From contig NZ_JAZHRV010000001.1 of assembly GCF_036924595.1 (NCBI RefSeq), positions 6,847,501-6,911,500 of the forward strand: a stretch of 64,000 nt of DNA, written 5' to 3'. This document shows, in pieces, positions 1 through 64,000 of this stretch. Under the pieces are notes generated by a model. It ran no database searches and was not told the DNA's origin. It saw only the letters and a list, made by a program, of their open reading frames with translations. The stretch is from Bradyrhizobium algeriense. GTDB taxonomy: Bacteria > Pseudomonadota > Alphaproteobacteria > Rhizobiales > Xanthobacteraceae. How positions within the stretch are numbered: position 1 is the stretch's first letter; every line of letters starts with the position of its first letter. Both the position numbers and the translations under genes were made by a program.

Positions 1-439
1 GTACAAGCAGCGCTGGATCATCGAACAGCTCTTTCGCTCGTTGAAGAACCAGGGCTTGCGAATCGAGGACAGTCAGCTCGAAAGCGCCGAGGCCCTGATC
101 AAGCTCGTGACGATCGCTACTAAAGCGGCATGTATCGTCATTCAACTCGTTCAGGCCCGCAATGGTGGCGAACAATTGTCGGTCAAATGCGCCTTCACCC
201 CCGAAGAAATCGAAGCACTTGCCGCCATCAACAAAACCATGAAAGGCAGGACCGAGCTTCAGAAGAACCCGCATCGCCCCCACACGCTTCAGTGGGCGGC
301 ATGGATCATCGCCAAGCTCGGCGGATGGACCGGCTACGCCTCGCATCGGCCACCCGGACCAATCACATTTCACAACGGAATGGCTCGCTTCCAAATCATC
401 GTCGCTGCCAGAGCCATCGAAAATGTGTAGAAACGCTAG
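1..439 (+). mobile_element. IS4-family insertion sequence, copy A, right-hand part
   Basis: The window opens inside an insertion sequence. As far as I can see by eye, these 439 bases are identical to 1593-2031, the right end of the complete copy B. The right inverted repeat ends in GTGTAGAAACGCTAG at 425-439. The next ten bases, TGCGAACGCA, are one arm of a palindromic repeat. The left end lies outside the window. The apparent identity of the two copies points to recent transposition. Confidence 0.93.
2..430 (+). CDS. IS4-family transposase, C-terminal part (cut by window start)
   Basis: This is the C-terminal 142 codons of a DDE transposase. The reading frame enters at the IS4 signature Y-(2)-R-(3)-E-(6)-K, seen as YKQRWIIEQLFRSLK, which carries the catalytic Glu. 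It ends in RAIENV and a TAG that lies inside the right inverted repeat. By eye it matches the C-terminus of the transposase in copy B at the nucleotide level. Whether this copy has the same N-terminal frameshift as copy B cannot be judged, because that part is outside the window. Confidence 0.9.
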   Translation, partial: YKQRWIIEQLFRSLKNQGLRIEDSQLESAEALIKLVTIATKAACIVIQLVQARNGGEQLSVKCAFTPEEIEALAAINKTMKGRTELQKNPHRPHTLQWAAWIIAKLGGWTGYASHRPPGPITFHNGMARFQIIVAARAIENV

Positions 440-543
440 TGCGAACGCAGGGACCCATACCGCGTGATCTCTCGATTTAAGAACGGTGGTCGACGACCTG
501 TCGTAACCACAAGCATTCGTGGTTATGGGTCCCTGCGTTCGCA
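440..543. repeat. Palindromic intergenic repeat trapped between two IS copies
   Basis: A 104-base element with perfect 20-base inverted arms at 440-459 and 524-543. Inside are further hairpins, including AACCAC/GTGGTT around 507-526. The core GGGACCCATA ... TATGGGTCCC recurs in the repeat at 13453-13591, so this is a dispersed family. The outermost decamers, TGCGAACGCA on the left and TGCGTTCGCA on the right, are reverse complements. Each one abuts an end of an IS copy. The element's original right flank resumes after copy B at 2042. Confidence 0.85.
534..543. repeat. Target-site duplication, left copy (IS copy B)
   Basis: TGCGTTCGCA immediately precedes the left inverted repeat of copy B (CTAGGGTTTCTACAC at 544-558). 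It is repeated exactly after the right inverted repeat at 2032-2041. Ten bases is within the 9-12 base range usual for the IS4 family. Confidence 0.88.
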
Positions 544-2031
544 CTAGGGTTTCTACACGTCTGGCGCGACAGATTGACTCGGTGGGTCATGATGTTATCC
601 CGCGTTTGCGGTTTGTATGATTCTGTTTCTGACGCTTTGATTCGAAGGAGCGTCGGAGATGGAGCACGAGCCGGATTTGTCACTGGGTGAGTTTGGCGAC
701 GTTCGCCTCGATAAAAGGGGGCGGCGTTTGTGCAGGCTATGCTTTGCACGCGCAGTGTCTGCTTGCGCCGGATGGCGCAGGGTGACTGGGCCGCGTACAT
801 GGCGTACTGGCGGTTCGTGAACAATCCGCAAGTCACGACCGATCGACTGATTGAAGGCTGGAGCAGGCAGACGGCGACCGTGGTCGGCGGGCGTCATGTG
901 CTGGCGATCCAGGACACCAGCGAGGTCAAGTTTCAGACGCGGCAGGGATGTCGGCGTGGACTGGGCAAAGTCGGCAAAGGCAATGCCCGCGGCGTGTTGC
1001 TGCATGCCATGATAGCGGTCGATGCCGACAGCGGGGCCTGTCTCGGTCTCACCGGCGGCAAGGTGTGGACGCGCAGGGGCAAAGTTAAGACCCCTCACGA
1101 CGAGCGGGAGTTGGCCAACAAGGAGTCGGCGCGCTGGGTTACGACGGCTGAGCAGGGCTGCGAGGTTCTGGCTGCGGCGCGCATGATCACCGTCATCAAT
1201 GACCGTGAAGGGGAGTTCTTTGCGCACTGGGCGCTGACGCCCGGCGACAACGTCCACCTGCTGACGCGGGCTATGCATGATCATGCGCTGGCCGACGGCG
1301 GAACCCTTTATCAAGCGGTGGAGCGAGTTCGCTTCTGCGACAAGGCGGTGATCGATCTGCCGCAGCGGATGGATCGCCACGGTCGCCAAGCCCATCTCTC
1401 GCTGCGCTTTGGAACCGTCGTGCTTAAGCGGCCGGCGCGACCCGGCGTGAAGGAACTGCCTGAAGGCGTCAAAGTCAGCTTCGTGGAAGTCGTCGAGTTG
1501 CACCCCCCGAAGGGGGCTGAGCCCGTTCATTGGCTGCTCTTGACCACTCATTCGATCGCCAATGCGGCCGATGCTTGGCGGATCGTCTCCTGGTACAAGC
1601 AGCGCTGGATCATCGAACAGCTCTTTCGCTCGTTGAAGAACCAGGGCTTGCGAATCGAGGACAGTCAGCTCGAAAGCGCCGAGGCCCTGATCAAGCTCGT
1701 GACGATCGCTACTAAAGCGGCATGTATCGTCATTCAACTCGTTCAGGCCCGCAATGGTGGCGAACAATTGTCGGTCAAATGCGCCTTCACCCCCGAAGAA
1801 ATCGAAGCACTTGCCGCCATCAACAAAACCATGAAAGGCAGGACCGAGCTTCAGAAGAACCCGCATCGCCCCCACACGCTTCAGTGGGCGGCATGGATCA
1901 TCGCCAAGCTCGGCGGATGGACCGGCTACGCCTCGCATCGGCCACCCGGACCAATCACATTTCACAACGGAATGGCTCGCTTCCAAATCATCGTCGCTGC
2001 CAGAGCCATCGAAAATGTGTAGAAACGCTAG
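544..2031 (+). mobile_element. IS4-family insertion sequence, copy B, complete (1488 bp)
   Basis: Both ends are visible. The left terminus is CTAGGGTTTCTACAC (544-558) and the right is GTGTAGAAACGCTAG (2017-2031), a 15-base inverted repeat with one mismatch. A perfect 10-base direct duplication flanks it (534-543 and 2032-2041). One transposase gene fills it on the plus strand, with an apparent frameshift near the N-terminus. The insertion splits a palindromic repeat, whose remaining GGGACGACA lies at 2042-2050, between the IS and the 3' end of the EAL-domain gene. Confidence 0.92.
730..2022 (+). CDS. IS4-family DDE transposase with a frameshift near the N-terminus
   Basis: This is a cut-and-paste transposase of the IS4 family. 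Putative catalytic residues are visible as Asp in LAIQDTSEV, Asp in VINDREGEF, and Glu in the signature YKQRWIIEQLFRSLK. The open frame begins at GTG 730, but this is probably not the native start. In another frame, ATG 659 encodes MEHEPDLSLGEFGDVRLDKR, which resembles a normal IS4 transposase N-terminus. That frame stops at 818-820. Joining the two needs one extra base, or a -1 slip, between about 714 and 730, where A4G5 lies at 713-721. The element may therefore be inactivated, may use programmed frameshifting, or the base may be a sequencing error. The TAG stop lies inside the right inverted repeat. Confidence 0.85.
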   Translation: MQAMLCTRSVCLRRMAQGDWAAYMAYWRFVNNPQVTTDRLIEGWSRQTATVVGGRHVLAIQDTSEVKFQTRQGCRRGLGKVGKGNARGVLLHAMIAVDADSGACLGLTGGKVWTRRGKVKTPHDERELANKESARWVTTAEQGCEVLAAARMITVINDREGEFFAHWALTPGDNVHLLTRAMHDHALADGGTLYQAVERVRFCDKAVIDLPQRMDRHGRQAHLSLRFGTVVLKRPARPGVKELPEGVKVSFVEVVELHPPKGAEPVHWLLLTTHSIANAADAWRIVSWYKQRWIIEQLFRSLKNQGLRIEDSQLESAEALIKLVTIATKAACIVIQLVQARNGGEQLSVKCAFTPEEIEALAAINKTMKGRTELQKNPHRPHTLQWAAWIIAKLGGWTGYASHRPPGPITFHNGMARFQIIVAARAIENV

Positions 2032-2050
2032 TGCGTTCGCAGGGACGACA
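2032..2050. repeat. Right target-site duplication plus remnant of the split palindrome
   Basis: TGCGTTCGCA at 2032-2041 duplicates 534-543. GGGACGACA at 2042-2050 continues the interrupted palindromic repeat. It ends two bases from the stop codon of the convergent EAL-domain gene, so the repeat originally sat at that gene's 3' end. Confidence 0.8.
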
Positions 2051-2052
2051 AG

Positions 2053-3747
2053 CTATCCCGTCGCCGGCAACACCGTCTCAGCCTGCGCAGCCCATGGCCG
2101 TTCCGGCGAGGCCAGCCCGATCAGGCGGCCCTGGATGTAATCGCAGCCCCATTCGCGCAGCATCACGGCGGCTTCCTCGTCCTGCACCCATTCCGCCACC
2201 GTCTTGATCTGCAGGCGGTTGGCCAGATCGATCAGCGTATGCACGAAGGCGCGATCGTCCGCGGAGCGTGCGATGTTCTGCACGAAGGCGCCGTCGATCT
2301 TCACGATATCGACGCCGAGCTTGCGCAAATTCCGGAATGAAGTGTAACCGGCGCCGAAATCGTCGATTGCGATCTGGCTGCCGAAGTTTTTCAGTCGCGT
2401 AATGAAGCCCCTGATGTCATCGATATCCTGGATCGCAACCGTTTCGGTGATTTCGACGATCAGCCGCTCACCGGCGCCGGGATGCGCCTGCATCAGCGAT
2501 TCGATTGAAGTCCACCAGTCCGGATCCATCGTGGTGTCGGGAGAGATGTTGAGGCTGAGCCGCACGTTCGGCGACGCCGCAAGTTCGGCGACCACGAGTT
2601 CGAGCACGCGGTGATCGACCAGCCGGATCAGCCCCAATCGCTCGGCGACCGGAACGATATCGGGCGCCAGCAGCGCCTGCCCGTCCGCCTGCTCCATCCG
2701 CACCAGGCACTCGTAGAACGCCGGCTGCCGCGAGCGTGCTTCGACCACCGGCTCAAACGCCGTGACGATGCGGCGCTCGTTCAGCGCCGTGACGATCTCG
2801 TCGGTGACGCGGATGTTGACGCGGCGCTGGGCATCGCGTTCGACATTCGGACGCCACAGCGAGAACGATCCGGCGCGGCGGCGCTTGGCGCCATCGAGTG
2901 TTTCCTGGGCGCGGGTGATGGCCTCATCGGCAGTGCGGGCGTAGCGCGGGATGCTGATCGCGCCGATCGAGGCCGTCACCGAGACCGGGCCGGATTTGGT
3001 CGGGATCACCTCGTCGCGGATCCCTGCCAGGAAGCGCTCGGCCGCGGTATTGGTGTCGTCGACGGTGCAGTTCCTCAAGACCAGCCCGAACTTGTTACCG
3101 GAGAACCGGCCGAGCACATCGCCGCCGCGCAGCTTGGCGCGGATGCGTTTTCCGACTTCGGCGATCACGGCGTCCGCTACATCGAAGCCAAAGGCGTCGT
3201 TGACGCGTGCCAGATGATCGATGCCGATCAGCATGAAAGCGGAGGACGATCGGAAACGCATGGTTTCTTCGATCGACTCCGCCAGTGAGGCGACGAGATG
3301 CGTGCGATTGAGTTCACCGGTCAGCGGGTCGTGCCTCGACAGCCGCATGAGCTGTTCGTCGCGGGCGTGGCGCTCGTTATTGATACGGACGATACCTTGC
3401 GCGCGCACCGGCTTGCCGTCGGGCCCGGCAAACCAGCAACCGGTCTCCTCGATCCAGATCACTGGCGCCGAGGCCGCGGCCCGTACGCCATATTCGATCC
3501 GGTAGGCGACCCCTTCTTCGCCAGTCCGCGCCGGCCCCGATTGAGCAAGCGCCTCGCTGCGGATCGAACGGGAGGGCTCGATCAGCCTGGCGAAGCCGGA
3601 ACCGCTGGCCAGCGCCTCCGGTGGAATATCGGTGAAGACCGCACCGGCATTGTCGCTCCAGGCGATGGTGTCGGCCGCCAGGTCCCAGACGAAAGCAGCC
3701 TGCCCGAGCGAGGCAAGGATGCTGGCGGCTTGCGGGACATGGGGCAT
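2053..3747 (-). CDS. PAS-like/GGDEF/EAL protein, probable c-di-GMP phosphodiesterase
   Basis: A 564-residue cytoplasmic signalling protein with no membrane segment. Residues 1-125 resemble a PAS sensor. Residues about 130-300 are a GGDEF domain whose signature has become SGNKF, so diguanylate cyclase activity is unlikely, although the fold may still bind nucleotide. Residues about 310-555 are an EAL domain whose signature reads ECL. Other EAL active-site segments are present: LSLNIS, IVEITET, IDDFGAGY, VKIDG, VAEWV and YIQG. I infer an active c-di-GMP phosphodiesterase tuned by a degenerate GGDEF. It stands alone. IS copy B lies directly at its 3' end but leaves the coding sequence intact. 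Confidence 0.9.
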   Translation of the reverse strand: MPHVPQAASILASLGQAAFVWDLAADTIAWSDNAGAVFTDIPPEALASGSGFARLIEPSRSIRSEALAQSGPARTGEEGVAYRIEYGVRAAASAPVIWIEETGCWFAGPDGKPVRAQGIVRINNERHARDEQLMRLSRHDPLTGELNRTHLVASLAESIEETMRFRSSSAFMLIGIDHLARVNDAFGFDVADAVIAEVGKRIRAKLRGGDVLGRFSGNKFGLVLRNCTVDDTNTAAERFLAGIRDEVIPTKSGPVSVTASIGAISIPRYARTADEAITRAQETLDGAKRRRAGSFSLWRPNVERDAQRRVNIRVTDEIVTALNERRIVTAFEPVVEARSRQPAFYECLVRMEQADGQALLAPDIVPVAERLGLIRLVDHRVLELVVAELAASPNVRLSLNISPDTTMDPDWWTSIESLMQAHPGAGERLIVEITETVAIQDIDDIRGFITRLKNFGSQIAIDDFGAGYTSFRNLRKLGVDIVKIDGAFVQNIARSADDRAFVHTLIDLANRLQIKTVAEWVQDEEAAVMLREWGCDYIQGRLIGLASPERPWAAQAETVLPATG

Positions 3748-3982
3748 CGGGTCGCCTCAATTCGGGACACCAGCGGGGTGATTCCCAACATCCTGAGGAT
3801 AGTGGGTCTTTCGAATCGCAGGCTAGGCCAAGTTCATAAATAATCCGGAAACCACGTTTCGCAGACTTTCCGGACCCGGCGGGAACGAACCGGAAGGAAG
3901 CGGCATAGGCCTTGCGAGGTCAGATCGCAGGTGGGGCGTAACGTCCCAAAACGTGACAGTTTAGCCGGGTTTTCGGTGCGCG

Positions 3983-4267
3983 ATGCTGGATATCGATCGA
4001 TCAGACGAAATTTCGGACGGCGAGTTCGTCAACCTCGACGAGCCGGCCCGCGGCGAGCTGGTGCCGGTGACCCAGTCCGTGCAGTTTTCGCCGAGACCGG
4101 CGCCGCGGCCCGATCCAACCTTCGTTGCGCAGCTGATCGCGACTGCCGACCGGGCGCCGCAAACCCGCAGCCTGAGGCGGGCTTCGCTGGCGGATGCGCA
4201 GACAGCCTACGGCGCCAGCCAGATCCGGCGTTGCGGCACCGGCTTCCGGACCCGGCAAACCATCTAG
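3983..4267 (+). CDS. Small hypothetical protein (94 aa)
   Basis: An acidic N-terminal half (residues 1-25) is followed by a proline-rich linker and a basic, Arg/Ala-rich C-terminus ending TGFRTRQTI. There is no signal peptide, membrane segment or known motif. The start ATG lacks a clear Shine-Dalgarno sequence. The protein looks like a short lineage-specific protein. It converges with the proline-rich membrane protein gene downstream. Function unknown. The call rests on codon-position GC bias and on a sensible composition. Confidence 0.55.
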   Translation: MLDIDRSDEISDGEFVNLDEPARGELVPVTQSVQFSPRPAPRPDPTFVAQLIATADRAPQTRSLRRASLADAQTAYGASQIRRCGTGFRTRQTI

Positions 4268-4356
4268 CTTTTTGTTTTGACGCGTTTTCTTGACGCGAAC
4301 CGGGATCCACCCACGGATCAAGTCCAAGGGCATGCTGCGCTCGAAAACGCTATGGA

Positions 4357-5124
4357 TCAGCGCTGAGGCGTGTCCGGCTTATCCGGCGGTGGTGGAAAGC
4401 CTGGGCCCGGCTGCAGTCCCGGTGACGGGACCTCCGGCGACTGGACTTCCGGCGACGAGACTTCCGGTGAATGGGCCTCCGGCGAATGGACTTCCGGAGA
4501 CGGCGTTTTCGGCGGGGCCGCCTCGGGCGCGGCGGCGGGCTGCACCGGCTTCGGCTCGGCGAGGTCCTTCAACACGGATTCGGCAACAGAGACTGCCGGC
4601 GGCACCGATGGCGCAGCAGACGCAGGTGCGGCAGCCGGCGCGGGGTCGAGCTTGGGCTCGGCCGCCGGTGTCTCGACTTTTTCGGCAGCTTTTGGCGGAG
4701 GTTCGGCGGCTTTAGGCTGAGGCGCAGGGGCAGGCGCCGCCGCTACCGCAACTGCCCGGCGTCGCGTTCGCAATGCGAGGCCGGAGAGGAAATCCACCAG
4801 CGCCAGCACCGTCAGCAGGAAATAGGTCGACGTACCGAACTTCGGCCACAGCACGAATTCGGCCGCCGCTGCCCCGAACACGATCAGCGACAGCAGATGG
4901 TCGGTGAGATATTTCGCGCCGGGACGCGCGCCCTTGATGACTTCGGCCAGCAGCAGCAGGATGGCGAGCGTAAGCAGTACGTCGCTCAGCGTCACCGTCC
5001 ATTCCGCCCCCGACATCAACGTCAGCTTCAGATCCAGCGGCTCGGTGAACGATACGCCGGGCATCAGGAAGACGATGATGTTGTAGATCGCGAGCGGAAT
5101 CAGAAGCAGCGGAAAACCGACCAT
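4357..5124 (-). CDS. Membrane protein with a proline-rich repetitive C-terminal tail
   Basis: 255 residues in two halves. Residues 1-120 hold about three or four hydrophobic membrane segments (GFPLLLIPLAIYNIIVFLM, VLLTLAILLLLAEVI, LLSLIVFGAAAAEFVLW, FLLTVLALVDFLSGLAL). Residues 125-255 are an Ala/Pro/Glu-rich low-complexity tail ending in tandem five-residue SPEVx units. The N-terminal half resembles small conserved alphaproteobacterial membrane proteins of unknown function. The tail is probably disordered and may span periplasm or bind a partner. The SD candidate GGAAGG lies about 10 bases before the ATG. It is upstream of, and separate from, rpmF on the same strand. Confidence 0.75.
   Translation of the reverse strand: MVGFPLLLIPLAIYNIIVFLMPGVSFTEPLDLKLTLMSGAEWTVTLSDVLLTLAILLLLAEVIKGARPGAKYLTDHLLSLIVFGAAAAEFVLWPKFGTSTYFLLTVLALVDFLSGLALRTRRRAVAVAAAPAPAPQPKAAEPPPKAAEKVETPAAEPKLDPAPAAAPASAAPSVPPAVSVAESVLKDLAEPKPVQPAAAPEAAPPKTPSPEVHSPEAHSPEVSSPEVQSPEVPSPGLQPGPGFPPPPDKPDTPQR
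4417..4504. repeat. Intragenic 15-base tandem repeat (SPEVx coding)
   Basis: About five imperfect 15-base units, each coding for Ser-Pro-Glu-Val/Ala-x, inside the proline-rich tail of the membrane protein gene. Perfect multiples of three keep the frame, so unit number can vary between strains without breaking the protein. Confidence 0.75.
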
Positions 5125-5254
5125 GGGTATCGCGCCTTCCTAGGAATACCGGATTGTCCCCGGGCAATCGCTTCGCCCAATGGAACCGTTGGCCCACTCG
5201 TTGGCCAAATTCGGGCAGACGCCGCCAAAAGCGGCGCCTTATCCCCGAATCCGA

Positions 5255-5437
5255 TCAGGATTCCTTCTTTTTCAGCACCTGCCGGCCCTTGTACATGCCG
5301 GTCTTGAGGTCGAGGTGGTGCGGCCGGCGCAGTTCGCCGGAATCCTTGTCTTCGGCATAGGTCGGCTTCTTCAGCGCGTCCGCCGAGCGGCGCATGCCAC
5401 GCCGCGAGGGCGATGTTTTTCTTCTGGGAACGGCCAT
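5255..5437 (-). CDS. rpmF: 50S ribosomal protein L32
   Basis: A 60-residue basic protein beginning [18 protein letters not shown], the canonical start of bacterial L32. It continues with the alphaproteobacterial pattern [19 protein letters not shown]. The length is typical for alphaproteobacterial L32. It lacks the four zinc-binding cysteines of zinc-ribbon L32 proteins, as is normal for this group. SD GAGGACC precedes the ATG. It is followed on the same strand, well separated, by the proline-rich membrane protein gene. The more common plsX neighbour is not present. Confidence 0.97.
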
Positions 5438-5589
5438 AACGGTCCTCTAGGGGTGTTGTCGGAGGCATCGTCCGAAACGGACGACCCAGCGCTGCGCGCA
5501 CGGGCTGCGATGCCGATAAGGCCGCGCTTATAGAGGATGGGATGGCGTAAAGCTAGGCCGGCTTGCGGTTAAAGGGACTGAAAATTGGC

Positions 5590-6375
5590 TCAAAAAGCGC
5601 GATTTTCGGTCCAGCAGCGGGGCACGGCGTTGGCCCGGGCCATATAGGTCCCGGCCAGACGGCGTACCCCAGGGCCGGGATTGCGGGCGCTGCGCCTGGC
5701 GGGATTGGGCAGGATCGCCGCCAGCAAGGCGGCCTCGCGCGCGGAAAGCGTGGCCGCCGAATGGCCGAACGCGTACATTGACCCGGCCTCTGCCCCGAAT
5801 TGTCCTGATGGCCCGAGCTCGGCGATGTTGAGGTAAATTTCCAGGATCCGCTGCTTCGGCAGCACCAGATCGATCCACATCGCAAGCGGCAGTTCCAGCG
5901 CCTTGCGGACCACGCTGCGGCCCGGCCACAGGAACAGGTTTTTCGCCACCTGCTGGGTGATGGTCGAACCGCCGCGGGCAGGCTCGCCATCCTCGGCATC
6001 ATCGATCGCGTCCTGCAGCGCGTCCCAATCGACCCCACGATGGCTGCAGAACCTGGCGTCTTCGGAGCCCACCACCGAGCGCGGCAGTGAGGGCGAAATC
6101 GCTTTGAAATCGACCCATTGCCGGGACACCGGCGCGCCCTTGAGCCAGCGCCAAGCCATCAGCGCCGACACCGGATGGCCGGTTCGGTAGAACGGCGTCA
6201 CGAGATAGGGCAGCAACAGCACCGCGAGCAGGATCAGCAGCAAAATTCGGACAATGCGCAAATTGGACGCTTCCGGTTGAGCCCAGGCCGGCCCGGGGCC
6301 GATGAATTGGCCCCACCCACGTGACATCTCCATGATATTTCGTGCGTTTTCCAGCGCTTTTGTGACCGGGATCAT
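5590..6375 (-). CDS. mtgA: Monofunctional peptidoglycan glycosyltransferase
   Basis: A GT51-family enzyme that polymerises lipid II into glycan strands at the inner membrane without a transpeptidase domain. There is one N-terminal membrane anchor (about residues 41-61, [19 protein letters not shown]). GT51 motifs follow in order: [14 protein letters not shown] with the catalytic Glu, [15 protein letters not shown], a [10 protein letters not shown] segment, and [10 protein letters not shown]. Residues 1-38 are longer than usual, so an internal Met (codon 15 or 17) may be the real start. It is transcribed divergently from the prenyl diphosphate synthase gene, 62 bases away. Confidence 0.95.
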
Positions 6376-6437
6376 GGAATTGACGAAGCCCTTGCCATCA
6401 ACGATTGTCCGGCCAAATTGATCTGGAGCTATTCTTA

Positions 6438-7358
6438 ATGATCCCCGCCACTGCCGATTTTTCCAAACGCCTGGACCAGACCGCGGACGATACCGAAGCC
6501 CTGCTGGCGAAGCTGCTGTCCGATACGCTGCTGCCCGACGAGATCGTGCGGCCGAAGCGGCTGATGGAGGCGATGCGCTATTCCAGCCTCAACGGCGGAA
6601 AGCGGCTGCGCCCTTTTCTGGTGGTCGAAAGTTCGGCCGTGTTCGGCGTCCCGCGCGAAGCCGCCCTTTTGGTCGGCGCCGCGCTGGAATGCATCCACTG
6701 CTATTCCCTGATCCACGACGACCTGCCGGCAATGGACAACAGCGACCTGCGCCGCGGCCGGCCCACGCTGCACAAGAAGACCGACGACGCCACCGCGATC
6801 CTCGCCGGCGACGGTCTGTTGACGCTGGCGTTCGACATTGTCACCCGCGATGAGATCCACAACGACGCTACGGTACGCCTGCTCCTGACGCGAGCGCTGG
6901 CGCGCGCCTCCGGCATTGGCGGCATGGTCGGCGGCCAGATCCTGGACCTCGCCGGGGAGGGGCGGTTCGGCGACCGCGAGCCGGTCGACGTGGCGCGGCT
7001 GCAGCAGATGAAGACCGGCGCGCTGTTGCGCTATGGGTGCATCGCCGGCGCGATCCTCGGCCAGTCCACGCCGAGCGAGTATCAGGCGCTCGACGATTAC
7101 GGCCGCGCGCTCGGCGAGGCCTTCCAGATCGCCGACGACCTGCTCGACGTCGAGGGCGACGCGGCGGCCCTCGGCAAGCAGACCGGGCAGGATGCGGCGC
7201 TCGGCAAGACCACCTTCGTCACCCAGCTCGGCATCGACGGCGCCAAGCAGCGCGTGCGCGACCTGCTGGCGCGCGCCGATTCAGCACTTTCGATCTTCGG
7301 GACAAAGGGCGACACATTGCGGGCAGCCGCGCGCTTCGTCGCGGAGCGCAAGAGCTAG
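6438..7358 (+). CDS. ispA: Short-chain polyprenyl diphosphate synthase (farnesyl/geranylgeranyl type)
   Basis: A trans-isoprenyl diphosphate synthase that condenses isopentenyl diphosphate with allylic diphosphates to supply ubiquinone, undecaprenyl phosphate and hopanoid synthesis. The first Asp-rich motif is DDLPAMD near residue 94, with the two-residue insertion typical of bacterial FPP synthases. The second is DDLLD. GGKRLRP (IPP binding) and KTGALLRYG are also present. ATG 6438 has GGAG about ten bases upstream. An in-frame TTG at 6405 would add eleven residues but lacks support. Product chain length cannot be fixed from sequence alone; FPP synthase is the best guess. The stop overlaps a dispersed repeat. 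Confidence 0.93.
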
Positions 7359-7486
7359 AGCATGATCCGGAAAAGTGGGTACCGGTTTTCCCTCGCGACA
7401 AACGCGGAACGCGTTTGCGCGGAGATCATGCTCAAAACAAAATGATAGAGAGGGATGACGCTTCGAAGAAGAGTTATCCCTCTCTA
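7357..7486. repeat. Dispersed palindromic repeat, copy 1
   Basis: The element opens AGAGCATGATCCGGAAAAGT and contains nested palindromes such as ACGCGGAACGCGT and a terminal GAGAGGGAT...ATCCCTCTC pair. A related copy lies in the opposite orientation at 60828-60955, including the GGTACCGGTTTTCC and CGCGGAACGCG blocks. It starts within the stop codon of the prenyl synthase gene. It is non-coding and may form transcript secondary structure. Confidence 0.85.
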
Positions 7487-7504
7487 TCGCAATAAGGGCA
7501 GCGG

Positions 7505-8185
7505 ATGAGCAGGGAATTCGAAGAACACCTTGTTCGGTTCCGCAACCTGCCGCTGCCGGTCCGCGTGGTCTATGGCAGGCCGCGCACCTTCATCGCGCTC
7601 GCCGTCGGCGTCATCGCGTTCTTCCTGCTGCCCGGCACGCTGCGGCTGCCGACGCGGCTTGTCGTGGGATGGGACGTCTTCGCCGCACTGTACCTCGTGC
7701 TCGCCTACATCATGATGCTGCGCTGTGACGTCGGCCATATCCGCCGCAGCGCGGTGATGCAGGACGACGGGCGCTTCGTGATGCTGCTGGTCACCGCGCT
7801 CGGCGCCTTTGCGAGCCTTGCCGCGATCGTGTTCGAGCTTGGCGCCTCGAAGGGCAACCCGGCCGGGCTGATCCTGGCCACGGTGACGATCGTACTGTCA
7901 TGGGCCACCGTTCACACCGCCTTCTCGCTGCACTACGCGCACGAGTTTTACCGCGGCAGCGAGCCGGGCGGCCTGCAGTTTCCGGGCGGCGACGCGCATG
8001 CCGAGGCTGATTACTGGGACTTCGTCTACTTCTCGTTCGTGATCGGCATGACCGCGCAGGTCTCCGACGTCGGCATCACCGACAGGGTCATCCGCCGCAC
8101 CGCGACCGTACACGGCATCATCTCGTTCGTGTTCAACACGGCGCTGCTGGCGCTGATGGTGAATATCGCGGCGAGCGCGATCTAG
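7505..8185 (+). CDS. DUF1345 family membrane protein
   Basis: 226 residues with about five hydrophobic segments and the family's hallmark C-terminal stretch: HTAFSLHYAHEFY, then GLQFPGGD, then YWDFVYFSFVIGMTAQVSDV. Family function is unknown. The conserved YWDF(V/L)YFSFVIGMT segment resembles the selectivity region of a channel-like fold, but that is speculation. SD AAGGGCAG lies before ATG 7505. It converges with the caspase-like gene across a strong hairpin. Confidence 0.9.
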   Translation: MSREFEEHLVRFRNLPLPVRVVYGRPRTFIALAVGVIAFFLLPGTLRLPTRLVVGWDVFAALYLVLAYIMMLRCDVGHIRRSAVMQDDGRFVMLLVTALGAFASLAAIVFELGASKGNPAGLILATVTIVLSWATVHTAFSLHYAHEFYRGSEPGGLQFPGGDAHAEADYWDFVYFSFVIGMTAQVSDVGITDRVIRRTATVHGIISFVFNTALLALMVNIAASAI

Positions 8186-8212
8186 TCCCCGTCGCCCCGG
8201 CGCCTTGAATCT

Positions 8213-8245
8213 GGCCCCGGCCTCCTGCCGTGAGGAGCCGGGGCC
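8213..8245. terminator. GC-rich hairpin between convergent genes
   Basis: GGCCCCGGC plus TCCT pairs with AGGA plus GCCGGGGCC around the loop GCCGTG, with a single bulged C. It lies midway between the stops of the DUF1345 gene (plus) and the caspase-like gene (minus). No T-run follows on either strand, so it is better described as a bidirectional hairpin that may stop transcription or protect 3' ends than as a classical intrinsic terminator. Confidence 0.55.
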
Positions 8246-8270
8246 GTAGCGTGTTAACACGCGGCTGTGG

Positions 8271-10046
8271 CTACGGGCACACGCCCGACATGATGGCCCC
8301 GTAGGAGTGGCAACCCACCTGACGTTCCTGGCCGGTAAGCGGCCGGCCTGTAGATGAGTACCCTGCACCGGTCGGTCCCTGAGAACGCCTGACAATGACT
8401 TGCCGTGGTTCCCGAGCTTGCCTTGCTTCGGGAACGCGCCGTGATTCCGGCCTGTCGCGCGTTGCCACCGGCTTTTTGGCGCGACGCGGCTCGCATTCAT
8501 TATCATCGTTGAGGAACGAGCCCTCGGCACAGGTGATTTTCGTGCAGCGCTCGCCGTCGACCTTGTAGCCGTGTTCGCAGACCAGCGGGCACACCCGTGA
8601 CGACTTCAGCTTGATCGTATCGAGCGTATCGATGCTGGCGACCTTGGTATCGAGCTTGGTCCCGGCGTAGCGGTTGAACAGCGTCAGCGATCGCTGCGAG
8701 ACGCTGTTCCAGTTGCCATCGGCATTGCCGGCCAGGCAGCCGACGCGGCGCAGTTCGGCCTGCACCGATTTGGTGACGTCGGCTTGCGGCGGCCCCGCGG
8801 CGAGGGCAGCAACGTTCACCGCCTTGTCCTTGTCAGCGGGCGCCGGAGCGGACGCCTTGTCGGCGGTAGCGCTTTCGGCAGCGACACGCTTCTGTTCGGC
8901 CGCGGCCGCCTGTTCCTGCGCCAATTGCTTGGCCTTTTCAGCCGCGACGCGCGCCTGCTCGGCAGCCTTGGCTTCGGCCTCGGCCTTTGCCTGCTGCGAC
9001 TTCTGGGCGCCCTCGGCGGCGAGCCGTGCCCGCTCCTGTTCGGCCAGCCGCGCTTTTTCAGTCGCCGCGACGCGGGTTTCCTCGGCGGCGATCTTGTCGA
9101 GCTGAAGCTTGGCAAGGCTTGCATAGAAGCCATCGGGATATTGCGCGAGGAAGGCGTTGAGCGCGCTCTTGTTGCCTATCTGCAGCGCGAGTTCGTAATC
9201 GCGGCGGGCCTCGGCCTGCGCGCTCTGGGCGGGTGTCGGAGCGGCCGCCGCCGCGGGCGCCTGACGGGGCGCCGGTACCAGCGGCACGTCGTCACCGCCG
9301 AGCGAACCATACACAAAGGGTTCCTGCCGGTTGTTGGTGGTCTTGAGCACCTCGTCGCGCACGAAGCCGAAGGCGCGGCGCACGTCGAGCCCGGGCTTCG
9401 TCAAATGATGCGACAGCGCCGCCGTGAACGGGCTGTTCTTGCCGTCGCCATCGGCCGCGGTGGACCCGGCCTTCGCCGAATAGGCGATCAGAACGTTCGG
9501 GCTGGTCGGCTCGACCTTGGCCAGGCCCTGCCCGATCGCGCGCGAAGCGACCGTGCGCTTCATGGTCCGGGAGAACGGATTGTCGCGGCAGGCGTCGAGA
9601 ATCACCAACCGCAATTTCTTGGCCGGCTCGATCGCGATCAGAATGCGGTCGAGCGAGAGGCCTTCGTCGTAGATGTCGGTGTCGCGTTCCAGCCGGGCAT
9701 CGACGGGGATCAGGTAGTTCGCGCCGTCCACCTCGATGCCGTGGCCGGCATAATAGACCACCGCGATATCGGCATCGCGCGCGCGGTCGGCGAAGTCGCG
9801 CAACGCGCGACGGGTTTCGGCTGCGGCCATGTCCCGGCGGGAATCGACGACGTCAAAGCCGGCATCTTTCAGCGTCGCCGCGATCCTGGCGCTGTCGTTA
9901 ACCGGATTGGCCAGCGGTGCGACATTCTGGTAGTTGGAATTGCCGAGCACCAGCGCCACGCGCTTTTCGGCAACCGCCGGCCCGCTCACCAGCAGGAAGG
10001 TGGCGGCTGCAAGTGCCCATCGGCACAACTTTTGCGATCCAGACAT
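8271..10046 (-). CDS. Secreted caspase-family (metacaspase-like) protein
   Basis: A peptidase C14 caspase-fold protein. A signal peptide (about residues 1-28, ending GPAVAE) directs export. The caspase p20 domain spans about residues 29-265, with the catalytic His in YYAGHG and the catalytic Cys in LDACRDN. Residues 280-400 are an Ala/Lys/Glu-rich coiled coil. After a linker, a peptidoglycan-binding-like helical segment (about 425-465) precedes a Cys-rich stretch (VCPLVCEHGYKVDGERC) and a basic, disordered tail ending CHSYGAIMSGVCP. Three consecutive ATGs occur. The third (10046) is eight bases from the SD GGAGGAG, whereas the first is only two bases away, so 10046 is chosen. Substrates are unknown. 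Similar proteins are common in Bradyrhizobium and are not established as death effectors. Confidence 0.88.
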   Translation of the reverse strand: MSGSQKLCRWALAAATFLLVSGPAVAEKRVALVLGNSNYQNVAPLANPVNDSARIAATLKDAGFDVVDSRRDMAAAETRRALRDFADRARDADIAVVYYAGHGIEVDGANYLIPVDARLERDTDIYDEGLSLDRILIAIEPAKKLRLVILDACRDNPFSRTMKRTVASRAIGQGLAKVEPTSPNVLIAYSAKAGSTAADGDGKNSPFTAALSHHLTKPGLDVRRAFGFVRDEVLKTTNNRQEPFVYGSLGGDDVPLVPAPRQAPAAAAAPTPAQSAQAEARRDYELALQIGNKSALNAFLAQYPDGFYASLAKLQLDKIAAEETRVAATEKARLAEQERARLAAEGAQKSQQAKAEAEAKAAEQARVAAEKAKQLAQEQAAAAEQKRVAAESATADKASAPAPADKDKAVNVAALAAGPPQADVTKSVQAELRRVGCLAGNADGNWNSVSQRSLTLFNRYAGTKLDTKVASIDTLDTIKLKSSRVCPLVCEHGYKVDGERCTKITCAEGSFLNDDNECEPRRAKKPVATRDRPESRRVPEARQAREPRQVIVRRSQGPTGAGYSSTGRPLTGQERQVGCHSYGAIMSGVCP

Positions 10047-10287
10047 CATCATGACTCCTCCGGAGCCTCGTACTTTTTTACCACACCGGCCTGCCTATCA
10101 GAAGCCACAGCCCGGCTTTGTGAGTTAAGTCACGAACCACGCCAACGTGAATCGCGCCCTCGCCTTATCGTTAGTCGGGCCAGCGCCCCGTCGGTTCGGC
10201 CATGGCCGATCACCTTTTCCGCCGGGTTCCCGCCCAGGTATAAACCTCCGGCGACGAGCATGTATTCCCCGGAGCAGCGTGAGCCGC

Positions 10288-10716
10288 TCAACGCGGCTCG
10301 ACATGCTCCCGGTATTGCGGCAGGTCGTCCGTGATCGCAAACCACGATGCCTTGGAGCCGACAAAAATGTGAGCCGTCGGGCGGATCGAGGGATCATCGA
10401 CCAGCGTGCCCATGGCGACATGGACGAAAGCGCCTTCACGCACCACCGAATAGAGCAACGAACCGCATTTCCGGCAATGCGCGTCGTGGCCGGCCTCGTC
10501 GCCATAGATCATGAGATCGTCCTCGCCCTTGGTGACACTGAATTTGTCGCGCGCGATGCCGGCGAACGGCTTGAACGCCGCGCCGGTGGTGCGCCGGCAA
10601 TTCGAGCAATGGCAGTTCAAGGCGTAGCCGAATTCGTCAGCCACGGCATAGCTGACCGCGCGGCAAAAGCATTCTCCGGCAAGAATGCGAGCATTCGATT
10701 TTGCTGAACCCGCCAC
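10288..10716 (-). CDS. GFA/CENP-V family zinc protein (DUF636)
   Basis: About 142 residues with the family's zinc-binding cysteines: GECFCRAVSY, then NCHCSNCRRTTGAAF, then HCRKCGSLLYS. The family is named for glutathione-dependent formaldehyde-activating enzyme, but that activity is disputed and most members have no proven substrate. GTG 10716 lies six bases after GAGGAG and is preferred over TTG 10722, which touches the SD. It is a single-gene unit, transcribed divergently from the NTF2-like pair. Confidence 0.88.
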   Translation of the reverse strand: MAGSAKSNARILAGECFCRAVSYAVADEFGYALNCHCSNCRRTTGAAFKPFAGIARDKFSVTKGEDDLMIYGDEAGHDAHCRKCGSLLYSVVREGAFVHVAMGTLVDDPSIRPTAHIFVGSKASWFAITDDLPQYREHVEPR

Positions 10717-10817
10717 CTGCAACTCCTCGCAACCGTGATCAAGTCAGCCTAGCGCAACGAAGAGGTTCGTGGCTTAATTCAATTCGAACAAATTTCTTTT
10801 CGCCGGGAGGAACTGCC

Positions 10818-11192
10818 GTGAGTCACGACCGATCGACCGTGGAAGCCGTGGTCAAGAATTATTTCGATGGCCTTTATGAAGGCGATGCCGACAAGCTCGG
10901 CGCGATATTCGACCCCACTGCCGATCTGCGCTGGCTGGAAAAGGGCGAGTTGCAGGTGCTGACCGTGCCGGACTGGCTCGATCGCGTGCGCAAGCGCCCC
11001 TCAGCCAAGGCTGAAGGCAAGCCGCGCGAGGATTTCATCGTCATGATCGACCGCTCCGACGATCAGACCGCCTTCATCAAGGTACGCTGCCAGTTGCCGC
11101 CGCGCTATTTCACCGACTATCTGGTGGCAATGAAATTGCGCGACGGCTGGAAGATCGTATCCAAATCCTACCGCTACGATCTGCGCGAGTAG
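10818..11192 (+). CDS. NTF2-like (lumazine-binding-type) protein, first of a tandem pair
   Basis: 124 residues of the NTF2-like cone fold (Lumazine_bd_2/SnoaL-type). It runs from STVEAVVKNYFDGLYEGDA through RCQLPPRYFTDYLVAMKLRD to a C-terminal beta hairpin, DGWKIVSKSYRY. The GTG start at 10818 follows GGGAGGA with six-base spacing. It encodes VSHDRSTVEA, which aligns with the start of the downstream paralogue. No catalytic assignment is possible; related proteins are putative small-molecule binders or isomerases. Its last 37 or so residues are identical to those of the next gene. Confidence 0.85.
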   Translation: MSHDRSTVEAVVKNYFDGLYEGDADKLGAIFDPTADLRWLEKGELQVLTVPDWLDRVRKRPSAKAEGKPREDFIVMIDRSDDQTAFIKVRCQLPPRYFTDYLVAMKLRDGWKIVSKSYRYDLRE

Positions 11193-11219
11193 CGATTTCC
11201 AACCAAACGGGGCTTAATC

Positions 11220-11606
11220 ATGCAGCAATCCGTGAACCATGATCTTTCTACCGTAGAGGCCGCAGTCCAGCACTATTTCGACGGCGTGTACGAAGGCGAC
11301 GTCGAGAAGTTGGGGGCCGTCTTTCACCCGTCCGCCGACCTGCGCTCGTTGGAGAACGGCAAGCTGCGAGTTCTTACCCTGCCTGCCTGGCTGGACTGGA
11401 TGAAAAAGCAGCCTTCGGCCAAGGCTGAAGGAAAGCCGCGTGAGGATTTCATCGTCACCGTCGACCATTCGGACAATCAGACCGCCTTCATCAAGGTACG
11501 CTGCCAATTGCCGCCGCGCTATTTCACCGACTATCTGGTGGCAATGAAACTGCGCGACGGCTGGAAAATAGTCTCGAAATCCTACCGCTACGATCTGCGC
11601 GAGTAA
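11220..11606 (+). CDS. NTF2-like protein, second of a tandem pair
   Basis: 128 residues, about 75% identical to the preceding protein, from which it is separated by 27 bases. The N-terminal two thirds have diverged (for example LRSLENGKLRVLTLPAWLDW). The region from TAFIKVRCQLPP to the C-terminal DLRE is identical, with only a few synonymous nucleotide changes. The pair arose by tandem duplication. The uneven divergence suggests gene conversion or strong constraint on the 3' part. Start ATG 11220. Function unknown, presumably binding a small hydrophobic ligand. Confidence 0.85.
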   Translation: MQQSVNHDLSTVEAAVQHYFDGVYEGDVEKLGAVFHPSADLRSLENGKLRVLTLPAWLDWMKKQPSAKAEGKPREDFIVTVDHSDNQTAFIKVRCQLPPRYFTDYLVAMKLRDGWKIVSKSYRYDLRE

Positions 11607-11613
11607 TATCGAC

Positions 11614-11736
11614 TCAGGCTTGGGCACCCGCCGGCGCGGTGTCTGCACCGCCACTGCGGCGGCCAAGATTGCCCCGGATCATGCGCATCACGACGGCCGA
11701 TTGCAGCAGCCGTGTCAGCGGCGCCTCCTGACGCAC
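11614..11736 (-). CDS. Possible 40-residue ORF (uncertain)
   Basis: GTG 11736 opens a 40-codon frame on the minus strand that reads RQEAPLTRLLQSAVVMRMIR and then a Gly/Ala-rich end. Third-position GC is high and the composition is plausible, but there is no SD and an in-frame stop sits two codons upstream. It could be a true small gene, or the decayed 3' end of something larger. It lies between the convergent ends of the NTF2-like pair and the antiporter promoter. Confidence 0.22.
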   Translation of the reverse strand: MRQEAPLTRLLQSAVVMRMIRGNLGRRSGGADTAPAGAQA

Positions 11737-11842
11737 GCGTCACAAATTTGTCAGGGGCGGCCTGAAAACGCTTCGCCCTTCGCCCGTGAGCGCGCGCCTT
11801 GCGCATTGACCTTGCGGTTTTTCCCTGCGAATGGGGGCGATC

Positions 11843-13450
11843 ATGGAAGCCAAATTTCAGATCTTCTTGATCCTGCTCGCGGTGCTGGCAGGGACCGCGT
11901 TGCTGGCGCGGCGAATCCACGTCGCGCCGGCCATCCTGCTGCTGCTCGCCGGCATCGCGCTCGCCTTCGTGCCCGGCATGCCGACGGTGGAATTGCCGCC
12001 TGAATTGGTGCTGCTCGTATTCCTGCCGCCGCTGATCTATTCGGCGAGCGTCGCCATGAGCTGGCGCGAATTCAAATCCAATCTCCGTCCGATCATCCTG
12101 CTGTCGGTCGGCTGCGTGATCTTCACCGCCTTCGCGGTCGCGACCGCGACGCATTATCTGATCGGGCTGCCCTGGGGCGTCGGCTTCCTGCTGGGGGCGA
12201 TCGTCGCGCCGCCGGACGTGGTGGCGCCGCTGGCGATTGCGCGCAAGCTCGGCATGCCGCGCCGCATCCTCGTCGTGCTCGAGGGCGAGGGGCTTGCCAA
12301 CGATGCCACCGCATTGATCCTCTACCGGTTCGCGGTGGCGGCGATTTCGACCGGGCTGTTCTCGCTGCCGAAGGCCACCGGCACCTTTGCCGTCATCGTG
12401 GTCGGCGAAATCCTGTTCGGTGTGGCAGTCGGATGGCTCTCCTTGCGCGCACGCCATCGTGCGCGGGACCCTCAGGTCGAGATCACGCTGTCGCTGATCA
12501 CCCCCTACCTCGCCTTCTGGATCCCCGAGCATCTCGGCGGCTCCGGCGTGATCGCAACGGTAGCCTGCGGGCTCTACATAAGCTGGAACGGACCGCTTTT
12601 GATTTCATCGGCGACCCGCCTGCAGGGCATCTTCTTCTGGGACCTCGTGATCTATCTGGTCGAGGGCTCGCTGTTCCTGCTGACGGGATTCCAGATGCGG
12701 CTGCTGTTCGAGAAATCGAAGGCGTTTCCGCTGCAGGATATCCTGTTCGCCACCGCGCTGGTCGCAATCATCGTCATCCTGGCCCGCTTTGCCTGGGTCT
12801 ACCCCGCAACCTATCTGCCGCGTCTGATCAGCAGACGAATCCGTGAACGTGATCCGCCGCCATCCTGGCAGACCGTGTTCGTGGTGGCCTTCACCGGCGT
12901 GCGCGGCGCGGTGTCGCTCGCAGCGGCGCTGGCGTTGCCATTGGCACTGCCCGGCGGTGAGGGCTTTCCCCACCGCGACATGATCCTGTTCGTTGCCTTC
13001 GGCGTCATCTTCATCACCCTGGTGGGATTGGGGCTTGGCTTGCCGGCGGTGGTGCGATGGCTCGGGGTCGCCAAAGACGGCCGCAGTGAGCATGTCACGG
13101 AACATGAGGCCGAGATCGCGGCCCGGCGCGAGGCGCTTGATGCCGCGCTCAAGTCGCTCGACACCATCACCGACGACCGCGAACTCTCCGATGAAGTCGT
13201 GAAGCTACTCAGGGCACGCCACGAGATCCGCAGCAATCAGCTCCCGGATTCGCTCGATCCCGAAGCCCACGACGTTTCTGCGGCCGGCACCGCCCTGACG
13301 CGGGAATTGATCGCGGCGGAACGGAAATTCATCCACGCCCTGCTCCGCGACGGCAAGATCACCGACGAAACCAGACGCCGGATCGAGCGCGACCTCGATC
13401 TGGAGGAAGCGAGCTTGAGCAATCGAGAGTACCGGAAGATTCTGCTGTAG
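11843..13450 (+). CDS. CPA1-family Na+/H+ antiporter
   Basis: 535 residues. About twelve membrane segments span residues 1-410, followed by a cytoplasmic, charged helical tail of about 120 residues. The CPA1 ion-binding segment reads LEGEGLANDATALI, with the Asn-Asp pair. FTGVRGAVSLAAALALP is the conserved Arg-containing helix. It exchanges cytoplasmic Na+ (possibly K+) for protons and supports pH and salt homeostasis. ATG 11843 is preferred to ATG 11831 because GGGGGCG precedes it at suitable spacing. It is a single-gene unit ending just before a palindromic repeat. Confidence 0.92.
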   Translation: MEAKFQIFLILLAVLAGTALLARRIHVAPAILLLLAGIALAFVPGMPTVELPPELVLLVFLPPLIYSASVAMSWREFKSNLRPIILLSVGCVIFTAFAVATATHYLIGLPWGVGFLLGAIVAPPDVVAPLAIARKLGMPRRILVVLEGEGLANDATALILYRFAVAAISTGLFSLPKATGTFAVIVVGEILFGVAVGWLSLRARHRARDPQVEITLSLITPYLAFWIPEHLGGSGVIATVACGLYISWNGPLLISSATRLQGIFFWDLVIYLVEGSLFLLTGFQMRLLFEKSKAFPLQDILFATALVAIIVILARFAWVYPATYLPRLISRRIRERDPPPSWQTVFVVAFTGVRGAVSLAAALALPLALPGGEGFPHRDMILFVAFGVIFITLVGLGLGLPAVVRWLGVAKDGRSEHVTEHEAEIAARREALDAALKSLDTITDDRELSDEVVKLLRARHEIRSNQLPDSLDPEAHDVSAAGTALTRELIAAERKFIHALLRDGKITDETRRRIERDLDLEEASLSNREYRKILL

Positions 13451-13452
13451 TT

Positions 13453-13591
13453 GTCGTCCTGGCCAAGCGCAGCGCGAGCCGGGACCCATACGCTGCGGCG
13501 GTAATCATCCGGCACGGAGGTCGTTTTCTTCCACAACGCAAGCCTGTGGTTATGGGTCCCCGCGCGCAATTGCGCACTAGGCGGGGACGAC
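13453..13591. repeat. Palindromic intergenic repeat, same family as 440-543
   Basis: Outer arms GTCGTCC/GGACGAC (13453-13459, 13585-13591) enclose GGGACCCATA ... TATGGGTCCC, as in the IS-split repeat at 440-543. A local hairpin around GCGCGCAATTGCGC is also present. It lies between the convergent antiporter and Rieske oxygenase genes. The element carries GCACTAGG next to the right-hand arm, a sequence also formed at the left junction of IS copy B. Confidence 0.82.
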
Positions 13592-13608
13592 TCGCCGAGA
13601 GAGCGCAG

Positions 13609-14949
13609 CTACTCTGCCGCCGCATTCCTGCCGGGATGACCGACATAGCCGGCCGCGTCGCCGAACCGCTCGATCATGACCGCGGTGAGGTCCTTTGTCT
13701 TGCTGGTGACGCAGGCGCCGGATCGCACCGCGTAGCGGTCCTGATGCTTGAGGTGCGGCGGCGCCTCACCCTTCTGCAGCGCGCGGGCGGCATCCATGAC
13801 GAGCTTGCGGAAATGCATGATGCCGAGATCGGTCGGGCCGAGATGTTCGCGGGTGCGGTCGGCGATCGGACCCTGGCTGTCCTGCACGGCGGCGTCCTGT
13901 TCGGACACGCCCTTGATGCCGGTGTAGCTATGGGTCTTCTGCAGCTTGCGATCGATCAGATAGTCGTTCGCCTTGTTGCGCCGCGGAATATAGTTCTCGT
14001 CGACCTCCGACATCACGCCGTTGCCGCGGTCATAGCCGTCGCGCTCGGCCTGCGTCAGCGGCCGCTCCGGATTCCAGGCATAGGTGTAGATCCAGCAGCT
14101 CGTATCGTTCACCGGAATGAAACTCTGGCCGAAAATATTCTCACCCGGCATCGAACTCGGCGCATAGGCGTGAACCGGCATCAGGAATTGAGCGATCCGC
14201 CAGTAAATGTTGTCGGTTCCGGTGAGCCGTCCGCCGGCGACCGTGAGGCCGGCCTCGTGCGGATTGATCTTGATCACCGGGCGCGGGTCTTCGGCGATCC
14301 ATCGCATATGGTCGGTCGCGACCCGTACAAGCGGATTCACAAAGTGCTTCTTGATGTCGAGGATCTCGTTCTCTTCCTTTTCAAAGGACAGATGCGCGAA
14401 GGTGAAATGCGCGGTGTCGATCGAGCCTTCCAGCGCCTGTACCCAGTTGCAGTCCTGCCATTTCTTCGAGACATAGCGATGTGAGGCCGGCAGCAGCGCC
14501 ATTTCCAGATCAGGCAATTCCGGCATCTGGTCCGCCGGGCCCATATAGGCCCAGATCATGTCGCCCCATTCCCGCGCCGGATAGGACTTGATGCGGATCA
14601 GGTCCTTGGCGTTGAGATCGGGATAGGAGGTCGGCATGTCGACGCAAGCGCCCTCGGTGTCGAACTTCCAGCCGTGATAGACGCAGCGGATGCCGCATTC
14701 CTCGTTGCGGCCGAGCCAGAGATTGGCGCCGCGATGCGGGCAATATTGATCGATGACGCCGACCACGCCGCGGGTGTCGCGAAAGGCGAGCAGCTCCTCG
14801 CCCATGACCACGATCTTTTTTGGCGTACCGTCGGGCTCGGGCAATTCGGCCGACAGCAACACCGGGATCCAGAAGCGGCGCAGCAGCTCGCCCACGCCGG
14901 TGCCTGCACCGCTCTCGGTGAGGAATTTGTTGTCTTCTGCGCGGAGCAT
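13609..14949 (-). CDS. Rieske [2Fe-2S] aromatic-ring oxygenase, phthalate-4,5-dioxygenase-like alpha subunit
   Basis: 446 residues. The N-terminal Rieske centre is seen as CPHRG and CVYHGW (Cys-His pairs near residues 70-93). The mononuclear iron site is in NWVQALEGSIDTAHFTFAH, giving the bridging Asp and two His ligands. The length and the LLRRFWIPVLLSAEL start place it with the phthalate dioxygenase/VanA-type oxygenases that pair with a separate flavin/2Fe-2S reductase. No reductase is adjacent, so the electron donor must be encoded elsewhere. The SD is GGAGG, seven bases before the ATG. The substrate is unknown. An aromatic or methoxyaromatic acid is plausible given the protocatechuate cluster 14 kb away. 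Confidence 0.92.
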   Translation of the reverse strand: MLRAEDNKFLTESGAGTGVGELLRRFWIPVLLSAELPEPDGTPKKIVVMGEELLAFRDTRGVVGVIDQYCPHRGANLWLGRNEECGIRCVYHGWKFDTEGACVDMPTSYPDLNAKDLIRIKSYPAREWGDMIWAYMGPADQMPELPDLEMALLPASHRYVSKKWQDCNWVQALEGSIDTAHFTFAHLSFEKEENEILDIKKHFVNPLVRVATDHMRWIAEDPRPVIKINPHEAGLTVAGGRLTGTDNIYWRIAQFLMPVHAYAPSSMPGENIFGQSFIPVNDTSCWIYTYAWNPERPLTQAERDGYDRGNGVMSEVDENYIPRRNKANDYLIDRKLQKTHSYTGIKGVSEQDAAVQDSQGPIADRTREHLGPTDLGIMHFRKLVMDAARALQKGEAPPHLKHQDRYAVRSGACVTSKTKDLTAVMIERFGDAAGYVGHPGRNAAAE

Positions 14950-15287
14950 GGGGCGACCTCCGGGTTGTTGTTTTGCTTTTGATTAAGCTTGACGCGGGAT
15001 CGCACGGGCGTCAACGCGCGCGACTTCATGGGACATCTGCTGTCGGCGGCGAAGCCAGACGACTACTCACCTCAGGCCGCTACTATTTGAAAATGAAAGG
15101 AAATTCTTCGCACGCCATTTACGACGCCCGCCGTGCTGGAGGTGTCGCGCGAGTCCGGTGATTCGCCACACCCACTGATTGTCCGCGACTGTTGCAGAAG
15201 AGGGACGGACGAATACGCAATCCACCAGTAAGTTGGTTCCCAGTTTGAATTCGGAATTGTCTTATGGATACCTATTTGGGGCCTCTG
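14950..15287. other. Intergenic region between divergent Rieske and outer-membrane protein genes
   Basis: 338 bases without a supportable gene. It must hold the promoters of both divergent genes. The stretch 15060-15120 is more AT-rich than its surroundings. I see no clear repeat, RNA gene or operator. Confidence 0.5.
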
Positions 15288-16124
15288 ATGAAAAGAATTG
15301 CCATTGCAGCTGCGGTTGTCTCCCTGCTCTTCGCCGGCGCTGCTTCGGCGGCCGACCTGGACGCCAAGGCTCCGCCGCCCGTGGCGCCAGTTTTCTCGTG
15401 GACTGGCTTCTACGTCGGCGGCAACGTCGGCGGCGCATTCACCAATGACACGGCGTTCGGCATCACCGACCCGAATAACACGCTGGGCCTGACAGGCGGC
15501 TTGGTGCCGATCAACTTCTCGGCGTCGCCGACCAGCGTAATTGGCGGCGTTCACGCGGGCTACAACTGGCAGGTCGGGCCGACCTGGCTAGTCGGCATCG
15601 AAGGCGATTTCAGCTTTACGTCGCTGCGTTACCAAGGCTCGCTGTCACCTTTCGTCAGCGCTCTCCCGCCGGCGAACAGCTTCTCGAACTCCAATCTGCG
15701 GATCGATAACCTCGCCACCATCCGCGGCCGTCTTGGGTGGACCCAAAATCAGTGGTTGCTCTACGTGACAGGCGGCGGCGCATGGATGCACGCAGATGCC
15801 TCGGGCGACGTTGGTTGTCCCAATACGGGCGTATTTGCCTGTGGCTTCAACTCCCGCAATCCGTTCTCGTCGGACCTCAATAAATGGGGCTGGGTGGCCG
15901 GCGTCGGTGGTGAATTCAAAGTCACAAACAACTGGATCTTCGGCCTCGAATATCTTTACTACAGGTTTGACGGTGCCACCTTCGCAGCCCGGAACGTCGA
16001 TATCACGACCGGCGCTGCGACCGGCCGTTGCTGCGCGCTCTACAATTTCAACGACTTCGAAATTCATTCGGTGCGTGCGCGTCTGAGCTATCAATTCGGT
16101 GCTCCGGTCGTCGCCAAATACTGA
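15288..16124 (+). CDS. Outer-membrane beta-barrel protein (Omp25/RopB/Omp31 type)
   Basis: 278 residues. A signal peptide (MKRIAIAAAVVSLLFAGAASA) is cleaved before ADLDAKAP. The rest is an eight-stranded porin-like barrel (OMP_b-brl) with the family pattern FSWTGFYVGGNVGGAF, GGVHAGYNWQ, TIRGRLGWTQNQWLLYVTGG and the C-terminal strand SVRARLSYQFG. Such proteins are abundant surface proteins in rhizobia and Brucella. ATG 15288 places the signal peptide correctly; an in-frame ATG at 15264 would put eight polar residues before it. An intrinsic terminator follows. Confidence 0.92.
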   Translation: MKRIAIAAAVVSLLFAGAASAADLDAKAPPPVAPVFSWTGFYVGGNVGGAFTNDTAFGITDPNNTLGLTGGLVPINFSASPTSVIGGVHAGYNWQVGPTWLVGIEGDFSFTSLRYQGSLSPFVSALPPANSFSNSNLRIDNLATIRGRLGWTQNQWLLYVTGGGAWMHADASGDVGCPNTGVFACGFNSRNPFSSDLNKWGWVAGVGGEFKVTNNWIFGLEYLYYRFDGATFAARNVDITTGAATGRCCALYNFNDFEIHSVRARLSYQFGAPVVAKY

Positions 16125-16145
16125 TCGGCGCTCCAACGAAGTCAA

Positions 16146-16171
16146 AGCCCCGGCATCGTCCGGGGCTTTTT
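16146..16171 (+). terminator. Rho-independent terminator of the outer-membrane protein gene
   Basis: AGCCCCGG, loop CATCGT, CCGGGGCT, then TTTTT. A perfect eight-base stem 22 bases after the barrel-protein stop codon. Confidence 0.9.
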
Positions 16172-16205
16172 CATGTTCGAGCGGCCGCCTCACACCGGCC
16201 GTTCT

Positions 16206-16280
16206 CTTCATCCGGTCCGACGGCGACTCGTAGACCGCCGACATGTTGGCGAACAGCGTGTCGCTGACGCGCGGCCCCAC
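16206..16280 (-). pseudogene. Fragment of a tauD-like dioxygenase gene
   Basis: Read on the minus strand, this stretch gives GPRVSDTLFANMSAVYESPS followed by DRMK. It aligns with PRGGDTLFANMYAAYEALSD plus RMK of the intact tauD-like protein at 17994-18887. One block of about 24 bases is identical at the DNA level (matching around 18421-18444). No other part of the gene is recognisable. The fragment and the intact gene have the same orientation and bracket the TIR-domain gene. Confidence 0.75.
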
Positions 16281-16307
16281 CTGTCTTGGGTCCGACGGGT
16301 AGCGCCG

Positions 16308-17813
16308 TTACGCCGCTGCGGTCAGCCCGACCTTCGTTTGCGCGCCCGATACGATCCGGCCAAGCGCCAGCAGGACCTTGGAAGTGAAGTCTTCATTCAG
16401 GACGCGCGTGCTGTCACAGAAGGCCTGCAGCACGGTCACGAACTCGGCCTTGTTCTGCAGAAGCTCGCGGTCGTCGGCAGTCGCGAGCATTTTGCGCGCG
16501 GCGGCATAAAGCTTGCTCTTTTCCGTCTCCCAGATGCCCGACTTCCTCTCGATCTCGCCGGTCGGCAAATCGCCGAGGATTTGAAGAATGCTTTCGGGCT
16601 CGTTCAAGCCGGCGTCCTGGCTGTACCACAGCAGGTAGTCCAGTTGCTGGATCATCTCGGCAATTCTTCCGCGCAGATCATGCAACGTCGCATTGAAGCT
16701 ATTTGGCGAGAATTCGCTGGTCTTGCCTTCAAGGAACATGAATCGATACTGCAGTCCGATGGAAATCGCCTTCAGCAGCATCGTTGTAGTCGGATCACCG
16801 TAGTCCTTGTACCTGATCTCGACGATGTAGATGTGAAATTCGCGCACGCCGCTGTAATAGATGACGCTTCGCGCAACGAACATTCTGAACGCGCGGTCCT
16901 TTTCTTGCGAGGTGACGACCTGCCGATTGTCCCGGAAATCGCCGCGCATGGCCGCCGACGTCAGCATTTGAATGGTGGAAGTCCAGCAGCGGGCGATGTC
17001 TTCCTCCCCGATACTTTCGGCAAATTGCGACCAGGGAACCGGCCCGCCTTGCGGCGCCTGAAATCCGAACGAATCAAACCGGCCGAAGAATTCGACGGTC
17101 GCATCCGACAAGGCGTCGCCGCGGCCGGGCTGGCTCGCCGCAAGGCTTGTACGAACGACGATCTTGCGTTCGGGAAAATTCTCCTGGTAGACGCGCTTCT
17201 GCAGTTCAAGATGAACGACGTTGAAGAGACGCGCTGAGGATTCGAGCAATTGCTCATTGAAAGCCTCCTGCTCTTCGTCGGAGAGCTGGATCGACTGGTT
17301 GATGATCCCCTGGATGCGCTTGAACAGCCTGAAGATCGGACTTTTCTTCAAGGCGCCGTTGGCGGCGCCGGCCGGGTTCGCCGGGTTTTTCAGGGCGGCG
17401 GGGTCCACCACCATCGGATCGAACGGTGCATTGATCTGCAGCGCCTGAATATCGGACATGGTCTCCGGCGTCTTGGTGAAGACGGCGACCGGAATCATGA
17501 TCCGGTCCTGAGTCGGAAAATGCTCCATCTTCGGAGAATGCGAGATCGAGGCATCGAAATAGCCGACTTCGAAGCCGGTGAACGAATGGCTCACTTTTTG
17601 TTTGCCGGTGGCTACGACTAGTAGAATGTCGGTGTCATCAAGATCGGCCTTCAGCCGGTCACGCCAGTTCGAGCCAAGCGAGAATTCAACGTCGATGGTC
17701 AGCTTGAGAATGGCGGGATTGAAAGCGCGCCGCAGTTCTTCGGCGATCGCGGTGGCGAGATCCCTATCCTCGGAAGAATAACTGATGAATACGTGGAGCC
17801 GCTCTTCTGCCAT
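16308..17813 (-). CDS. TIR-domain protein with a long uncharacterised C-terminal region
   Basis: 501 residues. Residues 1-135 are a TIR domain: HVFISYSSEDRDLATAIAEE forms the first strand and helix, WRDRLKADLDDTDILLVVAT the middle, and SFTGFEVGYFDAS carries a Glu where NADase-type TIR domains have their catalytic residue. A low-complexity Asn/Pro/Ala linker (about 150-175) leads to some 320 residues I do not recognise. These are mixed alpha/beta with RSVIYYSGVREFHIYIVEIR and helical segments, and may be a sensor. Bacterial TIR proteins often degrade NAD+ or make signalling nucleotides in antiphage defence, but no partner gene of Thoeris or CBASS type is adjacent. ATG 17813 follows GGAGGTGCGAA and is far better than the upstream in-frame start. 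It sits between a tauD fragment and intact tauD. Confidence 0.85.
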   Translation of the reverse strand: MAEERLHVFISYSSEDRDLATAIAEELRRAFNPAILKLTIDVEFSLGSNWRDRLKADLDDTDILLVVATGKQKVSHSFTGFEVGYFDASISHSPKMEHFPTQDRIMIPVAVFTKTPETMSDIQALQINAPFDPMVVDPAALKNPANPAGAANGALKKSPIFRLFKRIQGIINQSIQLSDEEQEAFNEQLLESSARLFNVVHLELQKRVYQENFPERKIVVRTSLAASQPGRGDALSDATVEFFGRFDSFGFQAPQGGPVPWSQFAESIGEEDIARCWTSTIQMLTSAAMRGDFRDNRQVVTSQEKDRAFRMFVARSVIYYSGVREFHIYIVEIRYKDYGDPTTTMLLKAISIGLQYRFMFLEGKTSEFSPNSFNATLHDLRGRIAEMIQQLDYLLWYSQDAGLNEPESILQILGDLPTGEIERKSGIWETEKSKLYAAARKMLATADDRELLQNKAEFVTVLQAFCDSTRVLNEDFTSKVLLALGRIVSGAQTKVGLTAAA

Positions 17814-17993
17814 TTCGCACCTCCGAAATATCATTTTGAATTTTATCGATAGACACTCCGTGCAACGGATGGTTGCGTAACGCGCCAAAGCCTATCCGGC
17901 GCGCAGGCGCGACAAATGTGACGTAGTTCACACAAGAGGGTTTTTATCTGGATAGCGAGATGGCAATAGCGCGTCGCGCCGGACGCGCCATCC

Positions 17994-18887
17994 TCACACC
18001 GGCCGCTCGCCCTTCACCGTCACCCGCGTGCCTGACCTTGTATGCGGCCAGTAGTCCCACATCGCACGGTGCTGGGCGCAGCGGTTGTCCCAGAAGGCGA
18101 TGGCGTTTTCGGTCCAGCGGAAGCGGCACTGGAACAGCGGGTTTTCCGCGTGCTGGTAGAGATAGGCCAGCATGGCGTCGCTCTCGTCGCGGGGAATGCC
18201 TGTTATGAAGCGGGTGAAGCCGCGGTTGACGTAGAGCGCTTTCTTGCCCGTCACCGGATGGGTGCGCACCACGGGATGCTCGGCGCGCGGATATTTCACC
18301 CGGTCGGCGACGCCATAGTTGGCATAGAGCCCGCGATAGGTCTGCTCGCCGTCGTGCAGCGCGGTGAGGCCGTCGAGATAGGCCTTCATCCGATCCGACA
18401 GGGCCTCGTAGGCGGCATACATGTTGGCGAACAGCGTGTCGCCGCCGCGCGGCGGGCATTGCTTGATGTAGAGGATCGAGCCCATCGGCGGCTCGACGTC
18501 GCAGGACACGTCGGTATGCCAACCCTCGCCATTGGCGCGCGGCGAATCCTTGTCGGCATAGATCTTCATCAGCGCCGGGTCGCCCTCATTGGGCGCCGCC
18601 GGGTGCACATGCAATTCGCCGAACTTGCGCCCGAAGGCGAGGTGCTGATCGGGGCTGATGTGCTGGTCGCGGAAGAAGATCACGAGGTTTTCGGCGAGCG
18701 CGCGATGAATCTCGTCCATCTGGCGATTGGAGCGCGTGTCGTCCGAGACCAGATTGCCGATGTCGACGCCGGAAATTTCCGCGCCGATGATCGGGGTGAG
18801 TTTTTCGACGCTGATGGTCTCGTAGGGCTCGGTGTCGCCGGCGGTGTGCCTGTAGCGGGGTCCCTGCTTGCCGGACAACGAGCTCAT
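17994..18887 (-). CDS. TauD/TfdA-family Fe(II)/2-oxoglutarate dioxygenase
   Basis: 297 residues. The iron-binding facial triad is visible as His and Asp in GWHTDVS and His in NRCAQHRAMWDYWP. The 2-oxoglutarate-binding Arg is in SGTRVTVKG. Family members oxidise taurine, other sulfonates, 2,4-D-type herbicides or related small acids. The length and the LYVNRGFTRFITG segment match the TauD/TfdA group, but the substrate cannot be assigned. SD GGGAGAAAC lies six bases before the ATG. It is not linked to a sulfonate transporter here. Confidence 0.9.
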   Translation of the reverse strand: MSSLSGKQGPRYRHTAGDTEPYETISVEKLTPIIGAEISGVDIGNLVSDDTRSNRQMDEIHRALAENLVIFFRDQHISPDQHLAFGRKFGELHVHPAAPNEGDPALMKIYADKDSPRANGEGWHTDVSCDVEPPMGSILYIKQCPPRGGDTLFANMYAAYEALSDRMKAYLDGLTALHDGEQTYRGLYANYGVADRVKYPRAEHPVVRTHPVTGKKALYVNRGFTRFITGIPRDESDAMLAYLYQHAENPLFQCRFRWTENAIAFWDNRCAQHRAMWDYWPHTRSGTRVTVKGERPV

Positions 18888-18920
18888 GGCGTTTCTCCCA
18901 ATCGTTCTTGATTGGGACGC

Positions 18921-19015
18921 ATCGTAGCCCGGATGGAGCGAAGCGCAATCCGGGATCGGTCTATCGGCTCGCGAGAAAGACCCCGGGTTTCGCTTCGTGG
19001 CACCCGAGCTACGAT
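18921..19015. repeat. Imperfect palindromic intergenic repeat
   Basis: The left arm ATCGTAGCCCGGATGGAGCG and the right arm around ACCCGAGCTACGAT form an imperfect inverted repeat. The inner arms AATCCGGG/CCCCGGGTTT add to the structure. It lies between the start of the tauD-like gene and the 3' end of ispG, ending one base before the ispG stop codon. Confidence 0.8.
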
Positions 19016-20302
<1,287 letters not shown>

Positions 20303-20567
20303 GGGGCCTCGAATATCAGGTTTTGGTGACATTCACCAAGGGGGCGGCGAAGGGTCTGTGCGTCCCGTCACATGGGGATTTTTGCGTTGTATATTCAATA
20401 GCTTAAGCCGATGACGGCGACCGGAAGCAGGCGGAAATACCGCAACGTCCGTTAACCGCTATATTGGACAGGAATCGCCGAATTGAAAGGGCGAGCGCAC
20501 TTCCGGACCCCTTTTCATGGCCCGATGCGGGCCCTAGCATCGGCCTGAAATAACGGGAGGCCAACAA

Positions 20568-21443
20568 ATGTCGGGGCGTAACGGGCTCATCTCTACGGCG
20601 GAACTCGCTGATATTCTGGGTCAGGCCGACCTGCGCCTGTTCGACTGCACCACCTATCTCGAACCCGCGCCCGAAGGCAGCAGCCTCCCCTATCTCGCCG
20701 TACCCGGGCGACACACGTTCGAGGCCGGACATATTCCGGGCGCGGATTTTCTCGATCTGCAAAGCGAGTTTTCCGACCCCAATACCGAGCTTCGCTTCAT
20801 GATGCTGGATGTTGCGCATCTCGAGCGGGCGTTCGGCCGTCACGGCGTATCGAACGGCAGCCAGGTCGTGCTGTACAGCATCGGGACGCCGATGTGGGCG
20901 ACGCGGTTCTGGTGGATGCTCCAGTCGCTCGGCTTCGAGAGCGCCTCGGTGCTCGACGGTGGGCTCGACAAATGGAAGCTCGAAGGCCGCCCGCTCGAAA
21001 CCGGACCGGCGCAGGGATATAAGCCGGCAACCTTCACGGCTAAACCAAAGACCGGATTTTTCGTCGACAAGCACGAAACACTCGCCGCCACCTCCGAGCG
21101 AGGCACCGTCGTCGTCAATGCGCTCGGCCCGCAGTTTCACAAGGGCCTCGAGCCCAGCCGCTACGGCCGGCCCGGCCGCGTGCCCGGCAGTTGCAACGTG
21201 TCGGCAGCCACATTGCTCGACCCAAAGACCAAGGCCTTCGTCCCGCTTGGCGAGGCGGATGCCAAATTCAAGGCGCAGGGCATTACGAAAGACAAGCGCG
21301 TGGTCGCCTACTGCGGCGGCGGCATCTCGGCGACGATCGATCTGTTCCTGCTGCACCAGCTTGGTTACGACAACCTCACGCTCTACGACGGCTCGATGGG
21401 CGAATGGGCCAAGGACACCTCGCTACCGATCGAGACGGGTTAG
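20568..21443 (+). CDS. sseA: Sulfurtransferase with two rhodanese domains
   Basis: 291 residues with two rhodanese domains. The N-terminal domain (about 1-140) is the inactive structural one, with PGRHTFEAGHIPGADFLDL. The C-terminal domain carries the active-site Cys in VVAYCGGGISATID. The loop CGGGIS differs from the CG(S/T)GVT of typical 3-mercaptopyruvate sulfurtransferases, so thiosulfate or mercaptopyruvate preference is unresolved. GGAGG precedes ATG 20568. It is a single-gene unit ending before a perfect inverted repeat. Confidence 0.88.
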   Translation: MSGRNGLISTAELADILGQADLRLFDCTTYLEPAPEGSSLPYLAVPGRHTFEAGHIPGADFLDLQSEFSDPNTELRFMMLDVAHLERAFGRHGVSNGSQVVLYSIGTPMWATRFWWMLQSLGFESASVLDGGLDKWKLEGRPLETGPAQGYKPATFTAKPKTGFFVDKHETLAATSERGTVVVNALGPQFHKGLEPSRYGRPGRVPGSCNVSAATLLDPKTKAFVPLGEADAKFKAQGITKDKRVVAYCGGGISATIDLFLLHQLGYDNLTLYDGSMGEWAKDTSLPIETG

Positions 21444-21465
21444 GACGCAAGCTCCGCTCTCTCCA

Positions 21466-21545
21466 CGTCATTGCGAGCGAAGCGAAGCAATCCATGCACC
21501 CGCAAATGAGCAGAGATGGATTGCTTCGCTTCGCTCGCAATGACG
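21466..21545. repeat. Perfect 29-base inverted repeat between convergent genes
   Basis: Left arm 21466-21494 begins CGTCATTGCGAGCGAAGCGA. Right arm 21517-21545 is its exact reverse complement. The 22-base spacer is ATGCACCCGC... It would form a very stable cruciform or RNA hairpin between the convergent sulfurtransferase and EamA genes, and could end transcription from both sides. Confidence 0.9.
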
Positions 21546-21571
21546 AGCTTGGCACCGGACCCCGTCCGACA

Positions 21572-22510
21572 TCACGCCGGCAGGTTCGGATCCGGCACGA
21601 TCTTCGGATCCGGCTTGTTGACGAGATAGAGCCCGGCAATGACCAGCAGCGCCGCGACACCGAAGGCGATGGTCAGCGTATCATGCAGGATGAAATAGCT
21701 GGCCGCGACGCCGAACAGCGGCGTGACGAAGGTGAACGCTGACAATTTGCTGGCGGAGTAGGTCTTGACCAATGCGAACCACAACAGGAACGTCAGACCC
21801 ACCACCCAGAACGCCTGATAGGCGAGCAACGCCAGCGACAGCGGCCCGGGAACATGGGTGATGGTTTCGCCCGATATCCACGCAGCAAGGGCGAGAATCG
21901 GGATCGATATCGCCACCTGATAGCCGAGGCCCTTTTCCGCGGGGGCCTTGATCAGCGCGGTGGTCTTGACGATCAGCGTCGTGGCCGCCCAGAGCGCACC
22001 GCCGACGACGATCAGGAAATCGCCCAGCAAGACCTTCGCGTCGACATTGGTCTGGGGGACGCCGATCGCCAGCGCGACCCCGGCGAAACTCAGGGCCAGG
22101 CCGCCCCATTGCGGCGCTCGCAGCCGTTCGCCCAGAAAGACAAACGAGCCGAGCGCGACGAAGAACGGCGCCACATATAGAAACACCACCGCACGCGACG
22201 CCGACGTCAGCAGCAGGCCACGATAGATCAGCACGAATTCAATGCCGAAGATGGTTCCCGCAATCACGCCCGGCCACAGCGTGCCATCACGCTCGAAGAA
22301 TTTAACGCCGCGAAACCAGCCAATCAGGAGCAGCACCGGCAACGCGCCGATGGAGCGGGCCAATGCCTGCAGCATCGGCGGCACGTCCGCCAACACCAGC
22401 TTCACCGCGATCTGGTTGAACCCCCAGCTCAGGCACAGCATCAGCATCAATGCGATAGCGCCCGGAGTGAGCGCACGCCCGGCGGACAGTTTCACTGGCT
22501 TGGACGACAT
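21572..22510 (-). CDS. EamA-family (DMT superfamily) transporter
   Basis: 312 residues with ten predicted membrane helices in two EamA repeats (RhaT/YdcZ-like). The first repeat begins ALMLMLCLSWGFNQIAVKLV. The second includes GLTFLLWFALVKTYSASKLSAFTFVTPLFGV. Family members export amino acids or other small metabolites; the substrate is unknown. SD GAGGATAG precedes ATG 22510. The Fur-family gene lies 34 bases upstream on the same strand, so the two may be cotranscribed. Confidence 0.9.
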   Translation of the reverse strand: MSSKPVKLSAGRALTPGAIALMLMLCLSWGFNQIAVKLVLADVPPMLQALARSIGALPVLLLIGWFRGVKFFERDGTLWPGVIAGTIFGIEFVLIYRGLLLTSASRAVVFLYVAPFFVALGSFVFLGERLRAPQWGGLALSFAGVALAIGVPQTNVDAKVLLGDFLIVVGGALWAATTLIVKTTALIKAPAEKGLGYQVAISIPILALAAWISGETITHVPGPLSLALLAYQAFWVVGLTFLLWFALVKTYSASKLSAFTFVTPLFGVAASYFILHDTLTIAFGVAALLVIAGLYLVNKPDPKIVPDPNLPA

Positions 22511-22544
22511 CTATCCTCGTGGCCGGCTTGGCGCCGTGTTTTTG

Positions 22545-23030
22545 TTATTTTTGACAGTGAGCGCAGGTGCCGGCGATCTCGACGACGGAGAGCTTTGGCG
22601 CGAATCCGGAGGCGCGCGCCGCCGCATTGAGGCTTTGCGCCACGGGGGCCGCAGGAATTTCGCCAACGGAGCCGCAATGATCGCAGATCAGGAACGCCAC
22701 CATCGACGTCTCGTCGTGGTCATGCGCGCAGGCAAGGAACGCATTGCGGCTCTCGATCCGGTGGACCAGGCCGTTCTCCATCAAAAAATCGAGAGCGCGG
22801 TAGACCGTGATCGGCGCCGGCCGCGGCATCGATTTGGCGAGTTCGTCGATCACCTCATAGGCGCCGAGCGGGCGGTGGCTCGACAGCAGCGCCTGCAGCA
22901 CCTGGCGCCGGATCGGGGTGAATTTCTGCGCCCGCCGCGCGCAAACCGCTTCCGCATGCGCGATCGCTTCCGCAGTGCAGCGGCCGTGATCGTGGTCGGG
23001 CGCGGGAAATGTCGGCTTTGTCAGGGTCAT
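22545..23030 (-). CDS. Fur-family metalloregulator, Zur-like
   Basis: 161 residues from ATG 23030; an in-frame TTG 12 codons upstream has no SD. A winged helix (FTPIRRQVLQALLSSHRPLGAYEVIDEL...ITVYRALDFLMENGLVHRI) is followed by a dimerisation domain. Structural zinc cysteines are seen in LICDHCGSV and, at the end, CAHCQK. The HDHDET stretch contributes metal ligands. The double CxxC layout and the N-terminal DHDHGRC favour Zur over Fur or Irr. It would repress zinc-uptake genes when zinc-bound. No znuABC is adjacent. Confidence 0.85.
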   Translation of the reverse strand: MTLTKPTFPAPDHDHGRCTAEAIAHAEAVCARRAQKFTPIRRQVLQALLSSHRPLGAYEVIDELAKSMPRPAPITVYRALDFLMENGLVHRIESRNAFLACAHDHDETSMVAFLICDHCGSVGEIPAAPVAQSLNAAARASGFAPKLSVVEIAGTCAHCQK

Positions 23031-23141
23031 ATCCGGCCTTTGTAGCAGTTTGAATGCCAATCCCAAAGCCCGGCCACCCGCTGGTTCCCAGCCATGTGCT
23101 GGAAGCGGATCAGGCCACTGTTAACTCGCCATGCAGAATTC

Positions 23142-23171
23142 ATAAGCAAGCTTATCATATCGCAAGCTTAT
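23142..23171. promoter_or_regulatory. Probable MarR operator upstream of the marR-emrAB operon
   Basis: ATAAGC-AA-GCTTAT at 23142-23155 is a perfect inverted repeat. GCAAGCTTAT is repeated at 23162-23171. The pair lies directly upstream of the SD (GGAGG 23172-23176) of the marR-type gene. This is the usual layout for autorepression by a MarR dimer relieved by a ligand. The site is seen; the regulation is inferred. Confidence 0.7.
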
Positions 23172-23184
23172 GGAGGCTGAAACC

Positions 23185-23664
23185 ATGCGCGGTTCCGTGG
23201 ATATGAACTTCCTGTTCACGCTCGGCGAGGTGCAGCGGATGATGCGCGCCTATGCTGACCGGCAGGCGGCGCGCTACGGCATCACCCGCGCGCAATGGGC
23301 GGTTCTGGCCAAGGTCGAGCGAACCGAAGGCCTCAAGCAGTCGGAGCTCGCCGAGCAAATGGAGATGCAGCCGATCACGCTGACGCGGCTGATCGACAAG
23401 CTCTGCGACAATGGCTGGATCGAACGCCGCGGCGACGAGAACGACCGCCGCGTCAACCGCCTCTACCTGCGCAAGGCCGCGCGTCCCTTGCTCGGCAAGC
23501 TCGCCGGGCTTCGCTCCGAACTGACGGCCACCGCGCTCGACGGCATCAACCCCACTGATGCCCACCGCCTTCTCGACCAACTCGACCTGATCAAGGAGAA
23601 CGTTCGCAACGCGATCCAGCATCCGGCGAACGAACCTCCGCGAAAGGAGCAGCGTTATGGCTGA
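23185..23664 (+). CDS. MarR-family transcriptional regulator
   Basis: 159 residues with the MarR winged helix. YGITRAQWAVLAKVERTEGL leads to LKQSELAEQMEMQPITLTRL (recognition helix), and the wing is DNGWIERRGDENDRRVNRLYL. ATG 23185 lies eight bases after GGAGG. An earlier ATG at 23170 would overlap the operator-like repeat and lacks an SD. It overlaps the emrA-like start by eight bases, so the two are translationally coupled. It probably represses its own efflux operon until a toxic ligand binds. Confidence 0.92.
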   Translation: MRGSVDMNFLFTLGEVQRMMRAYADRQAARYGITRAQWAVLAKVERTEGLKQSELAEQMEMQPITLTRLIDKLCDNGWIERRGDENDRRVNRLYLRKAARPLLGKLAGLRSELTATALDGINPTDAHRLLDQLDLIKENVRNAIQHPANEPPRKEQRYG

Positions 23665-24829
23665 TCCGGTGCTCAAATTTCCGCCCGAACAGAAGGGCAA
23701 CCCCGCATCTCCGGAGTCGCGGCCGAAACTCGCGGCCGAGCCGCGCCGCCGGCTGATGGCCGGCATGCGCCGCTACCGCCGCTTCCTGCTGCTGGTGGTG
23801 CTGCCACTGGTCGCGCTGGTGGCCGGCGTGACGTTCTATCTCAATGGCGGCCGCTACGTGACGACCGACGACGCCTATGTCGGCGCGCAGAAGGTGCTGA
23901 TCACGCCCGACATCTCCGGCAAGATCGAGAAGGTCGTGGTGAAAGAGGGCCAGCAGGTTGGTCCAGGCGACGTGCTGTTCGAGATCGATCCCGTCCCGTT
24001 CCGCCTCGCCGTGGCACAGGCCAAGGCCAATCTCGCGCAGACCAAGGTCACCTATGACAATTTGATCGCCGACCTCAGGATCTACGGCCAGATGAGCGAG
24101 CTCTCGCAGCAGGGCATGGACCTGAAGCGGCGTGACGTCGACCGCAAGTCTTCGCTGGTGAAGAACAATTTCGGCTCGCAGCTCGACCTTGACAATGCTT
24201 CTACCGCCCTCGTCACCGCGAGCGCCCAGTTCCAGTTGCTGCAGCAGAAGATCGCCACCGCAAAGGCGCAACTGCTCGGCAATCCCGAACTGCCGCTCGA
24301 CGAATTCCCGCCCTATGCCCAGGCCAAGGCGGCGCTCGATCAGGCCCAGCGCAATCTCGACCACACGGTGATGCGCGCGCCGATGGCGGGCATCGCCACG
24401 CAGGTCGAACAGATCCAGCTCGGCCGCTTCGTGATGGCGGGCGCGCCGGTGTTCAGCATCATCGACACCTCGAACCCCTGGGTCGACGCCAATCCGAAAG
24501 AATCCGATTTCACCTATGTCGCGGTCGGCCAGTCCGTCACGCTCGAGGTCGATGCGTTCCCGAACCACCCGTTCAAGGGCACGGTCGGCTCGCTCTCGCC
24601 CGGCACCGGCGCGCAGTTCGCGATCCTGCCGCCGCAGAACGCGTCCGGCAATTTCGTCAAGGTGGTGCAGCGCGTGCCGGTGCGGATCTATTTCGACAGG
24701 AACGACAAGTTCGTCCGCAAGCTGAAGGCCGGCATGAGCGTCTACGCCACGATCGACACCAACCATCGCCGCTCGCTGTCCGCCCTGCTCGGCATGTCGC
24801 CGGCGGTGGCGAACCAGGACCACGAATAG
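23657..24829 (+). CDS. emrA: Membrane-fusion protein of a tripartite drug efflux system (EmrA type)
   Basis: 390 residues of the HlyD/EmrA family. A short cytoplasmic N-terminus and one membrane helix (about 43-63, FLLLVVLPLVALVAGVTFYL) precede a periplasmic part. That part has a split lipoyl domain (VLITPDISGKIEKVVVKEGQ; APMAGIATQVEQIQLGRFV), a helical hairpin and a beta barrel. It links the EmrB-type pump to an outer-membrane channel not encoded here. AAAGGAG lies seven bases before the ATG. It is the second gene of marR-emrA-emrB. Confidence 0.93.
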   Translation: MADPVLKFPPEQKGNPASPESRPKLAAEPRRRLMAGMRRYRRFLLLVVLPLVALVAGVTFYLNGGRYVTTDDAYVGAQKVLITPDISGKIEKVVVKEGQQVGPGDVLFEIDPVPFRLAVAQAKANLAQTKVTYDNLIADLRIYGQMSELSQQGMDLKRRDVDRKSSLVKNNFGSQLDLDNASTALVTASAQFQLLQQKIATAKAQLLGNPELPLDEFPPYAQAKAALDQAQRNLDHTVMRAPMAGIATQVEQIQLGRFVMAGAPVFSIIDTSNPWVDANPKESDFTYVAVGQSVTLEVDAFPNHPFKGTVGSLSPGTGAQFAILPPQNASGNFVKVVQRVPVRIYFDRNDKFVRKLKAGMSVYATIDTNHRRSLSALLGMSPAVANQDHE

Positions 24830-24833
24830 CGTC

Positions 24834-26390
24834 ATGACAACAGGCGCACCATCGGCTGCCGTTCCCGGCCTGCGCCGGAACATGGTGACGATCTGCGCCA
24901 TGACGGCGACGATCATGCAGGCGCTGGACACCACCATCGCCAACGTCGCGCTGCCCTACATGCAGGGCACGCTGTCGGCCTCTCAAGACCAGATCAACTG
25001 GGTGTTGACCTCCTACATCGTCGCCGCCGCGATCATGACCGCGCCAGTGGGGTGGATCGCCAACCGCTTCGGCCGCAAGCGCATCTTCATCATCTGCTCG
25101 GCCGGCTTCACCATTGCTTCCGTGATGTGCGGGCTGGCGCAGGACATCGGCCAGATGGTGCTGTTCCGCCTGCTGCAGGGCGTGTTCGGCGCGGCGCTGG
25201 TGCCGCTGTCGCAGGCCGTCATGCTCGACTCCTATGCGCTGCATGAGCGCGCGAAAGCGATGGCGATCTGGGGCATGGGCGTGATGATGGGGCCGATCAT
25301 GGGCCCGTCGCTCGGCGCCTGGCTGACCGAGACCTATTCCTGGCACTGGGTGTTCTTCGTCAACCTGCCGTTCGGCATCATCACCGTGCTCGGCCTCGTG
25401 ATCTTCATGGACGAGACCAGGAAGGACGTCGCGCTGCGCTTCGACTGGTTCGGATTCACCGCGCTTGCGATCGCGATCGGCGCGCTGCAGCTCGCGCTCG
25501 ACCGCGGCGAGCAGCTCGGCTGGTTGGAATCCAACGAGATCATCGCCGAGTTCATCATATCGGCGATCGGCTTCTACTACTTCCTTGCGCATTCCCTGAC
25601 CACGCAGCATCCGTTCATCCAGTTCGCGCTGTTCAAGGACAAGAATTTCGTCGGCGGCTGCGTGTTCATGGCCGTGATGGGGCTGGTGCTGTTCTCGACC
25701 ATGGCGCTGTCGTCACCCTTCCTGCAGAACGTGATCGGCTATCCGATCATTACGGCAGGCCTGCTGCTGGCGAGCCGCGGCTGCGGCACCTTCGTGGCGA
25801 TGATGCTGGTCGGCCGCCTGATGCGCCATATCGAGGCGCGGACGCTGATCGTCGCAGGCCTCAGCCTGACCGCGGCCTCGCTGCTCTACATGACCGGCTG
25901 GACCGACCAGACCGGCGTGACCGAGATCGTCATCATCAGCGTGGTCCAGGGCTTTGGCTTCGGCCTGGTGTTCGTGCCGCTTTCCACGGTGGCGTTCCTG
26001 ACGCTGCCCAATCATCTGCGCACCGACGGCACCTCGATGCTGACCTTGATGCGCAATGTCGCGAGCTCGATCGGGATCTCGCTCGTGATCGCGCAACTGA
26101 CGCAGGGCACGCGCTACACCTACGCAGTCCTGTCCGAGCATATCAACCCGTTCAATCATGCGCTGCAGATGCCCGCGGTGCGCGGCATGATCGATCTCGC
26201 GACCGACCAGGGCCGCGCCATGGCGGATATGATGGTCAAGGTGCAGGCGCAGATCATCGCGTTCTCGCACGACTACCAGATGGTGATGATCTTCACCGCC
26301 TGCGCCATACCGCTCGCCATCATGATCGGCTCGACCAAGGCCACGCTGCGCGAGCAATCGGCCGCGCCGGATCATGCGGTGATGGAGTAA
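24834..26390 (+). CDS. emrB: DHA2-family multidrug efflux permease (EmrB type)
   Basis: 518 residues, about fourteen membrane helices, of the major facilitator superfamily drug:H+ antiporter-2 group. Motif A is WIANRFGRKR. Motif C is seen around GPIMGPSLGAWL. LDTTIANVALPYMQG is the first-helix signature. It exports lipophilic toxic compounds in exchange for protons with the preceding fusion protein. It starts four bases after the emrA stop. Confidence 0.94.
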   Translation: MTTGAPSAAVPGLRRNMVTICAMTATIMQALDTTIANVALPYMQGTLSASQDQINWVLTSYIVAAAIMTAPVGWIANRFGRKRIFIICSAGFTIASVMCGLAQDIGQMVLFRLLQGVFGAALVPLSQAVMLDSYALHERAKAMAIWGMGVMMGPIMGPSLGAWLTETYSWHWVFFVNLPFGIITVLGLVIFMDETRKDVALRFDWFGFTALAIAIGALQLALDRGEQLGWLESNEIIAEFIISAIGFYYFLAHSLTTQHPFIQFALFKDKNFVGGCVFMAVMGLVLFSTMALSSPFLQNVIGYPIITAGLLLASRGCGTFVAMMLVGRLMRHIEARTLIVAGLSLTAASLLYMTGWTDQTGVTEIVIISVVQGFGFGLVFVPLSTVAFLTLPNHLRTDGTSMLTLMRNVASSIGISLVIAQLTQGTRYTYAVLSEHINPFNHALQMPAVRGMIDLATDQGRAMADMMVKVQAQIIAFSHDYQMVMIFTACAIPLAIMIGSTKATLREQSAAPDHAVME

Positions 26391-26440
26391 GGCTTGGTTG
26401 GTGTACGCTTGTTTTCCGCATTGCGTGCCGAGCCGGTATT

Positions 26441-26908
26441 TTAGGTTTCGACCAATTCCCGGCTAAGCACCGTCCGCCAGGCGCTCGGATCCGTGCTCGC
26501 CTCCGGGCCGACGTCGTAGGATTCATACAGGCCATCCGCGGTTCTGTGTCCGGCCGCCTTGATCGTCCCCATGAATTCGCCCCAGGCGCTGCCGAGGCCT
26601 TCGTAGCCGCCATGATAGGTAGTCTGGACGATCTTCATGGCGGACCACTGCCCTGGTTTCACGCGATTTACCGGCGCGACGGGCGTGGCGACCGGCAGGC
26701 ATATCTCGAAATCGAAAACCTCACCGGGATTGCGGAGGTGGTGGGTGAACCAAGGACCGACGATCGCAACGTTCTGCACGGTGACGACGGCCTTTAGTTC
26801 AGCAAGGCCGGGTCCCATGACCTTGTGAATGTCTTCGCGCGGAACCTTGATCGGAATCGAGGCCGTGAGCAGCGGCTTAGTTTGAAGGACGCGAAGCGGT
26901 TCGATCAC
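26441..26908 (-). CDS. GyrI-like effector-binding domain protein
   Basis: 155 residues of the GyrI-like/AraC effector-binding fold (SOUL-type): PLLTASIPIKVPREDIHKVMG, FDFEICLPVATPV, VNRVKPGQWSAMKIVQTTYH, and GEFMGTIKAAGH near the end. It has no DNA-binding domain, so it is a stand-alone small-molecule binder or hydrolase-like protein. GTG 26908 follows GGGAGA and is preferred over extending 64 codons upstream into a region with no coding character. It lies 100 bases downstream of the SRPBCC gene on the same strand, probably as the third gene of the arsR operon. Confidence 0.82.
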   Translation of the reverse strand: MIEPLRVLQTKPLLTASIPIKVPREDIHKVMGPGLAELKAVVTVQNVAIVGPWFTHHLRNPGEVFDFEICLPVATPVAPVNRVKPGQWSAMKIVQTTYHGGYEGLGSAWGEFMGTIKAAGHRTADGLYESYDVGPEASTDPSAWRTVLSRELVET

Positions 26909-27008
26909 GGCTGGTCTCCCGATTTGAGGTGTTGGTGAAACGAGCGTCCTCGCGCGTTTCACTCGGCTGACGTAAAGCCCGGTGCATGCGTCGCTGATGG
27001 GACACTGC

Positions 27009-27479
27009 TTATGATTTGAGTGTTGTCTCAAGTCGCGCGTAGCTCGCTTCCATTCCGTGCTCCATGCCGGTCGACAGCATGGCCGCCCTCGTCGCGGCAT
27101 CGGGCAAGGTCATCCGCATGGTCATCAAGGTACCGGTCCCGTCCGGCGCAAAGGTCGTTTCAACGTGGTTGTCCGGCGTGGCATCCGGCATGTGCATCCG
27201 CTCGACATGAACGAGCCGGCTGAATGGCACCAGTTCGAGATACTCACCGGTCAGATAAAATCCACCGCCTTCGCCGTTCGTCCACTCGTAGCGGATCTTG
27301 CCGCCCGGTCGCGCCTCGTTGATGCAAACCGGCATCGTCCAGCCGTCCGGACCGAGCAGCCATTTCTGAATCAGCGCCGGCTCGGTATGCGCGCGATACA
27401 CCGCTTCCGGCGCGGCGGCGAAGCGCCTGCTAACAACGACATGGCGGTCGCCTTCGGTCTTCAGCGTCATCTTGCTCAT
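27009..27479 (-). CDS. SRPBCC/AHSA1-family protein
   Basis: 156 residues of the START-like SRPBCC fold (AHSA1/Aha1 group). RRFAAAPEAVYRAHTEPALI is the first strand and helix. WLLGPDGWTMPVC and GTLMTMRMTLPDAATRAAML follow, with a C-terminal helix ending ASYARLETTLKS. These proteins bind hydrophobic ligands in a deep cavity and are frequently paired with an ArsR regulator, as here. The ligand is unknown. It begins 12 bases after the arsR stop. Confidence 0.9.
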   Translation of the reverse strand: MSKMTLKTEGDRHVVVSRRFAAAPEAVYRAHTEPALIQKWLLGPDGWTMPVCINEARPGGKIRYEWTNGEGGGFYLTGEYLELVPFSRLVHVERMHMPDATPDNHVETTFAPDGTGTLMTMRMTLPDAATRAAMLSTGMEHGMEASYARLETTLKS

Positions 27480-27491
27480 AGGGTTTGCCTT

Positions 27492-27815
27492 TCACTCTTC
27501 GGTTTTCATGGCGGCCAGAACGTCGTCGAGCCGGTTGTAATTCGCGGACAGGGCTTGCCGGAGCATCGCAAGCCATTGGTCGATCTCGTTGACGGCTGCC
27601 GGCGCCAGCCGGCACGGCCGCTTGGTGCCTTCGACGCGGCGGATAATCAGCCCTGCACCCTCGAGAACCTTGAGATGGCGGGAGATGGCGGGCTGCGTCA
27701 TCTCGAACGGCTCGACCAGTTCCATGACGGTGGCCTCACCCAACGCGAGGCGTGCCAGAATCGCCCGGCGTGTCGGGTCGGCCAGCGCGGAAAAGGCGGC
27801 ATCGAGGTTTGACAT
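27492..27815 (-). CDS. ArsR-family transcriptional regulator
   Basis: 107 residues of a winged-helix repressor. AFSALADPTRRAILARLALG is the family start, EMTQPAISRHLKVLEGAGLI is the helix-turn-helix, and RRVEGTKRPCRL is the wing. The only cysteine is in the wing, so the ELCVCDL-type metal site is absent and it is probably not a metal sensor. It belongs to the ArsR subgroup paired with SRPBCC proteins. A perfect dyad operator lies 12 bases upstream of its start. Confidence 0.93.
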   Translation of the reverse strand: MSNLDAAFSALADPTRRAILARLALGEATVMELVEPFEMTQPAISRHLKVLEGAGLIIRRVEGTKRPCRLAPAAVNEIDQWLAMLRQALSANYNRLDDVLAAMKTEE

Positions 27816-27827
27816 TGTACATCTCAG

Positions 27828-27861
27828 ATCAGTTATATAACAGATATATTATATAACTGAT
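27828..27861. promoter_or_regulatory. Perfect dyad operator for the ArsR-type regulator
   Basis: ATCAGTTATATAA (27828-27840) and TTATATAACTGAT (27849-27861) are exact inverted repeats separated by CAGATATA. The site lies just upstream of the arsR-type start codon in a strongly AT-rich island within GC-rich DNA. It fits the 13-base half-sites expected for an ArsR dimer overlapping the promoter. Confidence 0.82.
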
Positions 27862-28008
27862 ATCTTATTGTCAAGCCCATGCGACGACGGTCCCCCGCTC
27901 GCGCCGGACGCGCGCGGAAGAGCGATGCTCAGATGCAATCGGCGATGCGCGCATCGAGCGCGAAGATGCCTTGATAGATTTCCGGATAAGGCAGCAACCG
28001 AAATCGCG

Positions 28009-28938
28009 TTAGGCCGGTGGCCTGCCCTGCTTGGCTTGCAGGCTCAACCACATGCCGCCGAGCGACAGCGCGCCACCGATCAGATGAATCACGGTCGGCG
28101 CCTCGCCGAGAAAGAGGATCGACAGCACCGCGCTGACGATCGGCCCGAGATAGAGGCTCAGCGAAGTCGACACTGCACCGAATTTCGAGCCGAGATAGGC
28201 ATAGGCCGAATAGGCAAATAGGCCTGGGACCAATCCTGCGAAGAGATAGACCAGCGCCGCACGCCCGCTGAAGGCGGCGGCAGGCGCGGACCACATTTCA
28301 TGGATCGCGAAAGGCAGCGAGAACAGCGCACCTGCTGCCGCGAACAGGCCGATCCGCGCCAGAAAGCTCACACCGCTGCCGACACGGTTCTGCAGCAGGG
28401 TGTATCCCGCCCAACCTAGCATCGCCAGCAATGCGAGCAGATCCCCGGTCACCACGCCTCCCCCGACGGCGGCTTGTCCCCTTGTGATGATCAACGCCGC
28501 GCCCGCCAGCGAGAGCAGCATGCCGATGATCTGGCTTCGATGGATGGTTTCCTGGCCCGACACGAAAGAAAACAGCAGCACCACGAGCGGCGCGAGCGCC
28601 ATGATCAGCGCCAGATTGATCGCCGAGGTCGTAACACCGGCGACATAGACCGGGCCGCCGCAGACGAACATGCCGAGGAAACCAGCCAGAACGATGCCGG
28701 GCGTCTGGCCGTTCAACACGCCGGGCTTTTCGCGCAACGCCATCATGACGGCCGGCAGCAGGCCGAGCGCCACGATGCCCCAGCGGAAGAAGGCGATCGA
28801 AAATGGCGGAACGCTCCCGGCAACGCCACGCGCCAGGATCATGTTCGAGACCTGGGCGGTGGCAACCAGCAGAAAGCCGAGCAGTCCCAGCACCTCGCGT
28901 GCTCTGCTGGCGGCTTCCTTGGGTTCGATCATGTTCAA
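28009..28938 (-). CDS. EamA-family (DMT superfamily) transporter
   Basis: 309 residues, ten membrane helices in two EamA repeats. The second repeat ends FGAVSTSLSLYLGPIVSAVLSILFLGE. It starts 46 bases after the tannase-family stop on the same strand, so it may be the last gene of the aromatic-catabolism operon. It would then be an exporter of an intermediate or an unrelated metabolite. The substrate cannot be assigned from sequence. It shares only family-level similarity with the EamA protein at 21572-22510. Confidence 0.88.
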   Translation of the reverse strand: MNMIEPKEAASRAREVLGLLGFLLVATAQVSNMILARGVAGSVPPFSIAFFRWGIVALGLLPAVMMALREKPGVLNGQTPGIVLAGFLGMFVCGGPVYVAGVTTSAINLALIMALAPLVVLLFSFVSGQETIHRSQIIGMLLSLAGAALIITRGQAAVGGGVVTGDLLALLAMLGWAGYTLLQNRVGSGVSFLARIGLFAAAGALFSLPFAIHEMWSAPAAAFSGRAALVYLFAGLVPGLFAYSAYAYLGSKFGAVSTSLSLYLGPIVSAVLSILFLGEAPTVIHLIGGALSLGGMWLSLQAKQGRPPA

Positions 28939-28984
28939 TCCGGTGCTGGCACTCCCGCCGACGATACGATCTTATCCCGCCGGC

Positions 28985-30814
28985 TTACCGGCAGCTATAG
29001 CTCGAAGCCTGCTTTGCATCCCCGTTGCCGTTCCACGTCGTCCGCAGCGGATAGACGCAGACGGGATAGCTGACGCTGTTGTCGCGCGACGTCAGCATGA
29101 CTTCACCGGGCGCCGTGCCCTTCTCGACCCAATCCACCAGTGCCGTGAAGAACTGGTCCTGTTCGCGCGTCGGCGTCTGGTTGGTGTTGCCAGGCAGTTT
29201 CGGCAGCGGCACAGTGTCGTTCTTGCCGCCAACTGTGTAGGCCCGGCCCTGCGAGGAGTGCGCTGAACCTGGCAGGAGGTACATCCGCATGAACTTCTGC
29301 ACCTCGGCGTGCCCGCCCATCGCCGCCGCCACGCGCTCGTGATAATTGATGTTGCCGGCCGGCGGGATCGCATCGTCGACCAGGCCGCTGTAAACGACGA
29401 CCTTGCGGCCGAGATCGCGCAGCTTCCCGAGATCGGCCTTGTCCGTGATGAGGTCGCTGAACAGCGTCGGCTGCAATGCGACGCCCTTGTTCACGGCGTC
29501 GGCGAGCCCGGCGTAATCGAGTTCACGCCATTTGTTGCGCACGTCAGACGAACCATTTGCGATCGGATCGCTCGATGAGGTGCTGGAGTCGGGGGCATAG
29601 CTGACGTCCTGCAACGCCAACGCGACGCCGAGGGAAGCGGCATTCGTGATTTGAGTGCCGATGGCGGTGCCCTTGGTGAAGGTCCACCAGAGCTGGTTCT
29701 TGCCGAGCGATTTGCCGGATCGCGCGTCGGGGCTCTGCGCGGCTTCAAAGCTTCCATCGCTGGTGGCGCCGAACCAGATTCGGTTCAGCGCATTCGCCTC
29801 CTTCAAATTCATGCAGGTTGCCGAGTCGTTATTCTTGCCGGATACGCCTTCGCCGGCCACGCCTGCACACAATATGTCGGCATCGCGCGCCGGATTGTAA
29901 TCGCAGGTGAAGGGATCGAGCAGGAAACCGAGGCCCGTTTTGTCGCAGACGGCGACCGCGCGCTTGCTGGCGGCAGCGACCCTGGTGGCGAAGGCTGCAG
30001 CCTCCGGCTTGTTCGCCGCGGTGAAGCCGAGTTCGGTCTTCATCACGATCTGCGGATACAGTCCCGCCGTGCCGAACTTCGCGATGTTCAGCGCCGGCTG
30101 GGCGATCATGTAGCCGTCGTAGAGTTCCGGATATTCCTGCGCGATCTTCATGCCCTGCCGGCCGCCCTGCGAATGGCCGTCATAGTAGGTGTATTTCGGC
30201 GCCTTGCCGTAATAGAGGCTGACCAGCGCCTTGGTCTTGACGGCCTGCTCCACCATGGCGCGCACCGAGAAGTCGCGAAGCGACTCGGCATTGACCTTGC
30301 CGTCCGAGAGAAACGTGAACGAGCCATCCTGGTACCAGGGCTGTCCTGCGTCCGTGGTGCCCGAGGCATATCCGATGTTGGCGTTGACGATGGCCGGGAC
30401 CTTGCTGCCGACCTTGTCCGCATGGCGATGACCGCCGCCAACCCATCCGCCGCCGCCATAGTTGCGGATGCGCTCGTTCCAGTTGGCCTGCGTCGGCAGC
30501 CAGACCTCGATGCCGATGCCTTCCGAATAGGAGCGCGCGTTCTTATCCTTCTCTGCCGTGGCGCCGGGACCGACCAGCAATTTCACGAGGCACAGATCGG
30601 CCGCCGCCGTGACGGGCTGTTGCGCATCGGGCGCCTTCAGCTCCTCGCCCTTTTTCACCAGCCGAACCGCGACAACCTTTGTGTCGGCGTCGGGACGAAA
30701 GGCCGTCTTGATGCCGTCATCGCAGGGAAGCGTATCGGCCACCGCCGGTGTCAGGTAACAGCACGTTGCAAGCAGCAATACCGCGCGAATACGCCTCCCG
30801 TTCATGATCGACAT
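28985..30814 (-). CDS. Tannase/feruloyl esterase family protein
   Basis: 609 residues with a signal peptide (about 1-27, VLLLATCCYLTPAVA). It has the large alpha/beta hydrolase of the tannase family (PF07519 type). The nucleophile elbow is GHSQGGRQGMKIA. The Asp is likely in GLVDDAIPP and the His in LPGSAHSSQG. In characterised members the catalytic Ser and His are each next to a Cys, forming the CS-D-HC disulfide motif. Here the corresponding positions are HS and HS, so both cysteines are absent. It should release phenolic acids or quinate from plant esters in the periplasm, feeding the quiC and pca genes. It begins 44 bases after quiC. Confidence 0.88.
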   Translation of the reverse strand: MSIMNGRRIRAVLLLATCCYLTPAVADTLPCDDGIKTAFRPDADTKVVAVRLVKKGEELKAPDAQQPVTAAADLCLVKLLVGPGATAEKDKNARSYSEGIGIEVWLPTQANWNERIRNYGGGGWVGGGHRHADKVGSKVPAIVNANIGYASGTTDAGQPWYQDGSFTFLSDGKVNAESLRDFSVRAMVEQAVKTKALVSLYYGKAPKYTYYDGHSQGGRQGMKIAQEYPELYDGYMIAQPALNIAKFGTAGLYPQIVMKTELGFTAANKPEAAAFATRVAAASKRAVAVCDKTGLGFLLDPFTCDYNPARDADILCAGVAGEGVSGKNNDSATCMNLKEANALNRIWFGATSDGSFEAAQSPDARSGKSLGKNQLWWTFTKGTAIGTQITNAASLGVALALQDVSYAPDSSTSSSDPIANGSSDVRNKWRELDYAGLADAVNKGVALQPTLFSDLITDKADLGKLRDLGRKVVVYSGLVDDAIPPAGNINYHERVAAAMGGHAEVQKFMRMYLLPGSAHSSQGRAYTVGGKNDTVPLPKLPGNTNQTPTREQDQFFTALVDWVEKGTAPGEVMLTSRDNSVSYPVCVYPLRTTWNGNGDAKQASSYSCR

Positions 30815-30858
30815 CGTCTCGCTTCCCTTTCAGTCTTCTTGCTTTGCATTCCGAATGG

Positions 30859-32730
30859 TCATGCCTTGGGCATGGTCAGCGGCCGCGATTCCCGGGTCTG
30901 GGCCGCCAGCCTGATCGCGGCGTTGGCAGCGCCGAAGCCGTGATAGTCACGCCGCTCGACGATCTCGAAGAAGAACCGCTCGTCGAAGGCGTGGGTATAG
31001 ACCTGGAAGAATTCGCCATCGCCTTCGCGGTCGTAGAGAATTTGGTTGTCGCGAAGCGCTGTCATGGTCGCGGCGTCGAGGCCGTATTTGGCGTCGATGT
31101 CGTCGTAGTAGTTATCGGGGATCTTCAGGAAGTCCGCCCCGCGCGAGCGCATGTCGGCGACCGCAGCGAAGATATCGCGGCAGGAGAACGCGACGTGCTG
31201 CACGCCGGACCCGAAGAATTCGTGGATGAAACGGGCCGACAGCGTGCGGGTGGCGGATGAGCCGTTGAGCACCACGCGCAGGCTCTGATTTCCGTTGATC
31301 AGTGCCTGGCTCTGCACCAGGCCGACCGGGTCCGCGATCTCCATCTGCGGCAGGCGCTCCAGATCGAGAATGCCGGTATAGAACAACAGCCACGACAGCA
31401 TCTCGTCATAGGGCATCGACTGCGAGATATGGTCGACGGCATCGAGCTGGTCGCCAGCCGCGTCGCTGCGCAGCGGCTCGAAATCGAGGTCCCAGTTCTT
31501 GCCGGCCCCCTCCAGGAAATACAGCAGGCTACCGCCGACGCCGCGGATCGCCGGAATCTCGAGTTCGCCCGGCCCGACCGGCTGATAGAAGGTCCGCGCC
31601 TGCAAAGCTTCCGCGCGCGCCATGGTGCTAGCGGCATCATCGACATCAACGGCGATGGCGCAAACGCCGGGGCCGTGCGCGACAAAGTGCGAATGAGCAA
31701 AACCGTCCGGCTCGCAATTGATCACGAGATCAATATGGCCCTGCGACCAACGTTCGACATCCTTGCTGCGATGAGCGCCGGTCTTGCGAAAACCGAGCTG
31801 GCCGAACAGCGCGGCGAGGTCACGGGCCTTCTCTTCACTGACGGCGAACTCGATGAAGCCGACGCCGCGGCTGCAAGCCTTCGGCTGCAGCGGCATCGCA
31901 GGAACTCCGGACGCGGCGCCGCAGACGTCATCCTCGAGCAGAATCAGGGAGCGCAGCCCGTCGGTCGCGGTGCGGACCGCGGAGCCGGCGCGAAACTGGT
32001 CGTTGAAGATTTCCAGCGACAGCGGCCCCGCATAGCCGGTGGCGAGCACGGCTTTCACGAACGTCGCAACCGGCAGATCGCCCTGTCCCGGGAAGCAGCG
32101 GAAGTGCCGGCTCCAGGACAGTACGTCGAGGCCGAGCTTTGGTGCGTCGGCCAATTGCACCAGAAAAATCTTGTCGGCTGGAATCGACTGAATCGGCAGC
32201 GTCGGAAACGACGGCGCCAGCGCATGAAAGCTGTCGAGAATAACACCGATCGATTTATGATCCGCGCGGCGCACGATCTCCCAGGCATCGCGGTAGTCGT
32301 TAACGTGACGCCCCCAGGCGAGCGCCTCATAACCAACGCGCAGGCCTCGCGTGGCGGCGCGTTCGCCCAGTTCGCGGAAATCGGCGGCCGCACGGTCGAT
32401 ACCGCCGAGCGAGGCCGGCGAGATATTGCTGCAGATCAGCATCAAATCGGTCTGCAGTTCCTGCATCAGGTCGAACTTGCGCTCGGCGCGCGCAAAGTTG
32501 CGGGTGCGCTGCGGCTCCGGCATGCCCTCGAAGTCGCGGAATGGCTGAAAGGCGCAGATCGAAAGCCCGAGATCTCGGCACATCTGGCCGACGTCGCGCG
32601 GGCTGCCGCTGAACGACAGCAAATCGTTCTCGAAGATCTCTACGGCGTCGAAGCCAGCCGCTGCGATGGCGCGCAGCTTCTCGTCGAGTGCGCCGCTGAG
32701 CGAAACGGTGGCAATCGAGCGCTTGTTCAT
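30859..32730 (-). CDS. quiC: 3-dehydroshikimate dehydratase, TIM-barrel/HPPD-like fusion
   Basis: 623 residues in two parts. Residues 1-280 are a xylose-isomerase-like TIM barrel (AAAGFDAVEIFENDLLSF at the start; metal-ligand Glu in PLSLEIFND), the 3-dehydroshikimate dehydratase catalytic domain. Residues about 290-600 resemble 4-hydroxyphenylpyruvate dioxygenase (two VOC modules, with HVAFSCRDIFAAV and the C-terminal ERFFFEIVERRDYHGFGAAN). This fused architecture is that of the QuiC1 group of proteobacteria, and converts 3-dehydroshikimate to protocatechuate. Annotation pipelines often call it HPPD by mistake. Its ATG overlaps the livF stop (ATGA), showing coupling to the transporter. Confidence 0.9.
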   Translation of the reverse strand: MNKRSIATVSLSGALDEKLRAIAAAGFDAVEIFENDLLSFSGSPRDVGQMCRDLGLSICAFQPFRDFEGMPEPQRTRNFARAERKFDLMQELQTDLMLICSNISPASLGGIDRAAADFRELGERAATRGLRVGYEALAWGRHVNDYRDAWEIVRRADHKSIGVILDSFHALAPSFPTLPIQSIPADKIFLVQLADAPKLGLDVLSWSRHFRCFPGQGDLPVATFVKAVLATGYAGPLSLEIFNDQFRAGSAVRTATDGLRSLILLEDDVCGAASGVPAMPLQPKACSRGVGFIEFAVSEEKARDLAALFGQLGFRKTGAHRSKDVERWSQGHIDLVINCEPDGFAHSHFVAHGPGVCAIAVDVDDAASTMARAEALQARTFYQPVGPGELEIPAIRGVGGSLLYFLEGAGKNWDLDFEPLRSDAAGDQLDAVDHISQSMPYDEMLSWLLFYTGILDLERLPQMEIADPVGLVQSQALINGNQSLRVVLNGSSATRTLSARFIHEFFGSGVQHVAFSCRDIFAAVADMRSRGADFLKIPDNYYDDIDAKYGLDAATMTALRDNQILYDREGDGEFFQVYTHAFDERFFFEIVERRDYHGFGAANAAIRLAAQTRESRPLTMPKA

Positions 32731-33467
32731 GCGGCCGTCTCCGTCATGGCGCCACCCAGGAACAATTGCCCGATGCGGGGATCGTTCAGCACACGCTGCG
32801 CGGTGTCGACAAGCCGGGTCTGGCCGAGCTCGAGCACGATGCCGTAGTCGGAAATCTCCAGCGCAGAGCGGGCATTCTGTTCGATCATCAGGATCGACAC
32901 GCCACGGTCGCGCAATTCCTTCAGAATGTTGAAGGTCTGCTGCACCATCAGCGGCGAGAGCCCGATCGACGGCTCGTCGATCAGTACCAGTTGCGGATTG
33001 AGCAGGAGCCCGCGGGCGACTTCGAGCTGCTTCTGCTCGCCGCCCGACAGGGTGGAGGCCTGCTGAGTCGCCCTTCTGCGCAGCACCGGGAATTTATCCA
33101 GCGCCGCCTCGATCCGATCAGGCAGGTCGGTGATGTCGCGCCCCGCAACGACGGCGCCGAGCTGGATGTTGTCGCGCACGGACAGTTCGGGGAAGATATT
33201 GCGTCCCTGCGGCACGTAGCAGATGCCTGACGTGAGCAATTCGCGCGGGCTCAGGCCGGTGACGTCACGTCCTTTGAATACGACCCTGCCTTCGCGCAGC
33301 TTCAACAGGCCGAAGATCGCCTTGAACACGGTGGATTTTCCGGCACCGTTCGGCCCGATCACGGTGGTGATGGAGCCCGCGGGCACCGAGAAGCTGGTGC
33401 CGTTGAGGATCGTCATCTTGCCGTAGCCGCCGACGAGACCTTGAACCTCGAGGATAGGGTCGCTCAT
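32727..33467 (-). CDS. livF: ABC transporter ATP-binding protein, LivF type
   Basis: 246 residues. Walker A is GPNGAGKST, the signature is LSGGEQKQLE and Walker B is LVLIDEPSIGLSP, followed by the LivF-typical EQNARSALEISDYG. It is one of two ATPases of a branched-chain-amino-acid-type (HAAT) importer. AGAGGA precedes ATG 33467, 12 bases after livG. The overlap of its stop with the quiC start suggests the transporter imports a hydroaromatic or aromatic acid such as quinate, shikimate or protocatechuate instead of amino acids. Confidence 0.95.
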   Translation of the reverse strand: MSDPILEVQGLVGGYGKMTILNGTSFSVPAGSITTVIGPNGAGKSTVFKAIFGLLKLREGRVVFKGRDVTGLSPRELLTSGICYVPQGRNIFPELSVRDNIQLGAVVAGRDITDLPDRIEAALDKFPVLRRRATQQASTLSGGEQKQLEVARGLLLNPQLVLIDEPSIGLSPLMVQQTFNILKELRDRGVSILMIEQNARSALEISDYGIVLELGQTRLVDTAQRVLNDPRIGQLFLGGAMTETAA

Positions 33468-33478
33468 GGGCTGTTCCT

Positions 33479-34222
33479 CTAGTGGCCGAGATAGGCTTCG
33501 ATGACGGCGGGATTGGCGCGCACTTCAGCCGGCGTGCCCATCGCCAGCAGCTTGCCTTCCGCCATCACCATGACGCGCGTGCACAGCGACATCACGAATT
33601 CCATGTTGTGCTCGATCACCACAAAGGTGGCGCGCTTCTCGCGGTTGATCGCGGCCAGCCGCTCCTTGAGATCGCCGAGCATGGTGAGGTTGACGCCACC
33701 GGCAGGCTCGTCGAGCAGCACCAGCCGCGGCCCGCCCATGAACGCCATCGCGGCATCGAGCAGCTTTTGCTGGCCGTAGGACAGGCCGCCCGCGGCTTCG
33801 GTCGCGAGATGATCGAGCTTGAAGAAGCCGATCATCTGGTCGGCCGCCGACGTCAATCCGGCGTCGGAGGGACCGAGCAGCCGCGACATCATGTTGCCCT
33901 GATGCTCCTGGCCGGCGAGGATCAGGTTCTCCCGCACCGACAGTTTTGGAAACACCTGCAGAAGCTGGAAGGTGCGGCTGACGCCCAGACGATTCAGCTC
34001 GGATGGCCGCAAGCCGGTGACGACCTTGCCGTCGACCTTGACCTCGCCACCGGTCGGCGTGAGCTGGCCGAGGATGCAGTTAAAGAGCGTGGACTTGCCG
34101 CAGCCGTTCGGGCCGATCAGGCCGAGGATCTCGCCCTCCTGCACGTCGAAGCTGACGCCGTCGACGGCCTTGATGCCGCCAAAGCTCTTCTTGATGTCGC
34201 TGACTTCGAGGACCGCGGTCAT
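33479..34222 (-). CDS. livG: ABC transporter ATP-binding protein, LivG type
   Basis: 247 residues. Walker A is GPNGCGKST, with the unusual Cys in the loop. The signature is LSYGQQKLLD, as in LivG proteins, and Walker B is LVLLDEPAGGVN, followed by VIEHNMEFVMSLC. ATG 34222 overlaps the livM stop as ATGA, which fixes the start; a much longer in-frame extension upstream is only open frame antisense to nothing real and overlaps livM. Confidence 0.95.
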   Translation of the reverse strand: MTAVLEVSDIKKSFGGIKAVDGVSFDVQEGEILGLIGPNGCGKSTLFNCILGQLTPTGGEVKVDGKVVTGLRPSELNRLGVSRTFQLLQVFPKLSVRENLILAGQEHQGNMMSRLLGPSDAGLTSAADQMIGFFKLDHLATEAAGGLSYGQQKLLDAAMAFMGGPRLVLLDEPAGGVNLTMLGDLKERLAAINREKRATFVVIEHNMEFVMSLCTRVMVMAEGKLLAMGTPAEVRANPAVIEAYLGH

Positions 34223-35217
34223 GGCGCCGTCTCCAGCCGGGATTTGGCGACCGCGCGCAGGGCGGAAGCCGCCTTGGTGCGGCGCTCGACCAAATAGCGA
34301 TCGAGAATGCCGAGGATGCCGGTCGGCGAATAGATCAGCAGCAGCATCACGGCAACCGCATAGAGCATCAAATAGTAGCCCTGCGTGAAGCGCAGCCACT
34401 CGGGCAGCAGCACCGCGATCATCGCGCCGAGGAATGGGCCGAAGAAGAATCCGGAACCGCCGACGATCACCATCATTAGAAGATCGAGCGAGAGCGAGAG
34501 GTTGAACGGAACCGGGTCGATATATTGCGTCAGCGGCGCATAGAGCGTGCCGGCGACACCGCCGAGCGCCGATCCGATCGCAAACGCCATCAGCGTATAA
34601 CGCCGGGTGTCGATGCCGAGCGACAGCGCCCGCACCGGATTTTCGCGCAACGCCACGAAGGCGCGGCCCCAGGGCGAGCGGATCAACCACCACATCGCCA
34701 ATGATACGAGCGCAAGCGAGCCGAGGCAGAAATAATAAAACGGCAGCGGCCGGTTGGTGGCAAAGCCCATGACGTTCGGCCGCGGAATGTTGGAGATGCC
34801 GTAGATGCCCTTGGTGAGCCAGTCCTCGTTACGGAACACCAGGAAGGCGAGCGTCGAGAACGCCAGTGTCACGAACGCGAGATAGTGATGCTGCACGCGC
34901 AGCGCCGGATATCCCAGGATCCAACCGATCGCGAAGCACAGCACGATGGCGACGCCAAGCGCCGCAATCAGCGGCATGCCCTGCGTAGTCATGATCGCCG
35001 CCGCATAGGCGCCGATGCCGACAAATGCGCCCTGCGCCAGCGAGACCTGTCCTGCGTATCCCAGTGTCAGGTTGAGGCCCATCGCGGCGATCGTCATCAC
35101 CGCCCACTGGCTCAGGATATAGAGGCCATAGCGGTTGAAATTCATCGGCACGATAATCAGCGCCGCGATGACGGCGACGCCGAGCGCAATGCGCAGATAT
35201 TTCCCCGTTGCGGTCAT
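34219..35217 (-). CDS. livM: ABC transporter permease, LivM type
   Basis: 332 residues with about nine or ten membrane helices. The LivM hallmark NLTLGYAGQVSLAQGAFVGI is near residue 45, and the cytoplasmic coupling segment SPWGRAFVALRENPVRALSLGI is in the middle. It forms the heterodimeric channel with LivH. Both ends overlap neighbours by four bases (livH stop, livG start), a tightly coupled operon. Confidence 0.95.
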   Translation of the reverse strand: MTATGKYLRIALGVAVIAALIIVPMNFNRYGLYILSQWAVMTIAAMGLNLTLGYAGQVSLAQGAFVGIGAYAAAIMTTQGMPLIAALGVAIVLCFAIGWILGYPALRVQHHYLAFVTLAFSTLAFLVFRNEDWLTKGIYGISNIPRPNVMGFATNRPLPFYYFCLGSLALVSLAMWWLIRSPWGRAFVALRENPVRALSLGIDTRRYTLMAFAIGSALGGVAGTLYAPLTQYIDPVPFNLSLSLDLLMMVIVGGSGFFFGPFLGAMIAVLLPEWLRFTQGYYLMLYAVAVMLLLIYSPTGILGILDRYLVERRTKAASALRAVAKSRLETAP

Positions 35218-36089
35218 ACCGTACGCTCCTCGGGCCGGCCGAGCAGTCCCTGCGGCCGGAACAGGATGATGACGATCAGGAGGATCAGCGGCACGGCGGC
35301 GCGGTACTGCGTCGACACATAGGCGGCGGCGAGATTGTCCACTACGCCAATCAAAAGCCCGCCGGCGATGGCGCCGCGCACTTGATTGAAGCCGCCGACG
35401 ATCGCCGCAATGAACGCCGCCTGCCCAAGCACTTCGCCGGAGGAAAATTTCGCCAGATAAATCGGCGTGATCAGCAGTGAGGCCAGCGCTACCAGAAACG
35501 CATTGATCAAGAAGGTGAACAGGATCATGCGTTCTACGGGTATACCGATGATGCGGGCGACCGTCGGGTTCTGCGCTGTGGCCTGCATCTGATGACCGAT
35601 CGAGGTGCGGTTCAACAGCGCAGTCAGGCCGATCACCACCGCGATCGCGAGTGCCAGCACGCCGAGGCTCTGCAACGAGACCACCCGGCCGAGGATCGAG
35701 ACGTCACCGGCTGGCACGATGGAGGGGAAAGGCGACGCCTCGGCGCTGAAGAACTGCTTCACCGCCTCTTTCATGCCAATCGCCAGCGCCATGGTCGCAA
35801 TCGCCAGCGGCAGCACGCCGTGCCGCAGCATCGGATCGACCAGCAGCAGCTTGAAGCCGAGCCCGAGCAGCAGCAGCGACAGCAGGATGCCGAGAATGAC
35901 CGCGAGCCAGAACGGCGCGCCGGCATGCATCACCGCCAGCATCAGGAACGCCGGCAGCATCACGAATTCGCCTTGCGCAAAGTTGATGGTTTGCGACGTC
36001 TGCCACAGCAGCGTGAACCCGACCGCGACGAGGGCGTAGATCGCCCCGGTCGCAAGGCCTGCCACGAGCAGATCGAGCAGATTGGACAT
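35214..36089 (-). CDS. livH: ABC transporter permease, LivH type
   Basis: 291 residues with about eight membrane helices. The LivH signature is present: ATGAIYALVAVGFTLLWQTS and TINFAQGEFVMLPAFL near the start, SIGHQMQATAQNPTVARIIGI as the coupling helix. ATG 36089 follows GGGGAGGAGC, so the start seven codons further upstream is rejected. The gene begins 94 bases after the frameshifted substrate-binding gene. Confidence 0.94.
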   Translation of the reverse strand: MSNLLDLLVAGLATGAIYALVAVGFTLLWQTSQTINFAQGEFVMLPAFLMLAVMHAGAPFWLAVILGILLSLLLLGLGFKLLLVDPMLRHGVLPLAIATMALAIGMKEAVKQFFSAEASPFPSIVPAGDVSILGRVVSLQSLGVLALAIAVVIGLTALLNRTSIGHQMQATAQNPTVARIIGIPVERMILFTFLINAFLVALASLLITPIYLAKFSSGEVLGQAAFIAAIVGGFNQVRGAIAGGLLIGVVDNLAAAYVSTQYRAAVPLILLIVIILFRPQGLLGRPEERTV

Positions 36090-36183
36090 GCTCCTCCCCT
36101 CACCCGTCACATGCAGACGGCGTCAATCATCTTCACCATGCTGATCTCGGGGGCGCACGTTCAAGCGTACGCCCCGTCGCGGC

Positions 36184-37321
36184 TCAGTTCAGTTTCGGCA
36201 GCACCTGCTTGACGACCTGCTTGCCGTCGACAATCTCGACCAGGAATCCCTGGCGGTCGATGTCGCCCTTCTCGTCGAAGGTCACGTCCATCAGGATGCC
36301 GGGCTCGCTGGCGGCCTTGATGGTGAGGCCGTGCAGATTGTCGGCGAAAGCCTTGGCGTCGACCTTGCCCATCTTCACGGTGGTGGCCTTGATCATGTAG
36401 ATCGCGAGATAGCCTTTCAGCCCGTTATGATCGGGGACGTAGTTGTACTTCTTGACGAACTTTTCCCGGAACGCCTTGACCAGATCGACCGGTGCATCTG
36501 TGGTGAGGCCGACATGGCCGCGCGCGCCGTTGGCGGCATCGCCGGCGAGTTCGACGACTTTCTGGCCGACCAGCGTCGTTTCCCCCATCAACGGCACGGT
36601 GATCGCCTGGCGCTTCAGCTCCTTGAGCATCCGCGCGCTTTCTTCCTCGTTGACATAGACGAACACGGCGTCCGGCGCGGCGGCCTTGATCTTGCTGACG
36701 TCGGCGGCAAAGTCGGCCTGGCCCGCCTCGGTGGAAATATCCGCGGCGACCTTGATGTTGTACTTGGCAAATTCCTTGGTGATGACGTCGCGGCCACCCT
36801 TGCCGAAGTCGTTGTTGACCCAGACGATCGCGACCGATTTCGCCTTCAGTTCGTCGTTGATGTATTTGGCGACCTTCGGCATCGAAGATTGCTGGCCGAA
36901 CGAGGTGCGGAACAGAAACTTGTTGCCGCCCTGCGTCAGTTCGGCGGCCTCGCCACCCATGATCTGGGTGATGCCCGGCTTCGGCGGCGAGCGGCGAAGT
37001 GACCTTGACGGAGCCGGAATAGCCGGGTCCGAGCAGCACGTAAGGCTCATTGTCGAGCGCCTTTTGCACCTGCGCGCGTGCGACGCCTGGATTCGATTGT
37101 GAATCCGCATGCGTGACTTCCAGCTTGCGGCCGAGCAACCCGCCCTTGGCGTTGATCTCCTCGATCGCAAGGTCGATGCCGTTTTTCCAGTTGTTGCCGA
37201 CGGTGGCCCCGCCGCCGGACAGTTCGGCGACGTTGGCGAGCTTGATTGGCGCCCCTTGCGCGAACGCGGCTGCGGCCGACACGGTGGCAAGCAGGAGCCC
37301 AGCAAAAATCCCAGATCTCAT
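36184..37321 (-). pseudogene. livK: HAAT substrate-binding protein (LivK type), frameshifted
   Basis: A periplasmic leucine-binding-protein-like subunit, split by one extra base. The 5' frame gives a signal peptide (MRSGIFAGLLLATVSAAAAF) and mature sequence to about residue 117. The 3' frame continues with ITQIMGGEAAELTQGGNKFL and runs to the normal C-terminus KQVLPKLN. The frames join if the run CCC at 36974-36976 (GGG on the coding strand) is shortened to two, restoring EAGITQIMGG. Everything else in the gene and operon is intact, so this is either a very recent mutation or a sequencing error. ATG 37321, six bases after GAGGGG, is the likely start. It begins about 50 bases downstream of aroE. 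Confidence 0.88.
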
Positions 37322-37371
37322 TTCCATCCCCTCTTCTCGTTACAACAAGCGACCTTGTGACCGGTCGCGTT

Positions 37372-38262
37372 TTAAGCTGCGTTCACTTTAGCGTAGCGTT
37401 TGGCCATCACCGCGTCGAATGCATTTCCCATCTCGACGGCCGATGGCTTCAATCCCGTGAACAGTTCGAATGCGTCCGCGGCCTGATAGATCGCAAGCTC
37501 GCGCCCGGTCATGACCTCGGCGCCCTTTGCCTTTGCGGCGTTCAACAGCGGCGTCCAGAGCGGCGTGTAGACTGCGTCGGCGACCCACATGTCCTGATGC
37601 AGCAAGGCATCCGGAACAGGCGTGCCACGGTTCGGCAGCATGCCGACCGGCGAACCGTTGACGACCCCGGTGGCGCCGCTCATCGCATCCTCGACGCTGC
37701 CGGCAACACTTGTTTTGCCGCGTTTCCCGATCTGGGCGGCGAGTTGCGTAGCCTTGACGCGGTCGGTGTCGAAGATGCTGATCTCGGCGACACCGATCCC
37801 GGCCAACGCAAAGGTAATCGCCTTGCCGACGCCGCCTGCGCCGATCACGGCAACCGAGCTCTGCGCGGGGTCACGGACAAGCTCGGTGATCGCCCGGGCA
37901 AATCCCGTAGTGTCGGTGTTATGTCCGATCAGCCGGCCATCGCGGACCACGACGGTGTTGACCGCACCGATCGCCTGCGCACCCGGCGACAATTCATCGA
38001 GCAGGGAGACCACCGCCTCCTTGTAGGGAAAGGTGACGTTGACCCCTGCAAAGCCCAGGCGGCGCACACCGTCGAGCAGCAGCCGCAGTTCTTCGCGGTC
38101 AGCGCCCGCAACTTCGATCAGCTGGTAATGGCAATGCGCGCCGAGCGCCTCGGCGGCTCGCTCATGCATCGCCGGCGACGCCGAATGCGCGATCGGCGAC
38201 CCGATCAGGCCGGTGAGAAAGCGGCGATCGGCTGGAGCGATAGGGCGGACGGCAGGGCTCAT
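37372..38262 (-). CDS. aroE: Shikimate/quinate dehydrogenase, probably catabolic
   Basis: 296 residues of the AroE family. The substrate-binding N-terminal domain has GSPIAHSASPAMH and the catalytic Lys in VNVTFPYKE, with the catalytic Asp in HNTDTTGF. The nucleotide-binding loop is GAGGVGKA. A Rossmann segment ending ISIFDTDRVKA has Asp after the second strand, which favours NAD+ over NADP+. This fits catabolic quinate/shikimate dehydrogenases. Its position between a LysR gene and the transporter-quiC operon supports oxidation of shikimate to 3-dehydroshikimate, or of quinate to 3-dehydroquinate. A biosynthetic role is less likely, since no aro genes are nearby. Confidence 0.88.
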   Translation of the reverse strand: MSPAVRPIAPADRRFLTGLIGSPIAHSASPAMHERAAEALGAHCHYQLIEVAGADREELRLLLDGVRRLGFAGVNVTFPYKEAVVSLLDELSPGAQAIGAVNTVVVRDGRLIGHNTDTTGFARAITELVRDPAQSSVAVIGAGGVGKAITFALAGIGVAEISIFDTDRVKATQLAAQIGKRGKTSVAGSVEDAMSGATGVVNGSPVGMLPNRGTPVPDALLHQDMWVADAVYTPLWTPLLNAAKAKGAEVMTGRELAIYQAADAFELFTGLKPSAVEMGNAFDAVMAKRYAKVNAA

Positions 38263-38379
38263 GATCTCGTCATCGGGCGCAAATGCGCGTTAGCGGCGCG
38301 GGGGTTCGGGATACGTCCCGATCCGCCCAGACGATAGCGCTTTGCCGACCTAACACAATTACCCATTTATGCCGTATAG

Positions 38380-38394
38380 ATAACATCATGTTAT
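38380..38394. promoter_or_regulatory. LysR-type T-N11-A dyad upstream of aroE
   Basis: ATAACAT-C-ATGTTAT is a perfect 7-1-7 inverted repeat containing T-N11-A (38381-38393), the core of LysR-regulator boxes. It resembles the ATAAC-type half-sites described for PcaQ sites in rhizobia. It overlaps the stop codon of the LysR gene and lies 118 bases upstream of the aroE start, a suitable place to activate the aroE-liv-quiC transcript. Confidence 0.72.
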
Positions 38395-39329
38395 TTCTTG
38401 CGCGACCTGGAATCGGGCTTTCGCGGCGCCGCCTTGCCCGGTCCGACCGCCCGCATTTCCGAACGCAGACATTCGATGAAATGCTCGATGTGCAGCGACA
38501 GCGGTGCACCGCGCTTCACCGCAATGTAGGTGTCGAACCTGGTCGGCTCGACGATTTTCAACAATTCGACACCGGGATAACCGCCATGGGCGACGGTGAA
38601 CTGGTCGATCACGGCAATGCCGAGACCGGCCTTGACCAGCGCGCACACGGTGGTGCCGAAGCGCGCGCGGATGGTGATGTCGTAGTCGAGTTTGTTGCGC
38701 GCAAATATCTCCGCCATGATCCGCCCATAGGGATCGTTGGGATCGATGCCGATCAGGGGATAGCGGATGATCTCCGCGGCAGAGACCTGCTTGCATCCGG
38801 CAAGCTCATGCCCCGCCGGCACGATGCAGAACAATTCGCCTGACGCCAGCGGCAGAAAGTCGAGGCCGGGATGCTCGAGCCGATAACTCATGGCGACGCA
38901 ATCGCCGCGCCCCAGCAGCAGATAGTCGACGGCCTCCTCGATCTTGAGGATGTTGATGTCGATCCGCAGTTCCGGATAACGGCGCCGCACCCGCTCGATC
39001 GCGCGCGGCACCATAACCTGCGAGATGCTGGGCACGGAGCCGATACGCAGTTCGGACAGATCGCCGCGTCCGATCTTTGAGATGATCTCGGAGAGATCAT
39101 CCATCTTCTCGTAGACGCCGTTGATCTGCTCGAAGATGTTGCGGGCTTCCGCCGTCGGGAAATAGCGCCCGTTCTGGCGCTGGAAGAAGCGGACGCCGAG
39201 CGATTTCTCGGTGTATTTCACCAACCGGCTGATGCCCGGCGCCGACACGTTCAGAAGCCTCGCCGCGCCGCCGATCGTGCCGGTCACCATCACGGCGCGG
39301 ATCACCTCGACCTGGCGAAGCGTCATCAT
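38391..39329 (-). CDS. LysR-family transcriptional regulator
   Basis: 312 residues. The N-terminal winged helix is TLRQVEVIRAVMVTGTIGGAARLLNVSAPGISRLVKYTE, shown here in two continuous parts of the first 45 residues. The effector-binding domain follows, with LSELRIGSVPSISQVMVPRA at its start. A basic, Lys/Arg-rich tail ends RSRKK. It probably senses quinate, shikimate, protocatechuate or a later intermediate and controls the flanking genes. PcaQ is normally divergent from pca genes, whereas this gene is colinear, so I leave it unnamed. Confidence 0.92.
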   Translation of the reverse strand: MMTLRQVEVIRAVMVTGTIGGAARLLNVSAPGISRLVKYTEKSLGVRFFQRQNGRYFPTAEARNIFEQINGVYEKMDDLSEIISKIGRGDLSELRIGSVPSISQVMVPRAIERVRRRYPELRIDINILKIEEAVDYLLLGRGDCVAMSYRLEHPGLDFLPLASGELFCIVPAGHELAGCKQVSAAEIIRYPLIGIDPNDPYGRIMAEIFARNKLDYDITIRARFGTTVCALVKAGLGIAVIDQFTVAHGGYPGVELLKIVEPTRFDTYIAVKRGAPLSLHIEHFIECLRSEMRAVGPGKAAPRKPDSRSRKK

Positions 39330-39377
39330 GTGCGAAGTCTTGCCTCTCGCGTCGCCTCGGCTGCGATATGAATGCAG

Positions 39378-39980
39378 CTACACGTCGAAGAACACCGTCT
39401 CTTTGTCGCCCTGCAGGTGGATGTCGAAACGATAGACGGCATTGCCGCCCGGCTGGCGCGTCGCGATCAGCGTGGCGCGGCGATCGGCCGGCACCAGCGC
39501 CAGTACGGGATCTGACGCGTTGGCGGCCTCGCCGTCGAAATAGATCCGCGAATAATTATGCAGCAGCATGCCGCGCGCGAACACCGCAAGCAGGATATGC
39601 GGCGCCTGCGGCTTGCCATCGGGATCGGGCACAGTGCCCGGCTTGATGGTGTCGAAGGCGTAGCCACCCTTGGCGTCGGTGCCGATGCGGCCGAATCCCT
39701 TGAATGACGTATTCGGCTGTGCCCGTTTATCCTGCGGGTCGGAGAAGCGGCCTTGCGCGTCCGCCTGCCAGATCTCCAGCATGCAGTCCGACACGACCGC
39801 GCCGTCGCCATCGAACACCTGGCCCTCGATGCGAATGCGTTCGCCCGACGTATCTGATGTCACCAGGTTGTTGTTGAACGCGTCGTTCCAGTCATATTTG
39901 CCGTTCGGCGTCAGGCCATAGGCGAAGTACGGACCGACGGTTTGCGACGGGGTAACCCCGTCTGGCTTGGTCTGTTGCAC
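39378..39980 (-). CDS. pcaG: Protocatechuate 3,4-dioxygenase alpha subunit
   Basis: 200 residues of the intradiol dioxygenase alpha chain. TPSQTVGPYFAYGLTP is at the N-terminus, DGDGAVVSDCMLEIWQADAQ follows, then FGRIGTDAKGGYAFDTIKPG and HILLAVFARGMLLHNYSRIY. The alpha chain lacks the full iron ligand set and pairs with PcaH. The start is GTG 39980, directly after the pcaH TAA, with GGAG inside the end of pcaH as ribosome-binding site. Confidence 0.96.
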   Translation of the reverse strand: MQQTKPDGVTPSQTVGPYFAYGLTPNGKYDWNDAFNNNLVTSDTSGERIRIEGQVFDGDGAVVSDCMLEIWQADAQGRFSDPQDKRAQPNTSFKGFGRIGTDAKGGYAFDTIKPGTVPDPDGKPQAPHILLAVFARGMLLHNYSRIYFDGEAANASDPVLALVPADRRATLIATRQPGGNAVYRFDIHLQGDKETVFFDV

Positions 39981-40682
39981 TTACTTTTTCTCCATCGGCG
40001 TGGCGTTGCGCCCGCGCAGCACAATGTTGAAGCGGTAGCACAGCGCCCAATCCGGCTTGGTGTTCTCCAGATCGAACGCGGAAATCATCCGGTTGCGCGC
40101 CTTCTCGTCGGTGACCGAATTGAAGATCGGATCGAACGGGAACAGCGGGTCACCCGGGAAATACATCTGCGTCACCAGACGCGACACGAACGAATGGCCG
40201 AACACCGAGAAGTGGATGTGGGCCGGCCGCCAGGCGTTGTGGTGATTGCCCCAGGGATAGGCGCCGGGCTTGATGGTGACGAAGCGGTAATAGCCCTGCG
40301 CGTCCGACTGCGCACGGCCGGCGCCGGTAAAATTCGGATCGAGCGGCGCGGGATGCTGGTCGACGACATGCACGTAACGGCCGCAGGCGTTGGCCTGCCA
40401 GAGTTCGACCAGCGTGTTCGGCACGCCGCGGCCGTCTTCATCGAGCACATGGCCGTGCACGATGATGCGCTCGCCGAGCGGCTCGCCCTTGCCTTGAACG
40501 GTGAGGTCGTGATCGTTCTCGCGCACCGTCTCGTGGCCGTAGACCGGCCCGGTCAATTCCGACAGCGTATGCCGCATCGGAATCAGCGGCTTTGAGGGCG
40601 AGCGCTTCACCGTGCTCTTGTAGGCGGGGGACAGCCGCGGCGGATGCGCCGCCAGACTCTGCACTGGATAGACCAATGTCAT
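39981..40682 (-). CDS. pcaH: Protocatechuate 3,4-dioxygenase beta subunit
   Basis: 233 residues. It contains the iron-binding set of intradiol dioxygenases: Tyr in ANACGRYVH, Tyr in IKPGAYPWGN, and two His in WRPAHIHFSVFG. With PcaG it cleaves protocatechuate between the hydroxyls to give 3-carboxy-cis,cis-muconate. ATG 40682 lies seven bases after GGGAGG. The open frame runs 68 codons further upstream, but that part has no homology-like sequence and includes a stem-loop. Confidence 0.97.
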   Translation of the reverse strand: MTLVYPVQSLAAHPPRLSPAYKSTVKRSPSKPLIPMRHTLSELTGPVYGHETVRENDHDLTVQGKGEPLGERIIVHGHVLDEDGRGVPNTLVELWQANACGRYVHVVDQHPAPLDPNFTGAGRAQSDAQGYYRFVTIKPGAYPWGNHHNAWRPAHIHFSVFGHSFVSRLVTQMYFPGDPLFPFDPIFNSVTDEKARNRMISAFDLENTKPDWALCYRFNIVLRGRNATPMEKK

Positions 40683-40711
40683 GACGAATTCCTCCCTCGC
40701 ATCGCGCTCGC

Positions 40712-40741
40712 GGCGCAAAATTGCTTTGCAATTTTGTCGCC
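40712..40741. repeat. Stem-loop in the pcaF-pcaH gap
   Basis: GGCGCAAAATTGC (40712-40724), loop TTT, GCAATTTTGTCGCC (40728-40741): 13 pairs with one bulged T. It lies 30 bases upstream of the pcaH start in its leader. No T-run follows. It could be an mRNA processing or stability element between pcaF and pcaH, or a dispersed repeat. Confidence 0.6.
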
Positions 40742-40818
40742 GAGCCGCGCCCGCCAGATCATTATACGACATAACTAATTCGGGAAAGCGCTGTTTTCCA
40801 CCCTCCCAAACAGTTGTT

Positions 40819-42027
<1,209 letters not shown>

Positions 42028-42265
42028 TGAATTTCTCCCTGAATGCCGCGCTTTAGGCGTTGACCCGCTAGGTTTGATGGCGAGTTTTAGGAGCGCGCCC
42101 GCGACAGGTCAATTGAGGCGTCGTTCCCGGGTGGTGCTTTCGCGGGAGGTCCGTCATGCCCTCAACGCTGGCGTGATGAACGGGAGGGCGGTGGGCGTGG
42201 AAAACTCTGACAACGCAGGTAAGGGAATAGGACCGGACCGCAAAATTTTGTAGTTTGCGGCCGCA

Positions 42266-45001
42266 ATGACGATCCAGCAATCCATCCCCGCCCCCGCGCC
42301 CCCTGAAGCCACGCCGGCTACCGACGCAAATTCGCGCGTTACGCCGATGATGGAACAATACTTGGAGATCAAGGCCGCCCATCCCGGGCTGTTGCTGTTC
42401 TACCGGATGGGCGATTTCTACGAGCTGTTCTTCGAGGACGCCGAAATCGCCTCCAAAACACTCGGCATCGTGCTGACCAAGCGCGGCAAGCATCAGGGCA
42501 TGGACATCCCGATGTGCGGCGTGCCGGTGGAGCGCTCCGAGGACTATCTGCATCGGCTGATCAACGCCGGCCACCGGGTTGCCGTCTGCGAGCAGACCGA
42601 GAATCCCGCCGCGGCGCGCGCCCGCGGCAACAAGAGCGTGGTGGCCCGCGGCGTGGTGCGGCTGGTGACGCCGGGCACGCTGACCGAAGACACGCTCCTG
42701 GATGCCCGCACCAACAATTATTTGCTCGCAATCGCGCGCGCCCGCTCCTCCTCCGGCGGCGACCGCATTGGCCTCGCCTGGATCGATATTTCCACGTCCG
42801 AATTTATGGTCACGGAATGCGCGACCGCCGAACTCGCGGCGACGCTGGCGCGCATCAATCCGAATGAAGTGATCGTCACCGACGCGCTCTATGGCGATGC
42901 CGATCTCGGTCCGCTGCTGCGCGAACTGCCGTCAGTAACGCCGCTCACCCGCGACGTCTTCGATGGCGCCACCGCCGAGCGGCGGCTATGCGACTATTTC
43001 GCGGTCGCGACCATGGATGGCCTCTCCGCGATGTCGCGGCTGGAAGCAACCGCGGCGGCGGCCGCCGTCACCTATATCGACCGCACGCAGGTCGGGAAAC
43101 GTCCGCCGCTGTCGCCGCCCTCGCGCGAAGCAGCCGGAACGACCATGGCGATCGATCCCGCTACCCGCGCTAATCTCGAATTGACCCGCACACTGTCGGG
43201 TGAACGGCGCGGGTCGCTGCTCGATGCGATCGACTGCACCGTCACCGCCGCGGGATCGCGGCTCCTGGCGCAGCGTCTCGCCGCACCGCTCACCGACATC
43301 GCGGGAATCGCGCGGCGGCTGGATGCGATTGCGGCCTTTGTCGCCGACAGCGCGGCGCGCGACGACGTTAGGACCACGCTCCGTGCCGCGCCCGACATGT
43401 CGCGCGCTTTGGCGCGGCTGTCAGTCGGACGCGGCGGCCCGCGTGATCTTGCAGACCTGCGCGATGGCATTCTTGCCGCCGATCAGGCACTGGTGCGGCT
43501 CGCGCAGCTCGAAACGCCGCCGCTGGAAATCATCGCTGTGATGGAGGCGCTGCGCCGCCCCTCACGCGACCTCGCCCGCGAGTTCGAGCGCGCACTCGCC
43601 GAGCAACTGCCGCTGATCAAGCGAGACGGCGGCTTCATCCGCGAGAATTATGAGGCAGCCCTCGACGAGAGCCGGAACTTGCGCGACGCCTCCCGCCTCG
43701 TCGTCGCCGCGATGCAGGCGCGCTACGCCGACACGACCGGCATCAAGGCGCTCAAGATCCGCCACAACAATGTGCTCGGCTATTTCGTGGAGGTGACCGC
43801 GCAGCACGGCGACAAGCTGATGGCGCCGCCATTGAACGCGACCTTCATCCACCGCCAGACGCTGGCCGGCCAGGTTCGCTTCACGACGTCCGAACTGGGC
43901 GAGATCGAAGCCAAGATCGCCAATGCCGGCGACCGCGCCCTCAATCTCGAACTCGAAATCTTCGAGCGGCTCTGCGTGATGGCGCTCGCGGCAAGCGACG
44001 ACCTGCGCGCCGCAGCGCATGCGTTTGCATTGCTCGACGTCGCAACCTCCCTGGCGAAGCTGGCGGTCGATGACAATTATGTGCGGCCCGAGGTCGATGG
44101 CTCGCTCGGCTTCGCCGTCGAGGGCGGCCGGCACCCCGTCGTCGAACAGGCGCTGAAGCGGGCCGGCCAGCCGTTCATCGCCAATGCCTGCGACCTGTCG
44201 CCGGGGCCCGCGCAAAAATCCGGCCAGATCTGGCTGATCACCGGCCCCAACATGGCGGGTAAGTCGACCTTCCTGCGGCAAAATGCGTTGATCGCGCTGA
44301 TGGCGCAGATCGGCTCCTATGTACCGGCATCGCGGGCACGGATCGGCGTCGTCGACCGGCTGTTCTCGCGCGTCGGCGCGGCCGACGATCTCGCCCGCGG
44401 CCGCTCCACCTTCATGGTCGAGATGGTCGAGACCGCCGTCATCCTCAACCAGGCCAGCGAGCGCTCGCTGGTCATCCTCGACGAAATCGGCCGCGGCACC
44501 GCCACCTTCGACGGCCTGTCGATCGCCTGGGCCGCGATCGAGCATCTGCATGAGGCCAACCGCTGCCGCGCGCTGTTCGCCACGCATTATCACGAGCTGA
44601 CCGCGCTCTCCGCCAAACTGCCGCGGATGTTCAACGCCACTGTGCGGGTCAAGGAGTGGCAAGGCGACGTCGTATTCCTGCACGAGGTGCTGCCGGGTTC
44701 GGCCGACCGCTCCTACGGCATCCAGGTCGCCAAACTCGCTGGCCTTCCGCCGGCAGTGATCACGCGCGCCAAGTCGGTGCTGGCCAAGCTCGAAGCGCAG
44801 GACCGCGGCCAGACGGCGCGCGCACTCGCCGATGATTTGCCGCTGTTCGCCGTCCCCTCCCGCGCCGCCGCGGAAGCCGCGCCGCCGAGCGAGGCCGAGC
44901 AGATGATGGAAGCCGTGAAGGCGCTGCATCCCGACGAGATGTCCCCGCGCGAGGCGCTGGAGGCGCTATATGCGCTGAAGGCGAAATTGCCGAAGGGATG
45001 A
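42266..45001 (+). CDS. mutS: DNA mismatch repair protein MutS
   Basis: 911 residues. The mismatch-recognition domain has the Phe-x-Glu motif in [12 protein letters not shown]. The clamp and lever regions follow. The ABC-type ATPase has Walker A in [15 protein letters not shown] (around residue 660), Walker B in [16 protein letters not shown], and the conserved [13 protein letters not shown]-terminal helix-turn-helix follows. It recognises base mismatches and small loops and recruits MutL. It is divergent from pcaF with a 238-base gap. It converges with the membrane-protein gene across a palindromic repeat. Confidence 0.98.
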
Positions 45002-45009
45002 ATTCGATG

Positions 45010-45138
45010 CCGTCATTCCGGGATGGTGTGCAAGCACCAGACCTCAGGGGTGCAATTGCACCCCGGGGAATCTCGAGATTCTCAGATGCGCAATTGCGCA
45101 TCATAGTTCGATGCTAGCGCATCGCCCCGGAATGACGG
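45010..45138. repeat. Palindromic intergenic repeat at the mutS 3' end
   Basis: Outer arms CCGTCATTCCGGG (45010-45022) and CCCGGAATGACGG (45126-45138) are exact inverted repeats. Inner palindromes include GATGCGCAATTGCGCATC and GAATCTCGAGATTC. It fills the gap between convergent mutS and the membrane-protein gene, ending two bases before that gene's stop. Confidence 0.88.
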
Positions 45139-45140
45139 GT

Positions 45141-45935
45141 TCAACTAACAGCCTTCCTCCGCCCGAGCCACCACAGGCCGAGATTCCACCCCACGCAGGT
45201 CGCAAGCGCCAAGCTTAGCCCGATCGCCGAGCCGAACTGCGGTGCGGCGACGTGCAGCACCGCAATCGCGATGCCGAGGCCGATCAGGCCCCAGGCGCTG
45301 TTGGCGAGCACGGCGGCGGTCGGCGGGCCGCCGATGCGCGGGTGCAGGATCAGCATCATGGAGGTGAACACGACCGGGAACAGCGCGATCATGCCGCTGA
45401 CTTTGGGTCCGACCCAGCTCGACGTAGTAACCACCGTCGCTACCAGCGTTGCGACCAGCGACGCCCGCAGCGGAATGTCGTACCAGCGGCGCTTGATCGG
45501 CGGCATTTTGGCGTGGCGATAGCGGGCGAGCAGCGGGACGCAGATCGCGTAAGCGATGACATTGGCGATCAGGCCGCCGGCAAGCGACCATTGCACCGAG
45601 CGGATGATCGCAGCGAGCGACAGCCACACGGCCACGGCTGCGAAGCAACTGAGCAGCGCGCCATGGCGTTGCGCCAGCACGACATAGGTCAGCCCGAGGA
45701 AGATCGTCGCGGCGTTGATCGGCAGGCTTGCCAGCGCGCCCTCGGCGATGAAGGCCGCGTCATGATCGAGCGCGAGGAACACATAGGAAGGCCCGGCCGA
45801 GATCGGCAGCGTCGCGATCAGCGCACCGATCACGGGGCCCGAGCGCTCGGTGACGATGGAAGCCGTCACCACGAACGCCGCGGTGATCGCCATGCGCAGG
45901 CCGAGCGTGAGGATGAAGGCGAGTTCGGGGGACAT
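45141..45935 (-). CDS. Integral membrane protein of unknown function
   Basis: 264 residues with about eight hydrophobic segments throughout and short loops. Positive residues cluster in one cytoplasmic loop (ARYRHAKMPPIKRRWYD, about residues 137-153). The segments ERSGPVIGALIATLPISAGP and VSGMIALFPVVFTSMMLILH look like two related halves, suggesting an internal duplication. I recognise no transporter signature. Start ATG 45935. It is upstream of nothing on its strand. Confidence 0.8.
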   Translation of the reverse strand: MSPELAFILTLGLRMAITAAFVVTASIVTERSGPVIGALIATLPISAGPSYVFLALDHDAAFIAEGALASLPINAATIFLGLTYVVLAQRHGALLSCFAAVAVWLSLAAIIRSVQWSLAGGLIANVIAYAICVPLLARYRHAKMPPIKRRWYDIPLRASLVATLVATVVTTSSWVGPKVSGMIALFPVVFTSMMLILHPRIGGPPTAAVLANSAWGLIGLGIAIAVLHVAAPQFGSAIGLSLALATCVGWNLGLWWLGRRKAVS

Positions 45936-45949
45936 GGCGGCGGTCTCTT

Positions 45950-46107
45950 ACCCTCCCCTGGAGAGGGAGGGTCGACGCTCATGAATGAGCGGCGGGGTGG
46001 GGTGACAGTCTCTCCTCGCGAACGGTGCCCGAGTGGAGAGATCACCCCACGCCGTCTCGCATTTCGCTCCGCTCATGCGAGCCGACCCTCCCCCTCCAGG
46101 GGAGGGT
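45950..46107. repeat. Long inverted-repeat element
   Basis: Left arm ACCCTCCCCTGGAGAGGGAG (45950 onward) pairs with the right arm ending CCCCTCCAGGGGAGGGT at 46107. Inner pairs include GGTGGGGTGA/TCACCCCAC. It lies between the OsmC-family stop (46118) and the membrane-protein start (45935), both on the minus strand. Confidence 0.82.
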
Positions 46108-46117
46108 TGCGAGCGCC

Positions 46118-46627
46118 TCACACCCGCTTCATCGAGACCGAGATCTTCGGGCCGTTCCTGATAGTCTGATACACCACGCAATAGCGTTCGGTGAGCTTGA
46201 GCAGCAAATCGAGCTTGTCCTGCGGCGCGTCGGTGCCGACCTCGAAGCGCAGGCGGATCTCCTCGAAACCGACCGAGGCTTCCTTGTCGACGCCGAGCGT
46301 GCCGCGAAAATCGAGGTCGCCTTCGGCGATGACGTTGCCGCTTTTGAGCGGCACTTCAACGGCGGTGGCGACCGATTTCAGCGTGACGCCGGCGCAGGCG
46401 ACGAGGGCTTCCAGCAGCATGTCGCCGGAGCAGAGTTCGAGGCCGGAGCCGCCGGTGGCGGGGTGGAGGCCAGCTACCGCCAGCGCACGGCCGGTCTCGA
46501 CCTTGCAGGCGATGCCTTCATTGTCGATCGAGCCTTTGGCTTTGAGGGTGATGACGGCGGCCGAGGGATCGGACTTGTAACGTTCCTTGATCGGGGCCTG
46601 CATCGCGCGAAGTTCGGCGGCGTCCAT
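46118..46627 (-). CDS. OsmC/Ohr-family protein
   Basis: 169 residues of the OsmC fold. The two redox cysteines of peroxidatic family members are visible, in LEALVACAGVTLKS and ERYCVVYQTIRNG. It is likely a thiol-dependent hydroperoxide or organic-peroxide reductase, or an OsmC-like protein of unknown substrate. GGGAG precedes ATG 46627. It is divergent from glnD with a 207-base gap. Confidence 0.9.
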   Translation of the reverse strand: MDAAELRAMQAPIKERYKSDPSAAVITLKAKGSIDNEGIACKVETGRALAVAGLHPATGGSGLELCSGDMLLEALVACAGVTLKSVATAVEVPLKSGNVIAEGDLDFRGTLGVDKEASVGFEEIRLRFEVGTDAPQDKLDLLLKLTERYCVVYQTIRNGPKISVSMKRV

Positions 46628-46834
46628 TTTGTTCTCCCGACTTTTGTTTGTGCACCGGATATAAAGCGCTATCGACGCGCTGTCATCCCGAGCCGCTGGT
46701 CATCGACACGCCGCGTCGGAAATCCGCGTTTTTCCAACAGCTTATGGCTGGCATTCGCGGCGGCGGCAGCATAGCTTTGATCCGACCGTACAATCCACCG
46801 TGACAGCCTTTGTGCCGTCCGTTATCGGGTAGCC

Positions 46835-49630
46835 ATGGACAGCATCGTGATTGAGGCCCCCTCGGGGGAAGATGAACGTTTCGATACCGCGCGGATCACC
46901 GCGGCGGTCGATGCGCTGGCCGAAAAACATGCCGGCCGCGAGGACGTGTTTCGCTCGGCGCTGGCGCAGCTCCTGAAGGCCGAGATGATCGCGGCGCGCG
47001 CGACCGCGCAGGGCGTGCTGCTCAGGGATCGCCACGGCCGCCGCTGCGCGGAGCGGCTCTGCTTCATGCAGGACGAAATCATCCGCATCCTCTACTCTGC
47101 CGCCACGCGGCATCTCTATCGCTCACATGTGCCCTCCGGCGCCGAGCGCATGGCCGTGGTCGCCACCGGCGGTTACGGCCGCGGCCTGATGGCGCCGGAA
47201 TCCGACATCGATCTGTTGTTCATCCTGCCCTACAAGCAGACCGCCTGGGGCGAGCAGGTCGCGGAAGCCATTCTCTATTGCCTGTGGGACATGGGATTGA
47301 AAGTCGGCCACGCCACGCGCTCGGTCGACGAATGCATCCGCCAGGCGCGCGGCGACATGACGATCCGCACCGCGATCCTGGAGACGCGGTTTTTGACCGG
47401 CGACCAGCCGCTCTATGACGAACTGGTCGCCCGCTTCGACAAGGACGTCGTGCAGGGCACCGCTTCCGAATTCGTCACCGCGAAGCTCGCCGAGCGCGAA
47501 GAACGCCACCGCCGCGCCGGGCAATCGCGCTATCTGGTCGAGCCCAACGTCAAGGACGGCAAGGGCGGCTTGCGCGACCTGCACACGCTGTTCTGGATCG
47601 CGAAATACGTCTACCGCGTGCGCGAGACCGGCGAACTGGTCGAGCGCGGCGTGTTCGACGCGCAGGAGTACCGCACCTTCCGCCGCTGCGCCGATTTCCT
47701 GTGGTCGGTGCGCTGCAATTTGCATTTCGTCTCGGGGCGCGCCGAAGAGCGGCTGTCGTTCGACATGCAGCGCGAGATCGCGGTGCGGCTCGGCTACACC
47801 TCGCATCCCGGCATGCAGGATGTCGAACGCTTCATGAAGCACTACTTCCTGGTCGCCAAGGACGTCGGCGATCTGACCGCGATCCTGTGCGCCAAGCTGG
47901 AAGAGGAACAGGCCAAACCCGCGCCGGTCTTGAGTCGCATGGTGGCGCGGCTGCGGCCGGGCACCAAGCGGCGGCGGGTGCCCGACAGCGACGACTTCAT
48001 CATCGACAACAACCGCATCAACCTCGCCGCGCCCGACGTCTTCAAGCACGACCCGGTCAATCTGATCCGGATCTTCCGCCTCGCGCAGACGAACAACCTC
48101 GCCTTCCACCCCGACGCGATGCGCACGGTGACGCGCTCGTTGAAACAGGTGAACTCCCAGCTTCGCGAAAATCCGGAAGCCAACCGGCTGTTCATGGAGA
48201 TCCTGACGTCCGACAACGCGGAGACCGTGCTGCGGCGCATGAACGAGACTGGCGTGCTCGGTCACTTCATCCGCGCCTTCGGCAAGATCGTGTCGATGAT
48301 GCAGTTCAACATGTACCACCATTATACGGTGGACGAGCATCTGATCCGCTGCATAGGCCACCTGCAGGAGATCGAGCGCGGCGGCAATGACGAGTTCACG
48401 GTCGCGAGCGACCTGTTCCGCAAGATTCAACCCGAGCATCGCGCGGTGATCTACATCACCACGCTGCTGCACGACGTCGCCAAGGGCCGGCTTGAGGATC
48501 ACTCGATCGCCGGCGCCAAGGTGGCGCGGCGATTGTGCCCGCGGCTCGGTTTCAGCACCGCCGATACCGAGCTGGTGGCATGGCTGATCGAAGAACATCT
48601 CACAATGTCGACGGTGGCGCAGTCGCGCGATCTCTCCGACCGCAAGACGATCGAGAATTTTGCCGCCGTCGTGCAATCCGTCGAGCAGATGAAGCTTTTG
48701 ACCATCCTGACCACCGCCGACATCAGGGGCGTCGGCCCCGGCGTGTGGAACGGCTGGAAGGCGCAGCTGCTGCGCACGCTGTATTATGAGACCGAGCCGG
48801 CGCTGACCGGCGGCTTCTCGGAAGTGAACCGCGCGCAGCGCATTGCGGTAGCACAATCCGAATTCCGCGCCGCGTTCAACGAGTGGCCGGAAGCTGAGCT
48901 CAACGCCTATATCGGGCGGCACTATCCCGCCTACTGGCTCAAGGTCGAGCTGCAACGCAAGATCCGCCAGGCGCGCTTCATCCGCGCCAGCGAACAGGCC
49001 GGACATCAGCTCGCGATCAATGTCGGTTTCGACGAGGCGCGCGGCGTCACCGAGCTGACGATACTCGCGACCGACCATCCGTGGCTGCTGTCGATCATTG
49101 CGGGCGCCTGCGCCTCGGCCGGCGCCAATATCGTCGACGCGCAGATCTACACGACCACCGATGGCCGCGCGCTCGACACCATCGCGATATCAAGGGAATA
49201 CGACCGCGACGAGGACGAGGGACGGCGCGCGACCCGCATCGGCGAGATGATCGAGCAGGTGCTGGAAGGTAAATTGCGGCTGCCCGAAGTGGTGGCCCGC
49301 AAGGCGGCCAACCGCGGCAAGGTGCGCGCGTTCGTGGTCGAGCCTGAAGTGACCATCAACAATCAGTGGTCGGACCGCTACACCGTGATCGAGGTCTCCG
49401 GCCTCGACCGCCCCGGCCTGCTGTATCAGCTGACGACCGCGATCTCGAAGCTCAACCTCAATATTGCGTCGGCCCATGTCGCGACCTTCGGCGAACGCGC
49501 CCGCGACGTGTTCTACGTCACCGACCTCCTGGGTGCCCAGATCAACGCGCCGACCCGGCAGGCCGCGATCAAGAGCGCGCTGATTCATCTGCTCGCCAGC
49601 GAAGACAACGTCGCGCAACCGGCGGCGTGA
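46835..49630 (+). CDS. glnD: [Protein-PII] uridylyltransferase/uridylyl-removing enzyme
   Basis: 931 residues. The nucleotidyltransferase motif is GGYGRGLMAPESDIDLLFI near residue 112. The GlnE-like linker has VEPNVKDGKGGLRDLHTL. The HD domain that removes UMP has TLLHDVAKGRLEDHS near residue 546. Two ACT domains end the protein (TELTILATDHPWLLSIIAGA and VSGLDRPGLLYQLTTAISKL), sensing glutamine. It modifies PII proteins in response to nitrogen status. It is a single-gene unit. Confidence 0.98.
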   Translation: MDSIVIEAPSGEDERFDTARITAAVDALAEKHAGREDVFRSALAQLLKAEMIAARATAQGVLLRDRHGRRCAERLCFMQDEIIRILYSAATRHLYRSHVPSGAERMAVVATGGYGRGLMAPESDIDLLFILPYKQTAWGEQVAEAILYCLWDMGLKVGHATRSVDECIRQARGDMTIRTAILETRFLTGDQPLYDELVARFDKDVVQGTASEFVTAKLAEREERHRRAGQSRYLVEPNVKDGKGGLRDLHTLFWIAKYVYRVRETGELVERGVFDAQEYRTFRRCADFLWSVRCNLHFVSGRAEERLSFDMQREIAVRLGYTSHPGMQDVERFMKHYFLVAKDVGDLTAILCAKLEEEQAKPAPVLSRMVARLRPGTKRRRVPDSDDFIIDNNRINLAAPDVFKHDPVNLIRIFRLAQTNNLAFHPDAMRTVTRSLKQVNSQLRENPEANRLFMEILTSDNAETVLRRMNETGVLGHFIRAFGKIVSMMQFNMYHHYTVDEHLIRCIGHLQEIERGGNDEFTVASDLFRKIQPEHRAVIYITTLLHDVAKGRLEDHSIAGAKVARRLCPRLGFSTADTELVAWLIEEHLTMSTVAQSRDLSDRKTIENFAAVVQSVEQMKLLTILTTADIRGVGPGVWNGWKAQLLRTLYYETEPALTGGFSEVNRAQRIAVAQSEFRAAFNEWPEAELNAYIGRHYPAYWLKVELQRKIRQARFIRASEQAGHQLAINVGFDEARGVTELTILATDHPWLLSIIAGACASAGANIVDAQIYTTTDGRALDTIAISREYDRDEDEGRRATRIGEMIEQVLEGKLRLPEVVARKAANRGKVRAFVVEPEVTINNQWSDRYTVIEVSGLDRPGLLYQLTTAISKLNLNIASAHVATFGERARDVFYVTDLLGAQINAPTRQAAIKSALIHLLASEDNVAQPAA

Positions 49631-49632
49631 TA

Positions 49633-49729
49633 GGCTCGTGTCCTGTAGGATGGGTGGAGCGGAGCGATACCCATCAATGCCGACGCGGAAGGTGATGGGT
49701 TTCGCTTCGCTCTACCCATCCTACGAGCC
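49633..49729. repeat. Palindromic intergenic repeat at the glnD 3' end
   Basis: Outer arms GGCTCGT/ACGAGCC enclose GTAGGATGGGTGGAGCGGAG and the imperfect complement CTTCGCTCTACCCATCCTAC. It begins two bases after the glnD stop and supplies the stop codon of the convergent frameshifted gene. Confidence 0.85.
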
Positions 49730-50061
49730 CACCGGCCCCGCGTCGGTCTTCCGCTCTCTGCGATAGCGCAGCGCATCGATCAGCAGCGAGAGAATGGACG
49801 ACCGCTGATGGCGCGTCGGGTAAGGCAGGTGGTCGTCCGACAACGGCCCGCGCGTTATGTCCTGGTCGTCGTCGCAGAATTTCGGTGCGAAGGCGAGGAA
49901 GGCGCCGCCGAGATCCGAATGGTGGAATGGGTTTCGTGGTGGACGTCGCATCGGTCGTCAACCTTATGCAGGAGACGCGCGAGCTCGTTGCGATAGAGCC
50001 TCGCCCAGCTGACATTCAAGCTGGTGAGGAATTCGAGCTCGCGGCCTGTGAGTATCGACAT
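49721..50061 (-). pseudogene. Frameshifted small hypothetical gene
   Basis: From ATG 50061 the first frame gives MSILTGRELEFLTSLNVSWA and about 25 more plausible residues, then loses coding character and stops. A second frame, open over 49721-49951, carries on with high third-position GC, giving PFHHSDLGGAFLAFAPKFCD and LSLLIDALRYRRERK. A single indel around 49930-49960 would join them into about 112 residues. I recognise no family. The stop lies in the adjacent palindromic repeat. Confidence 0.55.
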
Positions 50062-50114
50062 GGGAAACGCCGGGATGCGGTAGCAGGAGACATCGGACCA
50101 ATTACGCGAGGCCG

Positions 50115-50225
50115 TTACGTCTTCTGCATTCCGGCGAAGTGGCTGCTATAGGGCCGACATGTGACTGCGGAAGACAGGGCGATGCCGGAAACGGCGAGCG
50201 ACAAGATAATGACCTGTGACGTCAT
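50115..50225 (-). CDS. Very small hydrophobic protein (36 aa)
   Basis: ATG 50225 follows a strong SD (GAGGAGG, seven bases away). The product starts MTSQVIILSLAVSGIALSSA, a single hydrophobic segment, and ends SHFAGMQKT. It begins 17 bases after the DUF1501 stop on the same strand and is probably cotranscribed with the DUF1800-DUF1501 pair. It could be a membrane-anchored micropeptide or a short secreted peptide. Function unknown. Confidence 0.55.
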   Translation of the reverse strand: MTSQVIILSLAVSGIALSSAVTCRPYSSHFAGMQKT

Positions 50226-50241
50226 GGGTAGACCTCCTCAA

Positions 50242-51516
50242 CTAACCAACCAGACCTGCAACCGGCACGACGCCGATGCTGTCCGGAAACACGGTGCTTG
50301 CGAGCGCACGCTCGTCGACTCTCAGATGGTCGCGGAGCAGGCCCTTGAGCACGGCGCGCAGATCGGTGGTGGGTTTGAGATCGCGTTCCTCATGGAGCTG
50401 GGCTTGTTTCAGCCCCGGCCAGTCGGCGACCACGCGCCCGCCCCGCAAGGCGCCGCCGGCGAGAAACGCCACGGTGCCGGTGCCGTGATCGGTTCCGTTG
50501 GTGCCGTTGATGCGCGCGGTGCGTCCGAACTCGGTGATGACAGCGACTACCGTCTCGCGCCAGTCGTCGCCCATGTTCTTCTCGATCGCCGCAAGCGCGC
50601 CATCGAGCGCACCCAGTAGATTGGCGAGCTGACCGGAGGCCGCGCCCTCGTTGATGTGGGTGTCCCAGCCGATGAAGCCGACAGCCCCGACACGTGGGCC
50701 GTCGGGCTTGGCGAGAAAGCGAGCCGCGGTGCCGGCGGCCTCGGCAAAATAGGCCCGCACCCCGGCGATGCCGGGCGCTGAAAGCGCCGCGCCGTCGGCC
50801 ATGGCGGCATCCGATAATCCGGTGGCGCCGAGCGCCGACAGACGCATCCTTGCCTCGAGCGCGACGGCCAGTTTCGGATCGGTATGTTTATAGAGATCGA
50901 GCAGCCGGGCCTGGGTGTCTTCGTTGGCCGGCAGCAATTTTTGCGGCACCCATGACAGCACCGGCGCGCGGCCACGGACCACCAGCGGGGTCACGGATCC
51001 GACGCCAAGGACGCGGCTGCCGCGCGGATCGACCCGGCCGTCCGACGCCAGCTCGGCCAGCGCGCGGTTGAGCCAGCCGGTGTCGACGGCGCCCGGCCGT
51101 GCGATGCCGCTTTCGAGAACGTCCTGGCCGTCGAAATGCGAGCGCTCGCGATAGGGCGTTGCGGTCGCGTGCACGATGGTTGCTTGCTGCGCCTGGTAGA
51201 GCCGGTGCAGGTTAGGCATCGCGGGATTGAGCGCGAAGAAACTGTCGAGCGGCAGCGCCGGCGGCTTGCCGTCGAGCACCAGCGCGCGGTCGCCGCGCAG
51301 GCCGATCCAGTCGGGATCGCCGACGGGGGCGACCGCACCGAGACCATCGAGCGCGCCCCGGAGCACGATGACGAGCATGCGCGGATCGCGGCCCTCGGCG
51401 CGCGCAAGCCGCGGCATCTGGCTCCACGCGAACAGGCTGCCGGCGCCGACCAGCGCCTCGCGGCGAGTTGGCAGATGACTTGGCAAATGACTTGGCAGAT
51501 GGTGGCGAAAGGTCAT
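50242..51516 (-). CDS. DUF1501 family exported protein
   Basis: 424 residues of a sulfatase/alkaline-phosphatase-like fold (DUF1501). The N-terminus carries a three-fold SHLP microrepeat, then a twin-arginine signal TRREALVGAGSLFAWSQM, cleaved after LARA. Core segments are VIVLRGALDGLGAVAP, RERSHFDGQDVLESG, and TEFGRTARINGTNGTDHGTG near the C-terminus, which supplies likely metal ligands. The function is unproven; the family is normally encoded next to DUF1800. GAGGAGG precedes ATG 51516, and it begins three bases after the DUF1800 stop. Confidence 0.92.
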   Translation of the reverse strand: MTFRHHLPSHLPSHLPTRREALVGAGSLFAWSQMPRLARAEGRDPRMLVIVLRGALDGLGAVAPVGDPDWIGLRGDRALVLDGKPPALPLDSFFALNPAMPNLHRLYQAQQATIVHATATPYRERSHFDGQDVLESGIARPGAVDTGWLNRALAELASDGRVDPRGSRVLGVGSVTPLVVRGRAPVLSWVPQKLLPANEDTQARLLDLYKHTDPKLAVALEARMRLSALGATGLSDAAMADGAALSAPGIAGVRAYFAEAAGTAARFLAKPDGPRVGAVGFIGWDTHINEGAASGQLANLLGALDGALAAIEKNMGDDWRETVVAVITEFGRTARINGTNGTDHGTGTVAFLAGGALRGGRVVADWPGLKQAQLHEERDLKPTTDLRAVLKGLLRDHLRVDERALASTVFPDSIGVVPVAGLVG

Positions 51517-51519
51517 GCT

Positions 51520-52974
51520 TCACCTCCTCTGGAATTCGGCCGACATGAACAACAGCACGAGCGCCTGCTGGCGGCTCTCGGCGCGGCCGACCGCCTGTTT
51601 CACCTCCGGCGACACCTGCGATCCGAGCACGGTCTCGATGACGTCCTGGGGATCGGTCCTGCCTGCGATGCGCTCGGCGAAATAATTGGCGACGTCGAGC
51701 CGCCGTCCCATGCCGTCGATCCAGGATGCTTCGTCGTCCGGGAAACCCTTGGGCGACGGCGGCCGCCACAACGGTTCGCCGAGCAGGACCTGTCCATCCG
51801 TGTACCGCACAGGGTCGGTCTGCGTGAGCCCGGTCGCGCGCACCATGCCGACCACCCACTCGCCGGGCCGCTTAAGTTTGGCCGGCGGCTCGCTCCACGC
51901 CTCGTCGGACGAGACCATCACCCTGGCGACCTGCTTGAGATCGCCGCCGGTATCGAGGAACGCCTTCGCGATCCGTTCCACCAGCGCAGGCGGCGGCGTA
52001 TCGGCCACGAAATAGCGGGCCAGCTTGGTCGCCACATGCGAAGCTGTCGCAGGATTGGCGGCGAGATCGCGCAGCGCGGCACGTCCCTGCTCCACCGTTT
52101 CGTCCTCGTAGGATTTTCCCAGCACCTTCTGCGCGCCGGGCTCGTGTAGGCGGGGATTGAAGGTGAATTCGCCGCCGTGCTCGGGATTGTCGCCGGGCGG
52201 CACCAGGGTCCATCCGGTGAGAATGTTGGCGAAGCCGATCACGTCATCCTGGGCGTAGCCGCTACGCACGCCGAGCGTATGCAACTCGAGAATCTCGCGC
52301 GCGAGATTCTCGTTAAGGCCGCGGCTGCGATTGAGGCCAGCGGTCGAGTTCGCGCCCATCGAAACCGTCTGGTCGAGATAGAACAACATCGCCGGATGGC
52401 CCTCGGCCGCCAGCAACAGGTCGGTGAAGCGGCCAAGCATATGAGGGCGGATGGCCTCGCGCTCATAAGCGCCGGACATGCTGCGGATCTTGTCGGCCGA
52501 GACGCAGAAATGATTGGACCAGAACCAGACCAGTCGCTCGACAAACCCGATCTCGGCGCCGAGCGCGGCCGCGATACGAATCCGCGCCTCGTCGAGATAG
52601 ATCTGCCGCCCTGGATCGGGGACAGCTTCGGCGGCGATCTTTGCTGCCATCTCGCCCGCACCTTGCCCCTGGCCCTGCGCGGCGCCTTCCATCATTGCGG
52701 ACGCTTCCGCCATCTGCTGGCGTTTCGCGTCCTGTTCTTTCTTGGCGACGATTGCCTTGGCCTGCCGCTTCGCAAACGCGTCGGTCACCGCGCGATAGGC
52801 CTTGGCACTCGACGGAAGATTGGCGGCAGCGAGTTCGCTGATCGCGGGACGATCGAGTTCGGCGATCAGCGCGCCGCGCGGATCGGCCTCGATCGCCGCG
52901 ATCGATCCCGGACGCGGCCCCAATCCGAACCGATGGAGGGCCATTGCGGCTTCAGCCTTTGCAGAGCGGCTCAT
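51520..52974 (-). CDS. DUF1800 family protein
   Basis: 484 residues. The family start is ALHRFGLGPRPGSIAAIEAD. Later segments are MLFYLDQTVSMGANSTAGLN and NENLAREILELHTLGV, then GYAQDDVIGFANILTGWTL. Residues 95-125 are Gln/Ala/Met-rich and probably disordered. No clear signal peptide is seen. ATG 52974 has GAGG at good spacing; an in-frame start 41 codons upstream is rejected. Paired with DUF1501, as in many bacteria; the pair may act on exported polymers, but there is no proven activity. Confidence 0.9.
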   Translation of the reverse strand: MSRSAKAEAAMALHRFGLGPRPGSIAAIEADPRGALIAELDRPAISELAAANLPSSAKAYRAVTDAFAKRQAKAIVAKKEQDAKRQQMAEASAMMEGAAQGQGQGAGEMAAKIAAEAVPDPGRQIYLDEARIRIAAALGAEIGFVERLVWFWSNHFCVSADKIRSMSGAYEREAIRPHMLGRFTDLLLAAEGHPAMLFYLDQTVSMGANSTAGLNRSRGLNENLAREILELHTLGVRSGYAQDDVIGFANILTGWTLVPPGDNPEHGGEFTFNPRLHEPGAQKVLGKSYEDETVEQGRAALRDLAANPATASHVATKLARYFVADTPPPALVERIAKAFLDTGGDLKQVARVMVSSDEAWSEPPAKLKRPGEWVVGMVRATGLTQTDPVRYTDGQVLLGEPLWRPPSPKGFPDDEASWIDGMGRRLDVANYFAERIAGRTDPQDVIETVLGSQVSPEVKQAVGRAESRQQALVLLFMSAEFQRR

Positions 52975-53166
52975 GGTAACGCCTCGGAACATGCGACGTA
53001 TTGTAATGCTACGAATCGTAACATTTCGGGAACCATAATGCAAGCACAGATTGAGTGGGGTCGCCCGGCCGCGCGGTGGTGCCGCGGGCCTCACCATGAT
53101 TGGCTGACATGTTTCGCGGGGAGGAGGAGGCGCACGCGTCGGCGTGCGTCTCGAAGGATGAAGCGG

Positions 53167-55710
53167 CTAATACTGCGGACCCAGCGCAATCCGTCCGATC
53201 GTGCCGTCCTTGAGCAGGCCGATCCGCCACTCCGCCGAACCATTGGCGAACTGGGCGATGTAGATGTCGCTATCGAGACCCGAGACGCCCCGGAACGACA
53301 TCGCGCGCAAGGCGCCGAGCCGGGAAAGAATGGCCTCGTTGAACGGAAGCTGTTGCCGCGTCTGCGCCGCGACTTCGGACGTCATGCGCTCGTAGTTCGG
53401 CTCGCCGCGGCCCACGGCCTCGATATATTGCCGCAGCGCCGCTTCGCTCCCGGCCAGCGGAACGGTGCGCCGCGCCACGCGCCCTGGCTGACCGTTTGCC
53501 TGGGGCTCGCCGACGGTGTGCACGCGCGTCTGCTGTCCCGGCAGCAAGATCTCCAGGCATTTCCCGGAAGCGTCCGCGATCACCCACGGGCTCTCGACAT
53601 TGGTCATGATCGGGAAAGACATCTCCTCGCCGACCGTGGCCAAGGCTACGCGTTTTCCTTCTGCGTCCAGCCTGAAGAGCTGAATGTCTGTCCCGCTGCC
53701 ATTGTAGATCAGCACCCTGATCGGTGCGATCTCGCTAACGGCTCTCAAGTCCTGCTCGCCGGAGCAGGCAAGGACCCCGCCCGGTCTGTCGTTGCCGTCA
53801 GGCCGGAAGATTACGTCTTCGACCTTGCCGTCCGCCCCTTGCAATAAGCGGAATTCCGCAACGCCATTGACGAACTTCACGCCATAAATGTCGTAACCGC
53901 CAGGGCCCACGCCGCGAAAGAAAATCGACTCCACCGCACCGAACGCCTTGAACGTGGACTGCAGCTCGGAAAACTGACGACGGATCTTGGCCGCCAGCGA
54001 TTCACTCATCCGCTCGTAGTTGGCAGCACCGCGCTGCAGATCCTCGATCCCCTGCAGGATCGCCTCCTTGCTGCCCGGCAGCGGGGTCTGCTCCCTGAAC
54101 CGGTCCGGCGCCGCAGCAATTCGGCGCGCGAAGCCTTCCTCGATCGCCTTCGCCCTGTCGGCCGAGACTCGCAGCGCCGAACGTGCGCCGGACACCGGCT
54201 CGTGCAGCAGGACCTGGTTCACCTTGGCCTCGCCGGTGCGCAGGAAAATAACGAGATTGTCATGGCCGTCGTCAAAGGCATCGACGCCGCGCGCCACGAT
54301 TTCGAATTTCGTCCGCCCCGTCTCCTGCACATGGAGCCGCTCGCCATCGCGGATGACGGTGAGGACGCGGCCGGGTCCCAACTGGTACGCGCCAACATAC
54401 GAATCCAGCCGGCCAGCATCGACCGCGATCCCTTGCCACGACAATTCGGCTGTCCTGATCGCGCGGATGTCGCGGCCATTCTGGTTCAGCACCGGAGCGA
54501 ATGGCTTCCGTTCATGGCTGACGGCCAACGTGATCGGGCCGGCCGCCGCCGGGTAGAAATAGGTTCCATCACCCAGCACCGCCAGCCGGAGTTTTCGCTG
54601 TCCGCTGACTTGCCCGAAGAAATCGTCGCCCTCCCGCGAAACGGTGAAGATCGACGCGCGATCCAACGCATAAAAGGAAACCGACTGCGGCTTGCGCGCT
54701 GCGGTCACGGCATCTGCCGCATGGTCAAGCGCGGCCGAAGCCGCCGGCGCGGCGCGATAGGCGATCGAGCCGGCAGAGACGATGACAACCGGCAGAATGA
54801 CGGCTGCGGTCCCGATGCGTTTGCCCCAGCCCAGCTTTGCAGGAGCCGTGGTTGCTGCGAGAATGTGTTCCACCCGGCTGCGCACCGTGCACGCCCTTGC
54901 CATTTCGATGCCTGCCGGCGCCCGCCGAACGTGCTGCACCAGGTCGAGCAGGATCTCGGCGTAGGACAGCCTGTCCTCGACCACTTCGAGCGCCGTTGCA
55001 TCGCTGATGATTTCGGCCAGTTCGGCCAGCCTTGTGAGGTGCCACCACGCGAACGGACTGAACCAGAACACCGAACGATTGAACGAGGCGAGCAGCAACA
55101 GATAGAAATCGCGGTTGGCGACGTGAGCGCCCTCATGGGCCAGCACGGCCTGACGCTTGCGCACATCCCAATCGAAGCATTGCGGCGGAAGCAGAATTGT
55201 CGAGCCGAAGGTGACGGGCCCGGCGATCACGCTGCTCACGCGCACGCTCCAGTCGGCGGTCCAGGGCTCGCGCATCGGCTTGGCGGCGCGCGCCAGCCGC
55301 CAGGTCAAATAGAGGCCGACCGCCAGCCTCGACAAGAGAAGACCGGCAACGAGCGCATAAACGGTGGTGGCCAGCGCCAGCCAGTTCAGGGCCTGCACAG
55401 GCGCCGAGCGGGGAGCGGCGGCCACGCCCCGCTCAGCCGCGAGCATGTCGGGCAGCGGCTCCGGCGACGGACTGTCCGATGGACCGGCAGGCCAGAAATG
55501 TTCGGCCGTCGGCACCGGCAGCGCGTCCACGGTGACGGTTACCGTGGTCCAATGCATCAGCAGCGGCATCGACAGTGACGCCAGCAGCACCATAGCCCAG
55601 GAAGTCATGTGCATGTGCGGATTTCGCACCCGAAACAGATTCAAGCCGGCCCACACGACGCCCCCGAGCAACAGGGAGCGCAGCGCCGACTCCGCCAGAA
55701 TCGCCAGCAT
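53167..55710 (-). CDS. BlaR1-type M56 membrane metallopeptidase with a large sensor region
   Basis: 847 residues. Residues 1-330 form the M56 membrane protease: helices near 1-25, 36-55, 108-135 and 300-320, zinc motif HEGAH in AVLAHEGAHVANRD, and Glu in ELAEIISDA. The periplasmic region does not look like a penicillin-binding domain. It holds a DUF3471-like beta segment (about 425-500, LDSYVGAYQLGPGRVLTVIR). Two copies of a roughly 95-residue domain follow (about 535-640 and 745-847, both with NYERM and SIFFRGV/AMSFRGV). Between them lies a segment resembling the VHL beta domain (IRVLIYNGSGTDIQLFRLDA ... SPWVIADASGKCLEILLPGQ). It likely senses an envelope signal and cleaves the adjacent BlaI-type repressor. 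Its ATG overlaps the repressor stop. Confidence 0.9.
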   Translation of the reverse strand: MLAILAESALRSLLLGGVVWAGLNLFRVRNPHMHMTSWAMVLLASLSMPLLMHWTTVTVTVDALPVPTAEHFWPAGPSDSPSPEPLPDMLAAERGVAAAPRSAPVQALNWLALATTVYALVAGLLLSRLAVGLYLTWRLARAAKPMREPWTADWSVRVSSVIAGPVTFGSTILLPPQCFDWDVRKRQAVLAHEGAHVANRDFYLLLLASFNRSVFWFSPFAWWHLTRLAELAEIISDATALEVVEDRLSYAEILLDLVQHVRRAPAGIEMARACTVRSRVEHILAATTAPAKLGWGKRIGTAAVILPVVIVSAGSIAYRAAPAASAALDHAADAVTAARKPQSVSFYALDRASIFTVSREGDDFFGQVSGQRKLRLAVLGDGTYFYPAAAGPITLAVSHERKPFAPVLNQNGRDIRAIRTAELSWQGIAVDAGRLDSYVGAYQLGPGRVLTVIRDGERLHVQETGRTKFEIVARGVDAFDDGHDNLVIFLRTGEAKVNQVLLHEPVSGARSALRVSADRAKAIEEGFARRIAAAPDRFREQTPLPGSKEAILQGIEDLQRGAANYERMSESLAAKIRRQFSELQSTFKAFGAVESIFFRGVGPGGYDIYGVKFVNGVAEFRLLQGADGKVEDVIFRPDGNDRPGGVLACSGEQDLRAVSEIAPIRVLIYNGSGTDIQLFRLDAEGKRVALATVGEEMSFPIMTNVESPWVIADASGKCLEILLPGQQTRVHTVGEPQANGQPGRVARRTVPLAGSEAALRQYIEAVGRGEPNYERMTSEVAAQTRQQLPFNEAILSRLGALRAMSFRGVSGLDSDIYIAQFANGSAEWRIGLLKDGTIGRIALGPQY

Positions 55711-56159
55711 TATCTCCTCCTACCCTTCGCCTCTGTTTTGGTATCGGCTTTGGCCTCAGTCTTGGTCTCGATTTTAGTGGTCGCGATTTTAGTCTTGGCC
55801 TTCGCAACCTGGTCGGCCAGCGTGCGCAGCTGACGCTGGTCGAGCATCTCGGTGTCCACCATGCCGACCAGGACCTCTTCGACGGAGCCGTTGCAGAACC
55901 AGTCGACGATGCGCTGGACGGCTTTCGCCGCAACCCGCGCGCGCGGCTCGGCGGCCTGATAGACATAGGTCCGTCCATCCACGGTGTGCGTGGTGTAGCC
56001 CTTGTCTTCCAGTCGTCGCAGCACGGTGCGGACCGTCGATTCCTTCAACGGGCGGGAAAGCCGTTCGCGGACGGCCTCGGCCGTGACAGGACCATTGGCC
56101 CAAACCAGTTGCATGACCTCGCGTTCGAGGTCGCCCAGTTCGGGCAGGCTGTCATCCAT
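55710..56159 (-). CDS. BlaI/MecI-family repressor
   Basis: 149 residues. The winged helix is LGDLEREVMQLVWANGPVTA followed by STVRTVLRRLEDKGYTTHTV. The dimerisation/cleavage region has FCNGSVEEVLVGMVD and ends near residue 120. A Lys/Thr/Glu-rich tail (KIATTKIETKTEAKADTKTE) is unusual for the family and probably disordered. It probably represses this operon and other targets until cleaved through the M56 partner, with which it overlaps by one base. No clear TACA-N2-TGTA operator is visible upstream. Confidence 0.92.
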   Translation of the reverse strand: MDDSLPELGDLEREVMQLVWANGPVTAEAVRERLSRPLKESTVRTVLRRLEDKGYTTHTVDGRTYVYQAAEPRARVAAKAVQRIVDWFCNGSVEEVLVGMVDTEMLDQRQLRTLADQVAKAKTKIATTKIETKTEAKADTKTEAKGRRR

Positions 56160-56284
56160 GGTGCTACCTTGCGATCTCGGGCCTCAATGCTACACAGCGT
56201 CGCATACGTGGCCGGAATCCGCAACTTCTATTCCCTCGAGGGCCGCGCCTCGCCCGGACGGCGCCACAACCGGCGGCTCACGCT

Positions 56285-56476
56285 CTCGCGTCGCAGCAGC
56301 CAACGCTTCCGCGCGAGCACACCACTATGTTTGAGGCAGTGAACCACTGGCGCCGATCAGGCGATGACAGCGTGAAGACCGCGCCGATCGGGTTCGAGCC
56401 ATCGGCGCGACTGACGGCGCAAACGGCGCGTATCCGAGTTTCGCACAAGTGCGCCGTAGCTCTGCGTGATCGCTGC
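56285..56476 (-). pseudogene. Decayed fragment of an O6-alkylguanine-DNA alkyltransferase gene
   Basis: Read on the minus strand in shifting frames, the DNA yields QSYGAL, then AV-AV-RADGSNPI, then CHRLIGASGSL, then ARKRWLL. These match the order SYGALAAKL, AVRAVGHANGSNPI, PCHRLIGANGSL, ERKRWLLQ of the intact ogt at 60970. At least two frameshifts and an internal deletion are needed. The fragment covers the active-site PCHR region without the upstream part. It lies 4.6 kb from the intact gene. Confidence 0.72.
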
Positions 56477-56501
56477 TGAAGCAGCTTGCACTGAGCGCGA
56501 T

Positions 56502-56771
56502 CTAGTTGGTCTGTTTGGGATCAGCCCAGCCATGGAGCTCGAGAACTGTCAGGCCCGCTGCAACGAAGGCCAGATAGTTTGTCTGGGAAACCAGGATGCC
56601 CAGATCGAACAGATCAAGCATGGCTTCCGAAAGCTTCTCTCTCGGCGCGTCGATGGCCGGCTTGCCTCCGTCGATGACGGATAGCTGGAAGCTGCGCCCG
56701 CGCCTCCGATGCATTGCTTCGGGTCCGATGTCATCGGAGCAAAGGATCAAGTGCAGGCGTGCTTTCGGCAT
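56502..56771 (-). CDS. Small hypothetical protein (89 aa)
   Basis: From ATG 56771 (GGGG seven bases upstream) the product starts MPKARLHLILCSDDIGPEAM, has a basic patch HRRRGRS, and ends with an amphipathic helix (AMLDLFDLGILVSQTNYLAF) and a short tail ADPKQTN. No motif is recognised. Base composition is lower in GC than its neighbours, suggesting recent acquisition. It starts two bases after the stop of the next upstream frame, so the two may be a small operon. Confidence 0.45.
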   Translation of the reverse strand: MPKARLHLILCSDDIGPEAMHRRRGRSFQLSVIDGGKPAIDAPREKLSEAMLDLFDLGILVSQTNYLAFVAAGLTVLELHGWADPKQTN

Positions 56772-56772
56772 A

Positions 56773-56979
56773 TCAATCCCCAAATTTGCGGTCGACGAGC
56801 ACTGGGTTACGGGTTTGACAACTGCAACGAGATGTTTGCGTTCGACGAGACGTCCGGTTGAAGGTCTCGCGCAAAGGCCTTTCCCGCAGGGCAATTTCAT
56901 AAAAACTCTTATGCCACCGGGTTACCCGATAAGCTTCACCATTGAAACGAAACAGACCATTAGACGGAGGTTGATCCAC
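56773..56979 (-). CDS. Possible small hypothetical protein (68 aa)
   Basis: GTG 56979 opens a frame reading DQPPSNGLFRFNGEAYRVTR then WHKSFYEIALRERPL, ending basic and Ser/Arg-rich. The stop TGA is followed after one base by the ATG of the 89-residue gene, the kind of spacing seen in coupled genes. AT content is higher than in the neighbours and the C-terminal half looks non-coding, so the call is weak. Confidence 0.3.
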   Translation of the reverse strand: MDQPPSNGLFRFNGEAYRVTRWHKSFYEIALRERPLRETFNRTSRRTQTSRCSCQTRNPVLVDRKFGD

Positions 56980-57228
56980 ACATTACATTCGGTTGGCAGG
57001 ATCATACCTAGGTTTGCGATCGCTATCCAGGCCGCGGCGGGCGATCGGAATGCCGCACACCCGGGAGGCGCATCGGGGCACGCAATGACCGCCCCGGACT
57101 TTTACGTCCTCCGGAATTTCCTCCGGACGTCCAAAAGCTGCTAACATGCAGCCTGTTGGGAGGGCGACGTTGTCGCCGCTGATGATAGAGATCACCTAGC
57201 GACGCAGCGGGCCCCGTGTGGCCGAGCG
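56980..57228. other. Intergenic region upstream of the sensor kinase gene
   Basis: About 250 bases in which I see no supportable gene, RNA or repeat. It must carry the promoter of the two-component operon. CCGGAATTTCCTCCGG near 57110 is a short local inverted repeat. Confidence 0.4.
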
Positions 57229-58989
57229 ATGCTGCCGATGATGCGTAACCAGACCATGAAATCCTGGCGCTCGGCCGAGCAATGGCTGCTGGGCAGCATG
57301 GTGCTGGCGTTGGCGATGGCGGCTTTCATCTGGCTTGTGCTCGGCCCCGCACCGGCGGCCCCCGCCTATTTGACCGCCGTCGTCTTGCTCATCGCCTCGC
57401 TTCTCGCCTCCCTGATCATGATGCTCCGGGTCGGCACGACCCGCAGGCAGATGGAAGCCGTGCTCCACGGCCGGGCGAGGGCCGAACAACACGCGATAGA
57501 AGCGCTGCGTCATAGCGAAGCGCAATGGAAGGAGGTATTCGAGCACAACCCGGTGATGTATTTCATGGTCGACGCGGCCGGCACCGTCCTGTCCGTCAAC
57601 ACATTCGGCGCTGCACAACTCGGCTACTCCGTCAGCGAATTGCTCGGGCAATCCGTGCTGAAAGTCTTTCCTGCCGAAGAGCAACGTGCGGCCCAGAGCA
57701 ATGTTGCCATTTGCCTGGAAAATATCGGCCGAACCCACAGTTGGGAGATCTGCAAGGTCCGCAAGGACGGTTCGTCGCTCTGGGTTCGTGAAAACGCCAA
57801 GGCCGTGCGGCGGCTGGATAATCAACTGATCGTCCTGATCGCATGCGAGGACATCACCGAGCGCAAGCAGGCTGAGAATGCGCTGCGGCAGAGCGAGATG
57901 TATCTGGCCGAAGCCCAGCGAGCGAGCCACACCGGCAGCTTTGGCTGGGGCGCCGGCAGCGGCGAAATTATCTGGTCGGAAGAAACCTTCAGAATATTTG
58001 GATTCGACAAGGCCCCTTCAATCAAGTTCGCCGCGGTCATGCAACGCATTCACCCGGATGATCGCGCGCGCGTGCAACAGACCATCGACTGCGCGTCCAG
58101 CGACGGGAAGGACTTCGAGCATGGATATCGTTTGCTGATGCCTGACGGCGCGGTCAAGCATGTCCACGCCACGGGCCATGCGGTCACGGACGCATCAGGC
58201 GGCGTCGAATTTGTCGGGGCCGTAACGGACGTCACCGCCCGCAAGCAAGCCGAGGTCGAATTGCATGAAGCGCAGACGAATCTGGCGCATGTCGCGCGAG
58301 TGACGGCGCTCGGGGAAATGGCCGCGTCGATCGCCCATGAGGTGAACCAGCCGCTCGCCGCCGTCGTCACCAATGCCGCCGCATGCCTGCGCTGGCTCGA
58401 CCGCGAACCTGCCAACCTGAAGGAAGCGCGCGGCACCCTGCGGTCGATTATCAATGACGGCAATCGGGCGGGCGAGGTCATCCAGCGCATCCGCGCGCTC
58501 GTGAACAAGACCACCGATCGGAAAGCGCTCCACATCAATGAAGTCGTCAACGAGGTCATGAGCCTTGTGCAGCATGAGCTGTTCACCCACCGGGTGGCGC
58601 TGCGGCTGGAACTCGCCGCTGCCCTTCCCCCGGTCCTCGCCGACCGGATCCAGTTGCAACAAGTCATCCTCAACCTCGTCGTCAACGGGATTGAAGCGAT
58701 GCAACAGGTCAAGGACCGGCCGCGCGAGCTGGTGATCCGGACGCGGCAGGATGAGACAAGCCAGGTGCTGGTCACGGTGAGCGACTGCGGTGTCGGGGTG
58801 GCCGCCGAGAATGCCGATCGGCTGTTCGATGCCTTCTTCACCACCAAATCCAGCGGCATGGGCATGGGCCTGTCGATTTGCCGCTCGATTGTCACTGCAC
58901 ACGGAGGACGGCTATCGGCCTCCGGCAATGCCGGTCCCGGCGCGACGTTTCAGTTCACCTTGCCATTGCATCAGGAGGACGGTACGTGA
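57229..58989 (+). CDS. Membrane-bound PAS sensor histidine kinase
   Basis: 586 residues. Two membrane helices (about 20-40 and 45-66) with a very short loop between them precede two PAS domains (about 92-215 and 225-335). The second has the PAS_3 pattern RIHPDDRARVQQTID. HisKA holds the phospho-acceptor His370 in SIAHEVNQPLAAVVTNA. HATPase_c has the N box ILNLVVNGIEAM, G1 DCGVGV and G2 GMGMGLSICRSI. Architecture matches the FixL-like kinases of rhizobia, but there is no evident haem-binding residue set. Several in-frame ATGs (57229, 57241, 57244, 57259) make the start uncertain. It overlaps the response-regulator gene by four bases. Confidence 0.92.
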   Translation: MLPMMRNQTMKSWRSAEQWLLGSMVLALAMAAFIWLVLGPAPAAPAYLTAVVLLIASLLASLIMMLRVGTTRRQMEAVLHGRARAEQHAIEALRHSEAQWKEVFEHNPVMYFMVDAAGTVLSVNTFGAAQLGYSVSELLGQSVLKVFPAEEQRAAQSNVAICLENIGRTHSWEICKVRKDGSSLWVRENAKAVRRLDNQLIVLIACEDITERKQAENALRQSEMYLAEAQRASHTGSFGWGAGSGEIIWSEETFRIFGFDKAPSIKFAAVMQRIHPDDRARVQQTIDCASSDGKDFEHGYRLLMPDGAVKHVHATGHAVTDASGGVEFVGAVTDVTARKQAEVELHEAQTNLAHVARVTALGEMAASIAHEVNQPLAAVVTNAAACLRWLDREPANLKEARGTLRSIINDGNRAGEVIQRIRALVNKTTDRKALHINEVVNEVMSLVQHELFTHRVALRLELAAALPPVLADRIQLQQVILNLVVNGIEAMQQVKDRPRELVIRTRQDETSQVLVTVSDCGVGVAAENADRLFDAFFTTKSSGMGMGLSICRSIVTAHGGRLSASGNAGPGATFQFTLPLHQEDGT

Positions 58990-59657
58990 CCGGCCGCCCA
59001 GCATCACCTCACAACCTCACAGGTGCCGAAGAACCAGTCGTCTTCGTTGTCGATGACGACGCATCGATGCGTGACGCTCTGAGTAATCTTTTCCGGTCGG
59101 TGGGCTTGCGGGTCGAAGTGTTCGGTTCGGCTCACGAGTTTCTGCAGAGCACGCTTCCGAACGTGGCCAGCTGCCTGATCCTCGACATCAGGCTGCCCCG
59201 GTTGAGCGGTCTCGACTTTCAAGCCGAGCTGGCGAAGGCCGACATCCACATTCCGATCATCTTCATGACGGGTCACGGCGATATCCCGATGACGGTCAGG
59301 GCGATGAAGGCCGGAGCCGTCGACTTCCTGACCAAGCCATTCCGCGACCAGGACATGCTGGATGCCGTAACCACGGCAATCGAACGCGACCGGGTTAGCC
59401 GCAATGAAGCCAGGGCCCTCTCAGGCTTGCATGCTCGCTTCGCGACCCTGACCCCTCGGGAGCGAGAGGTGATGGCTCTGGTCACGACCGGCCTCATGAA
59501 CAAGCAGATCGCCGCCGAAATCGGCATTGCCGAGATCACCGTGAAGATACACCGCGGGCACATCATGCGGAAAATGGCTGCGAAGTCGCTGCCTGACCTG
59601 GTGAGGATGGCGGAGATGCTCGGGATCAAGCCCGCATCCGGCGGGCCGCAAACCTAA
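58986..59657 (+). CDS. FixJ-family response regulator
   Basis: 223 residues. The receiver domain has the acidic pocket in VVDDDASM, the phospho-acceptor Asp in LILDIRLPRLSG, Thr in FMTGHG and Lys in LTKPF. The LuxR-type helix-turn-helix has LTPREREVMALVTTGLMNKQ and EITVKIHRGHIMRKM. The start is GTG 58986 inside the kinase stop (GTGA), seven bases after GGAGGACG. It is the cognate partner of the preceding kinase by overlap. Confidence 0.94.
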   Translation: MTGRPASPHNLTGAEEPVVFVVDDDASMRDALSNLFRSVGLRVEVFGSAHEFLQSTLPNVASCLILDIRLPRLSGLDFQAELAKADIHIPIIFMTGHGDIPMTVRAMKAGAVDFLTKPFRDQDMLDAVTTAIERDRVSRNEARALSGLHARFATLTPREREVMALVTTGLMNKQIAAEIGIAEITVKIHRGHIMRKMAAKSLPDLVRMAEMLGIKPASGGPQT

Positions 59658-59751
59658 GTATGATTCTCCGACTCCGATTTCGGACGCACTCTCCCATCAC
59701 GCGGCTGTGCAGCACAAAGACGCCCTCTGGTCGTCTCCAGGAAGGACCGCT

Positions 59752-60141
59752 GTGTCCAACCCACCGGTAATTTCAATCATCGACGATGATGGATCCGTTC
59801 GCGCCGCGACCCACAACCTCGTGAGATCGCTTGGCTACGTCGTCCATTCGTTCGCGTCGGCCGAGGAGTTCTTGCGATCGTCCCAGCTGGGTGACACATC
59901 GTGCGTGATCACGGATATCAGAATGCCTGCCATGAGCGGGCTCGAATTGCAGGCCCACCTGCTCGCCCGGGGACATAGCCTGCCGTTCATTTTCATCACG
60001 GCTTTCGCCGTCGAGAGCGATCGCGCGCGCGCTCTGAAGGCCGGGGCGGTCTGCTATCTGACCAAGCCCTTCGACGGGGAAGTCTTGATCGGATGCCTCG
60101 ATACCGCCCTGGAAGGAAAGGGCGCGGCAACGGGCAAATGA
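59752..60141 (+). CDS. Single-domain response regulator (receiver only)
   Basis: 129 residues of receiver domain without an output domain. The acidic pocket is ISIIDDDGS, the phospho-acceptor Asp is in VITDIRMPAMSG, Thr in FITAFA and Lys in LTKPFDGE. GTG 59752 has AGGAAGGA just upstream, so the alternative GTG 59707 is less likely. It lies 94 bases downstream of the FixJ-type gene and could be a phosphate sink or alternative partner for the same kinase. Confidence 0.88.
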   Translation: MSNPPVISIIDDDGSVRAATHNLVRSLGYVVHSFASAEEFLRSSQLGDTSCVITDIRMPAMSGLELQAHLLARGHSLPFIFITAFAVESDRARALKAGAVCYLTKPFDGEVLIGCLDTALEGKGAATGK

Positions 60142-60337
60142 CCCAACAGGGTGGGCGCCGCGTTAGTGTGTTGCGGACCGGCTATACGCAAGGATGACCT
60201 CGCCAAACATGTAGACAGGTTGAAGAAAGGCGGAGCCGGCGCGAGACTTCGCATCGTCGCTCCTCGAGAGAACGAAAGCGACAGCAAAGCATCACATTTT
60301 GATCCGGCAAGTGGCAATTCCTTAAGAGGAGGTCGCC

Positions 60338-60502
60338 ATGCGTTTAGAACCGCGCTGCTCTCATTGCGACAGTGAAGACCCGAAAATCATCTCTCTGCGA
60401 AATCCTGCGTTTGAACGCTACTGCGGACGCTTCTGTCTCGACAAGGGTCACGAGAATTTCATTCGCTGGATAAGGCGTACGAATGCGGAGGTCGCGTCAT
60501 GA
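60338..60502 (+). CDS. Small Cys-rich protein, possible zinc ribbon (54 aa)
   Basis: ATG 60338 follows AGAGGAGG with five to six bases spacing, a very strong ribosome-binding site. The product starts MRLEPRCSHCDSEDPKIISL. It has CSHC and, 21 residues later, YCGRFC, giving a C-x2-C...C-x3-C arrangement able to bind one zinc, followed by a basic helix (FIRWIRRTN). Its TGA overlaps the ATG of the next small gene. It is too short for most gene callers. Function unknown. Confidence 0.6.
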   Translation: MRLEPRCSHCDSEDPKIISLRNPAFERYCGRFCLDKGHENFIRWIRRTNAEVAS

Positions 60503-60684
60503 CCAATTGTTGCGGAAATCCGGAATGCAAGCGCCCCTTCGGGCTGGTCCGGCGCAGCTGGTACCTCGAACAGTTTTGCTCGGCAAAGTGCCGCGAGATC
60601 TACAAGCGTCAGGTGGAACGCAACAAGGCCTACTGGAAATGGCTCTACAAATGCCCTGAGCCCTCGGTCGCGGAAAGAAGCTGA
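60499..60684 (+). CDS. Small Cys-rich protein (61 aa)
   Basis: Overlaps the preceding small gene by four bases (ATGA) and has GGAGG upstream within it. The product starts MTNCCGNPECKRPFGLVRRS and continues with EQFCSAKCREIYKRQVERNK. Cys residues at CC, C, C-x3-C suggest a treble-clef or MYM-type zinc finger, followed by a basic, Trp/Lys-rich helix. It may be a small nucleic-acid or protein binder. Confidence 0.62.
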   Translation: MTNCCGNPECKRPFGLVRRSWYLEQFCSAKCREIYKRQVERNKAYWKWLYKCPEPSVAERS

Positions 60685-60717
60685 TCCAGCCACGGAACGG
60701 ACACCCAAGGAGCAAGC

Positions 60718-60828
60718 ATGACGACAGTGCAAGCGATGCTGGCGGGCGCGATACTGGCCTGGGCACCCACGATTCTTGTGTTCGTCTATATCGTGCGGGA
60801 CATGCGAAACACGCGAGGCCTCGATTAG
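60718..60828 (+). CDS. Single-pass membrane microprotein (36 aa)
   Basis: AAGGAG lies five bases before ATG 60718. The product starts MTTVQAMLAGAILAWAPTIL, one membrane helix, then FVYIVRDMRNTRGLD, a charged cytoplasmic end by the positive-inside rule. It is third in the small-gene cluster, 33 bases after the second. The stop lies at the edge of a dispersed palindromic repeat. Confidence 0.6.
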   Translation: MTTVQAMLAGAILAWAPTILVFVYIVRDMRNTRGLD

Positions 60829-60955
60829 AGCGTGATGACTTTTCTTCGAATCGTCATCCCGCTCTATCCCTTTGATTTGAGCATGATCTCCGCGCAAACG
60901 CGTTCCGCGTTTGTCGCGAGGGAAAACCGGTACCCACTTTTCCGGATCATGCTCT
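60828..60955. repeat. Dispersed palindromic repeat, copy 2 (inverted)
   Basis: Inverted relative to copy 1 at 7357-7486. It shares TTGAGCATGATCTCCGCGCA, the CGCGTTCCGCGT palindrome, GGAAAACCGGTACCCACTTT and the terminal CCGGATCATGCTCT. Copies differ at the other end (GATGACTTTTCTTCGAATCG). It lies between the convergent microprotein and ogt genes. Confidence 0.88.
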
Positions 60956-60969
60956 AGCTGAAGTCTCGA

Positions 60970-61545
60970 TCAAACTTGTGACGGGTCCTCAAGCACACCT
61001 CCCAGCCGCTTGATCGACCCGTCCCCTTTTTTAATCCGAGCGCCCTCGTGCTGCAACAGCCAGCGCTTACGCTCCAGCCCGCCGCCGTACTTCACCAGCG
61101 ACCCGTTGGCGCCGATCAGGCGATGACAGGGCAGGACGACGCTGATCGGATTGGAGCCGTTGGCATGGCCGACGGCGCGGACGGCTTTGGGCATTTTGAG
61201 CTTCGCGGCGAGCGCGCCATAGCTCAGCGTCGTGCCTGCGGGAATCCGGGGCAGCGCGTTCCAGACCTTTTGCTGAAAAGGCGTGCCGGCGACGCGCCAT
61301 TCGATCGCAGCAAGGCGATCGAGGTCGCCCTTGAAATAGCCGGTCAATGCGGCGCGCAGCCCGCGCGGCGCCCGCGCATTCTTCAGTTCCACCGTGCCGT
61401 AATGCAGCCGCAGCAACTGCTTCATGCGCGGCTCATGATCCTCCCAGTCCAGCGCGCGGAGCAGGCCGTCCGCATCGGTGACCAGCAGCGCCGTCCCGAT
61501 TGGCGTTGGCAGGCGGTCGAGGTCAAAACTCTCTGGCATCGGCAT
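60970..61545 (-). CDS. ogt: Methylated-DNA--[protein]-cysteine S-methyltransferase
   Basis: About 191 residues. The suicide repair domain has AAIEWRVAGTPFQQKVWNAL, IPAGTTLSYGALAAKL, KAVRAVGHANGSNP, and the alkyl-accepting Cys in VVLPCHRLIGANG, ending GGLERKRWLLQHE. It transfers alkyl groups from O6-guanine to itself. ATG 61545 is adopted; ATG 61539 has better spacing from GGGA and would drop two residues. The open frame extends far upstream but that part is antisense to the DUF1304 gene. Confidence 0.94.
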   Translation of the reverse strand: MPMPESFDLDRLPTPIGTALLVTDADGLLRALDWEDHEPRMKQLLRLHYGTVELKNARAPRGLRAALTGYFKGDLDRLAAIEWRVAGTPFQQKVWNALPRIPAGTTLSYGALAAKLKMPKAVRAVGHANGSNPISVVLPCHRLIGANGSLVKYGGGLERKRWLLQHEGARIKKGDGSIKRLGGVLEDPSQV

Positions 61546-61653
61546 TCCCGGAAAAATATCTGCCCTGAAAAATATCGGCAGGCGTTCCGCACTTTTCCAC
61601 CCGCCGCGTGCTAGCGTCCACCCGAATTCCGCTGCCGGTTGGGGGACCGCAAC

Positions 61654-62016
61654 ATGATCTTCATCGCCAATTTTCTCGTCGCGGTGGTTGCCGCACTGCA
61701 TGTGTTTTTTCTGGTGCTGGAGATGTTTCTCTGGACCAAGCCGCTGGGCCTGAAAATCTTCCGCAACGGAATCGAGAAGGCAAGGGACTCCGCGGTGCTG
61801 GCCGCCAACCAGGGCCTGTATAACGGCTTCCTGGCTGCGGGCCTCGTCTGGGGCCTGTTCCATCCCAATCCTGCCTTCGCCTTCCAGATCAAGGCGTTCT
61901 TTCTGCTCTGCGTGATCGTGGCCGGCGGCTATGGTGCGGCAACCGTCAGCCGCCGGATCCTCTACGTGCAGGCGGCGCCCGCGGCGCTCGCTTTGGTTCT
62001 GCTCTGGCTGGCTTGA
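61654..62016 (+). CDS. DUF1304 family membrane protein
   Basis: 120 residues with four membrane helices: IANFLVAVVAALHVFFLVLE, then GLYNGFLAAGLVWGLF, IKAFFLLCVIVAGGYGAATV and a C-terminal ALALVLLWLA. EMFLWTKP and ANQGLYNGFLAAGL are the family's conserved signatures. The function is unknown. GGGGGA lies eight bases before ATG 61654. Divergent from ogt. Confidence 0.92.
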   Translation: MIFIANFLVAVVAALHVFFLVLEMFLWTKPLGLKIFRNGIEKARDSAVLAANQGLYNGFLAAGLVWGLFHPNPAFAFQIKAFFLLCVIVAGGYGAATVSRRILYVQAAPAALALVLLWLA

Positions 62017-62146
62017 CAGGCTCACACTTCCGTCACTGCCTTGCGTTGCCAAATCCGTTCCGCCAAACTCCCTGGCAACGATGACGGCTGGCCATCTGAA
62101 CCGATGACCGGACACGATCATCGGTCAACACAACGGAGGCAGCGAT

Positions 62147-63373
62147 ATGAGAACTGGCATTCTTCATCTCCTTGCAGGCGCGGCGGTTGCGATCACGCTA
62201 TCGGCGACATCTGCAAGTGCGCAGAAGAAATACGATATCGGCGCCAGCGATACCGAAATCAAGATCGGCCAGACCGTTCCGTTCTCGGGCCCGGCCTCCG
62301 CTTATGCCGGCATCGGCAAGACGCAGGCTGCCTATATGCGGATGATCAACGAACAGGGCGGCATCAAGGGCCGCAAGATCAACCTGATCCAGTATGACGA
62401 CGCCTACTCGCCGCCGAAAGCCGTCGAGCAGGTGCGCAAGCTGATCGAGAGCGACGAGGTTCTGCTGACCTTCCAGATCATCGGCACGCCGTCGAACGCC
62501 GCCGTCCAGAAATATCTCAACGCCAAGAAGGTGCCGCAGCTCCTCGCCGCGACCGGGGCGTCGAAATTCACCGATCCCAAGAATTTCCCCTGGACGATGG
62601 GATACAATCCCAACTACCAGACGGAGGGCCGCATCTACGGCCAATACATTCTGAAGAACCATCCAACCGCCAAGATCGGTATTCTCTATCAGAACGACGA
62701 TCTTGGCCGTGATTATGTCACCGGCTTGAAGGACGCCCTCGGCGCCAAGGCCCCGTCGATGATCGTCGCCGAAACGTCCTATGAGCTGACCGATCCGACC
62801 ATCGACTCGCAGATCGTCAAGCTGAAGGCGGCGGGCGCCGACCTGCTCTACAATGCCTCGACGCCAAAATTCGCAGCGCAGGCAATCAAGAAGGTCGCCG
62901 ACCTCGGCTGGAAGCCGGTGCATATCCTCGACATCAATGCGAGCCCGATCTCCGCCACGCTCAAGCCCGCAGGCCTCGATATCTCCAAGGACATCATCTC
63001 CACCAACTACGGCAAGGATCCGCTCGATCCGACATGGAAGGACGATCCCGGCATGAAGGCCTATTTCGCCTTCATGGACAAATATTACCCCGAGGGCGAC
63101 AAGCTCAACACCGTCAACGTCTACGGCTATGCGACCGCGGAATTGCTGGTGAAGATCCTGCAACAATGCGGCGACGATCTCACGCGCGAGAATATCATGC
63201 GGCAGGCCACCAGCCTGAAGAACGTCACCGGCAGCCTGTCGCTGCCGGGCATGGTCACCAACACCTCGCCGACCGACTACCGCATCAACAAGCAGATGCA
63301 GATGATGAGGTTCAACGGCGAACGCTGGGAACTGTTCGGCCCGATTATCGAGGATACCGGGCCGACCGGTTAG
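62147..63373 (+). CDS. ABC transporter substrate-binding protein (branched-chain amino acid type)
   Basis: 408 residues of the periplasmic HAAT family. The signal peptide is MRTGILHLLAGAAVAITLSA with cleavage after ASA. The mature domain has TEIKIGQTVPFSGPASAYAG, INLIQYDDAYSPPKAVEQVR, LLTFQIIGTPSNAA and GRDYVTGLKDALG. Only three cysteines or fewer, a typical two-lobe binder. GGAGG lies seven bases before the ATG. No permease or ATPase follows in the window. A close paralogue starts 289 bases after its stop, so the two are a duplicated pair. Solute unknown: amino acid, urea or aromatic acid. Confidence 0.93.
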   Translation: MRTGILHLLAGAAVAITLSATSASAQKKYDIGASDTEIKIGQTVPFSGPASAYAGIGKTQAAYMRMINEQGGIKGRKINLIQYDDAYSPPKAVEQVRKLIESDEVLLTFQIIGTPSNAAVQKYLNAKKVPQLLAATGASKFTDPKNFPWTMGYNPNYQTEGRIYGQYILKNHPTAKIGILYQNDDLGRDYVTGLKDALGAKAPSMIVAETSYELTDPTIDSQIVKLKAAGADLLYNASTPKFAAQAIKKVADLGWKPVHILDINASPISATLKPAGLDISKDIISTNYGKDPLDPTWKDDPGMKAYFAFMDKYYPEGDKLNTVNVYGYATAELLVKILQQCGDDLTRENIMRQATSLKNVTGSLSLPGMVTNTSPTDYRINKQMQMMRFNGERWELFGPIIEDTGPTG

Positions 63374-63397
63374 CGCCCCGCCCCGATTCAAGACAGA

Positions 63398-63437
63398 AGC
63401 CGTCGGCGTCACCCATGATGCCGGCGGCTTTTGTTTT
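63398..63437 (+). terminator. Rho-independent terminator after the first substrate-binding gene
   Basis: AGCCGTCGGC (63398-63407) pairs with GCCGGCGGCT (63420-63429), ten pairs with one G-U, followed by TTTGTTTT. It lies 25 bases after the stop codon, separating the two paralogous genes into different transcripts. Confidence 0.85.
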
Positions 63438-63661
63438 GAGCCCCGTGATGTCCCTGCCCGCGCACCTGCATCATTTTGCGGCTGACACCAGGTATGGACT
63501 CTTTTTGAGCAAACGGAACCGATACCCGAAACCCGGATGTTGGATACCTTGCATTGCAATATGGCTTCCGCCACTATTGTGGCAGCGATGACGCCGCCAG
63601 CCAAATCCAGCCCGCGGCAAGATCATCGGCTCAATCATGAACACATGAGGAACGCAGCATT

Positions 63662-64000
63662 ATGAGGAAGAGTATTTTCCATCTGGTCACCGGCACGGCG
63701 CTTGCGGTTGCGCTGTCGGTCTCGTCGGCCCAGGCCCAGAAAAAATACGATACCGGCGCGACCGATACCGAGATCAAGATCGGCCAGACCGTGCCGTTCT
63801 CCGGCGCCTATTCCGTCTATGCCAATATCGGCAAGACGCAGGCAGCTTACATGAAGATGATCAACGATCAGGGCGGCATCAACGGCCGAAAGGTCAACCT
63901 GATCCAGTATGACGACGCCTATTCGCCGCCGAAGACGGTCGAGCAGATCCGCAAGCTGGTGGAAGGCGACGAGGTCCTCCTGACCTTCCAGGTCATCGGC
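63662..64000 (+). CDS. Second ABC substrate-binding protein, N-terminal part (cut by window end)
   Basis: 113 codons visible from ATG 63662. The signal peptide is MRKSIFHLVTGTALAVALSV, cleaved after AQA. The mature sequence KKYDTGATDTEIKIGQTVPF onward is about 80% identical to the protein encoded at 62147-63373. It has its own leader (GAGGAACGC upstream) and a terminator separates it from the first copy, so it is independently expressed. Possible ATPase and permease genes may follow beyond the window. Confidence 0.93.
   Translation, partial: MRKSIFHLVTGTALAVALSVSSAQAQKKYDTGATDTEIKIGQTVPFSGAYSVYANIGKTQAAYMKMINDQGGINGRKVNLIQYDDAYSPPKTVEQIRKLVEGDEVLLTFQVIG

Follow-up and report, generated by a model that had tools for sequence, protein, structure and literature searches.

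Gene content of the locus

The window analyzed here, the whole 64,000-nucleotide stretch of Bradyrhizobium algeriense DNA, contains a gene whose product joins an N-terminal TIR domain to a large C-terminal domain (Table 1). The coding sequence was taken from its ATG, and a TTG upstream would provide an alternative start giving a TIR protein of 526 amino acids; homologs cover the full length of the protein at identities from 92 down to 32% (alignment A1). The gene is flanked by an intact tauD-type dioxygenase gene on one side and, on the other, by a fragment of tauD that adjoins an Omp gene missing from the first-pass annotation. Among the neighbors in the window, tauD and the Omp gene were identified with Pfam, and the Rieske-type oxygenase gene, ispG, and an antiporter gene were read from the sequence.

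Table 1. Features at the TIR gene locus, with positions counted from the first nucleotide of the window.
Feature	Position	Strand	Basis or remark
TIR + C-terminal domain gene	17813-16308	-	ORF from ATG, 501 aa
TIR domain, residues 1-135	17409-17813	-	PF13676; E82 at the position of the catalytic Glu in NADase-type TIRs
C-terminal domain, residues 150-501 (~350 residues)	16311-17366	-	No family over cut-off
Best-conserved core, residues 321-380	16674-16853	-	SGVREFHIYIVE...GDPTTTMLLKA...LQYRFMFLE...SEFSP
Intact tauD-type dioxygenase gene, 297 aa	18887-17994	-	PF02668, E 1.6e-68; one border of the variable slot
tauD 3'-end remnant with internal deletion	16181-16275	-	Nucleotide match to tauD
Terminator-like hairpin	16144-16169		
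OMP_b-brl gene	15264-16124	+	Pfam, E 9.7e-16
Insert relative to G265/G023	15019-16265	.	OMP_b-brl gene, hairpin, and most of the tauD remnant
Rieske-type oxygenase gene, opposite slot border	13609-14949	-	Named from its own sequence and metagenome entry P0079 with PF00355

The TIR domain and its partner

A Pfam scan of the 501-residue protein at E <= 1 returned only TIR_2 (PF13676), which spans residues 8-88 with E 2.8e-9 and scores 38 bits where the cut-off is 28. The same family is present in all 46 members of A1 (Pfam, E <= 1), and the distant relatives L008 and L011 score 26.5 and 27.6 bits, just below the 28-bit cut-off. In an alignment of 94 full-length rows, made up of the window protein and 93 entries of 470 to 575 amino acids that align over the TIR domain, residue 82 is Glu in every row, as it is in the 46 rows of A1, and residue 78, four positions before it, is always F, Y, or W. 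When eight divergent TIR domains of the family were combined into a profile (A4) and searched against PDB sequences, the matches included chain 7uwg at E 6.1e-5, which bears the name Molecular chaperone Tir, and chain 8g83 at E 1.1e-4, with the name NAD(+) hydrolase AbTIR. Both profile alignments pair E82 with the Glu in the motif WTNYEL, and we take this Glu to be the catalytic residue of AbTIR. The profile match and the retained Glu make it likely that the TIR domain is of the NADase type, in which case it would be expected to cleave NAD+. The PADLOC matches of the window protein are weak and confined to its TIR part, the PycTIR model giving E 1.3e-4 and the ThsB models 0.028 (best 0.002 among members, and in the TIR part only where the match was located); a SAVED_TIR match was, where located, similarly limited to TIR residues.

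The first-pass annotation had remarked on the retained Glu of NADase-type TIRs and on a C-terminal region without a known family, and both observations stand. For the C-terminal region, nothing in Pfam or NCBIfam exceeded its cut-off, PADLOC and PHROGs had no match there, and neither single-sequence nor profile searches of PDB sequences gave a credible match; in PHROGs, the window protein was unmatched, and two distant members were matched at the TIR region only. Several candidate identities were set aside as chance matches, namely NCBIfam MADS5 (E 0.051, 12.4 bits where the cut-off is 400), designed PDB proteins (E 0.048 and 0.076 with the single protein as query) and ribosomal S19 (E 0.053, profile against PDB), all sub-threshold, NMB0537_N over 17 residues of one distant member (E 0.0011, below cut-off), and weak Pfam matches, limited to one or two members, to families such as Stork_head, PilJ, and YbjN. 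A fold call from a crude secondary-structure estimate was also set aside, the estimate being too weak.

The C-terminal domain can be aligned in seven members, distant ones included, the other six being 17 to 37% identical to L014. Over 46 rows, the mean majority frequency is 0.71 in the core versus 0.59 in the TIR domain, with 0.44, 0.51, and 0.48 in segments 136-215, 216-320, and 381-501, and the C-terminal domain outside the core is thus more variable than the TIR domain. R310, near the core, and E362 and S366, within it, are invariant in all 94 rows, and G339 and T343 are each kept in 93. Putative pocket residues are R310, G339-D340, T343, Y356-R357, E362, and S366. Judged from these alignments, the C-terminal region qualifies as a conserved domain in its own right, and this partner domain is the new element of the fusion. 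So strict a core suggests that the ligand, the partner, or the fold core is constant, and the more variable remainder may leave room for changing contacts.

The family and its distribution

The family comprises 119 entries, of which 90 came from a protein search (E <= 1e-3), 1 was new in a first profile search that returned 89 entries, and 28 were added with a C-terminal profile built on four distant members. Beyond the 93 entries in the full-length alignment, 25 of the remaining 26 are truncated or cut-off copies of this protein, none of which has more than 36 residues ahead of the part that aligns to the family profile. The last, P0090, has an ABC-transporter ATPase-like stretch of ~298 residues followed by the last ~92 residues of the C-terminal domain, and we take it for a joined or misassembled entry rather than a genuine alternative fusion. 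No C-terminal domain with a credible other effector was found among the 119 entries, in searches whose scoring is limited to the 8000 candidates with most words in common, so that rarer fusions may escape them. In the literature covered, which includes few subscription journals, no paper was recognized as describing a TIR domain joined to this C-terminal domain.

The TIR gene is rare in its genus and varies in presence and absence, as the first-pass annotation's reading required. At E <= 1e-20, it was found in 8 of 265 genomes (G000, the genome of the window itself; G265 at 94% and G023 at 92% identity; G156 at 37%; G282 at 32%; and G129, G078, and G102 at 23-26%), in a smaller draw it was found in 2 of 60, the genome of the window again included, and the same-species genome G063 is without it. 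A profile of the C-terminal part (A2, whose rows include the window's own genome and G156) matched 7 of 391 genomes in a family-level draw and 1 of 398, the window's own, in a phylum-level draw at a threshold of E <= 1e-8. GTDB contigs provided five loci, including ones in Rhodoplanes and in a Bryobacterales (acidobacterial) metagenome-assembled genome, and the gene was unmatched in phage records, plasmid records, and viral contigs.

A variable slot between tauD and the Rieske gene

The TIR gene occupies a variable gap bordered by tauD and the Rieske oxygenase gene. We surveyed this slot with tblastn at 57 loci from 56 genomes (G031 twice), a nonrandom sample in which G265, G282, G023, and G063 had been picked for TIR status or kinship and the rest came from tauD matches; loci L068 to L071, where the TIR gene is elsewhere, and L072, whose contig ends before the Rieske gene, were omitted. 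At least part of the Rieske gene lay within the fetched stretch in 39 of the 56 genomes, and it had no match there in the other 17. The gap measures ~47-208 bp in 26 of these 39 genomes and is filled in 13. Among the filled slots, G265 and G023 carry the TIR gene, and G282 carries a homolog encoding a protein with ~30% identity to the TIR protein. A methyltransferase gene occupies the slot in the same-species genome G063, an Omp gene in G002, and a UvrD_C-like gene in G005, five genomes (G004, G134, G130, G164, and G266) have 3.2 to 5.3 kb of genes, among them one for a TAXI-type binding protein, named by eye, and two further genomes have small inserts of 308 and 489 bp. The slot thus also takes cargo unlike defense (methyltransferase, Omp, and TAXI-like genes). 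A clean tauD junction in strains lacking the gene, for which the first-pass annotation had proposed to look, does exist, as similarity between the window and TIR-less relatives starts at ~17985-17996, the tauD border, and short gaps predominate in the survey. From this pattern, the TIR gene appears to behave as accessory cargo of permissive gaps between metabolic genes and is presumably mobile.

The gene is under purifying selection. Pairwise dN/dS among three close copies is 0.10-0.12 for the whole gene, 0.03-0.06 for the TIR part, and 0.10-0.13 for the C-terminal part. In the same three genomes, dS is 0.27-0.32 for the TIR gene versus 0.27-0.55 for the tauD and Rieske flanks, and since its divergence lies within the range of the flanks, these lineages did not acquire the gene very recently, and it appears stably inherited in them. 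The flanks themselves are mosaic, as dS differs along them: between G000 and G063, it rises from 0.11 in the antiporter gene to 0.20 in the Rieske gene and 0.33 in tauD, and between G000 and G019, the corresponding values are 0.10, 0.38, and 0.34. Such mosaic flanks would fit exchange of the slot contents by recombination.

Origin of the tauD remnant

The TIR gene is indeed bracketed by intact tauD and a tauD fragment in the same orientation, as the first-pass annotation had pointed out, with the 70 nt at positions 16206-16275 matching 18384-18453 at 86%. A further 24 nt, 16181-16204, correspond to 17985-18008 at the 3' end of tauD (83%), and because the two pieces abut while their counterparts in tauD are 375 nt apart, the remnant looks like an internally deleted tauD 3' end. 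Against tauD in the loci of 11 relatives, it gives BLAST E values of ~1e-15 to 1e-19, which makes a chance match very unlikely.

The presence of tauD sequence on either side had suggested that a cassette carrying the TIR gene was inserted with a partial duplication of its neighbor, so that the fragment would mark the insertion. This history is highly improbable, as G265 and G023 carry the TIR gene at the same place, directly between tauD and the Rieske gene, with neither the fragment nor the Omp gene, the segment 15019-16265 being missing from both. The metagenome entry P0079 also runs straight from the C terminus of the TIR protein into the Rieske protein. Conversely, G007 lacks a TIR match in the slot, yet two Omp genes there, beside intact tauD, enclose a tauD 3' fragment. 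The G007 Omp genes encode proteins with 31.8 and 35.9% identity to the window Omp (the one scanned matched OMP_b-brl at E 4.3e-17), a related Omp gene adjoins tauD in G002, and across both genomes the identity to the window protein is 32-36%. The G007 and G002 loci indicate that Omp genes enter the slot at the 3' side of tauD and that pieces of tauD can be left behind. As DNA, segment 15019-16265 was found in none of 145 other genus genomes searched at E <= 1e-20. The remnant ends at CGCGCGGC, a stretch that G265 and G023 also have downstream of their TIR genes and that recurs within tauD, and its occurrence at these sites suggests joining at short homology. By comparison of these loci, the tauD remnant evidently travels with the Omp gene and not with the TIR gene, and the corrected history removes a misleading clue to how the TIR gene arrived.

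Neighborhoods of homologs elsewhere

Eight neighborhoods of homologs were listed as open reading frames, and in most of them the neighbors look, by eye, unrelated to defense. Ten proteins from three loci picked by eye were scanned with Pfam, and two of them had no family. A TIR+SLOG protein, a patatin, and a TIR protein lie downstream in G102 (L071), G129 (L069) has a TIR_2 match below cut-off, a Hypoth_Ymh protein, and a DUF4145-like match below cut-off, and L007 has two trypsin-like proteins, one with TPR-S, at least ~1.8 kb from the gene, as well as a MAP3K_TRAF_bd domain. Conflict-type neighbors at all three scanned loci, a selected sample, are suggestive.

Proposed function and alternatives

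The TIR fusion family is real, under selection, and uncharacterized, and it is likely immune. We propose, with a probability of about one in two, that the window protein is a sensor and effector in one chain, in which the C-terminal domain would trigger NAD+ consumption by the TIR domain, probably in abortive phage defense. The C-terminal domain (residues ~150-501) would recognize a sign of infection, which may be a conserved molecule or a protein, and would cluster the TIR domains; a pair of TIR domains would then make up the active site where E82 cleaves NAD+, and the loss of NAD+ would stop the infected cell before phage release. Clustering, phage sensing, and cell suicide are inferred steps. 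The TIR homology, the retained Glu, the single conserved architecture, selection, patchiness, and the empty site all argue for it, as do the distant homolog in the same slot of G282 and the conflict-type neighbors at three loci. Against it stand the lack of matches in phage, plasmid, and viral-contig records, the metabolic and porin-like neighbors in the window, which form no defense island, a TIR gene about as diverged as its flanks in three close genomes, and a slot that takes cargo unlike defense. The conservation profile cuts both ways, as a core more conserved than the TIR domain is unexpected for a fast-evolving sensor of phage proteins, whereas outside that core the C-terminal domain varies more than the TIR domain does.

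A narrower version of this proposal, which we offer only tentatively, is that the C-terminal domain is a new sensing fold with a fixed pocket for one conserved molecule that directly switches the TIR NADase on, making the protein a ligand-gated suicide protein. A single-protein, ligand-gated suicide system of this kind has no description in the literature examined.

The strict core, which is what a fixed ligand would require, the metabolic neighbors, and the flank-like divergence in three genomes would also suit a TIR regulator or stress protein outside of defense, with a C-terminal domain that binds a host metabolite and a TIR domain that lowers NAD+ or scaffolds under stress. We consider this rather unlikely, as the gene is rare and patchy even inside the species, unlike housekeeping stress proteins, and some distant homologs lie near other TIR and SLOG genes, at selected loci.

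Less likely again is a signal-making TIR protein, ThsB-like as in Thoeris, that senses infection and produces a signal of the cyclic ADP-ribose type, to be read by an effector encoded elsewhere in the genome. The window has no effector gene adjoining the TIR gene. A search with PF18185, presumably the SLOG domain of ThsA, matched neither the window's own genome nor any of its 14 control genomes and so weighs neither for nor against a signal maker. Five further TIR_2 matches in the same genome are in keeping with a signal maker, as is the reported formation of both ADPR and a cyclic ADPR by SpbK (PMC12847820). The PADLOC matches of the TIR part to ThsB models point the same way, but they are weak and, where located, confined to that part.

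Some bacterial TIR proteins dampen immunity in animal hosts and the genus includes plant symbionts, yet a secreted TIR protein that dampens host-plant immunity is very improbable, given that no segment of the protein is strongly hydrophobic (the highest mean over 19 residues is 1.08, at residue 480) and that homologs occur in Rhodoplanes and an acidobacterial metagenome-assembled genome too.

Comparison with known systems

Immunity in bacteria, plants, and animals has TIR domains in common, and the cues that switch them on are known for few. A one-gene TIR protein whose partner domain has a strictly conserved core, yet is unlike anything in the libraries searched, offers a compact test case, with one catalytic residue, a natural same-species strain without the gene, and pocket-like invariant residues as its assets. 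In CBASS TIR-SAVED and TIR-STING proteins and in Pycsar PycTIR, a TIR effector is fused to a sensing domain. The window protein differs from the CBASS proteins in that sequence profiles gave no SAVED or STING match among the 20 Pfam families listed for the 46 members at E <= 1, and from Pycsar, whose PycTIR model matches its TIR part, in that no cyclase is found among the genes read beside the TIR gene. Swarozyc is a DUF4062 TIR-like NADase, whereas the window protein matches TIR_2, with no DUF4062 among the families listed for the 46 members. The PADLOC candidate PDC-S66 is touched by 15 of the 46 members (best E 5.2e-6), and in P0067, P0058, P0064, and P0051, the match covers the TIR stretch alone, at profile positions 140-208 of 282. 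The likeness to Thoeris lies in the TIR part, with its weak match to the ThsB (TIR) models; the differences are that no ThsA gene lies beside the window TIR gene, whose neighbors are tauD, Omp, and Rieske genes, and that the protein has an extra 350-residue domain.

The closest working model for the mechanism is SpbK of Bacillus subtilis, a TIR protein with a non-TIR sensing domain that is reported to bind the phage portal, upon which the TIR domains cluster and cleave NAD+ (PMC12847820). As described there, SpbK has a short N-terminal helical domain and a C-terminal TIR domain, whereas here the TIR domain is N-terminal and its partner spans ~350 residues, so that the two are set apart by architecture. 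By analogy, the window protein would act in an SpbK-like manner, with a larger and different domain on the other side of the TIR domain.

Contents and borders of the variable slot

The gap between tauD and the Rieske oxygenase gene is occupied by a methyltransferase gene in the same-species genome that lacks the TIR gene (G063), and in the genus genome G007 it contains a tauD 3' fragment lying between two Omp-type genes. In G282, where the slot holds a 30% homologue, the match to the Rieske gene is limited to its first 48 residues, and only 27 residues of this gene were matched in G002. A dispersed repeat of ~90 nt, with matches on both strands, adjoins tauD, and nearly all of the matches to the locus query in G063 (n = 77) fall on this segment.

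TIR proteins at other loci

The genome carrying the gene under study (G000) has five more TIR_2 matches away from it, four of them above the cut-off, with paired matches close together at two of the sites. In G102, a distant family member has as neighbours a protein that combines TIR with SLOG cluster 2, a patatin-like protein and a further TIR protein, and this region is possibly a defence cluster.

Coordinates of the features described
Feature	Sequence	Position
Methyltransferase gene, G063	L073	4374-5216
Two Omp-type genes with tauD 3' fragment between them, G007	L123	8275-10104
Rieske match, G282	L054	7527-7670
Dispersed repeat	window	18923-19013
Further TIR_2 site, G000	C1	7279160-7279883
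Further TIR_2 site, G000	C1	947663-949029
Further TIR_2 site, G000	C1	7793386-7793724
Candidate defence cluster (possible), G102	L071	7602-15595
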